Positions 1-29,212 of a stretch of DNA of 29,212 nucleotides are shown piece by piece (the stretch's first letter is position 1; every line of letters starts with the position of its first letter). The stretch is from IMG/VR virus record IMGVR_UViG_3300027816_000311, positions 1-29,212 of that record. One strand, 5' to 3'. The notes beneath the pieces are model-generated. The model was not told the DNA's origin, searched no databases, and saw only the letters and a list, made by a program, of their open reading frames with translations. The stretch is from a virus. The position numbers were made by a program, and so were the translations under genes.

Positions 1-127
1 CAAAGACTACTCAAGAAGTTGATGAGTTAACACAAGCCTATGGTGAAAACAGCCAAGAAGTAACGGAAGCCAAAGGTAGGTTAAACGAATTAAACACGAG
101 CTACAAAGAGTTAAATAAAAGCGCTAC
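1..127. repeat. terminal direct repeat, left copy (circular contig overlap)
   Basis: Bases 1-127 match 29086-29212 exactly, and the coding frame of the tape-measure gene runs through the match. An exact overlap of 127 bases equals a common maximum k-mer of de Bruijn assemblers. The simplest reading is a circular assembly graph, giving a unique genome of 29,085 bp, not a true terminal repeat. A circular map fits a circularly permuted, headful-packaged or cohesive-end phage; the sequence alone does not say which. Confidence 0.95.
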
Positions 128-2282
128 TGACACGGGGGCAACCTTTGCCGATGTTTATGGCGAAATGCAGCCTTTGACTACTCGAATGGGTGAAGCTGAA
201 GATAGGTTATATGAATTAGCGTTAGCTGGTCAAACAGCAACACAAGAATACAAAGATTTATTAGCTGCTACTCAAAATTATTTAAGGATACAACAGTCAG
301 TAGATTTACAAGTTGAAGCTGGAGCAGTACCTGCTGCTCAAAAGATGACAATGGCGGTTGGTGGTGTTGCTGGTGCGTTTGGTCTTGCTGAAGGCGCGGC
401 TGCTTTGTTTGGTGTTGAAAGTGCTCGGCTTCAGGAAACAATGATAAGGTTACAAGCAGCTTTAACTATTACACAAAGTTTAGTTACAATACGTGAAGCA
501 ATACCTACATTTCAAGCAATGGGGCAAGCTGCACAACAAGCGCTTGCTGGAATTAGAACGGGTATTTTAGCAACTGGTATCGGTATTTTTGTAGTGGCAT
601 TAGGAACTATTGTAGCATATTGGGATGATATTAGAAAGGCTGTTTTTGGTGTGTCAAAAGAACAAGAGCAATTAAATAAAAAAATTATTAAAAACCAAGA
701 GATAGCCGAAAGAACACTAACTGATTATGAAAATCAAAATAACGTATTAAAATTACAAGGAAAAACAGATGAACAAATTTTAAAAGGAAAAATAAAGTTA
801 CAAAAACAACAAGTAAAAAATAATTTAGAGTCTTTTAATGCCCTTGAAGCTCAAACAAAAGCAGAAAAAGCTGCGAGTATAACAAGAGAAAAATATTTGT
901 TAGCTCAATTTGAAATGACTAAGTTTTTTATTGGATTAGCATTTGATTTGGTTTCTAAGCCAATAAATTTTTTAATAGAGCAAGCTAACTCTTTGTCTGA
1001 AACATTAGGATTTGGTAAACTTATTGAGGTAAACGCAGAATCAGCTAAAAAATCAGTTTTTGAAACTGTTGATTCAGTAAAATCATTATATAAAAGTGTT
1101 TTTCAAGGTATAGGATTAATAGCTGATGAAAAAGCATTAGACAAGGCTTTAGCTGAAAATAAAAGCAAACTTCTTGTATCACAAAATGAATTAGCCGCAA
1201 GTGAATTAGAACTTCGCCAAATGGGCATTGAGTCAAATGCAAGCGCAGCAAATCAAAATGTAAATATAGCAGCTGGAGCAGCACAAGAACAAATAGACAT
1301 TACACGTCAAATGGAGGAAGAAAAAAACCGTTTGATGGAAGAAGGGCGTGCTAAAGAATTAGATGCGTTACGAATAAAATATAAATACGAACAACAAGAA
1401 GCGGATAAAAACTTTAAAGAAGGCAAATTAAAAAAAGCTGATTACGACAAGTTAACTACTCAAATGACCGAAAGTAAAAGGTTAGATGAAAAAGCGGTTA
1501 ATGACAAGTACGATAAAATAGAAAGGGATGCACGAGATTTAAAGTTACAAGAACAAATAAAAGCTGAAGATGCTGCATGGTTAGAATTACAAAAGGCGCG
1601 TAACTCACAAAGAGAACAAGAACTACTTGATTTACAATTAGCCTACGATGCTAAAATAGAAGCGGCAAATGGTAACGCGGAAGCTGAAAAAGCAATTACT
1701 GAAAGGTTTAATAAAGAATATGCTGCTATAAATAAAAAATATGCAGATGAAGAAGCGGCAAAGAAAAAAGAACAAGACGAAAAGGAAAAAGCTCGAATAA
1801 AAACGTTAAACGAATACAGGGTAAAAGCAATTGAAGATTCATTACAAATGGTTTCAGACCTTGCTGAATTATTCGCTGGTAAAAGTGAGAAACAACAAAA
1901 GAAAGCGTTTCAAGTTCAAAAGGCTGTAAATATAGCAAGTGCCGTTGTAGATACTTATAAGGCTGCGAATAGTGCCTTAGCGAGTTCACCACCACCATTT
2001 AATTATATAGCAATGGCTGCCGCTATTACTGCTGGTTTGGTAAACGTGAAAAAAATAGCTTCACAACAATTTCAAGGTGGTTCTACTGCTGGTGGAGGTG
2101 GTGGAGGTTCAAACGCTCCTGAAGGCGCTACCATGACTGCTAATTTCAATACAATCGGATCAAGCGGTATTAATCAGTTAGCACAGTTACAACAAACACC
2201 TACACAAGCCTACGTAGTTAGCACAGAAGTAACAAGCGCACAAGCCTTAGACCGAAATAGAGTACAAAACGCTACATTATAA
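3..2282 (+). CDS. tail tape measure protein, C-terminal part (gene split by contig ends)
   Basis: The protein sets tail length inside the tail tube and is released during DNA ejection. The reading frame is open from base 3, and joined to 28998-29212 across the circular junction it gives one protein of 789 residues starting at the ATG at 28998. The sequence shows long alpha-helical, coiled-coil stretches rich in K, E, A and Q. A hydrophobic glycine-rich segment lies near residues 211-240 of the joined protein, as is usual for tape measures. A second Ala-rich hydrophobic part and a glycine run lie near the C-terminus. The usual rule of about 1.5 angstroms per residue would predict a tail near 118 nm. 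It follows the baseplate genes and precedes the prohead protease, a less common position. The ATG at 165 is internal and not the start. Confidence 0.88.
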   Translation, partial: KTTQEVDELTQAYGENSQEVTEAKGRLNELNTSYKELNKSATDTGATFADVYGEMQPLTTRMGEAEDRLYELALAGQTATQEYKDLLAATQNYLRIQQSVDLQVEAGAVPAAQKMTMAVGGVAGAFGLAEGAAALFGVESARLQETMIRLQAALTITQSLVTIREAIPTFQAMGQAAQQALAGIRTGILATGIGIFVVALGTIVAYWDDIRKAVFGVSKEQEQLNKKIIKNQEIAERTLTDYENQNNVLKLQGKTDEQILKGKIKLQKQQVKNNLESFNALEAQTKAEKAASITREKYLLAQFEMTKFFIGLAFDLVSKPINFLIEQANSLSETLGFGKLIEVNAESAKKSVFETVDSVKSLYKSVFQGIGLIADEKALDKALAENKSKLLVSQNELAASELELRQMGIESNASAANQNVNIAAGAAQEQIDITRQMEEEKNRLMEEGRAKELDALRIKYKYEQQEADKNFKEGKLKKADYDKLTTQMTESKRLDEKAVNDKYDKIERDARDLKLQEQIKAEDAAWLELQKARNSQREQELLDLQLAYDAKIEAANGNAEAEKAITERFNKEYAAINKKYADEEAAKKKEQDEKEKARIKTLNEYRVKAIEDSLQMVSDLAELFAGKSEKQQKKAFQVQKAVNIASAVVDTYKAANSALASSPPPFNYIAMAAAITAGLVNVKKIASQQFQGGSTAGGGGGGSNAPEGATMTANFNTIGSSGINQLAQLQQTPTQAYVVSTEVTSAQALDRNRVQNATL

Positions 2283-2293
2283 GTTAATGAGAT

Positions 2294-3193
2294 ATGGCAA
2301 AAGTTGAAATAATAGAATTACTGATTGACGAGACTAAAGAAGAAATGGGTATTAATGCCGTTTCTGTTGTCGAATCACCAGCGATTGAGGAAAATTTTAT
2401 AGCACTACAAAAACACGAAGTAGAACTCAAAGAAGTAGATACTGAAAAGAGAATTTTAATGGGTGCTGCCTTAATTCCTAACAAACAGATATACCGTAAA
2501 AACAAAGATAAAGAGTTCTACATTTACTTTAGTGAGGATACTGTACGCAAGGCTTCAGAACTTTTTTTAATGCGTTCTAATCAAAACAATGCAACATACG
2601 AACACGAACGCAAAATGCTTGAAGGGATGAGTGTAGTAGAAAGCTGGATAATAGAAGATGAGAAGTTAGACAAGTCTGTAAAGTACGGTTTTAATTTACC
2701 TAAAGGAACGTGGATGATTTCAATGAAGGTAAACAATGATGAGGTTTGGAAAAAGGTAAAAGACGGAGAGGTAAAAGGATTTTCAATAGAGGGTTATTTT
2801 GTAGATAAATATGACATGAGTTCACACGAAGAACAAGTGTTAATTGAAAAGATTAAAGAGCTTATTTTACAAAATGACAAATACACTTTAGAAAGTTATA
2901 CGGATTACCCTAAAGAAGCCAGCGAAAATGCTAAAATAGCTTTGCGATATGCTGAAGAAAATGGTTGGGGTGATTGCGGTACTCCTGTTGGAAAACAAAG
3001 AGCTAATCAGTTGGCAAATGGCGAACCAATAAGCGAAGAAACTATTGCACGAATGGCTGGGTTTGAAAGACACAGACAAAATTCACAAAAAGAATTAGGA
3101 GATGGGTGTGGCCGTTTGATGTGGTTAGCTTGGGGTGGAGATGCCGGGATAGAGTGGGCACAAAGAAAGTTAGAACAAATTAGAAATAAATAA
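2294..3193 (+). CDS. prohead protease, XkdF-like (S78-type), with C-terminal WGG domain
   Basis: This is a putative serine protease that cleaves scaffold and capsid precursors in the prohead. The N-terminal 190 residues resemble XkdF-type proteases (Peptidase_S78_2). The segment after MGAALIPNKQIYR leads to YEHE with candidate catalytic His104 and to KGFSIEG with candidate Ser164. After about residue 200 there is a separate domain beginning YTDYPKEASENAK, with VGKQRANQLANGEPISEETI, RMAGFERHRQN and a tryptophan-rich MWLAWGGDAGIEWAQ. That domain is common in Bacteroidota phage head proteins but its role is not established. The gene lies upstream of the scaffold-like and capsid genes, the usual place for a maturation protease. 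The ATG at 2294 fits a short spacer after the tape measure stop. Confidence 0.8.
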   Translation: MAKVEIIELLIDETKEEMGINAVSVVESPAIEENFIALQKHEVELKEVDTEKRILMGAALIPNKQIYRKNKDKEFYIYFSEDTVRKASELFLMRSNQNNATYEHERKMLEGMSVVESWIIEDEKLDKSVKYGFNLPKGTWMISMKVNNDEVWKKVKDGEVKGFSIEGYFVDKYDMSSHEEQVLIEKIKELILQNDKYTLESYTDYPKEASENAKIALRYAEENGWGDCGTPVGKQRANQLANGEPISEETIARMAGFERHRQNSQKELGDGCGRLMWLAWGGDAGIEWAQRKLEQIRNK

Positions 3194-3196
3194 ATT

Positions 3197-3358
3197 ATGA
3201 AAACACCGACTAAAAGTAAAACAAGTCCTAAAGGCGGTAAACGTGGTTGCCTATGTAAAGACGGAACATACAACTCTAAATGCTGCAATGGAGACTTGCA
3301 AAACCAAGGTATAGGGAGCTTAGTAAATCAAGGTACTTCTACAATAGTACATTTATAA
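3197..3358 (+). CDS. small cysteine-motif protein (CLC...CC), 53 aa
   Basis: This 53-residue ORF starts three bases after the protease stop. It begins with a basic N-terminus (KTPTKSKTSPKGGKRG), followed by GCLCKDGTYNSKCCNGDL and QNQGIGSL. I recognise the pattern of a KRG-C-x-C motif, then a CC pair and QGIG, as recurring in small ORFs of Bacteroidota phages, always without a known function. Four closely spaced cysteines could bind a metal or form disulfides. Its place between protease and scaffold-like genes suggests a minor virion or assembly protein. This is inference. Confidence 0.7.
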   Translation: MKTPTKSKTSPKGGKRGCLCKDGTYNSKCCNGDLQNQGIGSLVNQGTSTIVHL

Positions 3359-3410
3359 AAAAGGAACAAGTAAAAAACTAAAAAGTTAATAAGCTATAAA
3401 TAATTATATT

Positions 3411-3815
3411 ATGATAAACGACATTCTAAAAAAAATCAACAAAGGACATGAAGTAGAATCTTCAAAAGTTGAACTTGCTACGCATGATATTAATTTAGCA
3501 AAATCATTGCAAGAATTAAATGCTTTATATGCTGAATTACAAAAAGCTGGTGAAGGTATTAGCAAGTACGGGTCTATGGTTAGACAAGCCATTATAGGAT
3601 TTAGAAATGCTGCTAAAGCTCAAAATATTCTTGCAGAAAGATATAAAAGTGAAATGAAAGGAACTGCTAATTTAGCAAAATCTTTAGGACTTGAAATACC
3701 TAATAGCACTTTGAATAACATGAAATTTATTGATATGTTCATAACAAATGCTAAAGCAATGAGTAATGTGGCTGACCAAATGGAAGGCGGATTGAAAAAA
3801 ATAACTGGAGCTTAA
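3411..3815 (+). CDS. helical protein of unknown function in head module, 134 aa
   Basis: I do not recognise this protein. It is almost entirely alpha-helical in appearance, with heptad-like spacing of L, I and A in the first 60 residues and a second helix-rich half. It has no cysteine, signal peptide or membrane segment. It sits between the cysteine-motif protein and the scaffold-like protein and shares their orientation and spacing, so a structural or assembly role is likely. The ATG at 3411 follows the AT-rich spacer at 3359-3410, which has no recognisable promoter. Confidence 0.75.
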   Translation: MINDILKKINKGHEVESSKVELATHDINLAKSLQELNALYAELQKAGEGISKYGSMVRQAIIGFRNAAKAQNILAERYKSEMKGTANLAKSLGLEIPNSTLNNMKFIDMFITNAKAMSNVADQMEGGLKKITGA

Positions 3816-3826
3816 AATAAACAAAA

Positions 3827-4405
3827 ATGAAAAATAGCCTAATCAATCAAATTAAAACTTTACTCGGTATGGAAGTAAAGTTAGAAACAATGAAACTAAG
3901 CGACGGAGTTACAGTTTTAGAAGCTGATATGTTCGAAGCTGGAAACGAAGTTTTCGTAGTTACTGAAGATGAACAAAAAATAGCTTTGCCGATAGGAGAA
4001 TACGAACTTGAAGATGGTCGTATCTTAATCGTAGTAGAGGAAGGTGTTATTTCTGAAATCAAAGAAAAAGAAGCTGAAGAGGAAGAGGTAGAAGAGGAGG
4101 AAGCACCAATCGAAGAGGAAGCGAAGAAAGAACAAGAAATGGAAACTTCAAAAGCTGCGCCTAAAAAGATTGTAGAAAGCATGATTAAAGAATCTTTCTT
4201 TTCAGAAATTGAAGCGCTTAAAAACGAGAATATCGCACTAAAAGCGGAATTATCTAAGTTGAAAGAAGCTAAAGAAGTTGAACTATCTGAAGTTAAACCA
4301 ATTTCTTTTAACCCTGAAAACGAAAACAAATCTGAATCTATTAAATTAAGTTCTAAAAGAACACGAACTACAATGGATTCAATACTTGAAAAATTAAATA
4401 AATAA
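3827..4405 (+). CDS. scaffold-like acidic coiled-coil protein
   Basis: This probably assists prohead assembly. The N-terminal 80 residues form a beta-rich acidic domain (LSDGVTVLEADMF, then IGEYELEDGRILIVVEEG). A low-complexity run of glutamates follows at about residues 82-105. A heptad coiled coil comes next (SEIEALKNENIALKAELSKLK). The basic C-terminal tail ends RTTMDSILEKLNK, which could contact the capsid protein as in known scaffolds. High charge, helical content and the position upstream of the decoration-like and capsid genes support the scaffold call. I see no direct homology that proves it. No protease domain is present, in keeping with the separate protease gene. Confidence 0.6.
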   Translation: MKNSLINQIKTLLGMEVKLETMKLSDGVTVLEADMFEAGNEVFVVTEDEQKIALPIGEYELEDGRILIVVEEGVISEIKEKEAEEEEVEEEEAPIEEEAKKEQEMETSKAAPKKIVESMIKESFFSEIEALKNENIALKAELSKLKEAKEVELSEVKPISFNPENENKSESIKLSSKRTRTTMDSILEKLNK

Positions 4406-4425
4406 TTAACTAAATACAAAAAAAA

Positions 4426-4848
4426 ATGAGTACAACTTACAACTTTGTATCAAATGACGTAGTACGCCAAGTAGGTGTTTCTGAATCGTTAACTGGTGCA
4501 ACAACTTTGACTGCCGAAGATTCTGGTAAGTCATTTATTTTAAAAGCTGCTACGGGTGCGCAAATTACTTTGCCAGCGGTTGCAACTTCAGCTGGTTTTA
4601 AATTCCGTTTTACAGTAGGTCAACTTTTCGCTACTACTGCATGGACTATTAAAGCCGCTTCAAATGTTATTCAAGGTGGTGTTATTGTAAATTCAGTAAA
4701 CGTTCCTGGGGCTGACGAAAACACGATTACTTTTTCTGCTTCTGCGGACACAGTAGGTGATTTTGTAGAATTGAATTGTGACGGCACTAACTGGTATGTT
4801 TCAGGATTAGGAACTGCTGCTGGTGCAATTACACTAACTGTTGTTTAA
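4426..4848 (+). CDS. head decoration-like or fibre-like beta protein, 140 aa
   Basis: This is a beta-rich, Thr/Ala/Gly-rich protein with few charged residues. Its pattern (LTAEDSGKSFILKAATGAQI, then FKFRFTVGQ, and a C-terminal WYVSGLGTAAGAI) resembles small phage proteins that decorate capsids or form fibre knobs. The product of 9468-9911 has a similar layout: a state or position such as 'D-x-G-K-x-F/I-x-L/V', then a P-rich turn, a 'IGT/VGQ' strand and a terminal W-x-x-S/G. Here it lies directly before the major capsid gene, which favours a capsid decoration role. Function is inferred from position and composition only. Confidence 0.6.
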   Translation: MSTTYNFVSNDVVRQVGVSESLTGATTLTAEDSGKSFILKAATGAQITLPAVATSAGFKFRFTVGQLFATTAWTIKAASNVIQGGVIVNSVNVPGADENTITFSASADTVGDFVELNCDGTNWYVSGLGTAAGAITLTVV

Positions 4849-4867
4849 TTAAATAAAATATTATAAA

Positions 4868-5836
4868 ATGGAAAAAATTAATTTAAGTACAAGTACAAAT
4901 ATCACCACTACCTATGCTGGTGAGTTTGCTGGTAAGTACATTGCTGCGGCTATCCTTAGCGCACCAACTTTAGAGCAAGGTGGTATGACTATCCACCCTA
5001 ACGTGAAATTCAAACAAGTAATTCAAAGAGTAGCAACAGACGATCTAATTCGTAATGCAACTTGTGATTTTGATGCTTCTTCAACAGTTACGTTAACTGA
5101 AAGAGTATTACAACCTGAAGAATTCCAAGTTAACCTACAATTGTGTAAAAAAGACTTTCACCAAACATGGCAAGCGATTGAAATGGGTTATTCTGCGTTT
5201 GACGTAATGCCTAAATCGTTTTCTGATTTCTTAATTGCACACGTAGCTGAGAAAGTAGCTGCTAATATGGAAACTTCAATCTGGCAAGGTGTTAACGCAA
5301 CACAAGGTCAATTTGCTGGAATCATGACACAGTTAACTACTGATGCTTCTTTGCCAGCTGCACAAGAAGTTGCTGGAACTACTGTTGATGCTACAAATGT
5401 TATCGCTCAAATCGGTTCTATCGTTGACGCTATCCCTACAAGATTGTACGGACAGCCAGACCTTAAATTGTATCTTTCTTCAAACATCGTAAGAGCTTAC
5501 GTTCGTGCTTTGGGTGGATTTGGTGCTTCAGGATTAGGTGCTAACGGTACAAACAATTTGGGTACACAGTGGTATTCTAACGGTTCACTTTCATTTGATG
5601 GTTTACCAATATTCTTGGCTAACGGTTTAGCTAATAACACTGCTTTAGCTTCTCAAACTTCTAACTTACATTTTGCAACTGGATTGTTAAATGACATGAA
5701 CGAAGTTAAAATTATCGATATGGGAATGATTGATGGTTCAATGAATGTACGCGTAGTAATGAGATTCACTGGAGACGTTAAATACGGATTTGCTGAAGAT
5801 GTTGTTACTTACGGTATTACAAACTCTGCCAACTAA
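4868..5836 (+). CDS. major capsid protein
   Basis: This is the shell-forming protein of the icosahedral head. At 322 residues it is the usual size for an HK97-fold subunit. Segments such as VTLTERVLQPEEFQVNLQLC and KKDFHQTWQ match the pattern I know from capsid proteins of Bacteroidota siphoviruses. A C-terminal half ends VRVVMRFTGDVKYGFAEDVVTYG, typical of the last beta strands before the end. The gene follows the protease, scaffold-like and decoration-like genes and ends 20 bases before a strong hairpin terminator. That arrangement suggests high and separately controlled expression. The protein begins near residue 1 with no obvious long delta domain, so scaffolding is probably a separate protein. 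Confidence 0.85.
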   Translation: MEKINLSTSTNITTTYAGEFAGKYIAAAILSAPTLEQGGMTIHPNVKFKQVIQRVATDDLIRNATCDFDASSTVTLTERVLQPEEFQVNLQLCKKDFHQTWQAIEMGYSAFDVMPKSFSDFLIAHVAEKVAANMETSIWQGVNATQGQFAGIMTQLTTDASLPAAQEVAGTTVDATNVIAQIGSIVDAIPTRLYGQPDLKLYLSSNIVRAYVRALGGFGASGLGANGTNNLGTQWYSNGSLSFDGLPIFLANGLANNTALASQTSNLHFATGLLNDMNEVKIIDMGMIDGSMNVRVVMRFTGDVKYGFAEDVVTYGITNSAN

Positions 5837-5855
5837 CCTAACATAAACTATAATT

Positions 5856-5886
5856 AAGGCGGTGCAATAAACGCCGCCTTTTTTGT
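5856..5886 (+). terminator. rho-independent terminator after capsid gene
   Basis: A 9-bp stem (5856-5864 with 5872-5880, one G-T wobble) closes a 7-base loop and runs into six T residues. It separates the capsid gene from the tail tube gene. Confidence 0.88.
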
Positions 5887-5908
5887 TAAACTTAAAAAAT
5901 TAAATAAA

Positions 5909-6484
5909 ATGAGCTGCGATATAACAAATGGTAGAATAGAACAATGTAAAGATTCGGTTTCAGGATTGAAAGCGATTTACTTTATTAACTACGATGAATT
6001 AAATTCAGACGATGTTACTTACGATAACACGGACACGGATTTAATCACGGATTGGACACCTGTAAATACTGGTTCTTTGAGTTTGTATAAATACGAATTA
6101 AAAGGTGCTAACAGTTTTGAGACTACAATTAATTCTTCAAGAGATAACGGTACTACTTTCTTTCAACAAACACTTACTATCCAATTAAAAAGACAAGATG
6201 TTACAACGCATAAAAACGTTAAACTACTTGCTTACGGACGTCCGAGAATTGTAGTTAGAACAATGACAGACCAATTCTTTTTAATGGGACTTACACAAGG
6301 TGCAGATGTTACTGCTGGAACTGTATCTTCAGGTTCTGCTTTAGGAGATTTCAACGGATATAACTTGACATTTGAAGCAATGGAAGTTTCTCCAGCTAAT
6401 TTCTTAGATGTAACAGACGAAAACGGATTAAAAGTTTTATTTGAAGATGGTTCTGGAACTGATGCAACAATAGTTACTTCTTAA
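5909..6484 (+). CDS. major tail tube-like protein
   Basis: This probably forms the hexameric tail tube. The N-terminus MSCDITNGRIEQCKDSVSGL and following IYFINYDE match a protein family that in Bacteroidota siphoviruses lies just downstream of the capsid gene. Later segments (TLTIQLKRQDVTTHKNVKLL, and RPRIVVRTMTDQFFLMG) alternate polar and hydrophobic residues as in beta sandwiches. DFNGYNLTFEAMEVSPANFL is near the C-terminus. Two cysteines lie within the first 13 residues. It is flanked by strong terminators, as expected for a highly expressed structural gene. The assignment to tail tube, not another virion protein, rests on family memory and position. Confidence 0.65.
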   Translation: MSCDITNGRIEQCKDSVSGLKAIYFINYDELNSDDVTYDNTDTDLITDWTPVNTGSLSLYKYELKGANSFETTINSSRDNGTTFFQQTLTIQLKRQDVTTHKNVKLLAYGRPRIVVRTMTDQFFLMGLTQGADVTAGTVSSGSALGDFNGYNLTFEAMEVSPANFLDVTDENGLKVLFEDGSGTDATIVTS

Positions 6485-6506
6485 CCCTTATATACTTGCA
6501 TACGAG

Positions 6507-6537
6507 AAACCCTTACTTCGGTAAGGGTTTTTTGTTT
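6507..6537 (+). terminator. rho-independent terminator with UUCG tetraloop
   Basis: A perfect 10-bp stem (6507-6516 with 6521-6530) is capped by C(UUCG)G, an especially stable tetraloop, and followed by a T-rich tract. It ends the tail tube unit before the portal group. Confidence 0.92.
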
Positions 6538-6572
6538 TAAGGACAAAATACGTGTTTTTACGTTTATAAGAT

Positions 6573-6905
6573 ATGATTATTCTAAGTACTTCTACTAATT
6601 CTCAAAATTTCGTGTTTATTCCACGAAGTAATGTTTTTGATTACGTAGCTATTACAGACGATCAAACAGGGAAAACGGTAGAGATAACAAACTACACTTA
6701 CACGCAAGGTGATTATTTCGATACTTTTGCAGCTGAATTTAATTTAGTAGAAAATCATTTTTACGATTTATTAATTGTGAATGGTGCGGTAGTAGTTTAC
6801 AAGGATAGGATATTTTGTACTAATCAATCCGTTAACAGCTTTTCAGTAAATAACGGACAGTATGTTTCAAACAGTACAACAAACGAATTTATAGTTTATG
6901 AGTAA
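6573..6905 (+). CDS. small beta-rich structural protein upstream of portal, 110 aa
   Basis: I do not recognise a named family. The protein is beta-rich, with many Thr, Asn, Val and Tyr residues. It starts MIILSTSTNSQNFVFIP, has YDLLIVNGAVVVYKDRIFC in the middle and an Asn/Ser-rich end. It has no signal peptide or clear membrane segment. Its stop overlaps the portal start by 8 bases, so the two are probably translationally coupled. A minor virion role, such as a tail or decoration component, is likely from context. Confidence 0.72.
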   Translation: MIILSTSTNSQNFVFIPRSNVFDYVAITDDQTGKTVEITNYTYTQGDYFDTFAAEFNLVENHFYDLLIVNGAVVVYKDRIFCTNQSVNSFSVNNGQYVSNSTTNEFIVYE

Positions 6906-8670
6906 TATTCACGTTTTAGAATTAAGTACATATACAACGCCAACGGTTCAAGAGTCGAAGCGAGATAATTGGGTGGAATTTGGTGAGGATAATAATTACT
7001 TTCAGTTTATTATTGATAGGTATGTTAATTCAACGACAAATAGCGCAGTAATAAACAACGTAAGCAGATTAATTTACGGTCGTGGATTAAGTGCCTTAGA
7101 TGCAAATAAAAAGCCTAACGAGTACGCTCAAATGATGGCTTTATTTCATTCGGATTGTATTCGTAAAATTGTTTTAGATCGTAAAATGTTCGGACAGTTT
7201 GCCGTACAAGTTCACTATTCTAAAGACCACAAAAAGATTTTAAAAGCATATCACATACCGGTTAACTTATTACGTGCTGAAAAGTGCAATAAAGACGGAG
7301 AAATAGAAGGATATTACTACTCTGATAACTGGGAAGATACACGTAATTACGTTCCTAAAAGAATACCAGCGTTTGGATATTCAAATGAACAAGTAGAAAT
7401 ACTTTATTCGAAGCCTTACGCTGTTGGAATGAAATACTATTCTTTACCTGACTATCAAGGTGGGTTACCATATGCAAAGTTAGAAGAGGAAATAGCTGAT
7501 TATTTAATTAACGAAGTTCAAAACGGTTTTTCAGGAACTAAGGTAGTAAATTTTAACAACGGTGTACCGACTGAAGAACAACAGCAAATAATTAAAGGAA
7601 AAGTTTTAAGTCAATTAACTGGCTCACGTGGCCAAAAGGTAATTGTAGCTTTTAACAATAACCAAGAAAGTAAAACTACTGTTGACGATTTGCCATTAAA
7701 TGATGCGCCAGACCATTACACTTACTTAAGTGAGGAATGCGTTAAAAAGATTATGTTAGCTCACAACATTACAAGTCCTTTGCTTTTTGGGTTAGGTTCT
7801 ACAAATGGATTTAGCTCTAATGCTGATGAGATAAAGAACGCTTCTATTTTGTTTGATAACATGGTTATAAAGCCTATTCAAGACCAGATAATAGAAGCCT
7901 TTGATAAAATTTTAGCTTACAACGGTGTTAGTTTAAAGTTATTCTTTAAAACATTACAGCCTTTGGAGTTTGTAGATTTAGAAAACGCACAAACTGAAGA
8001 ACAAGTAGCTGAAGAAACGGGAACGGAATTAAGCAAAGATTTTCATATTGCTGAAGCATTAATTAGCTTAGGTGAAGACGAACCCGAAAACTCAATTCTA
8101 ATAGATGAATTTCCTGTTGACTATGACTTAGACGACAAAGAGAATGAAACGCTCTCTAAAGAGCTTAAAACGTCTTTTTTGAGCAAGATAGTTAACTTAG
8201 TTTCAACTGGAGACAACAGACCAAATATAAGAAGCGCACAAGACGAAGTAATAGACGGTGTTAAATTCCTAACTCGGTATGTTTATGCTGGTGCTGAAAA
8301 TGCGGAACGTGAATTTTGTAGAAAAATGATGTCAGCTAATAAAATATATCGTAAAGAAGATATTATTAAAATGGGTTCTGAAGTAGTTAATGCTGGTTGG
8401 GGACCTAATGGTGCAGATACGTATTCAATTTGGTTTTATAAAGGCGGTGGTAATTGTCATCACCGTTGGAATAAAAGAGTGTACGCTACATTTAGCGGTA
8501 AAGCTATTGATGTGAACAGTGAGGAATTAAAACAAGTAGCGGTACGTAAAGCTGAAAAATTAGGGTACGTTGTAAAGAACGATGCTAAAGTAAGTAAAAG
8601 ACCAGTTGATATGCCTAACTATGGATTTTTACCAAGTAACCCACAACCTAAAAGAAAAATTACACGATAA
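6898..8670 (+). CDS. portal protein with C-terminal Cys/His (MuF-like) domain
   Basis: The portal forms the dodecameric DNA channel at one capsid vertex. Residues 1-370 carry the portal core: VINNVSRLIYGRGL near residue 50, HIPVNLLRAE, then KIMLAHNITSPLLFGLG, all typical of Bacteroidota phage portals. About residues 371-420 are an acidic linker. The last 170 residues form a separate domain, with EFC at Cys474, an IYRKEDI helix and GGGNCHHRW at Cys520-His522. This FC...GG-x-NC-x-H layout is the one seen at the C-terminus of many MuF-type minor head proteins. At 590 residues it is longer than a bare portal, which the extra domain explains. It is not preceded by terminase; terminase is far upstream on the circle. 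Confidence 0.85.
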   Translation: MSNIHVLELSTYTTPTVQESKRDNWVEFGEDNNYFQFIIDRYVNSTTNSAVINNVSRLIYGRGLSALDANKKPNEYAQMMALFHSDCIRKIVLDRKMFGQFAVQVHYSKDHKKILKAYHIPVNLLRAEKCNKDGEIEGYYYSDNWEDTRNYVPKRIPAFGYSNEQVEILYSKPYAVGMKYYSLPDYQGGLPYAKLEEEIADYLINEVQNGFSGTKVVNFNNGVPTEEQQQIIKGKVLSQLTGSRGQKVIVAFNNNQESKTTVDDLPLNDAPDHYTYLSEECVKKIMLAHNITSPLLFGLGSTNGFSSNADEIKNASILFDNMVIKPIQDQIIEAFDKILAYNGVSLKLFFKTLQPLEFVDLENAQTEEQVAEETGTELSKDFHIAEALISLGEDEPENSILIDEFPVDYDLDDKENETLSKELKTSFLSKIVNLVSTGDNRPNIRSAQDEVIDGVKFLTRYVYAGAENAEREFCRKMMSANKIYRKEDIIKMGSEVVNAGWGPNGADTYSIWFYKGGGNCHHRWNKRVYATFSGKAIDVNSEELKQVAVRKAEKLGYVVKNDAKVSKRPVDMPNYGFLPSNPQPKRKITR

Positions 8671-9407
8671 TGGCTGAAGCTCTACTAATAACAAGAAATG
8701 ACGTTGTAAAGTTTACTGCTATGAATGGCAACGTAGATACTGATAATTTTATTCAGTACGTTAAAATAGCTCAAGACATTCACATTCAAAATTATTTAGG
8801 AACGGACTTACTTCAAAAGATTCAATCTGAAATAACGTTAGCTTCTTCAGGAATACCTACTACGATAACAGTAAGCGACCAAGGAACGGGATACACTACT
8901 GCAACGGGTGTTACTACTACGGGCGGTACTGGAACGGGTTTAACTTTAGATATTACAGATACGGGTGGACTTGTAACGGATGCTGATATTGACACGGCCG
9001 GAACGGGTTATAAAGTAGGAGATGTAATTGTAATTGACGGTGGTAATGACGATGCTGAAATTACGGTGGATGCGATTTATACGATTCCTACTGACTACAA
9101 TAATTTGTTGGTTAACTATATTAAACAAATGCTTATTCATTGGGCTATGGTTGAATATTTGCCATTTGCAGCTTATACGATTGCGAATAAAGGGGTATAT
9201 AAACACAATTCAGAAAACGCAACTAACGTAGAAAAAAACGAAATAGATTTTTTGATTGAGAAAGAGCGAAGTATTGCACAGCATTATACTGAAAGATTTA
9301 TTGAACATATAAGTTTTAATAACGATAAATTTCCTGAGTACAATTCTAACAGTAATGGAGATATGTATCCAGATACAAACAATAATTATCAAGGCTGGTA
9401 TTTATGA
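8670..9407 (+). CDS. head-tail adaptor (DUF6712-like) with inserted beta display domain
   Basis: This is a connector that docks under the portal. Residues 1-58 and about 138-245 are helical and match the DUF6712-like connector pattern: IQYVKIAQDIHIQNYLGTDL, then YIKQMLIHWAMVEYLPFAAY, and DFLIEKERSIAQHYTERF. Between them, residues 60-137 form a Gly/Thr-rich beta domain with two similar halves, each with a GTGY motif (72-75 and 111-114) and ending GDVIVIDGG. That module is widespread in phage tail and decoration proteins and appears to have been inserted at a loop of the adaptor. The start codon overlaps the portal stop (TAATG). Confidence 0.78.
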   Translation: MAEALLITRNDVVKFTAMNGNVDTDNFIQYVKIAQDIHIQNYLGTDLLQKIQSEITLASSGIPTTITVSDQGTGYTTATGVTTTGGTGTGLTLDITDTGGLVTDADIDTAGTGYKVGDVIVIDGGNDDAEITVDAIYTIPTDYNNLLVNYIKQMLIHWAMVEYLPFAAYTIANKGVYKHNSENATNVEKNEIDFLIEKERSIAQHYTERFIEHISFNNDKFPEYNSNSNGDMYPDTNNNYQGWYL

Positions 9408-9511
9408 AGAAATATAAACCGAAACAAGAGAACATAAAGAAATTAATAACGTATTTAAACAAGCAAAATGGCGAACGTAAAGATAAGTCAATTAACAGCG
9501 AAAGGAAGTAA
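9404..9511 (+). CDS. possible small basic protein, 35 aa
   Basis: A 35-codon ORF starts in an ATGA overlap with the adaptor stop. It encodes a very basic peptide (MKKYKPKQENIKKLI...) and overlaps the next gene by 44 bases. The coupling and the otherwise empty 60-base gap support it. Its length and large overlap make it uncertain, and it may only serve as a translational bridge. Confidence 0.45.
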   Translation: MKKYKPKQENIKKLITYLNKQNGERKDKSINSERK

Positions 9512-9911
9512 TTTAGATGCTTCGGATAGGCTTGCGATTGCACAAGATACTGGCGGTGGTACTTTTGCAAGTAAGTACATTAAAGGAAGTGAATTAGTAA
9601 CAAAGAATATTAATACGTATTCTTCGACTTTGAATAACTTAGTTTTAGCCGATGCAAATAAAATTATCAAAGTAGATAATAACAGCGCTAACGATTTAAG
9701 GATTCCAACGAATGCCAGCCATGCGTTTTTAATAGGTACTGAAATTATTATTATTCAATATGGCGCTGGTCAAACTACGGTAGCCCCAACAGCTGGTGTT
9801 ACAATGCGTAGTTCGGGTGGAAAAAATAAACTTTCGGCACAATATTCACAAGCAAAGTTAATAAAGATAGATACTAACGAATGGGTTTTGTCCGGTGATA
9901 TAACAACGTAA
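9468..9911 (+). CDS. fibre or decoration-like beta protein, 147 aa
   Basis: The N-terminus VKISQLTAKGSNLDASDRLA resembles the start of many phage tail-fibre and collar proteins (KISQLT, then DxxDxxAIAQ). The rest is beta-rich: NNLVLADANKIIKVDNNSAN, an IGTEIIIIQYGAGQTTVAP turn and an RSSGGKNKLSAQYSQAKLI segment ending W-V-L-S-G. The same plan occurs in other phage-encoded beta domains and, loosely, in the product of 4426-4848. It lies directly before the putative receptor-binding protein, so a tail fibre or baseplate accessory role fits. Confidence 0.65.
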   Translation: MANVKISQLTAKGSNLDASDRLAIAQDTGGGTFASKYIKGSELVTKNINTYSSTLNNLVLADANKIIKVDNNSANDLRIPTNASHAFLIGTEIIIIQYGAGQTTVAPTAGVTMRSSGGKNKLSAQYSQAKLIKIDTNEWVLSGDITT

Positions 9912-9913
9912 TT

Positions 9914-10807
9914 ATGGCAAATGCAAATGGATGGGGCGATGGTGCCTCAAATAACAATATAGGATGGGGAAAAGGTGCTGATAATGCTATCGGTTGGGGT
10001 TCTGTTTATTCTGTTTCTTCGGCTGGTGCAACTGATATTGTAGGAACTCCAGCACCACCACCAACAGACCCCGATGCACAAGCATTTATAACAGCGGCTT
10101 CAATAACAGACCCTACTCAACAAAGTGCTATAAATACTTTGGTAACTGACTTGAAAGGCTATAACATTTGGACTAAGTTCAAAGCTATATATCCAATAGT
10201 AGGTGGTTCTGCTTCAAGTCATAAATGGAACTTGAAAGACCCAAGAGATTTAGATGCTGCATTTAGATTAACTTTTGCAAGTGGATGGACACATAGTTCA
10301 ACAGGAATGACGCCTTTAAATACTTATGCAGATACATTTTTAAAATTTTCTACTTCATTAGGATTAAATTCAGCGCATTTAAGTTACTATTCAAGAACTA
10401 ATAGCAATGGAGCAGAAGTAGAAATTGGAGTAATGCAACCAGGCACTAATTATTCTTTACTTGAAATAAGAACAAGTAATACGACATATTTTTTAATAAA
10501 TCAAACTGGATTTACTACAGCTACTGATTTAGATTCAAGAGGTTTTTATATTGCCAATAGACAATCTTCAAATGATATTGATGGGTGGAAACAAGGAACT
10601 AAATTGGTAAATGGAACTGCTATATCAAATGCATTACCAAACATTAATACATATATAGGTGCATATAATAACGTAGGTACAGCAGCCGCATTTACAACCA
10701 AACAATGTGCATTCGCTTCAATAGGTGATGGATTAACAGATACAGAAGCAGCTAACTTTTATACTCTTGTAAACACGTATCAAACAGCATTAAGTAGAAA
10801 CGTATAA
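9914..10807 (+). CDS. putative tail fibre / receptor-binding protein with GWG repeats
   Basis: This is probably a distal tail or virion surface protein that contacts the host. The N-terminal 30 residues contain three GWG units (ANGWGDGA, IGWGKGAD, IGWGS). A short proline linker (GTPAPPPTDPD) leads to a conserved segment (ITDPTQQSAINTLVTDLKGY, then WTKFKAIYPIVGG and KWNLKDPRDLDAAFRL) that I associate with Bacteroidota phage fibre proteins. The C-terminal beta-rich region is LamG/concanavalin-like in appearance, ending with the helix TDTEAANFYTLVNTYQTAL. It sits after another fibre-like gene and before lysis. Receptor binding is inferred from family and position. Confidence 0.68.
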   Translation: MANANGWGDGASNNNIGWGKGADNAIGWGSVYSVSSAGATDIVGTPAPPPTDPDAQAFITAASITDPTQQSAINTLVTDLKGYNIWTKFKAIYPIVGGSASSHKWNLKDPRDLDAAFRLTFASGWTHSSTGMTPLNTYADTFLKFSTSLGLNSAHLSYYSRTNSNGAEVEIGVMQPGTNYSLLEIRTSNTTYFLINQTGFTTATDLDSRGFYIANRQSSNDIDGWKQGTKLVNGTAISNALPNINTYIGAYNNVGTAAAFTTKQCAFASIGDGLTDTEAANFYTLVNTYQTALSRNV

Positions 10808-10819
10808 TTTTAAATAACA

Positions 10820-11047
10820 ATGGAAGGTAGAATAGTAACAAACCAAACAGCACAAGAACTACAAGGAGTATTCTTTGATGCTGATACATTTTTTAATTTC
10901 GTTCAAGATATTAATGATGTATATTTTTTATTTTTAAGTGAACAGGATGCGGCTGATATTGCAAATACTGAATGGAGTTATTTGTTGGATATTCCTTTGA
11001 GTCCATTTGAGCCTAAGCCTGCACCATTTCCACCAACTGAAAACTAA
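10820..11047 (+). CDS. small acidic protein of unknown function, 75 aa
   Basis: I do not recognise this protein. It is acidic with many aromatic residues (FFDADTFFNFVQDINDVYFL) and a proline-rich C-terminus (PLSPFEPKPAPFPPTEN). It has no membrane segment. The position between the fibre-like and holin-like genes, and tight spacing on both sides, suggests a fibre accessory or chaperone, but nothing in the sequence proves it. Confidence 0.7.
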   Translation: MEGRIVTNQTAQELQGVFFDADTFFNFVQDINDVYFLFLSEQDAADIANTEWSYLLDIPLSPFEPKPAPFPPTEN

Positions 11048-11052
11048 TTAAA

Positions 11053-11298
11053 ATGATACCTATAACACAATTTATTGATGTAATTAAAAAGCATGGAGCA
11101 TTAGGAGTTCTTGCATTATGGCTAACGTACACACACTTTGAGGTGCAAGATGTTAAAGACAGACTTTACAATTGCTTAGAAAAAAACGAAACAATTAATA
11201 GGCAGCCTATTGAGGAAAAGCAGCCACCGTTACCAAGTGAAAAAAATGATACGGTTGCAGTACTTGAAAGTAAAAGTCGTAAATTAGCGAAAAAATAA
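11053..11298 (+). CDS. holin-like small membrane protein (BhlA/UviB type)
   Basis: This candidate holin would let the endolysin reach the peptidoglycan. A short amphipathic N-terminus (MIPITQFIDVIKKHG) leads to one hydrophobic segment near residues 15-28 (ALGVLALWLTYTHF). A charged helix (EVQDVKDRLYNCLEKNE) and a proline/lysine-rich tail follow. This layout is that of BhlA/UviB-type holin-like peptides, where a single membrane helix is followed by a charged coiled coil. It is 4 bases upstream of the endolysin gene, which strongly supports a lysis role. Confidence 0.6.
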   Translation: MIPITQFIDVIKKHGALGVLALWLTYTHFEVQDVKDRLYNCLEKNETINRQPIEEKQPPLPSEKNDTVAVLESKSRKLAKK

Positions 11299-11301
11299 TT
11301 T

Positions 11302-11844
11302 ATGGTAAGAAGTTATACAGATAAAGAGCTTTTAGATTATGTAAAGGCGCTACCGTCTTTTAATGGTTTTCCTGGTGAGCCTTGGTTGTTATTTGTACGT
11401 TCAAAAGAAGATACTAATGACCGTTTCGATGACAAGGTATATATGTTTCAGCTTGATCAGTTTATAATGGTTACTTCATGCACTACCAACAAAGGAAACA
11501 AAGGTACTGCTGTTATGGAAGCTGGAGCATGGTATTATGATTCGTATGCTTATGGGCTTCATAAAGGCAAAATGCCAGCACTTAGACAAATGAAAGGAGT
11601 TCCATATCGTAGAGACTTTACAAACGACCTTAAAACAAATCCTACCACCGAGATAAAAAAAGATATTATTTACATGAATATTCACGGTGCTACATATAAC
11701 CAAGGTTCTAAACAAATAGCGACAAGAATAGGCGGTTGGAGTGAGGGGTGCTTAGTATTGAATAATAATGCCGATTACGAAAAGGTAGTAAATATTTGTA
11801 AACGATACCCTAAAACAAGTATTGTGTTAATAAACGAATTTTAA
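11302..11844 (+). CDS. YkuD-like (L,D-transpeptidase fold) endolysin
   Basis: This is a probable peptidoglycan-cleaving lysis enzyme. The C-terminal half contains NIHGATYNQ with His128 and GGWSEGCLVL with Ser147 and Cys150, matching the His ... S-x-G-C catalytic pattern of the YkuD fold with one variation (E in place of the usual H). The core includes the strand VYMFQLDQFIMVTSCTT and a conserved-looking VPYRRDF. There is no signal peptide, as expected for a holin-dependent enzyme. It is immediately downstream of the holin-like gene and upstream of a cationic protein. In phages this fold probably acts as a carboxypeptidase or endopeptidase; the bond cut cannot be told from sequence. Confidence 0.72.
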   Translation: MVRSYTDKELLDYVKALPSFNGFPGEPWLLFVRSKEDTNDRFDDKVYMFQLDQFIMVTSCTTNKGNKGTAVMEAGAWYYDSYAYGLHKGKMPALRQMKGVPYRRDFTNDLKTNPTTEIKKDIIYMNIHGATYNQGSKQIATRIGGWSEGCLVLNNNADYEKVVNICKRYPKTSIVLINEF

Positions 11845-11845
11845 G

Positions 11846-12130
11846 ATGGCAAAGAAAAAGATAAAAATAGATACTGAAGGAATAGACGTTAATTTAGAAA
11901 AAGACGGCACTAATATTAAGCTGGATATAGATACTAAAAACGTAGATATTCACGTACTAAAAGACGAAGTGAATAAGGAATTTAAGTTAGACGGTAAAAA
12001 CATTGATATAGATATTAAAAAAACGCCCGACGGTGTCGAGGTGAAAGTCGATGCCCAAGGCGCGTTATGGAAACTGATAGCTAAAAGAGTAGTAAAGTTT
12101 ATTTTAAGACGTTTTAGAATAGGAAAATAA
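11846..12130 (+). CDS. cationic amphipathic C-terminal protein, candidate disruptin or membrane-active lysis factor
   Basis: The first 70 residues form short alternating-polarity repeats with I-D-I/V and K-L-D motifs (KIKIDTEGIDVNLEKDG, KLDIDTKNVDIHVLKD, KNIDIDIKKTPDGVEVKVD), consistent with a beta-solenoid-like or beta-meander fold. The last 22 residues switch to a strongly basic amphipathic helix beginning LWKLIAKRVVKFILRRF, with eight Lys/Arg and no acidic residue, like an antimicrobial peptide. It is the last gene of the late unit, two bases after the endolysin stop, and no spanin pair is visible. A role in breaking the outer membrane, as reported for phage disruptins, is my inference. 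A DNA- or virion-binding protein is the alternative. Confidence 0.6.
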   Translation: MAKKKIKIDTEGIDVNLEKDGTNIKLDIDTKNVDIHVLKDEVNKEFKLDGKNIDIDIKKTPDGVEVKVDAQGALWKLIAKRVVKFILRRFRIGK

Positions 12131-12157
12131 AAATCTTTCTGTTTGTTTTGTGTGATG

Positions 12158-12189
12158 AAACCCTTGATTATTCAGGGGTTTTGTTTTTT
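12158..12189 (+). terminator. rho-independent terminator ending the late operon
   Basis: A 10-bp stem (12158-12167 with 12172-12181, one wobble) with a 4-base loop is followed by TTTTG then six T residues. It marks the boundary between the lysis cassette and the early region. Confidence 0.9.
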
Positions 12190-12214
12190 ATATAAAAATA
12201 TTTTATTAAAATAG

Positions 12215-12244
12215 TTGTTATATTAAATAATTATATTAATTTTG
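12215..12244 (+). promoter_or_regulatory. Bacteroidota-type promoter for the small-gene cluster
   Basis: TTG at 12215-12217 is followed by a 19-base spacer and a TAATTTTG box at 12237-12244, which fits the Flavobacterium consensus TTG/TAnnTTTG. The site lies just after the late terminator and 22 bases before the first small gene. The flanking sequence resembles the sites before 16072, 16679 and 19137. Confidence 0.78.
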
Positions 12245-12266
12245 TAGAAACATTAAAACAAACACT

Positions 12267-12413
12267 ATGAAAAAACGAACAGGAATTTTAATTAACTCGA
12301 TAATTATTTTGTTGGGTTACACTTACGAAAGTTACTTACTTTTAGGAATAGGAGTAATTTGCTTAACTTTAGTATTAATTTCTAAAACTAAAAGACATGA
12401 ACTCAAAAATTAA
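12267..12413 (+). CDS. small membrane protein, 48 aa
   Basis: I do not recognise this protein. A basic start (MKKRTG) precedes one or two hydrophobic segments (ILINSIIILLGY and YLLLGIGVICLTLVLI), then a basic tail (SKTKRHELKN). Two short membrane helices with both ends inside are likely. It is the first gene after the promoter at 12215-12244 and overlaps the next gene by 17 bases. Small membrane proteins at the start of early operons often modify the host envelope, but no function can be assigned here. Confidence 0.72.
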   Translation: MKKRTGILINSIIILLGYTYESYLLLGIGVICLTLVLISKTKRHELKN

Positions 12414-12567
12414 AAACGTGGTTAATACCTATTTTCCGCACAGACCTAACGTAACATATTTGAAGCGCAAGTGGGAAACTAAGATTTGTCCTGAAGATAA
12501 AGGCGGTTCTTTCAACGAAAAGTTATATAGAGATTATTTAGACGCAATAATAAATTACACAAAATGA
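12397..12567 (+). CDS. small unknown protein, 56 aa
   Basis: This is a basic, soluble-looking protein (HRPNVTYLKRKWETKICPED, then NEKLYRDYLDAIINYTK) with one cysteine. I do not recognise a family. It overlaps the preceding membrane protein gene by 17 bases and the following gene by four (ATGA), which supports it as a real member of the operon. Confidence 0.68.
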   Translation: MNSKIKNVVNTYFPHRPNVTYLKRKWETKICPEDKGGSFNEKLYRDYLDAIINYTK

Positions 12568-12833
12568 ACTGGACAAGTAAGCGAAAAAGAACTAAGCAAG
12601 TTCAAATATGTTTTGAGTGGACTGATAAAAGCGATTTAAGGGTAATTTTAGACGATTTAAGAGCGTTAATCGTTTCGGGAGTAGAATCATACCACGACCA
12701 AAAAAAAAGCATTGAGATAGCAGATAAATGGCATGAAGTAGAGTTTCAACAAGAATACATTGATAAGATTCACGAAAGTACGGAATCGGATATTAACGGA
12801 GAATTAAAGTTAGTAATCAAAAGTAATTTTTAA
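12564..12833 (+). CDS. small unknown protein, 89 aa
   Basis: I do not recognise this protein. A basic N-terminus (MNWTSKRKRTKQ) is followed by mixed alpha/beta sequence. The middle is acidic (ESYHDQKKSIEIADKWHEVE) and the end is a beta-like strand (NGELKLVIKSNF). No membrane segment or catalytic motif is visible. It is coupled to its upstream neighbour through an ATGA overlap and lies three bases before the next gene. Confidence 0.75.
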   Translation: MNWTSKRKRTKQVQICFEWTDKSDLRVILDDLRALIVSGVESYHDQKKSIEIADKWHEVEFQQEYIDKIHESTESDINGELKLVIKSNF

Positions 12834-12836
12834 AAT

Positions 12837-13055
12837 ATGGAACAAACAGCAGTAGAAAAAATGATTCAATACTTTATTGAGCAAAAAGACAATGGTGCTT
12901 CTCATTGGTGTATAAATGATTTGATAGCTCAATTATACCAAGCCAAAGCAATGGAGAAAGAGCAGATAATTGATGCTTTACAAGAATTTTCAGATATTAC
13001 ATTACCAGATGAAGTATGTGAAAAGTACTACAACGAAACCTTTAAATCAGAATAA
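12837..13055 (+). CDS. small acidic helical protein of a Bacteroidota phage family, 72 aa
   Basis: The pattern AVEKMIQYFIEQ, then AKAMEKEQIIDALQ and a C-terminal EKYYNETF is one I recognise from many short hypothetical proteins in Bacteroidota phages. Its function is unknown. The sequence is acidic and helical. The recurring MEKEQIIDA and YYNETF core suggests a conserved binding surface. It belongs to the run of small early genes. Confidence 0.78.
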   Translation: MEQTAVEKMIQYFIEQKDNGASHWCINDLIAQLYQAKAMEKEQIIDALQEFSDITLPDEVCEKYYNETFKSE

Positions 13056-13056
13056 G

Positions 13057-13152
13057 ATGGCAGAGGAAGCAAAGATGGCATTACTACTTGCGGTAGTAGG
13101 TTTTTTATGTATATTAATAGGAGGTATTTACAATGAAAAGACGAAGGATTAA
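13057..13152 (+). CDS. tiny single-span membrane protein, 31 aa
   Basis: The product is an acidic N-terminus (MAEEAKM), one hydrophobic helix of about 17 residues (ALLLAVVGFLCILIGGI) and a short charged tail. The start at 13057 fits tight spacing after the preceding stop. The reading frame extends upstream without a stop, but the earlier part overlaps the neighbouring gene out of frame. Function is unknown. Confidence 0.6.
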   Translation: MAEEAKMALLLAVVGFLCILIGGIYNEKTKD

Positions 13153-13258
13153 TTTAACACGTTACCACCACCAGCCTATAACGGTGAGAAACAATAGAGT
13201 ATTTCAATACTGGAAAAGAAAAATTTTAAAAAAATGGATAAACCCTGAATTTGATTGA
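13133..13258 (+). CDS. small basic protein, 41 aa
   Basis: A very basic peptide (MKRRRINLTRYHHQPITVRN, then FQYWKRKILKKWINPEFD) with many aromatic residues. It overlaps the previous gene by 20 bases and ends two bases before the lipoprotein start. Such composition could bind nucleic acid or membranes, but no family is recognised. Confidence 0.6.
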   Translation: MKRRRINLTRYHHQPITVRNNRVFQYWKRKILKKWINPEFD

Positions 13259-13260
13259 TT

Positions 13261-13503
13261 ATGAAAAAAATATTTATAACAGTAGCTATTGGTTTAAGTT
13301 TGACCAGCTGCAAAAAAGAATGTAATTGCGGTACTATAACAAATGATGAGATAACTTTAGATGCAAATAACAATCCGTGTTATTCGTTGACAGTTAGAAA
13401 TTCGTGTTCAGGTAATACTAAGACTTGGTGTTTTGATTACTCGGTATGGTTTGAGGGAAATGTAGGAGAAAATTTTTGTGTTACGAATGTAGATAGTTGG
13501 TAA
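13261..13503 (+). CDS. phage-encoded lipoprotein, cysteine-rich, 80 aa
   Basis: The N-terminus is a lipoprotein signal peptide: MKK, a hydrophobic core (IFITVAIGLSL) and the lipobox L-T-S-C with lipidation at Cys17. The mature part starts CKKECNCG and has six further cysteines, enough for three disulfides, with a beta-rich body (YSLTVRNSCSGNTKTWCFDY, then VWFEGNVGENFCV). I associate this layout with small Flavobacteria lipoproteins. In phages, early lipoproteins commonly block receptors and prevent superinfection, which is the favoured inference here. ATG 13261 is chosen because the upstream TTG would place the signal peptide two residues further in. Confidence 0.75.
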   Translation: MKKIFITVAIGLSLTSCKKECNCGTITNDEITLDANNNPCYSLTVRNSCSGNTKTWCFDYSVWFEGNVGENFCVTNVDSW

Positions 13504-13526
13504 TTAAAAAATTATTTGTATATTTG
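13496..13526 (+). promoter_or_regulatory. Bacteroidota-type promoter for the replication unit
   Basis: TTG at 13496-13498, a 20-base spacer and TATATTTG at 13519-13526. The expected start of transcription near 13532 coincides with the first base of the structured leader at 13531-13620. Confidence 0.8.
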
Positions 13527-13530
13527 CAAA

Positions 13531-13620
13531 CAGTTCCGTCTCACATAATAGAACTGAAAGACGTTATTAAACCTCTTAATGAATGTGAAGTGAGACGCAC
13601 AGGATTTAAGGGGTTTTTTT
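13531..13620 (+). ncRNA. structured leader or small RNA ending in a terminator-like hairpin
   Basis: The transcript from the promoter at 13496-13526 would begin here. Bases 13569-13579 pair with 13606-13616 (11 bp, one wobble) and are followed by a run of seven T residues to 13620, as in an intrinsic terminator. Inside its 26-base loop, 13590-13597 is perfectly complementary (8 bp) to 13537-13544. The two helices cross, so they form a pseudoknot or compete. A further pairing, 13531-13536 with 13551-13556, is possible. The gene at 13639 lies directly downstream, so this looks like an attenuator or a small RNA plus read-through. No known riboswitch class is recognised. Confidence 0.6.
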
Positions 13621-13638
13621 ATGTTTAAAATTTGACAA

Positions 13639-14226
13639 ATGGCAAAAGACAAAAAAGGATTTATTTTATATTGTGATGTTATTCACACCGTTGAAAAGTT
13701 AACGGATGAACAAGCTGGGAAATTGTTTAAACATATTTTAAAGTATGTAAATGACCAAGAGCCTATACCTGAAGATATAATTACAGAAATAGCATTTGAG
13801 CCTATTAAACAAAGTTTAAAACGTGATTTACAAAAATACGAAGGTATTCGATTGAAGAATAAAGAAAACGCATTAAAGCGGTGGAATGCGACCGCATCCG
13901 AACGTATGCCAGTCGATGCCAAAAATGCCGATAGAGATAGAGTTAGAGATAAAGTAATAGAAAGTATAGAAGAACGTAAAAGCAAGTTTTACGATTCGCT
14001 TACTTTGTTTGTTGATGAATATCCTAAAAAGATGCTTAGGGATTTTTACGATTACTGGAGTGAACACGGTGAAAAGGATAAAAAGCTTAGATTTGAAAAA
14101 GAAAAAACTTTTGGAATAGAGCAACGTTTACGAACTTGGTATAATAGAAACCCTAAACAATACGACCAGGACAACGACCCTAATCCACCTGAATATTATT
14201 TAGCTAAAAAACAAGGGTTATGTTAA
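13639..14226 (+). CDS. DUF6291-like replication-associated protein
   Basis: The N-terminal 75 residues (GFILYCDVIHTVEKLTDEQA, then GKLFKHILKYVNDQEP and AFEPIKQSLKRDL) match a DUF6291-type domain found in front of phage replication genes. A charged linker and a helical C-terminal domain (FVDEYPKKMLRDFYDYWSEH, then KTFGIEQRLRTWYNRN) resemble helicase-loader or primosomal proteins. It overlaps the downstream ATPase by seven bases, so an initiator or loader working with that helicase is likely. The biochemical role of the family is not firmly known. Confidence 0.75.
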   Translation: MAKDKKGFILYCDVIHTVEKLTDEQAGKLFKHILKYVNDQEPIPEDIITEIAFEPIKQSLKRDLQKYEGIRLKNKENALKRWNATASERMPVDAKNADRDRVRDKVIESIEERKSKFYDSLTLFVDEYPKKMLRDFYDYWSEHGEKDKKLRFEKEKTFGIEQRLRTWYNRNPKQYDQDNDPNPPEYYLAKKQGLC

Positions 14227-15221
14227 AGAGTGCTGGAGATTCATTAGACTATCTTTTAAATTACCGTAATGGTAAAATAAAACAAGGGTTAGAAATAGGG
14301 TGCGTATTAGACGATTATTTACGATTCAAGCCTAAGCAACTAAATATAATTTTAGGTCATGACAACGTAGGTAAAACGTACTGGATAAATTGGTACTTCT
14401 TAACACTTGCGCTAAAACACGGATTAACATTTTGTATTTGGAGTGGTGAAAATCAAAAAGGACAAATATTAAGAGATTTAATTCAAATGTATTCAGGTAG
14501 GCAATTTAAAACACTTACTGAAGATGAGATACGTAGTTTTGCAACTTACTTAGAACAATACTTTACTTTCGTAGATAACTCAAAACTTTACAATCCTGAA
14601 GAACTTTTAAAGATATTTGAAGAATCTGAATGTAAGGTTGGTTTGATTGACCCGTTTACAGGTTTAGATAGGCAAATGACTTACGAGGGTAATTATGAAT
14701 TTATGAATAAAGCAAGGCAAATGGTTAATTTTACCGGAATGACTTTGTACATAAACACGCACCCGAATACAGAAAGCGGCAGGGGTGCAAATGTTTACAC
14801 TGAAGGCGAATGGAAAGGTAATTTAAAAGCACCTTTAAAAGACCATATTGAAGGCGGTAAAGCATTTAGTAACAGATGCGATGATTTCTTTGTTATTCAT
14901 CGCTTAGTAAAAGACCCTAAAATGAAATATAACACTTGGATAAACGTAGAAAAAGTAAAAGATATGGAGACTGGAGGTAAGCATACTGGATTGAATGAGC
15001 CGATAATATGTAATTTTAATTCAGGATTAGGCTTTGAGATAGGTGGTGTTGACCCGTTGAAACCGTACAGGCCTAAAACATCAAACAGTTTTCCAGCTGC
15101 GAAGCCTGATATTGTAAACGGAAAAGAATTACTTTCGTTTAGTGAAAGAATGAAGCAAGGAGCTTTTAAAGAATTAGAGCCAAAAATAAATAAAGACGGA
15201 AACCCAGAAATGCCATTTTAG
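14220..15221 (+). CDS. DnaB/RecA-type ATPase, probable replicative helicase
   Basis: This is a RecA-fold ATPase that probably unwinds DNA at the phage fork. The sequence shows Walker A GHDNVGKT at residues 46-53, SGEN with Glu77 where the DnaB-type family has its catalytic Glu, and Walker B VGLIDP with Asp144. A polar strand ending YINTHPNTESGRG follows near residues 175-190. The C-terminal 100 residues are less ordered. At 333 residues it lacks the N-terminal primase or collar domain of full DnaB or T7 gp4. The upstream DUF6291-like protein may act as its loader. RepA-type or Sak4-like annealing ATPases are alternatives, but Sak4 is less likely as an ERF protein is present. Confidence 0.72.
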   Translation: MLKSAGDSLDYLLNYRNGKIKQGLEIGCVLDDYLRFKPKQLNIILGHDNVGKTYWINWYFLTLALKHGLTFCIWSGENQKGQILRDLIQMYSGRQFKTLTEDEIRSFATYLEQYFTFVDNSKLYNPEELLKIFEESECKVGLIDPFTGLDRQMTYEGNYEFMNKARQMVNFTGMTLYINTHPNTESGRGANVYTEGEWKGNLKAPLKDHIEGGKAFSNRCDDFFVIHRLVKDPKMKYNTWINVEKVKDMETGGKHTGLNEPIICNFNSGLGFEIGGVDPLKPYRPKTSNSFPAAKPDIVNGKELLSFSERMKQGAFKELEPKINKDGNPEMPF

Positions 15222-15223
15222 TT

Positions 15224-15505
15224 ATGTTAGAAATGATAAAAAGAAAAACAGGTCTTTGGGCCGTTTATTTAAAGATTCAAAATTCTTTAGACAACATCAA
15301 AGAAAAACACGGACACCGAAAAGATTTAATAGATTCAATGGAAAAGAGTTTGACCGAAGTAGGTGAAGCGGTATTATACTTTGAACACGTGGATAAGTTA
15401 TTAAGAGCAAGTAACAGTAAACAGTACGCAATGGAAATAGAAATTATGCAGCTGAAGCAAAAGATTAGGCATTTAGAACAAATTAACGTTAACATCAAGA
15501 TATGA
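15224..15505 (+). CDS. small coiled-coil protein of unknown function, 93 aa
   Basis: I do not recognise a family. The sequence is mostly helical and has heptad-like spacing at the C-terminus (AMEIEIMQLKQKIRHLEQIN). The N-terminus is basic (MLEMIKRKTGLW). It lies two bases after the helicase stop and overlaps ninG by four (ATGA). A helicase or recombination accessory role is possible from context. Confidence 0.72.
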   Translation: MLEMIKRKTGLWAVYLKIQNSLDNIKEKHGHRKDLIDSMEKSLTEVGEAVLYFEHVDKLLRASNSKQYAMEIEIMQLKQKIRHLEQINVNIKI

Positions 15506-16032
15506 AAACACGAAAATGTAAATACTGTAAGTCCGTCTTTACACCGATTAATAGTTTACAAAAGAACTGTTTTGAACCTTTGTGTGTATCAGACTGGATA
15601 AATGAAGTAAAAGAAAAGAACTGGAAAAAGAAAAAGTCTAAAATGAAAATGGATTTAATGACGATTCAGGATTACGTTAAATTAGCGCAGCAAGTATTTA
15701 ATAAATATATTCGATTACGAGATGCTGGGAACGTTTGTATATCGTGCCAAAAGAAGCCGTTAAAAACCAATGCTGGGCATTTCTACAATGCTAACAATCA
15801 TTGGTCCGTTAGATTTGACGAAAGGAATGTTCATCTTCAATGCGAACACTGTAATACGTATCTTTCTGGAAACTTAATTTACTACCGAGAAAACCTATTG
15901 AAGAAAATAGGAATAGAAGAATTTGAGAATTTAAGTGATGAAGCTACTAAAACTCGGAAGTTTACGATCGAGGAACTAAAAGAAATTATAGCAACTTATA
16001 AAAAAAAGTGTAAGGAATTAGAACTATATTAA
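15502..16032 (+). CDS. ninG: NinG/Rap-like recombination endonuclease
   Basis: Lambda NinG (Rap) cuts recombination intermediates such as D-loops and Holliday junctions. The N-terminal CKYC (Cys6, Cys9) with a second pair around Cys22/Cys28 forms a zinc-finger-like unit. A lysine-rich region follows, then QQVFNKYIRLRD and the zinc-binding nuclease core: CISC (Cys79, Cys82), AGHF (His93) and HLQCEHCN (Cys114, Cys117). SGNLIYYRENLLKKIG completes the family pattern. At 176 residues it is close to the usual length of about 200. It lies in the replication/recombination module, with the ERF and exonuclease genes downstream. Confidence 0.85.
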   Translation: MKTRKCKYCKSVFTPINSLQKNCFEPLCVSDWINEVKEKNWKKKKSKMKMDLMTIQDYVKLAQQVFNKYIRLRDAGNVCISCQKKPLKTNAGHFYNANNHWSVRFDERNVHLQCEHCNTYLSGNLIYYRENLLKKIGIEEFENLSDEATKTRKFTIEELKEIIATYKKKCKELELY

Positions 16033-16050
16033 TAATTTATATTACTTTTG
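16018..16050 (+). promoter_or_regulatory. possible promoter, weak -33 element
   Basis: A TACTTTTG box at 16043-16050 matches TAnnTTTG, and the flanking sequence resembles the promoter at 12215-12244 (TATATTAA then TATATTA before the box). No TTG sits at the right distance; TTA at 16018-16020 is the nearest. It lies 22 bases before the ATG at 16072. Confidence 0.5.
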
Positions 16051-16071
16051 ACAAACATAAAACAAATAAGT

Positions 16072-16254
16072 ATGGAAATTAAATTAAAATGGATTTACCC
16101 AACTAAGGTAAAAAACAAGTACGGTTACGTTTATAATTATTTTTATGTACGCAGAAACAGGCAGTACCTTTATTCAAGTCAAAGGTTAGAAGATGCGAAA
16201 GACTTTGTAATTAGATATGCTAAAAAGAATAACATTAAAAACATTTACAAATGA
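16072..16254 (+). CDS. small basic protein of unknown function, 60 aa
   Basis: The protein is basic and rich in tyrosine and asparagine (WIYPTKVKNKYGYVYNYFYV, then RRNRQYLYSSQRLEDAKDF). This suggests a small beta hairpin followed by a helix, possibly nucleic-acid binding. I do not recognise a family. ATG 16072 is preferred because the upstream TTG at 16048 overlaps the promoter-like box. It is coupled to the next gene through ATGA. Confidence 0.65.
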   Translation: MEIKLKWIYPTKVKNKYGYVYNYFYVRRNRQYLYSSQRLEDAKDFVIRYAKKNNIKNIYK

Positions 16255-16610
16255 TCACGAACTTTGAAGAATACACGCACGAATTAAGCGCTGAAGAAAT
16301 GGAAATTTTGCAGCTGGTTATTCACGGATTTAGACAGTACAAAAAGACGAATCCTATAAAAGCTGAATTAATAGTAAAAAGAATGAATGTATTTTTAGAA
16401 AATAACGGATACAAAATAAGACTAACCCAACCACGTTTACGAAAGTTAGTTAACTATATTCGTTCAAATGGTTTATTGCCGCTGATTGCGACGTCTAACG
16501 GGTATTTCACCACTGACTGTAAACAAACTATCCAAGAACAAATTAAAAGCCTTCAGGAGCGCGCTAATTCAATTGAGCGATGCGCACAAGGTTTAAAGAA
16601 ATTTCTATAA
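16251..16610 (+). CDS. winged-helix-like protein of a phage family, 119 aa
   Basis: I recognise the pattern (RLRKLVNYIRSNGLLPLIAT, then NGYFTTDCKQTIQEQIKSLQ and ERANSIERCAQGLKKFL) from short Bacteroidota phage proteins. The middle reads as a winged-helix domain, with recognition-helix-like RLRKLVNYIRS followed by a turn and wing (IATSNGYFTT). The C-terminus is helical. DNA binding and a regulatory or replication role are plausible but not demonstrated. Confidence 0.68.
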   Translation: MITNFEEYTHELSAEEMEILQLVIHGFRQYKKTNPIKAELIVKRMNVFLENNGYKIRLTQPRLRKLVNYIRSNGLLPLIATSNGYFTTDCKQTIQEQIKSLQERANSIERCAQGLKKFL

Positions 16611-16628
16611 ATATTTTTTTTAATTATA

Positions 16629-16656
16629 GTTATATTAAAAATTATTATTAAATTTG
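16629..16656 (+). promoter_or_regulatory. promoter for the recombination operon (ERF), -33 weak
   Basis: TAAATTTG at 16649-16656 matches the TAnnTTTG box 23 bases before the ERF start. The upstream stretch (ATAGTTATATTAAAAATTAT) matches that of the promoter at 12215-12244 closely, though no clear TTG is present. Confidence 0.65.
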
Positions 16657-16678
16657 CATAACACAAAAACAAAATAAG

Positions 16679-17191
16679 ATGAAACATTTATTAAAATCGT
16701 TGGCAGCGTTCCAACAAGAAGTGAAAGTAATTCACAAGGGTACACAAGGGTACGGATATTCGTACGCTGATTTGCCTAAAATCTTTGAAGAAATTAATCC
16801 GTTACTACAAAAACACGGATTAGGATTCACACAACTAATTAACTCACAAGATGGGTTAAACTATTTAAAAACAATTTTATTTCACGTTGAAAGTGGTGAA
16901 AGTATTGATTCGTTAACTTTGATTCCTTACGTTCAACTAAAAGGAATGAATGACTTTCAAAGTTTTGGTTCTGGTGTTACGTATTTTCGTAGATATTGTT
17001 TGAGCACTATTTTAGGAATAGTAACCGACAAAGACACGGACGCTTCAGGTGAACAGGAAAAGCCTAAAAAAGAAACGTTAGATAATAAAAGATTTATCGA
17101 AGCATTAAAAGCAATTGAACAAGGTAAATTCAATGCTGCTGATTTGAAGGCTAAATTTGATTTAACTAAAGAACAACTTGCTGCGCTATGA
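16679..17191 (+). CDS. erf: ERF-family single-strand annealing recombinase
   Basis: ERF proteins anneal complementary single strands during phage recombination. The N-terminal domain has the family features: LAAFQQEVKVIHKGTQGYGY, then YADLPKIFEEINPLLQKHGL and FHVESGESIDSLTLIP. GSGVTYFRRYCLSTILGIVT is the characteristic G-S-x-x-T-Y-x-R-R-Y core. The C-terminal 45 residues are charged and variable, as usual. At 170 residues it is a compact ERF. It is coupled through ATGA to a YqaJ-type exonuclease, forming a classical annealase-exonuclease pair. Confidence 0.9.
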   Translation: MKHLLKSLAAFQQEVKVIHKGTQGYGYSYADLPKIFEEINPLLQKHGLGFTQLINSQDGLNYLKTILFHVESGESIDSLTLIPYVQLKGMNDFQSFGSGVTYFRRYCLSTILGIVTDKDTDASGEQEKPKKETLDNKRFIEALKAIEQGKFNAADLKAKFDLTKEQLAAL

Positions 17192-17862
17192 AAATACGAT
17201 GTTCACAAATAGGCAAAATTATGACAAACCCCCGGACCAAGGGGGAGCGTCTTTCTCAAACTACTAAAACGCATTTACTTGAGTTAGCAGTAGAAGAAAA
17301 ATACAATATTCACAAAGAGTTTTGGAGTAGATATACTGACAAAGGAAACGAAGTAGAAGCTGAAGCCATTGCACTTGTTAACGATGTTTTAGATGTTGGG
17401 TTTATTTACAAGAATGAGGAAAAGTTAGAGAATGAATATTTAACTGGAATACCTGACGTAAACACGGATATTCTAATAGATGTAAAATCTTCTTGGGATG
17501 CGTTTACATTCTTTGAAAAGGTAGTAGAAGATGAAGTAAAAAACAAAGATTACTATTATCAATTACAGGGTTATATGTGGTTAACAGGAAAAGACGAAGC
17601 GTTATTGTGTTATTGTTTGATTGATACACCTTTGCAAATAGTTAGGGATGAAATAAGACGTGAACATTGGCGAAGAAACGAAATAGACGAAAAGGACGAA
17701 ATAATAGACTTTGTAGAAGCTAAACATACTTTCATGCACATACCTAAGGAAAAACGCGTTAGAACGCACGTAATTAAACGAGATGAGAAAGTAATCGAAG
17801 CTATTAAAACACGAATTGAAGAATGCAGAAAATATTATAACCAAATAATAGAGTTGGTATGA
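17188..17862 (+). CDS. YqaJ-like recombinase / PD-(D/E)XK exonuclease
   Basis: This enzyme probably resects double-stranded ends to give the single strands used by ERF, like lambda exonuclease. It has the YqaJ/lambda-exo pattern: a conserved serine early (CSQIGKIM), Glu55 and Glu57 in GNEVEAEA, Asp90 in LTGIPDV and D-V-K with Asp98 and Lys100 as the PD-(D/E)XK motif. YYYQLQGYMW supplies the Q-x-x-x-Y motif IV. At 224 residues it is the expected size. It follows ERF directly and precedes the GIY-YIG gene through ATGA overlaps. Confidence 0.85.
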   Translation: MKIRCSQIGKIMTNPRTKGERLSQTTKTHLLELAVEEKYNIHKEFWSRYTDKGNEVEAEAIALVNDVLDVGFIYKNEEKLENEYLTGIPDVNTDILIDVKSSWDAFTFFEKVVEDEVKNKDYYYQLQGYMWLTGKDEALLCYCLIDTPLQIVRDEIRREHWRRNEIDEKDEIIDFVEAKHTFMHIPKEKRVRTHVIKRDEKVIEAIKTRIEECRKYYNQIIELV

Positions 17863-18245
17863 AACTATTTTTAAATGATATAATCAGTTATGCGTATAAA
17901 AGTGTTTTTAATGATTGTATAGAGTCTAAAACAATTTATAAAGACGAAATAATTATTTTAGATGAAATTTCACAAAAAAATTATACAAAAGATAAATGGA
18001 GTTTAAATAGGTATTCAGATAATGCTTGTGTGTATTTCTTAATTGAAAAAGAAGAAGTTGTTTATATTGGGCAAACAAGATTATCAAATAGAATTAAACA
18101 GCATAAAAAAGATAAAATATTTTCTGAAGTTTGGTTTTTTCCAATTAAATTTCCTTATAATATAATTTTTGAAAATAATCTTTTATCAAAATACAAAACA
18201 AAATATAATAAAAAATATGCAAAATTTATATCACTTACAAATTGA
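17859..18245 (+). CDS. standalone GIY-YIG nuclease domain, divergent
   Basis: The C-terminal 75 residues carry a GIY-YIG-type core. CVYFL (57-61) replaces GIY, VVYIGQT (67-73) is the YIG motif, R78 and H82 follow, and Glu105 and Asn117 align with the catalytic Glu and Asn in FENNLLSKYKTKYN. The first 55 residues (a short LFLNDIISYAYKSVF helix and an acidic linker) are unrecognised. The gene is visibly richer in A and T than its neighbours, with many AAA, AAT and TTT codons, suggesting recent transfer or a homing-type origin. It is inserted within the recombination operon, coupled by ATGA. It could cut a competing genome, process DNA or act as a free-standing homing nuclease. Confidence 0.72.
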   Translation: MKLFLNDIISYAYKSVFNDCIESKTIYKDEIIILDEISQKNYTKDKWSLNRYSDNACVYFLIEKEEVVYIGQTRLSNRIKQHKKDKIFSEVWFFPIKFPYNIIFENNLLSKYKTKYNKKYAKFISLTN

Positions 18246-18251
18246 ATTAGT

Positions 18252-18554
18252 ATGAAAGATAAAATAGTAGAAGCCGTTTTAATGCATTTTTTAAACCGTT
18301 CTAAGCGAGGAATAGAAAAATACGGAGTAACATTAGACCGTGAAGATTTAACTATGTTAGAATGGATTAATCACGCACAAGAAGAAGCAATGGATTTTGT
18401 ATTGTATTTAGAAAAATTAAAACAAGAACATGAAGCTTTAGAAAAATATAGTATGTTAATTGACGAAAAAGAAAATTACGGTTTAAAATCAATAGTGTTA
18501 ACTGATAACCCTGATTGCGGGGTAAAAGGAATAAGTTTAAAAACAAATAAATAA
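18252..18554 (+). CDS. MazG-like dNTP pyrophosphohydrolase
   Basis: The sequence RSKRGIEKYGVTLDREDLTM, then LEWINHAQEEAMDFVLYLEK matches the helical core of phage MazG-like enzymes, where acidic residues (E-E-x-x-D) bind magnesium. Such proteins are small, 90-110 residues, and probably hydrolyse (d)NTPs and adjust nucleotide pools during infection. The C-terminal tail (YGLKSIVLTDNPDCGVKGI) is extra and unrecognised. It lies in the recombination/replication operon. The family assignment is reasonably firm but the substrate is unknown. Confidence 0.65.
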   Translation: MKDKIVEAVLMHFLNRSKRGIEKYGVTLDREDLTMLEWINHAQEEAMDFVLYLEKLKQEHEALEKYSMLIDEKENYGLKSIVLTDNPDCGVKGISLKTNK

Positions 18555-18560
18555 ATAAAA

Positions 18561-18812
18561 ATGGAAAAAAGAGACAACAGCGGAGCGTTATTTACAAACG
18601 ACAAAAAGACGAAAGAAACGCAGCCAGATATGACTGGAAACATAACAATAAATGGTCGTAAATTTGATTTAAGCGCGTGGAAAAAAATAAGTAATAAAGG
18701 TAACGGGTTTTTAAGTATATCAATTAAACCTTCTGAAGAAAAACAGCAGCAACCGCAAAGACCACAACCGAAACAAAGCAATGATAATTTAGACTTTTTA
18801 AACAACTTTTAA
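18561..18812 (+). CDS. DUF736-like protein with SSB-like C-terminal tail
   Basis: Residues 1-50 resemble the DUF736 type: [20 protein letters not shown], then [18 protein letters not shown]. They are predicted to form a small beta sheet. The remainder is a Gln/Pro-rich linker ([18 protein letters not shown]) and the last residues are [10 protein letters not shown]. That linker-plus-acidic/Phe tip is the layout of single-stranded DNA-binding proteins, so the gene may supply the SSB function not otherwise visible in this genome. This is inference; the beta core is shorter than a standard OB fold. Confidence 0.65.
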
Positions 18813-18815
18813 GCT

Positions 18816-19022
18816 ATGAAAGAGGAAAAGATAATAGCTAACGTAAATAATGTAACACGGACGTTAATTTGGCGCTACATTCAAACGAAAGGAATAACAC
18901 TAAATAAATTCTGTTTGGAAGCTAAATTACACCAGTCAAACATACACACGTTCCTGAAGGGAAAAACAATAAACACGGCTACAATTGAACGAATAGGAAA
19001 GTTTTTAGACGCTAATAAGTAA
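18816..19022 (+). CDS. small helix-turn-helix regulator (XRE/Cro-like)
   Basis: A compact 68-residue DNA-binding protein with a HTH pattern: TLIWRYIQTKGITLNKFCLE, then AKLHQSNIHTFLKGKTINTA and TIERIGKFLDANK. The turn between the ITLNKFCLEA helix and the SNIHTFLKG helix fits the Cro/CI family. It ends the recombination operon, just before a strong terminator, and could repress early promoters such as those at 12215-12244 or 19084-19113. No obvious operator palindrome is visible at either. Confidence 0.7.
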   Translation: MKEEKIIANVNNVTRTLIWRYIQTKGITLNKFCLEAKLHQSNIHTFLKGKTINTATIERIGKFLDANK

Positions 19023-19042
19023 CACCCTAAAACCTAAAAAAG

Positions 19043-19073
19043 TGCGGAACGTAAAAAATTCCGCATTTTTTTT
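19043..19073 (+). terminator. rho-independent terminator ending the recombination operon
   Basis: A 7-bp GC-containing stem (19043-19049 with 19059-19065) encloses a 9-base loop and is followed by eight T residues. Confidence 0.9.
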
Positions 19074-19083
19074 ATTCAAAGTA

Positions 19084-19113
19084 TTGTTTATTTAAAAAGT
19101 TATATTAATTTTG
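19084..19113 (+). promoter_or_regulatory. Bacteroidota-type promoter
   Basis: TTG at 19084-19086, a 19-base spacer and TAATTTTG at 19106-19113. It lies directly after the terminator and 23 bases before the ATG at 19137. The box and upstream TTATATTAA are identical in kind to the promoter at 12215-12244. Confidence 0.78.
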
Positions 19114-19136
19114 ATGAAATAATTAATTAAACAGCT

Positions 19137-19508
19137 ATGAAAACACGAAACACAACAGTAAAAAACATTGAAGTAAGAAATGGAGTAGGATATTTTGATA
19201 TTGACTGCGGTAGGTTTGGTCAAATGTGGTTTGAATTTAGACACGACTGGATAATAAAAGAAGGTGAAGTTGACAGTGTAAATGTAAAAATAGGTAAGTA
19301 CGATTTATATTCAAATGATGAAGAAAAATTAATTAGCTCAAAACACTTAAACAAGCGAAACACGAAGTTAATTTGTGAATACATTGAAAGCGTGTTATAC
19401 GATAATCCGTACGATTATGAATATATAGACATACTTGACGATGAAGAGGAAGAAAGATTGTATTGGCAAGAATTAGCAAGAGACGATAATTATTATTTGA
19501 ATATTTAA
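19137..19508 (+). CDS. acidic protein of unknown function, 123 aa
   Basis: I do not recognise this protein. The first half is beta-like (KNIEVRNGVGYFDIDCGRFG, QMWFEFRHDWIIKEG) and the second half is very acidic (YIDILDDEEEERLYWQELAR), ending with tyrosines. A strongly acidic early phage protein may mimic DNA, as do anti-restriction or anti-host regulators, but nothing specific supports that here. It has its own promoter and is the sole gene before the next promoter, suggesting independent control. Confidence 0.75.
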   Translation: MKTRNTTVKNIEVRNGVGYFDIDCGRFGQMWFEFRHDWIIKEGEVDSVNVKIGKYDLYSNDEEKLISSKHLNKRNTKLICEYIESVLYDNPYDYEYIDILDDEEEERLYWQELARDDNYYLNI

Positions 19509-19525
19509 AAAAAAGTATAACTTTG
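19497..19525 (+). promoter_or_regulatory. Bacteroidota-type promoter upstream of sigma-like gene
   Basis: TTG at 19497-19499, an 18-base spacer and TAACTTTG at 19518-19525. Transcription would begin near 19531 and run at once into the hairpin at 19528-19540 and the terminator at 19562-19591. Confidence 0.75.
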
Positions 19526-19529
19526 TAAT

Positions 19530-19730
19530 GTGAGACACATACTACTTTTTCCACTACTTATAACCCTGTTCACATTGGATAGGGTTTTTTTGGTTATATG
19601 TTTTTGGAAAAGCAGTTTTAAATTTGAGCGCTGGGTATATAAAGACGAACTGATATTGGAATCAATCCACCGTGTTTTATTAGGGTTGTCAACTATTTCT
19701 TTAATTTTATTATCTACTTCAATTTGGTGA
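19530..19730 (+). CDS. possible small membrane protein with GTG start, 66 aa
   Basis: This open frame would encode a protein with two hydrophobic segments (HILLFPLLITLFTLDRVFLV and HRVLLGLSTISLILLSTSIW) linked by a charged part. Its TGA stop overlaps a GTG that may begin the sigma-like gene. Against it, no ATG is present, the GTG lies at or before the predicted transcription start and the terminator-like hairpin is inside the frame. It may be an attenuator leader instead of a gene. Confidence 0.33.
   Translation: MRHILLFPLLITLFTLDRVFLVICFWKSSFKFERWVYKDELILESIHRVLLGLSTISLILLSTSIW
19562..19591 (+). terminator. terminator-like hairpin in leader of sigma-like gene
   Basis: A 6-bp stem (19562-19567 with 19581-19586) with a 13-base loop is followed by a run of seven T residues. 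It lies 40 bases after the promoter and before the sigma-like gene, so it could attenuate its expression. Confidence 0.65.
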
Positions 19731-19735
19731 ATCAA

Positions 19736-20263
19736 ATGTTTTTAATAGAACTAAGCAAGCACCACAAAGACTGGATTAGAATAGTTAGCGCCTTAGGAGA
19801 GGAATTATACTGCGAGGATATAGTACAAGAGATGTATCTCAAAATGGCAAAGCTGGAAAATATAGAACGATTTTACATAAACGAAAAGCTAAATAAGAAC
19901 TTTGTTTGGACTGTACTAAGGAACATGACTTGCGATTACCAAAAGAGTAAACAACGATTACTGAAAGTAAATATTACTGAAGCGATGCAAGTAAAAGACG
20001 AATACGAACCAGAAGTATTAGAAGCCAAAAAAAGATTTGAAATAAAAATAAATGAAGAAGTAAAAAGCTGGCATTGGTACGATCAACTATTGTTTGACCT
20101 TTACCGAACTTCAGGGATGAGTACACGACAAATAGAGGGAGTTACCGGAATAAGTTTTAAAAGCGTATGGAAAACTATTAAGACTTGCAAAGACCGATTG
20201 AAAGAAAATGTAGGAGAACATTACGAAGATTTAAAGAACCAGGATTACGAATTAATAAAATGA
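19736..20263 (+). CDS. sigma-70-family-like RNA polymerase sigma factor
   Basis: A likely phage sigma factor that redirects host RNA polymerase. The N-terminal half contains a region-2-like segment: YCEDIVQEMYLKMAKL, then NFVWTVLRNMTCDYQKSKQR, which fits the polymerase- and -10-binding helices. The C-terminal half has a region-4 HTH: DLYRTSGMSTRQIEGVTGIS, then FKSVWKTIKTCKDRLKENV. At about 175 residues it is the size of ECF-type sigmas. ATG 19736 is used; GTG 19727 in an overlap with the upstream frame is possible. It precedes the methyltransferase and terminase genes, so it could control late transcription. Confidence 0.75.
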   Translation: MFLIELSKHHKDWIRIVSALGEELYCEDIVQEMYLKMAKLENIERFYINEKLNKNFVWTVLRNMTCDYQKSKQRLLKVNITEAMQVKDEYEPEVLEAKKRFEIKINEEVKSWHWYDQLLFDLYRTSGMSTRQIEGVTGISFKSVWKTIKTCKDRLKENVGEHYEDLKNQDYELIK

Positions 20264-20478
20264 AGTTAGACGAAAAAATATTAGATAGAATGTTAGACGC
20301 TTCAAGGTTTACGACTAATCAAATAATTGAATTAGATGTTAAGTTTTGGGTTTCAAAAGATTTTACTGAATATCCTACTAAGCACCATTTTATAGACGTA
20401 ATTAAATTGCAAGTTTTAGAAGATGAAACAATACTTTTAGGAACTGAAGAACAAGTTTTAAAATATAAATTAAAATAA
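20260..20478 (+). CDS. small unknown protein, 72 aa
   Basis: I do not recognise it. It is an alpha/beta protein with an acidic start (MKLDEKILDRMLDASRFTT) and a lysine-rich end (LLGTEEQVLKYKLK). ATG 20260 overlaps the sigma stop in an ATGA, supporting coupling. The upstream part of the open frame overlaps the sigma gene and is not counted. Confidence 0.72.
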   Translation: MKLDEKILDRMLDASRFTTNQIIELDVKFWVSKDFTEYPTKHHFIDVIKLQVLEDETILLGTEEQVLKYKLK

Positions 20479-20479
20479 C

Positions 20480-20929
20480 ATGAAAAGAAAAAGACGGACA
20501 AAAGCTGAAATTGAAGCAAGTAAATTACCTACTTATGAAGTTGTAATTGATGAAAAAGCTTCAGGAGTAGAAAATATAAGTTTAGGATTAGGAGACACAG
20601 TTGAAAAGGTATTAGAAGTTACTGGAGTAGCTAAATTGGCTAAATGGGTAATGGGTGAAGATTGCGGTTGCGATGAGAGAAAAGAAAAACTCAATGCTTT
20701 ATTTCCTTACCGCAAACCTGAATGTTTACTAAAACACGAACACGAATACTTAGAAAATTGGTTTAAAGAAAAAAGATACTCAATGAGACCTACCGAACAA
20801 AAAGAAATACTTGCTATTTATAACCGAGTATTTAAGGTAAATATGCAACCAACTTCTTGCGGTAGTTGTTTACGTGATGTAATGAATAAATTAGAGATAT
20901 TATTTAACACGTACGATGCAAATAGTTAA
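20480..20929 (+). CDS. CGCDERK cysteine-motif phage protein, 149 aa
   Basis: Function is unknown, but I recognise the pattern as recurring in Bacteroidota phages near terminase and sigma genes. A basic N-terminus (MKRKRRTKAEIEASK) is followed by GLGDTVEKVLEVTGVAKLAK and a motif EDCGCDERKEKLNALFPYRK. A second pair of cysteines occurs at SCGSCLRDVMNKLE near the end. Four cysteines in C-x-C and C-x-x-C arrangement suggest a zinc site. It overlaps the next gene by 14 bases. A regulatory or packaging accessory function is possible by location. Confidence 0.7.
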   Translation: MKRKRRTKAEIEASKLPTYEVVIDEKASGVENISLGLGDTVEKVLEVTGVAKLAKWVMGEDCGCDERKEKLNALFPYRKPECLLKHEHEYLENWFKEKRYSMRPTEQKEILAIYNRVFKVNMQPTSCGSCLRDVMNKLEILFNTYDANS

Positions 20930-22088
20930 GATAAGCGAGGTTAAACCCAACCCGAAGAACCCAAGGATAATAAAAGACGGAAAATTTCAAAAGTTAGTTA
21001 AGTCTATTCAAGAATTTCCTGATATGCTAAATAAACGCCCTCTAATCGTCTTTACAGATGTTGACGGTAAATATTGCGTATTGGGTGGTAATATGCGTTT
21101 AAAAGCCTTAAATGAGTTAAAATTTAAAGAAATACCTATTATAGTAGCAGACGAATGGACGGAGGAACAAAAAAACGAATTCTTAATTAAAGATAACGTA
21201 GGTTTTGGTGAATGGGATTGGGATAGTTTAGCAAATGAATGGGATGCGGAAAAGTTAGATGACTGGGGATTAGATTTACCAATTGATTTAAGAGTTGAAG
21301 AAGAACTGGAAGCAGAAGAAGATAACTACGAAATACCTGACGAGATAAACACGGACATAGTAATAGGAGATTTATTTGAGATAGGCGAACACCGTTTACT
21401 TTGTGGGGATAGTACGGATAGCGACCAAGTTGCAAAATTAATGAATGGAGAAAAGGCTGATATGGTATTAAGCGACCCACCTTATGGAATGTTTTTAGAT
21501 GCTGATTATTCAAGTTTAAATTGGGGAGATAGAAAAGGCAAAAAATATGATAATGTAATTGGAGATCATGAAGATTTCAATCCTGAATTGATAAATACTT
21601 TTTTTAAGCATTTTGATTACTGCAAGGAAATGTTTTTATGGGGTGCTGATTATTATTTTGAATTATTACCTGAATTTAAAAAAGGTAATTATATTGTTTG
21701 GGATAAAACTTTACAAAGTAATGGTGATGCTGGTAGTAATTCCGAATTTGAACTTTGTTGGTCAAGACAAAAACATAAAAGAGTTGTTTTACATTTTAAC
21801 TGGTTTAGATATTTTGGATTACAAAGTCAAGATACAAAAACACGATTACACCCAACTCAAAAACCACTTGAAGTAAATAAACATTTTATTGAAAGTTATA
21901 CAAAAGAAAAAGAATATATTATAGATTTATTTTTAGGTTCAGGTTCTACAATGGTAGCTTCACACCAACTTAAACGCAAATGTTACGGAATGGAATTAGA
22001 CCCGAAGTATTGCCAAGTTATAATAGACCGTATGAAAAAACTTGACCCGAGTTTACTTATTAAAAAAAACGGAGTTGAATTAAAATAA
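20916..22088 (+). CDS. ParB-like domain fused to DNA methyltransferase (probably N6-adenine)
   Basis: A two-domain enzyme. Residues 1-120 form a ParB/Srx-like domain (ISEVKPNPKNPRIIK, then CVLGGNMRLKALNEL with GGNMR at 57-61). An acidic linker follows (about 125-150). From 150 on is the methyltransferase: the typical entry IVIGDLFEIGEHRLLCGDST, the catalytic DPPY at 187-190, a variable target-recognition region, then DLFLGSGST at 336-344 for AdoMet binding. The order DPPY before the G-x-G motif defines a beta-class enzyme. DPPY suggests N6-adenine, though N4-cytosine cannot be excluded. Such fusions are common in phages and may protect DNA from host restriction. No restriction enzyme accompanies it. 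Confidence 0.85.
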   Translation: MQIVKISEVKPNPKNPRIIKDGKFQKLVKSIQEFPDMLNKRPLIVFTDVDGKYCVLGGNMRLKALNELKFKEIPIIVADEWTEEQKNEFLIKDNVGFGEWDWDSLANEWDAEKLDDWGLDLPIDLRVEEELEAEEDNYEIPDEINTDIVIGDLFEIGEHRLLCGDSTDSDQVAKLMNGEKADMVLSDPPYGMFLDADYSSLNWGDRKGKKYDNVIGDHEDFNPELINTFFKHFDYCKEMFLWGADYYFELLPEFKKGNYIVWDKTLQSNGDAGSNSEFELCWSRQKHKRVVLHFNWFRYFGLQSQDTKTRLHPTQKPLEVNKHFIESYTKEKEYIIDLFLGSGSTMVASHQLKRKCYGMELDPKYCQVIIDRMKKLDPSLLIKKNGVELK

Positions 22089-22109
22089 ACAACGAATAAA
22101 CAACGTACA

Positions 22110-22445
22110 ATGGCAGGCAAAGGACAAATAGAACCACGTTGGGAAAAAGGCGAAAGCGGAAACCCTAACGGACGACCTAAAGGAGCAAAGAACAGAAGCA
22201 CAATAGCAAAGTACTGGCTGGAGGTAAATCAAAAGCTAAAAAACCCTTTAACGGGTGCTGAAGAAACAATGTCGCAAGAAGATTTAATGACATTAGCACT
22301 AATTAAAAAAGCACGTGAAGGTGATGTAGCAGCATATAAGGCTTTAATGGATAGCGGTTACGGTGCGCCTTTACAACAAATTGAACAAACAGTTTTAGAA
22401 CAGCCAATATTTCCTGATGTTTCTGCGGACGACTTCGACGAATAA
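22110..22445 (+). CDS. terS: terminase small subunit-like (DUF5681-type) protein
   Basis: The N-terminus has the DUF5681 signature EKGESGNPNGRPKGAKN, a basic DNA-contact-like segment. A helical middle (STIAKYWLEVNQKLKN, then QEDLMTLALIKKAREGDVAA) and an acidic tail ending SADDFDE follow. It overlaps the large terminase gene by 29 bases, and small subunits normally lie just upstream of the large one, where they recognise the packaging site. The family is not proven to be a TerS but position and composition agree. Confidence 0.7.
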   Translation: MAGKGQIEPRWEKGESGNPNGRPKGAKNRSTIAKYWLEVNQKLKNPLTGAEETMSQEDLMTLALIKKAREGDVAAYKALMDSGYGAPLQQIEQTVLEQPIFPDVSADDFDE

Positions 22446-23577
22446 AATACTTAAACTTAAAAAACGAGTTCGTATTATTCAGGGTGGCACAAGTGCTGCC
22501 AAGACGTACGGAATATTATCTGTTTTAATAGCGCGTGCTTCTGCAATACACGGACTCGAAGTTAGCGTAGTTGCTGAAAGTATTCCGCATTTAAGAAGGG
22601 GTGCTTTAAAGGACTTTATTAAGCTAATGAAGTGGATGAATAAATGGCACGAAAACCAATTTAACAAATCGTTATTAACCTATCAATTTTTAAACGGAAG
22701 CAGCTTTGAATTTTTTAGCGCTGATGACAGTTCTAAATTACGGGGTGCAAGGCGTGACGTTTTATACATAAACGAATGTAACAACGTAACCTTTGAGTCT
22801 TACAACGAGCTTGCGATACGTACAAAGAAAGCTATCTATTTAGACTTCAATCCAGCTAATGAGTTTTGGGTACACAAGGAACTAAAAGACGAACCCGACT
22901 CAGACTTTTTAATTTTGACCTACAAAGATAACGAAGCTCTTGACAAGTCAATAGTTGACCAAATAGAAAAGAACCGTTTAAAAGCGGAAACAAGTAGCTA
23001 TTGGAGCAACTGGTGGAGGGTTTACGGATTAGGTGAAATAGGAATGCTTGAAGGTGTTATATTCTCAAACTGGAAACAAATAGACAAACTACCGATTGAA
23101 GCAAAGTTAATAGGAATCGGATTAGACTTTGGTTACACAAACGATCCAACTGCAATAATTGAAATATATAATTATAACGGCCAACGGATATTAAACGAAC
23201 TGAAGTACCAAACAGGAATGCTTAATTCAGATATTGCAAAGGAGCTACCAAAACACGTACCCGTTTACGCTGATTCAAGCGAGCCTAAAAGCATAGACGA
23301 AATAAGGCGCTATGGAATAACTATTAAAGGTGTTACAAAAGGCAAGGATTCAATAAACTACGGTATTGATGTTATGCAGCGCCAGGATTATTTAGTTACT
23401 TCTAATAGCGTTAATTTAATTAAAGAACTTCGTTCCTACTGTTGGGACACTGATAAAGCTGGAACACGTTTAAACAAGCCTATTGACACAAATAATCACG
23501 CTATTGATGCGCTACGATATCATGAAATGGAGACCTTAGGGTTAAATGCTAACTATGGTAAGTATCATATTTGGTAA
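22417..23577 (+). CDS. terL: terminase large subunit (packaging ATPase and nuclease)
   Basis: This packages DNA into the prohead and cuts the concatemer. Residues 23-30 (GGTSAAKT) are the Walker A, with a shifted glycine layout typical of terminases. Walker B follows at DVLYINE with Glu120. The RNase H-like nuclease has Asp237 in GLDFGYTND, Asp286 in VYADSSE and Asp364 in NHAIDALRY. At 386 residues it is somewhat short but contains both domains. Start ATG 22417 is internal to the small subunit gene. Confidence 0.92.
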   Translation: MFLRTTSTNKILKLKKRVRIIQGGTSAAKTYGILSVLIARASAIHGLEVSVVAESIPHLRRGALKDFIKLMKWMNKWHENQFNKSLLTYQFLNGSSFEFFSADDSSKLRGARRDVLYINECNNVTFESYNELAIRTKKAIYLDFNPANEFWVHKELKDEPDSDFLILTYKDNEALDKSIVDQIEKNRLKAETSSYWSNWWRVYGLGEIGMLEGVIFSNWKQIDKLPIEAKLIGIGLDFGYTNDPTAIIEIYNYNGQRILNELKYQTGMLNSDIAKELPKHVPVYADSSEPKSIDEIRRYGITIKGVTKGKDSINYGIDVMQRQDYLVTSNSVNLIKELRSYCWDTDKAGTRLNKPIDTNNHAIDALRYHEMETLGLNANYGKYHIW

Positions 23578-23668
23578 ATAAATAACAGTTGGCACCCGTT
23601 CAAGTATGCAGATAGTGTAAATAAACTTTGTAAACTACAAAAACACGAAATAAAAGTTAATTAATAAG

Positions 23669-24388
23669 ATGAAAACAGAAATAGTAATACCTACTTCTTT
23701 GAGTGAAATTCCTTTAAAGTGCTACCAAGAATTTATGAAGGTAGTAGAAAAATCAAACGATGAGGAATTTATAGGACAAAAGACCGTTGAAATATTTTGC
23801 GGTTTACAAATGAAAGACGTTGTAAGGGTGAAATGGAGCGATATACGGGATTTAACATTACACCTGAATAAAATATTCAAAGAGAAGCCTAAATTTCAGC
23901 ACACGTTTAAAATCAAAGGTACTGAATTTGGTTTCATTCCTAATTTAGAGGACATGACTTTTGGAGAGTACATTGATTTAGAAACAAACATATCCAGCGT
24001 AGAGAATTTTCACAAAGCGATGGCTGTAATGTACAGACCTATCACAAAGAAAGTGAAAGACCGATACGAGATATTTCCGTACATAGGAACGGATGAATTC
24101 AGCGAGGTAATGAAGTACGCTTCTTTGGATGTTGTCTTAGGTGCAACGGTTTTTTTTTCGACTTTAGGAAGCGACTTAGTACAACATACGCTTACCTATT
24201 TGGAGAAAGAGATGAAGATGAACCCGAAATTAATGACTTTAGCGAAAGAGCGCAATTTAATAAAAGATGGGGATGGTACAATTCAATCTATGCACTTGCT
24301 AAAGGAGACGTTACAAAGTTTGATGATGTTACCAAGCTGGGGGTTAGAAAGTGTCTTACCTATCTCACTTACGAAAGGCAAAAATTAG
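23669..24388 (+). CDS. tail assembly chaperone, in-frame product (239 aa)
   Basis: A probable lambda gpG-like chaperone. The first 170 residues carry the conserved pattern of Bacteroidota siphoviruses: IVIPTSLSEIPLKCYQEFMK, then EFGFIPNLEDMTFGEYIDLE and FHKAMAVMYRPITKK. VVLGATVFFSTLGSDL precedes the C-terminus, which ends with a helical tail (SMHLLKETLQSLMMLPSW). A run of nine T residues at 24150-24158 lies within the VFFS codons and is a candidate -1 slippery site. It is in the standard place, between terminase and tail completion genes on one side and tape measure genes on the other. No promoter was found in its 91-base upstream gap. Confidence 0.75.
   Translation: MKTEIVIPTSLSEIPLKCYQEFMKVVEKSNDEEFIGQKTVEIFCGLQMKDVVRVKWSDIRDLTLHLNKIFKEKPKFQHTFKIKGTEFGFIPNLEDMTFGEYIDLETNISSVENFHKAMAVMYRPITKKVKDRYEIFPYIGTDEFSEVMKYASLDVVLGATVFFSTLGSDLVQHTLTYLEKEMKMNPKLMTLAKERNLIKDGDGTIQSMHLLKETLQSLMMLPSWGLESVLPISLTKGKN
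24150..24158 (+). other. candidate -1 ribosomal slippery site (T9)
   Basis: Nine consecutive T residues contain the ideal heptamer T TTT TTT in the chaperone's frame. The -1 frame is open from 24097 to the stop at 24430-24432. No downstream pseudoknot was examined. Confidence 0.6.
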
Positions 24389-24432
24389 AAATAGAAGAAA
24401 GAGAAATTAAAAGAATAAGAAAACATGGCTAA
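24157..24432 (+). CDS. -1 frame extension of tail assembly chaperone (gpGT-like), 91 codons
   Basis: After a -1 slip in the T9 run the frame continues for 91 codons, giving a fusion of about 254 residues with the start at 23669. Its C-terminal part reads WGWYNSIYALAKGDVTKF, then DDVTKLGVRKCLTYLTYERQ, ending in a charged helix. That pattern (GWY-x-x-IY-x-LA-x-GD ... L-x-YE) is the one I associate with the second, frameshifted chaperone domain of Bacteroidota phages, which binds the tape measure. There is no suitable ATG within it. The last eight bases overlap the next gene. Dual coding with the in-frame tail covers 24158-24388. Confidence 0.7.
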   Translation, partial: FDFRKRLSTTYAYLFGERDEDEPEINDFSERAQFNKRWGWYNSIYALAKGDVTKFDDVTKLGVRKCLTYLTYERQKLEIEEREIKRIRKHG

Positions 24433-24880
24433 CTATTACACGATATTAGATACACTAAAAACGAACTTGAATAATGATCCGTTTATTAACACGGTAACAC
24501 AAGGTGATATATTTGCAGTTGACTTAGCTAAGCAGACTATATTTCCTTTGTGCCATATTATAGTAAATAGCGCTACGTTTGAAAGTAATATAATTCGTTT
24601 TAACGTGAGTATAATGGCAATGGATATTGTCAACAAATCAAAAGACGAAGATACAGACGTATTTAATGGAAACGATAATGAGGTTTATGTACTTAATACA
24701 ATGATTTCTGTATTGAATAGGTTATACGAGGAGTTAAGACGTGGAGACTTATACACTTTGCCGTTTCAAGTTGACGGTAACCCGGGTTTAGAGCCATTTG
24801 CTGAAAGGTTTGAAAACTATTTAGCTGGTTGGACAATGACGTTCGATATTTTAGTTCCTAACGATATGACTGTTTGTTAA
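24425..24880 (+). CDS. tail completion or head-tail joining protein, 151 aa
   Basis: The pattern ANYYTILDTLKTNLNNDPFI, then NTVTQGDIFAVDLAKQTIFP and a late RFENYLAGWTMTFDILVPND recurs in Bacteroidota phages beside the tail genes. It is an alpha/beta fold of the type found in tail terminator and neck proteins. The last part reads as two beta strands. It is coupled to the next gene by TAATG. I am sure of the family pattern but less so of the precise joint it seals. Confidence 0.65.
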   Translation: MANYYTILDTLKTNLNNDPFINTVTQGDIFAVDLAKQTIFPLCHIIVNSATFESNIIRFNVSIMAMDIVNKSKDEDTDVFNGNDNEVYVLNTMISVLNRLYEELRRGDLYTLPFQVDGNPGLEPFAERFENYLAGWTMTFDILVPNDMTVC

Positions 24881-25446
24881 TGAGTGAAAGATTAAAAGCC
24901 TTAGAGAAGTTTCGTGATTTGGTGGTAGCTGAAGCGAAAGCCAATTTGAAAAAGATGGGTAAAGATACGAGCGGTAAATTAAGCAGCTCAATCAAAGGCG
25001 AAGTTAAACAGATGCCTAATTCTATTGGAGTGTATTTTGAAATGGAGCCTTACGGTAACTTTCAAGACCAAGGTGTTAAAGGAGCAAATCCAACAGGGCT
25101 GCCTTCAACTTCAAAAAACTACGGTAAACAAAACGCTCCTAATTCACCTTATAAATTTGGTAGTGGTTCAGGACCAAAAGGCGGACTAACAAGGAGCTTA
25201 GATAGTTGGATGGTTCGCAAAGGAATAGCACCAAGAAATGTAGCTGGAAAATTTCAAAGCAGAAAGGGTTTAAAGTTTATTATAGCTCGAAGCATTTACA
25301 TGACTGGAATCAAACCGAGTTTGTTTTTTACTAAGCCATTTGAAGCAGCCTACAAAACTTTGCCTGATACGTTAATAGATAAATACGGATTAGATGCCGA
25401 ACAGTTATTAGACGAAATATTAAGAGAAAATTTAAAGAATAGATAA
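24880..25446 (+). CDS. HK97 gp10-like / minor tail or neck protein, 188 aa
   Basis: The protein begins MSERLKALEKFRDLVVAEAK, a long helix, and has DTSGKLSSSIKGEVKQMPNS and YGNFQDQGVKGANPTGL, features of HK97 gp10/tail-completion proteins, where a helix, beta core and G-rich loop recur. An extended glycine/serine loop (KFGSGSGPKGGLTRSLDSWM) is unusual in length. C-terminal helices end EQLLDEILRENLKNR. ATG 24880 overlaps the previous stop, so it is chosen over the upstream TTG. Confidence 0.62.
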   Translation: MSERLKALEKFRDLVVAEAKANLKKMGKDTSGKLSSSIKGEVKQMPNSIGVYFEMEPYGNFQDQGVKGANPTGLPSTSKNYGKQNAPNSPYKFGSGSGPKGGLTRSLDSWMVRKGIAPRNVAGKFQSRKGLKFIIARSIYMTGIKPSLFFTKPFEAAYKTLPDTLIDKYGLDAEQLLDEILRENLKNR

Positions 25447-26522
25447 TGAGTATTTTTGCACGTTCACCCTATATAGTAGAAATATCCGAAACAGGACAAG
25501 ACGGTTCAAAGGTTGAGCTGTTTATTTGGAACGGTACTGGAGCAGCCCCAACAAGCCCAACCTACACACTAACGAAATTAATACCAGCGTCAAACAACGT
25601 AAAGACGTACTACAATATCAGTCCTTACATTCGTGAGTATTTAAGTTGGAATACAAGGCAAGAAATTTATAACACTTTCCCGGCAAGCAACACAAGCCAA
25701 TGGTGTAACGTACAAATTAAAAGATATAAATACGACTTAGGTACATACACGCTTTTAAACACGGTTACTACATATGCTTACGATGGATTGAGTTGGTACG
25801 AAGAGGGTGGTAACTTTGCGCTTGTTTACGACATACTACAAAAAGACGGTACATTTTATTACTACTACGATGGCACTAACCCAAGTACAGATTCAAGCAG
25901 AAGGGCTGGTCATATTATGGTACGTACTGGAACAAGCTACAAAGCGAAGTACACTAATTTAGCAACGGCTGCTACATTCACGCAGAACTTAACAAACAAT
26001 TCTATTTTAGACGTTCCAAGAGTTTACCAAAATTACTATGCTGCTGGAAACAAATTAGAAATAACGGTCAACCTTGCTGGTAACGATGTTACAGTTTGGG
26101 AGGGATATTTTAAACCGTTTGAGCTTTGTCGATATGAAGCCGTTTTGTGCGACTTTGTGAATCGATATGGATGTTGGCAGCGTACTTGGTTTTTCGCAGC
26201 GTCTAACGATACATTTAGCATTGAAAACACGGAATATAATTTAATGCAGTCAACGATACCTAACTATAACACTTTAGAAGGTCAAAGAAAGGTATTCAAT
26301 ACAAGTGCTAAAAAATCAATCAAAGTAAACACGGACTGGGTAACTGAAGAATACAATGAGTTATTAAAAGAATTAATGGTAAGTGAAAAGATACTTATAA
26401 ATAATTACCCAGCTAAACTTAACACGAAGTCAACGGAGCTATTTAAGAATATAAATCAAAAAATGATTAACTACCAATTAGAGTTTGATTTTGCTTACAA
26501 TGCAATTAACAACGTAATATGA
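25446..26522 (+). CDS. tail protein, probable distal tail or baseplate component
   Basis: A beta-rich 358-residue protein with many Tyr, Asn and Thr residues (SPYIVEISETGQDGSKVELF, then YYNISPYIREYLSWNTRQEI). Its size and position, between neck-type genes and the large tail-tip gene, fit a distal tail (Dit-like) or baseplate protein, but I do not see a confident domain. The C-terminal segment (KLNTKSTELFKNINQKM, then YQLEFDFAYNAINNVI) suggests an insertion into a multimer. Coupled through TAATG on both sides. Confidence 0.65.
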   Translation: MSIFARSPYIVEISETGQDGSKVELFIWNGTGAAPTSPTYTLTKLIPASNNVKTYYNISPYIREYLSWNTRQEIYNTFPASNTSQWCNVQIKRYKYDLGTYTLLNTVTTYAYDGLSWYEEGGNFALVYDILQKDGTFYYYYDGTNPSTDSSRRAGHIMVRTGTSYKAKYTNLATAATFTQNLTNNSILDVPRVYQNYYAAGNKLEITVNLAGNDVTVWEGYFKPFELCRYEAVLCDFVNRYGCWQRTWFFAASNDTFSIENTEYNLMQSTIPNYNTLEGQRKVFNTSAKKSIKVNTDWVTEEYNELLKELMVSEKILINNYPAKLNTKSTELFKNINQKMINYQLEFDFAYNAINNVI

Positions 26523-28867
26523 GACAAGTACAAGTTTACATTGAGGGCAAAAAGATTGAGCTATTTGAAGATGAACAAATTAATGTTACTTCGAGTGTTC
26601 AAAACATTTCCGATATTTCAAAAGTATTTACTGACTTTTCGCAGTCGTTTACGGTACCAGCTTCTACGGTTAACAATGCAATCTTTCAGCACTTTTACCA
26701 ATCCGATGTTGGAGATATAAATACTCCTGGTTCTTTAATCGACCATAACATACGAAGAAATGCGGTAATAGAAATTGACTTAACTACATTTAGACGAGGT
26801 AAAATACAGATTGAAAAAGCGAACGTAAAAAACGGGATGCCTGAAAATTATCAGCTTACTTTTTATGGAGAAATACGAACGTTAAAAGATTTGTTTGGTG
26901 AAGATAAATTAAATCAGTTAGATTTAAGTTTTTTAGAGTTTGCTTATACGGGTGCAGAAATATACGATAGAATAACGGACCTTGCCACTGATTACGATGT
27001 TAGATACCCTTTGATTGCGAGTAATAGGGTTTGGACATACCAACATGGTTCTGAAGATGTAACTAATACAGCTCACGCAATACGATACGATGAGTTATTT
27101 CCAGCGGTTAAAATAGACAAAATTTTTGATGCTATAAATTCTGATTACGGTATTAATTTTCAAGGAACTTTTTTAAGCGACCCGAGATTTACACAATGTT
27201 TCTTGTACGGTAAAAACACGAACGAATATAGTTTTTTAACTGAAAGTACAGACGTTGTAATAGACCAAGTAATAGCACCAGTAATAGGAGATAGCACACT
27301 ACCAGACCCAAGTTCTTTAACTTACACGGATATTTACCAAGACGAATTAAATGTATTGTATGCTACTGGAGTTCAATTTAGTGTTATTAGTTTTGAGGTA
27401 TTAAACCAATCAGCGGTTGGAACTTGGTATATTGACGTGTTTCAAGACGGTAATTATTATCAAACAATTGAAGGTGATACTACTGGTGTTTTTGGAAATA
27501 TAAGTTTTCAAAATGTTTCAGGATTAGATACAACTTTGACTTTCAAAATGAAAGCGACAGTTGCTATGAATATTGATATGTTAATAAACTATCAAATTAC
27601 GGGGGTAAATGGATTAAGTAATTACGCACAAATCAGCACAGTACAAACAGTTTTAGCTGGTAATGTAAGTATAAGTTCAACGCTGCCTGATATGAAAGTA
27701 TCTGATTTCTTTTCGGGTATTTTAAAAGAATTTAATTGTACTTGCGTAGGGTTAGGAGATAACACTTTTGAAATACTGCCTTTAGAAGATTGGTATCAAC
27801 AAGGCGCTATTGTAGATATTACAGAATATACTGATATTGATTCCATTGATATAGAACGAATAAAATTGTATAAAAAGATAGCCTTCAAATATCAGCAATC
27901 TGAAAGTTTTGTAAATCGTAATTTCTTTAAAATAAGCAATTCGGAGTACGGTAATATGGAGTATCAATTTGCCTACGATGGAGACGAGTATGTTATAGAA
28001 GTTCCGTTTGAAAATTTATTATTTGCACGTTCTGAAAAGACGAATGACCCTACAAAATACGCAATATTTGGATATGCTTTAAATGAAAGTTTTAATGCGT
28101 ACACACCGAAACCAATGCTGCTTTATTTGTACGGTGCAAGTAATAGTTTAAGTTCACACCCTATAAAGTTTTATAACGGTGCTGGACATAACGATATAAC
28201 TTCATTTGCACAATTTGGGCAAGACCTTACACACTTAAACGAAAAGCTAAGTTTAAATTTTGGCGCTGAAAATTCAGTTATTCATTTGGAGACTATTCAA
28301 CAAGGTTTATATGCTGAATATTATTTTCCTTACTTGGTTAACTTGTTCAATTTGAAAAATAGAATGGTTCACGTAAAGACGAACCTACCTATTTCACTAT
28401 TGACTAACTTACAATTAAATGACCGTCTTATTATAAGAGACAAAAGATACATTATAAACGAAATGAAAAGCAACCTGACAACGGGTGAAGTTAATTTTAG
28501 TTTGTATTTAGATTTTAGACCTTTAACAAGTGGCAAGCCTTACGTTCCGTCTTTTGATGCTCAATGTTTAGATATTCCTATTAACTTAATTAAAGACGCT
28601 GCAAGTGCTACAATCACAACTTCATTTGCTGGTGTTACAATTACACCAAGTACAATTACGAGCAGTCAATTTATTGAGGTTTGTATTCCTGAAAACACGG
28701 ACACACCTTCAAATATTTTAGCTGAAAATTCAGATAGTTTAATTACTGAAGAATACCAAAATTTAGTAACAGAAAATTCAAGTGTACAAGTAATTACGTT
28801 GACAGTAACTTACACTTTAACGAACGGTCAACAAGTAGCAAATCAAATTCAAATATTACAACAATGA
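26519..28867 (+). CDS. large tail-tip / baseplate protein (Tal-like)
   Basis: At 782 residues this is the largest tail protein besides the tape measure. The N-terminal domain (VQVYIEGKKIELFEDEQINV, then SKVFTDFSQSFTVPASTVNN) is one I recognise from Bacteroidota phage tail-associated proteins. Central beta-rich parts have EYTDIDSIDIERIKLYKKIA near residue 440 and IIRDKRYIINEMKSNLTTGE near 640, which fits a baseplate hub. The last 100 residues are Thr/Ser/Asn-rich repeats such as ILAENSDSLITEEYQNLVTE, ending in two beta strands. No lysozyme or peptidase motif was seen. It is coupled to the next gene by ATGA. Confidence 0.72.
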   Translation: MRQVQVYIEGKKIELFEDEQINVTSSVQNISDISKVFTDFSQSFTVPASTVNNAIFQHFYQSDVGDINTPGSLIDHNIRRNAVIEIDLTTFRRGKIQIEKANVKNGMPENYQLTFYGEIRTLKDLFGEDKLNQLDLSFLEFAYTGAEIYDRITDLATDYDVRYPLIASNRVWTYQHGSEDVTNTAHAIRYDELFPAVKIDKIFDAINSDYGINFQGTFLSDPRFTQCFLYGKNTNEYSFLTESTDVVIDQVIAPVIGDSTLPDPSSLTYTDIYQDELNVLYATGVQFSVISFEVLNQSAVGTWYIDVFQDGNYYQTIEGDTTGVFGNISFQNVSGLDTTLTFKMKATVAMNIDMLINYQITGVNGLSNYAQISTVQTVLAGNVSISSTLPDMKVSDFFSGILKEFNCTCVGLGDNTFEILPLEDWYQQGAIVDITEYTDIDSIDIERIKLYKKIAFKYQQSESFVNRNFFKISNSEYGNMEYQFAYDGDEYVIEVPFENLLFARSEKTNDPTKYAIFGYALNESFNAYTPKPMLLYLYGASNSLSSHPIKFYNGAGHNDITSFAQFGQDLTHLNEKLSLNFGAENSVIHLETIQQGLYAEYYFPYLVNLFNLKNRMVHVKTNLPISLLTNLQLNDRLIIRDKRYIINEMKSNLTTGEVNFSLYLDFRPLTSGKPYVPSFDAQCLDIPINLIKDAASATITTSFAGVTITPSTITSSQFIEVCIPENTDTPSNILAENSDSLITEEYQNLVTENSSVQVITLTVTYTLTNGQQVANQIQILQQ

Positions 28868-29025
28868 TTCAACTAATTTTAGAACTATTAAAGAGCGATG
28901 ATTTCTACGGGGTGAGTGAGATAGTAGATGTCGCCAAAGGAAAACACGAACTAACAGGAAACTTAAAAAAGATTTATAAACAAGAAAAGCGTAAACAATG
29001 GCTGAAACAAGAACGATTGAATTAA
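28864..29025 (+). CDS. small basic helical protein, 53 aa
   Basis: An ATGA overlap couples it to the large tail gene, and it overlaps the tape measure start by 28 bases. The product starts MIQLILELLKSDDFYGVSEI and ends in a very basic helix (NLKKIYKQEKRKQWLKQERL). It may chaperone the tape measure, as small ORFs before tape measure genes do. No family is recognised. Confidence 0.6.
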   Translation: MIQLILELLKSDDFYGVSEIVDVAKGKHELTGNLKKIYKQEKRKQWLKQERLN

Positions 29026-29212
29026 ATATAGTTGACAACGCAAATCAAACGCAGCAGCAGTTTGAAAACCTACGACAACAGATTGCAAAGACTACTCAAG
29101 AAGTTGATGAGTTAACACAAGCCTATGGTGAAAACAGCCAAGAAGTAACGGAAGCCAAAGGTAGGTTAAACGAATTAAACACGAGCTACAAAGAGTTAAA
29201 TAAAAGCGCTAC
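28998..29212 (+). CDS. tail tape measure protein, N-terminal part (continues at base 3 of the window)
   Basis: The start of the tape-measure gene. It encodes MAETRTIELNIVDNANQTQQ and a helical continuation (QQFENLRQQIAKTTQEVDEL) that stays in frame through the duplicated 127 bases into 3-2282. The N-terminus resembles TMPs by its Q/N/E-rich coiled coil. The start ATG lies within the preceding small gene. Confidence 0.88.
   Translation, partial: MAETRTIELNIVDNANQTQQQFENLRQQIAKTTQEVDELTQAYGENSQEVTEAKGRLNELNTSYKELNKSA
29086..29212. repeat. terminal direct repeat, right copy (circular contig overlap)
   Basis: Identical to bases 1-127. It should be counted once; removing it gives the circular genome of 29,085 bp. 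Confidence 0.95.

Follow-up and report, generated by a model that had tools for sequence, protein, structure and literature searches.

A cationic-tailed third gene of phage lysis cassettes as a candidate disruptin-like protein in spanin-less phages of probable flavobacterial hosts

Lysis operon and characteristics of ORF94

The window, i.e. the whole stretch of 29,212 nucleotides that was analysed, carries a 127-nt direct repeat at both ends and thus represents a complete genome. The lysis genes and neighbouring signals are listed in Table 1. The late operon ends with ORF94, behind a holin-like and an endolysin gene. The preliminary description had placed it last among the late genes, in agreement with the strong terminator that follows it and the promoter beyond. 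For the endolysin named there, a match to a PHROG endolysin family was obtained (E 2e-5), together with weak YkuD similarity under the Pfam cut-off and the conserved motif HG..GGWSEGC. The first gene is called holin-like on account of its position and a single hydrophobic stretch; it matched no family.

Table 1. Features of the lysis operon and genome ends in the window.
Feature	Position	Strand	Basis
Direct terminal repeat, left copy	1..127	none	127-nt repeat
Holin-like protein, 81 aa, one N-terminal hydrophobic helix, conserved YTHFEVQD	11053..11298	+	function inferred from position
YkuD-type endolysin, 180 aa, ending 1 nt before the ORF94 start	11302..11844	+	PHROG endolysin, weak YkuD
ORF94, candidate third lysis protein, 94 aa, subfamily A of the ORF94 family	11846..12130	+	ORF, comparative evidence
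ORF94 residues 1-72, basic N-terminus (MAKKK) and beta-meander of ten-residue strands	11846..12061	+	repeat analysis, low-confidence AF2 models
ORF94 residues 73-94, cationic amphipathic C-terminal helix ALWKLIAKRVVKFILRRFRIGK	12062..12127	+	composition, AF2 models
Intrinsic terminator, end of the late operon directly after ORF94	12154..12185	+	z -5.6
Bacteroidetes-type promoter, TTG-N19-TAnnTTTG, of the next (early) operon	12215..12244	+	pattern match
Direct terminal repeat, right copy	29086..29212	none	127-nt repeat

The pattern TTG-N19-TAnnTTTG is one that we take to be the Bacteroidetes promoter type. The portal protein was closest, among cultured phages, to that of Nonlabens phage P12024S (36%). 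Judging from the promoter type and the nearest cultured relatives, the host of this phage is likely flavobacterial. The promoter pattern occurs five times in the genome, where 1.0 occurrences would be expected; a further promoter sequence lies at 19084-19113, and similar repeats are present at 16009-16050 and 16615-16656.

The product of ORF94 is a protein of about 11 kDa, MAKKKIKIDTEGIDVNLEKDGTNIKLDIDTKNVDIHVLKDEVNKEFKLDGKNIDIDIKKTPDGVEVKVDAQGALWKLIAKRVVKFILRRFRIGK. In most comparisons dN was 0.06-0.14 and dS about 0.8-1.3; with dN well below dS, ORF94 is a genuine gene and evolves under purifying selection. Self-identity of the core was maximal at a lag of 20 residues (17/50 positions), a value matched at any lag from 8 to 30 by 0.03% of shuffles, which bears out the repeated beta units described previously. 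Written in tens, the core reads EGIDVNLEKD / GTNIKLDIDT / KNVDIHVLKD / EVNKEFKLDG / KNIDIDIKKT / PDGVEVKVDA; each 20-residue repeat pairs two ten-residue strands in a hairpin, and the whole forms a regular beta-meander. Two structure predictions, both of low confidence (pLDDT 62 and 46), have the C-terminal helix in common and differ at residues 35-48. No match above the cut-offs was obtained against Pfam, PHROGs or PDB sequences, nor any with E below 0.001 when the better model was compared by Foldseek with the PDB and viral structures. ORF94 has no signal sequence, and the endolysins likewise have none.

Charge is distributed unevenly, with a net value of -3 for residues 1-71 and +8 for residues 72-94. 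The last 22 residues contain exactly eight Lys/Arg, as first noticed, and no Asp or Glu. Among 8053 windows of 22 residues in the plus-strand ORFs, the tail is the only one with a net charge of +7 or more together with a mean hydrophobicity of 0.35 or more. Its description as an amphipathic helix holds at about 90 degrees, where the moment is strong (0.71; 0.8% of shuffles over 85-110 degrees), and less well at the ideal 100 degrees, where it is weak (0.39, reached by 19% of shuffles); the amphipathicity runs along an i/i+4 stripe. The tail carries +7 or +8 in 49/49 subfamily-A sequences and +6 or +8 in subfamily B, and its charge is kept while the whole proteins of the family diverge down to about 35% identity.

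Distribution of the ORF94 family in lysis cassettes

ORF94-seeded searches yielded at least 80 loci, scans with the holin motif and with an endolysin profile contributed further ones, and the pooled family comprises at least 112 distinct genes. The preliminary description had proposed a search for homologues at the same position in other Flavobacterium phages. All 105 of the 105 family genes with enough upstream DNA were found after a holin-like gene followed by an endolysin gene, with no exception; these loci belong to related uncultured phages and many were discovered through the cassette genes, and owing to shared ancestry and this mode of discovery they are not fully independent. In the holin-seeded set, ORF94 was present in 87/87 contigs of sufficient length, and the 19 contigs without it were all cut off. 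No homologue was found in cultured phages, and scans of bacterial genomes gave no match to ORF94 or to the holin motif.

The preceding genes were holY and M15 in 38 cassettes and in four more with an HNH endonuclease between, holY and YkuD in 25 (subfamily A) and nine (subfamily I), holQ and YkuD in 27 (subfamily B), holY and a second M15-like type in one, and holQ and M15 in one. The HNH homing endonuclease is inserted between endolysin and ORF94 in L017, L019, L049 and others, and that of L017 consists of NUMOD4 and HNH_3. By hhalign, subfamilies A, I and B are homologous to one another (E 1e-14 to 1e-24).

The endolysin type (YkuD vs M15) switches about seven times along the ORF94 tree (6-8 in bootstraps), and at least three of these changes are forced by well-supported branches. 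ORF94 is likewise retained where the holin-like gene has been swapped for an unrelated one, and it tracks the lysis genes through both kinds of swap while the genes directly upstream of them vary. These comparisons support the assignment of ORF94 to the lysis cassette. A function as endolysin inhibitor or chaperone was rejected, because the endolysin fold changes while ORF94 stays.

Spanins and the gene after the endolysin in other phages

In the distant M15 cassettes L231, L232, L236, L248 and L254, the gene after the endolysin encodes an N-terminal lipobox and a C-terminal transmembrane segment, the arrangement of a u-spanin-like protein. In other distant M15 cassettes the slot is taken by a holin-like protein with two transmembrane segments or by a small, very basic protein; those of the latter kind in L211 and L217 are of 43-44 aa (MATKKFKVHKMYKGK...) and of 104 aa, Lys/Arg-rich. 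In the cultured Polaribacter phage P12002S, gp33 (L313:3989-4399) directly follows endolysin gp32, ends in a transmembrane segment and is 34% identical to the L231 protein. The u-spanin-like genes of these five cassettes and of P12002S are unannotated or recorded as 'hypothetical'.

Lipoproteins were sought in all frames with a home-made pattern, from which unusual lipoprotein signals could escape. The scan recovered the u-spanin-like protein in 5/5 control loci and nothing else there, and found no coding-strand lipoprotein in any frame in 6/8 complete genomes with terminal repeats, so that classical spanins are unlikely in these phages. In the other two, the hits were a TTG-started candidate in G010, apparently spurious, and an early-region lipoprotein in the window. 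No lipoprotein in any frame lies near the window cassette, and there is no o-spanin-like candidate beside an i-spanin with a transmembrane segment. The scan thus supports the earlier statement that no spanins are visible, the single isolated lipoprotein being that at 13261-13503.

This lipoprotein (lipobox LTSC, then KKECN and several further cysteines) is present in 5/49 relatives and was counted against a role of ORF94 as an outer-membrane disruptor. It is unlikely to be a spanin, having no partner nearby, a separate operon and this sparse distribution, and may serve in superinfection exclusion. Close downstream of the lysis operon, 12267-12413 and 13060-13152 encode small membrane proteins (48 and 30 aa) that have relatives in 30/49 and 33/49 loci, respectively; as i-spanins they were ruled out, since a periplasmic domain is absent.

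Proposed role and comparison with known systems

We consider that ORF94 is probably (at about 0.62) a third component of the holin-endolysin cassette in spanin-less phages, which would break the outer membrane in a disruptin-like manner. Its fixed last place in the cassette and the absence of spanins suggest that it is these phages' route through the outer membrane. That ORF94 persists when the holin-like gene or the endolysin is exchanged speaks against its having either of them as a specific partner and in favour of a target independent of both. Lacking a signal sequence, ORF94 would build up in the cytoplasm beside the equally signal-less endolysin, and both should wait there. The holin would then open the inner membrane and the endolysin cut the wall; since a folded endolysin (124-182 aa in most relatives) has to get through the holin, the smaller ORF94 could also leave. 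Once released, the cationic amphipathic helix may insert into the outer membrane and destabilise it. The beta-meander would serve as a carrier, holding the helix in solution and preventing damage by it, possibly by way of an acidic surface, and may also contribute avidity. Storage in the cytoplasm, release and disruption of the outer membrane are what we infer from these features taken together.

An inner-membrane regulator of lysis, either an antiholin or a holin accessory whose cationic helix tunes holin timing from the anionic inner leaflet, would also agree with the missing signal sequence, the amphipathic tail and the invariant cassette place. We regard it as unlikely, given that a specific holin partner fits poorly with the persistence of ORF94 where an unrelated gene replaces the holin-like gene, and that genomes free of lipoproteins would be left with no known outer-membrane disruptor. 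The basic N-terminus, the cationic tail and the position at the end of the late genes could also belong to a protein of the virion, or to one that binds nucleic acids, whose gene just happens to close the operon, and subfamily B (L336, L344-L386) starts with MAKKVGRPKKV, in which GRPKK resembles an AT-hook. This motif is missing from subfamilies A and I, there is no match to virion families, and ORF94 follows the lysis genes through their swaps while the adjacent upstream genes vary, which makes this explanation quite improbable.

ORF94 may instead descend from a u-spanin, keeping a beta-rich ectodomain, with the lipid anchor lost and the C-terminal membrane helix turned into a cationic, surface-binding one, and still joining the membranes. 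It occupies the slot of the u-spanin-like genes, and of about 6000 ORFs, the L248 protein scored highest outside the family with both profile A and profile I, at borderline values (E 0.0018 and 0.0027); the match scored 17.2 bits against 10.9 for the best of about 2000 shuffles, and the L248 transmembrane segment aligns with the ORF94 helix. On the other hand, profile B did not match L248, homology to the L231 u-spanin-like family was not supported (hhalign probability 0.7%), and lipobox and transmembrane segment are both missing from the ORF94 family. This explanation as a whole is very unlikely; common descent of ORF94 and u-spanins is a lead from borderline sequence matches, not a finding. 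For the disruptor role preferred here, a more specific version is offered tentatively, as a possibility that we doubt more than we favour: ORF94 would represent a novel class of outer-membrane disruptor, widespread in uncultured phages of probable flavobacterial hosts, a signal-free decapeptide-repeat beta-meander with a cationic helix, that replaced a u-spanin or evolved from one by losing both membrane anchors.

Approximately 13% of surveyed phages have no identifiable spanins (PMC6139136), and how spanin-less phages pass the Gram-negative outer membrane is an open question (PMC12819732). Disruptins are the known alternative to spanins (PMC6139136; PMC12819732), and are hard to predict because they are diverse. 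The ORF94 family combines more than 100 distinct genes, a fixed place in the cassette, natural swaps of both partners and u-spanin-like genes in the same slot elsewhere; with these features, the outer-membrane question becomes directly testable with one small gene. The family also suggests a position-based search for other unrecognised outer-membrane disruptors.

The reading of ORF94 as a disruptin, raised in the preliminary description, gains from its cassette membership, the lack of detectable spanins and the u-spanin-like proteins found in its slot elsewhere; it gains nothing from sequence similarity to the disruptin phiKT gp28, of which there was none (local alignment score only 20), and similarity may not define disruptins. 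According to PMC6139136, phage phiKT has no identifiable spanins, and its gp28 is described in PMC12819732 as a short amphipathic helical peptide. Both proteins are small, net cationic (gp28 +7) and encoded directly after the endolysin in a holin-endolysin cassette, whereas gp28 has 56 aa and ORF94 has 94, with a 72-residue beta-repeat part before the helix. Of the features expected of a disruptin, ORF94 has the cassette of a spanin-less phage and a cationic, antimicrobial-peptide-like helix (+8, predicted, moment 0.71 at ~90 degrees), and differs in not being essentially a helix alone. It would belong to the disruptins by shared physics and position only.

With two-component spanins (lambda Rz/Rz1 type) ORF94 has in common the presumed step, outer-membrane disruption, whereas the o-spanin-like lipoprotein of such systems is absent near the window cassette and from 6/8 complete genomes. 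Unimolecular spanins (T1 gp11 type) have their counterpart in the u-spanin-like proteins located after the M15 endolysin in other, probably flavobacterial, phages; ORF94 differs from them in starting with MAKKK, in its negative lipoprotein scan and in having eight Lys/Arg within 22 residues in place of a C-terminal transmembrane segment. In phiKMV-like endolysins, a cationic amphipathic helix is likewise linked to membrane-penetrating activity (PMC6139136); there the helix is fused to the endolysin, whereas here it is carried by a separate, neighbouring protein.

Follow-up and report, generated by a model that had tools for sequence, protein, structure and literature searches.

Comparative sequence evidence strongly supports a programmed switch to the -1 frame at nine consecutive T's (T9) in a structural gene of this phage, which would lead to two products of 239 and 254 aa. 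Comparison with relatives shows that the site, its phase, both reading frames and the double coding of the stretch that they share are under selection. As the source of the frame change, transcriptional slippage is moderately favored over ribosomal frameshifting, and the two proteins probably act as tail assembly chaperones (TACs), a best guess drawn from the layout of the gene.

The window, which is the whole 29,212-nt stretch of DNA analyzed here, represents an entire small siphovirus-like genome with 127-base direct repeats at both ends (1-127 and 29086-29212), so that the contig closes into a full circular map of about 29.1 kb. The T9 gene belongs to a structural operon and lies right after the terminase genes, with the gene for the terminase large subunit (22417-23577, + strand; Pfam Terminase_3 / Terminase_3C) directly upstream. 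Four genes separate it from the downstream tape measure gene, which starts at 28998-29212 (+), runs on at 3-2282 across the 127-base terminal repeat and has PHROG tape measure hits. The next gene of the operon (24425-24880, +) encodes a 151-aa protein of PHROG 30964, function unknown, and its ATG falls within the end of the -1 ORF (ATGGCTAA), which overlaps the first codons of this gene at 24425-24432 in operon style; the position of the ATG is consistent with coupling. Elsewhere in the genome, the protein encoded at 19724-20263 is weakly sigma-factor-like (PHROG 1740, E 1.9e-4), and it is possible that the phage redirects the host RNA polymerase. In addition, positions 20916-22088 encode a ParB-like N-terminal domain fused to an N6/N4 DNA methylase.

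The T9 run occupies positions 24150-24158 (+) in the 0-frame ORF at 23669-24388 (+), the frame in which the preliminary description had correctly placed it, and this ORF, which encodes the short, G-like product of 239 aa, reads GTT TTT TTT TCG (V F F S) across the run. The heptamer T_TTT_TTT at 24151-24157 (+) lies in phase within the run and has the form XXXYYYZ, at which -1 slippage by a ribosome would be possible. The open stretch of the -1 frame extends from stop to stop between 24097 and 24432 (+), limits that had been proposed earlier and were recovered on recomputation. This frame contains no listed ATG, GTG or TTG start and hence requires either a frame change or a non-standard start; an ordinary start of its own was rejected for the same reason. 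Slippage at T9 would produce a fusion ending FDFRKRLSTTYAYLFG...RWGWYNSIYALAKGDVTKFDDV...LTYERQK..., which would have its 163 N-terminal residues in common with the short product and its last 91 residues from the -1 frame. The latter form a T-like domain (24157-24432, +; FDFRKR...RWGWYNSIYALAKGD...LTYERQK) that is all-helical in the structural model and is kept down to the Nonlabens phages (about 24%). The expectation of two products of 239 and about 254 residues with some 230 bases read twice was borne out by recomputed lengths of 239 and 254 residues and a stretch of about 231 bases (24158-24388, +) coding in both the 0 and -1 frames. Right after the run, a TAG in the +1 frame (24165-24167, +) terminates the product of any U8 or U11 message; a +1-frame stop at this codon is present in 130 of 133 relatives, although it may be retained for other reasons, owing to the double coding.

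Among all coding sequences of the window, one T run of at least nine was seen (the run at 24150-24158), where synonymous resampling predicts 0.19. Over the whole window, A9 and T9 runs are rarer than expected (3 versus 13.4). An A9 run at 12700-12708, within the CDS at 12564-12833, is another possible slippage place, and a further A9 run, at 4418-4426, ends with the first base of the start codon of the gene at 4426-4848; this run may influence initiation or be a mere leader feature.

Relatives were found in IMG/VR by protein similarity, using as query the part of the protein that precedes the slip, so their choice did not depend on the T run. Exactly nine T's, in the same phase, occur in each of the first 80 relatives (83-100% identical) and in the window copy (81/81), with no variation in run length among these close loci such as a phase-variable homopolymer would display. 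Of the 81 loci, those long enough to judge have 91 open codons in the -1 frame, except one in which this frame continues into the next gene. A wider search reached 33-50% identity and bacterial contigs, four of which were found in a second contig scan (the first gave none), all carrying T9. Altogether, over 300 loci yielded 249 distinct site sequences at about 27-100% identity, with T9 in 244, T10 in five and a shorter run in none. The phase of the run is unchanged down to 27-34% identity, including the Nonlabens phages P12024S and P12024L as well as a cultured Flavobacterium (L417). The latter, Flavobacterium sp. MFBS3-15, has a homologous module (L417:5944-6639) with terminase, T9 gene and downstream genes, which is probably a prophage or prophage remnant. 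When three different family members were used as tblastn queries against annotated phages, no homologues besides those of the Nonlabens phages were found.

Homopolymers are prone to error, and it could be argued that the run reflects a sequencing or assembly mistake, or a homopolymer that is phase-variable at the DNA level. One contig (L332:958-984) does have a genuine additional T, which joins the two frames in the DNA and gives an open frame of 259 codons; this T10 may be a natural variant, an error or a sign that the contig derives from RNA. However, hundreds of independent contigs have exactly nine T's, T10 is rare, T8 was not found, and purifying selection acts on both frames at once. The uniformity of T9 in independent contigs rules out assembly error and DNA-level phase variation, and we regard explanations of this kind as extremely improbable. 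The preliminary description had itself held that resequencing to eight or ten T's, or a lack of conservation of the -1 protein, would argue against a frameshift. An independent DNA scan for the same context, covering contigs of many samples, instead gave at least 119 T9 runs, three T10 and no T8, and the -1 protein is conserved among relatives, including the Nonlabens phages. Four of the five T10 forms among the distinct sequences, such as ATG TTT TTT TTT TGG (L333) and AAT TTT TTT TTT CAT (L394), retain both frames because the adjoining codon has turned into TTT, as do two of the three T10 forms from the DNA scan.

Conservation at the site is concentrated on the run itself. Over 490 nt of 59 equally long sequences, T9 alone forms an invariant block of more than 3 nt, and third positions are invariant only at codons 161-163 and the start codon. 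On a tree of 68 tips, other conserved Phe codons underwent 9-22 third-position changes and the two Phe codons of the run underwent none; on a tree of 194 tips the corresponding numbers are 25-40 and zero, with 14 and 16 changes at the bases flanking the run. These trees were built from T9 sequences, with the five T10 forms set aside, so the lack of change within the run follows in part from this selection; no run that was shorter or interrupted was seen. Base 24158 is T throughout, while the 0-frame residue that it begins is W, Y, S or C. This constancy may be partly a protein-level effect, as the base is also the second of a -1 codon for Leu or Phe. Replacing T with C at 24157 would preserve Phe in the 0 frame and, in 176 of the 194 relatives, Leu in the -1 frame as well (TTR to CTR); these are the relatives with G or A immediately after the run, at the middle position of the 0-frame codon that begins with the last T. 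This change was never seen, although it leaves a legal heptamer, as the XXXYYYZ rule permits C at Z (PMC10274946).

The conclusion that both frames are coding across about 230 bases, and that purifying selection acts on them simultaneously, is based on synonymous resampling, low divergence at fourfold-degenerate sites and a shift in the codon positions that are substituted. After the slip, the 0 frame continues for 76 codons in the window, for 47-90 codons in nearly all complete relatives and for 25 codons in the Nonlabens phages. When either frame is resampled synonymously, the other almost never stays open that far; for the 0 frame, p is below 0.05 in 98.5% of 68 sequences, the exception being a Nonlabens phage (p 0.32). 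Divergence at fourfold-degenerate sites of the overlap is 0.035 for the -1 frame and 0.039 for the 0 frame; the same pairs diverge at such sites by 0.166 upstream and by 0.191 in the following gene, so that in both frames the variation in the overlap is about 4-5 times lower than upstream. Upstream of the overlap, 5815 of 7650 substitutions fall at 0-frame third positions; within it, 1227 of 2322 fall at 0-frame second positions, which are the third positions of the -1 frame. In one close relative, represented by a single contig (L007 and L085), the 0 frame ends at codon 182 with T9 and the -1 frame intact, and the long 0-frame tail may therefore be dispensable.

There are two potential explanations for how the frame change comes about. 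Under transcriptional slippage, the host RNA polymerase would slip on the nine T's and add one U to some of the messages. The resulting U10 message would set the -1 domain in frame and give a protein of exactly 254 aa, and a message that is one U short would end at once at the +1-frame TAG. Such slippage calls for a conserved run of A or T with a length of about nine or more, and a run of this kind is present: it is kept at nine or ten T's in 249 of 249 distinct sequences and is never below nine, and the T10 variants stay long through the change of an adjoining codon to TTT. The threshold known for slippage by RNA polymerase is nine T's. Nine A's or T's is the usual slippage length in bacteria, and nine is also the length at which selection against A/T runs shows in many bacterial genomes (PMC1088944). 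Alternatively, two Phe tRNAs may move back one base at T_TTT_TTT on an unaltered U9 message. This ordinary -1 ribosomal frameshifting is plausible, although we consider it the less probable of the two, since all nine positions are fixed although a heptamer needs T neither at Z nor at the base that follows. The heptamer is itself a good ribosomal slippery site, and lambda and most TAC genes shift -1 on the ribosome (PMC5009743), with ribosomal frameshifting of 6-7% in one TAC cluster (PMC3711429). In addition, HIV-1 uses a similar site, U UUU UUA (PMC4373837).

Ribosomal frameshifting can also be assessed by its stimulators, either a downstream structure or a Shine-Dalgarno (SD)-like element, and neither was found at the site. 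Folding, carried out without an explicit pseudoknot model, gave mean z scores of -0.2 to -0.3, RNAalifold predicted 0 pairs, and no SD-like match of three or more bases was identified in 57 of 69 sequences. Stimulators of -1 ribosomal frameshifting are common but not universal. It is also important to note that their absence is compatible with a ribosomal shift, as low-level slippage would be enough for a chaperone. Nevertheless, a homopolymer requirement fits the pattern of conservation better than a ribosomal heptamer alone, and it is on this basis that slippage by RNA polymerase is preferred. Consequently, of the ordinary -1 slip at T9 put forward in the preliminary description, the programmed -1 change stands on the comparative evidence, but the mechanism is more probably RNA-polymerase slippage. 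Since transcriptional and ribosomal slips would give an identical protein, proteomics alone cannot separate them.

A -1 layout with two products is a hallmark of TACs, and the two proteins may thus represent a chaperone pair like lambda G and GT, in which the slip rate would set the ratio. Database matches are sparse. All 56 homologues examined match PHROG 32199 (function unknown), and six of the 56 also have weak hits to PHROG 166, 'tail protein'. Searches with the proteins of the T9 gene gave no Pfam or NCBIfam match, sequence profiles retrieved no solved structures, and Foldseek searches against the PDB returned chance matches only. In the structural model of the G part, residues from about 10 to 165 form a confident core (pLDDT 80-92) and a long helix (153-184) spans the branch point, beyond which the 0-frame tail is modeled with low confidence. 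Among viral models (BFVD), the best named matches are weak, namely a tail assembly chaperone (E 0.43) and a tape-measure chaperone (E 0.5), and the match to the HK97 tail chaperone 2ob9 is very weak (Z 2.9, rmsd 4.5, 67 aligned) and means little alone. TAC genes usually adjoin the tape measure gene. The T9 gene instead follows a terminase gene directly, with four genes between it and the tape measure gene, and this position, together with the lack of a matching chaperone model, lends some weight to a two-product structural pair of another kind, such as a connector or neck protein that also has a longer, minor version. We consider such a pair rather unlikely, given that the -1 two-product layout is typical of TACs and that the PHROG 166 and structural matches, weak as they are, point to tail proteins and tail chaperones. 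The label of tail assembly chaperone in the preliminary description is therefore kept in part: the two-product layout, the location in a structural operon before the tape measure gene and the weak PHROG 166 and HK97 matches speak for it, but no Pfam or NCBIfam model does so and the PHROG hit carries no function. The earlier view that the -1 domain is typical of the second chaperone protein found no confirmation. A structural neighbor in Flavobacterium phage 6H (17% identity) was set aside, having no T9 and an unclear frame layout. In this gene (L419:10352-10927), a downstream overlap is open in two other frames, possibly reflecting a different recoding event.

Tail chaperone frameshifting is textbook ribosomal recoding. 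Both frameshifted tail chaperones and slippage sites of the T9/A9 type are already known; however, no paper describing tail chaperones made via transcriptional slippage was found in the literature searched (mostly without subscription journals), and neither was a strict T9 across a family of Flavobacteriia phages combined with a long double-coding overlap, which appears to be new within that literature. The evidence leaves it evenly balanced whether a lineage of Flavobacteriia phages has swapped the ribosomal frameshift of TAC genes for RNA-polymerase slippage at a strictly kept T9. If so, the product ratio would be fixed at the RNA level, a built-in TAG would end the third, wrongly slipped class of message, and two protein tails would be double-coded over 60-90 codons. 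In addition, the long and strictly double-coding overlap is useful for methods that seek overlapping genes.

Compared to lambda G/GT, the T9 gene is similar in being a single gene with virion genes as neighbors that would yield an abundant short protein together with a longer one to which the -1 shift adds a second domain. As in the lambda type, the two proteins are predicted to have the same N-terminus and to differ through a -1 change, a prediction made at the sequence level, where the frames are open, conserved and double-coding. Unlike lambda, in which the slip site is a heptamer and the shift occurs near the 3' end of G (PMC5009743), the site here is T9 and the 0 frame continues for about 76 double-coding codons; no sequence homology between the two genes was found. 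The closest annotated counterparts are genes 38/39 of Nonlabens phage P12024S (JQ823122) and 40/41 of P12024L (JQ823123), a homologous pair with T9 in the same phase. They differ in being about 30% identical and in having a 0-frame tail of 25 codons after the slip, which is not longer than chance. In these phages the -1 ORF is listed as a hypothetical CDS of its own, an example of how annotation can overlook the -1 domain.

The slip site of Shigella mxiE is likewise a run of nine T's. Transcriptional slippage at this U run adds one nucleotide and fuses mxiEa and mxiEb, and as in the T9 gene the run lies in the overlap of two ORFs; the longer product requires one extra U (PMC1088944), as would be the case here under transcriptional slippage. 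However, mxiE is a bacterial regulator gene, whereas the gene described here belongs to a phage and its 0-frame tail is also long and selected. Transcriptional slippage also occurs at A9 in Thermus dnaX (PMC1088944) and, without ribosomal stimulators, at A11 in Citrobacter rodentium tssM1 (PMC4256274). These systems resemble the T9 gene in having a homopolymer of at least nine and two products at a set ratio, as predicted here, but their runs consist of A rather than T, and slippage in dnaX leads to the shorter of the two products. If RNA-polymerase slippage does operate at T9, what is conserved among tail chaperone genes would be the ratio of the two products and not the machine that sets it, as is the case for dnaX.
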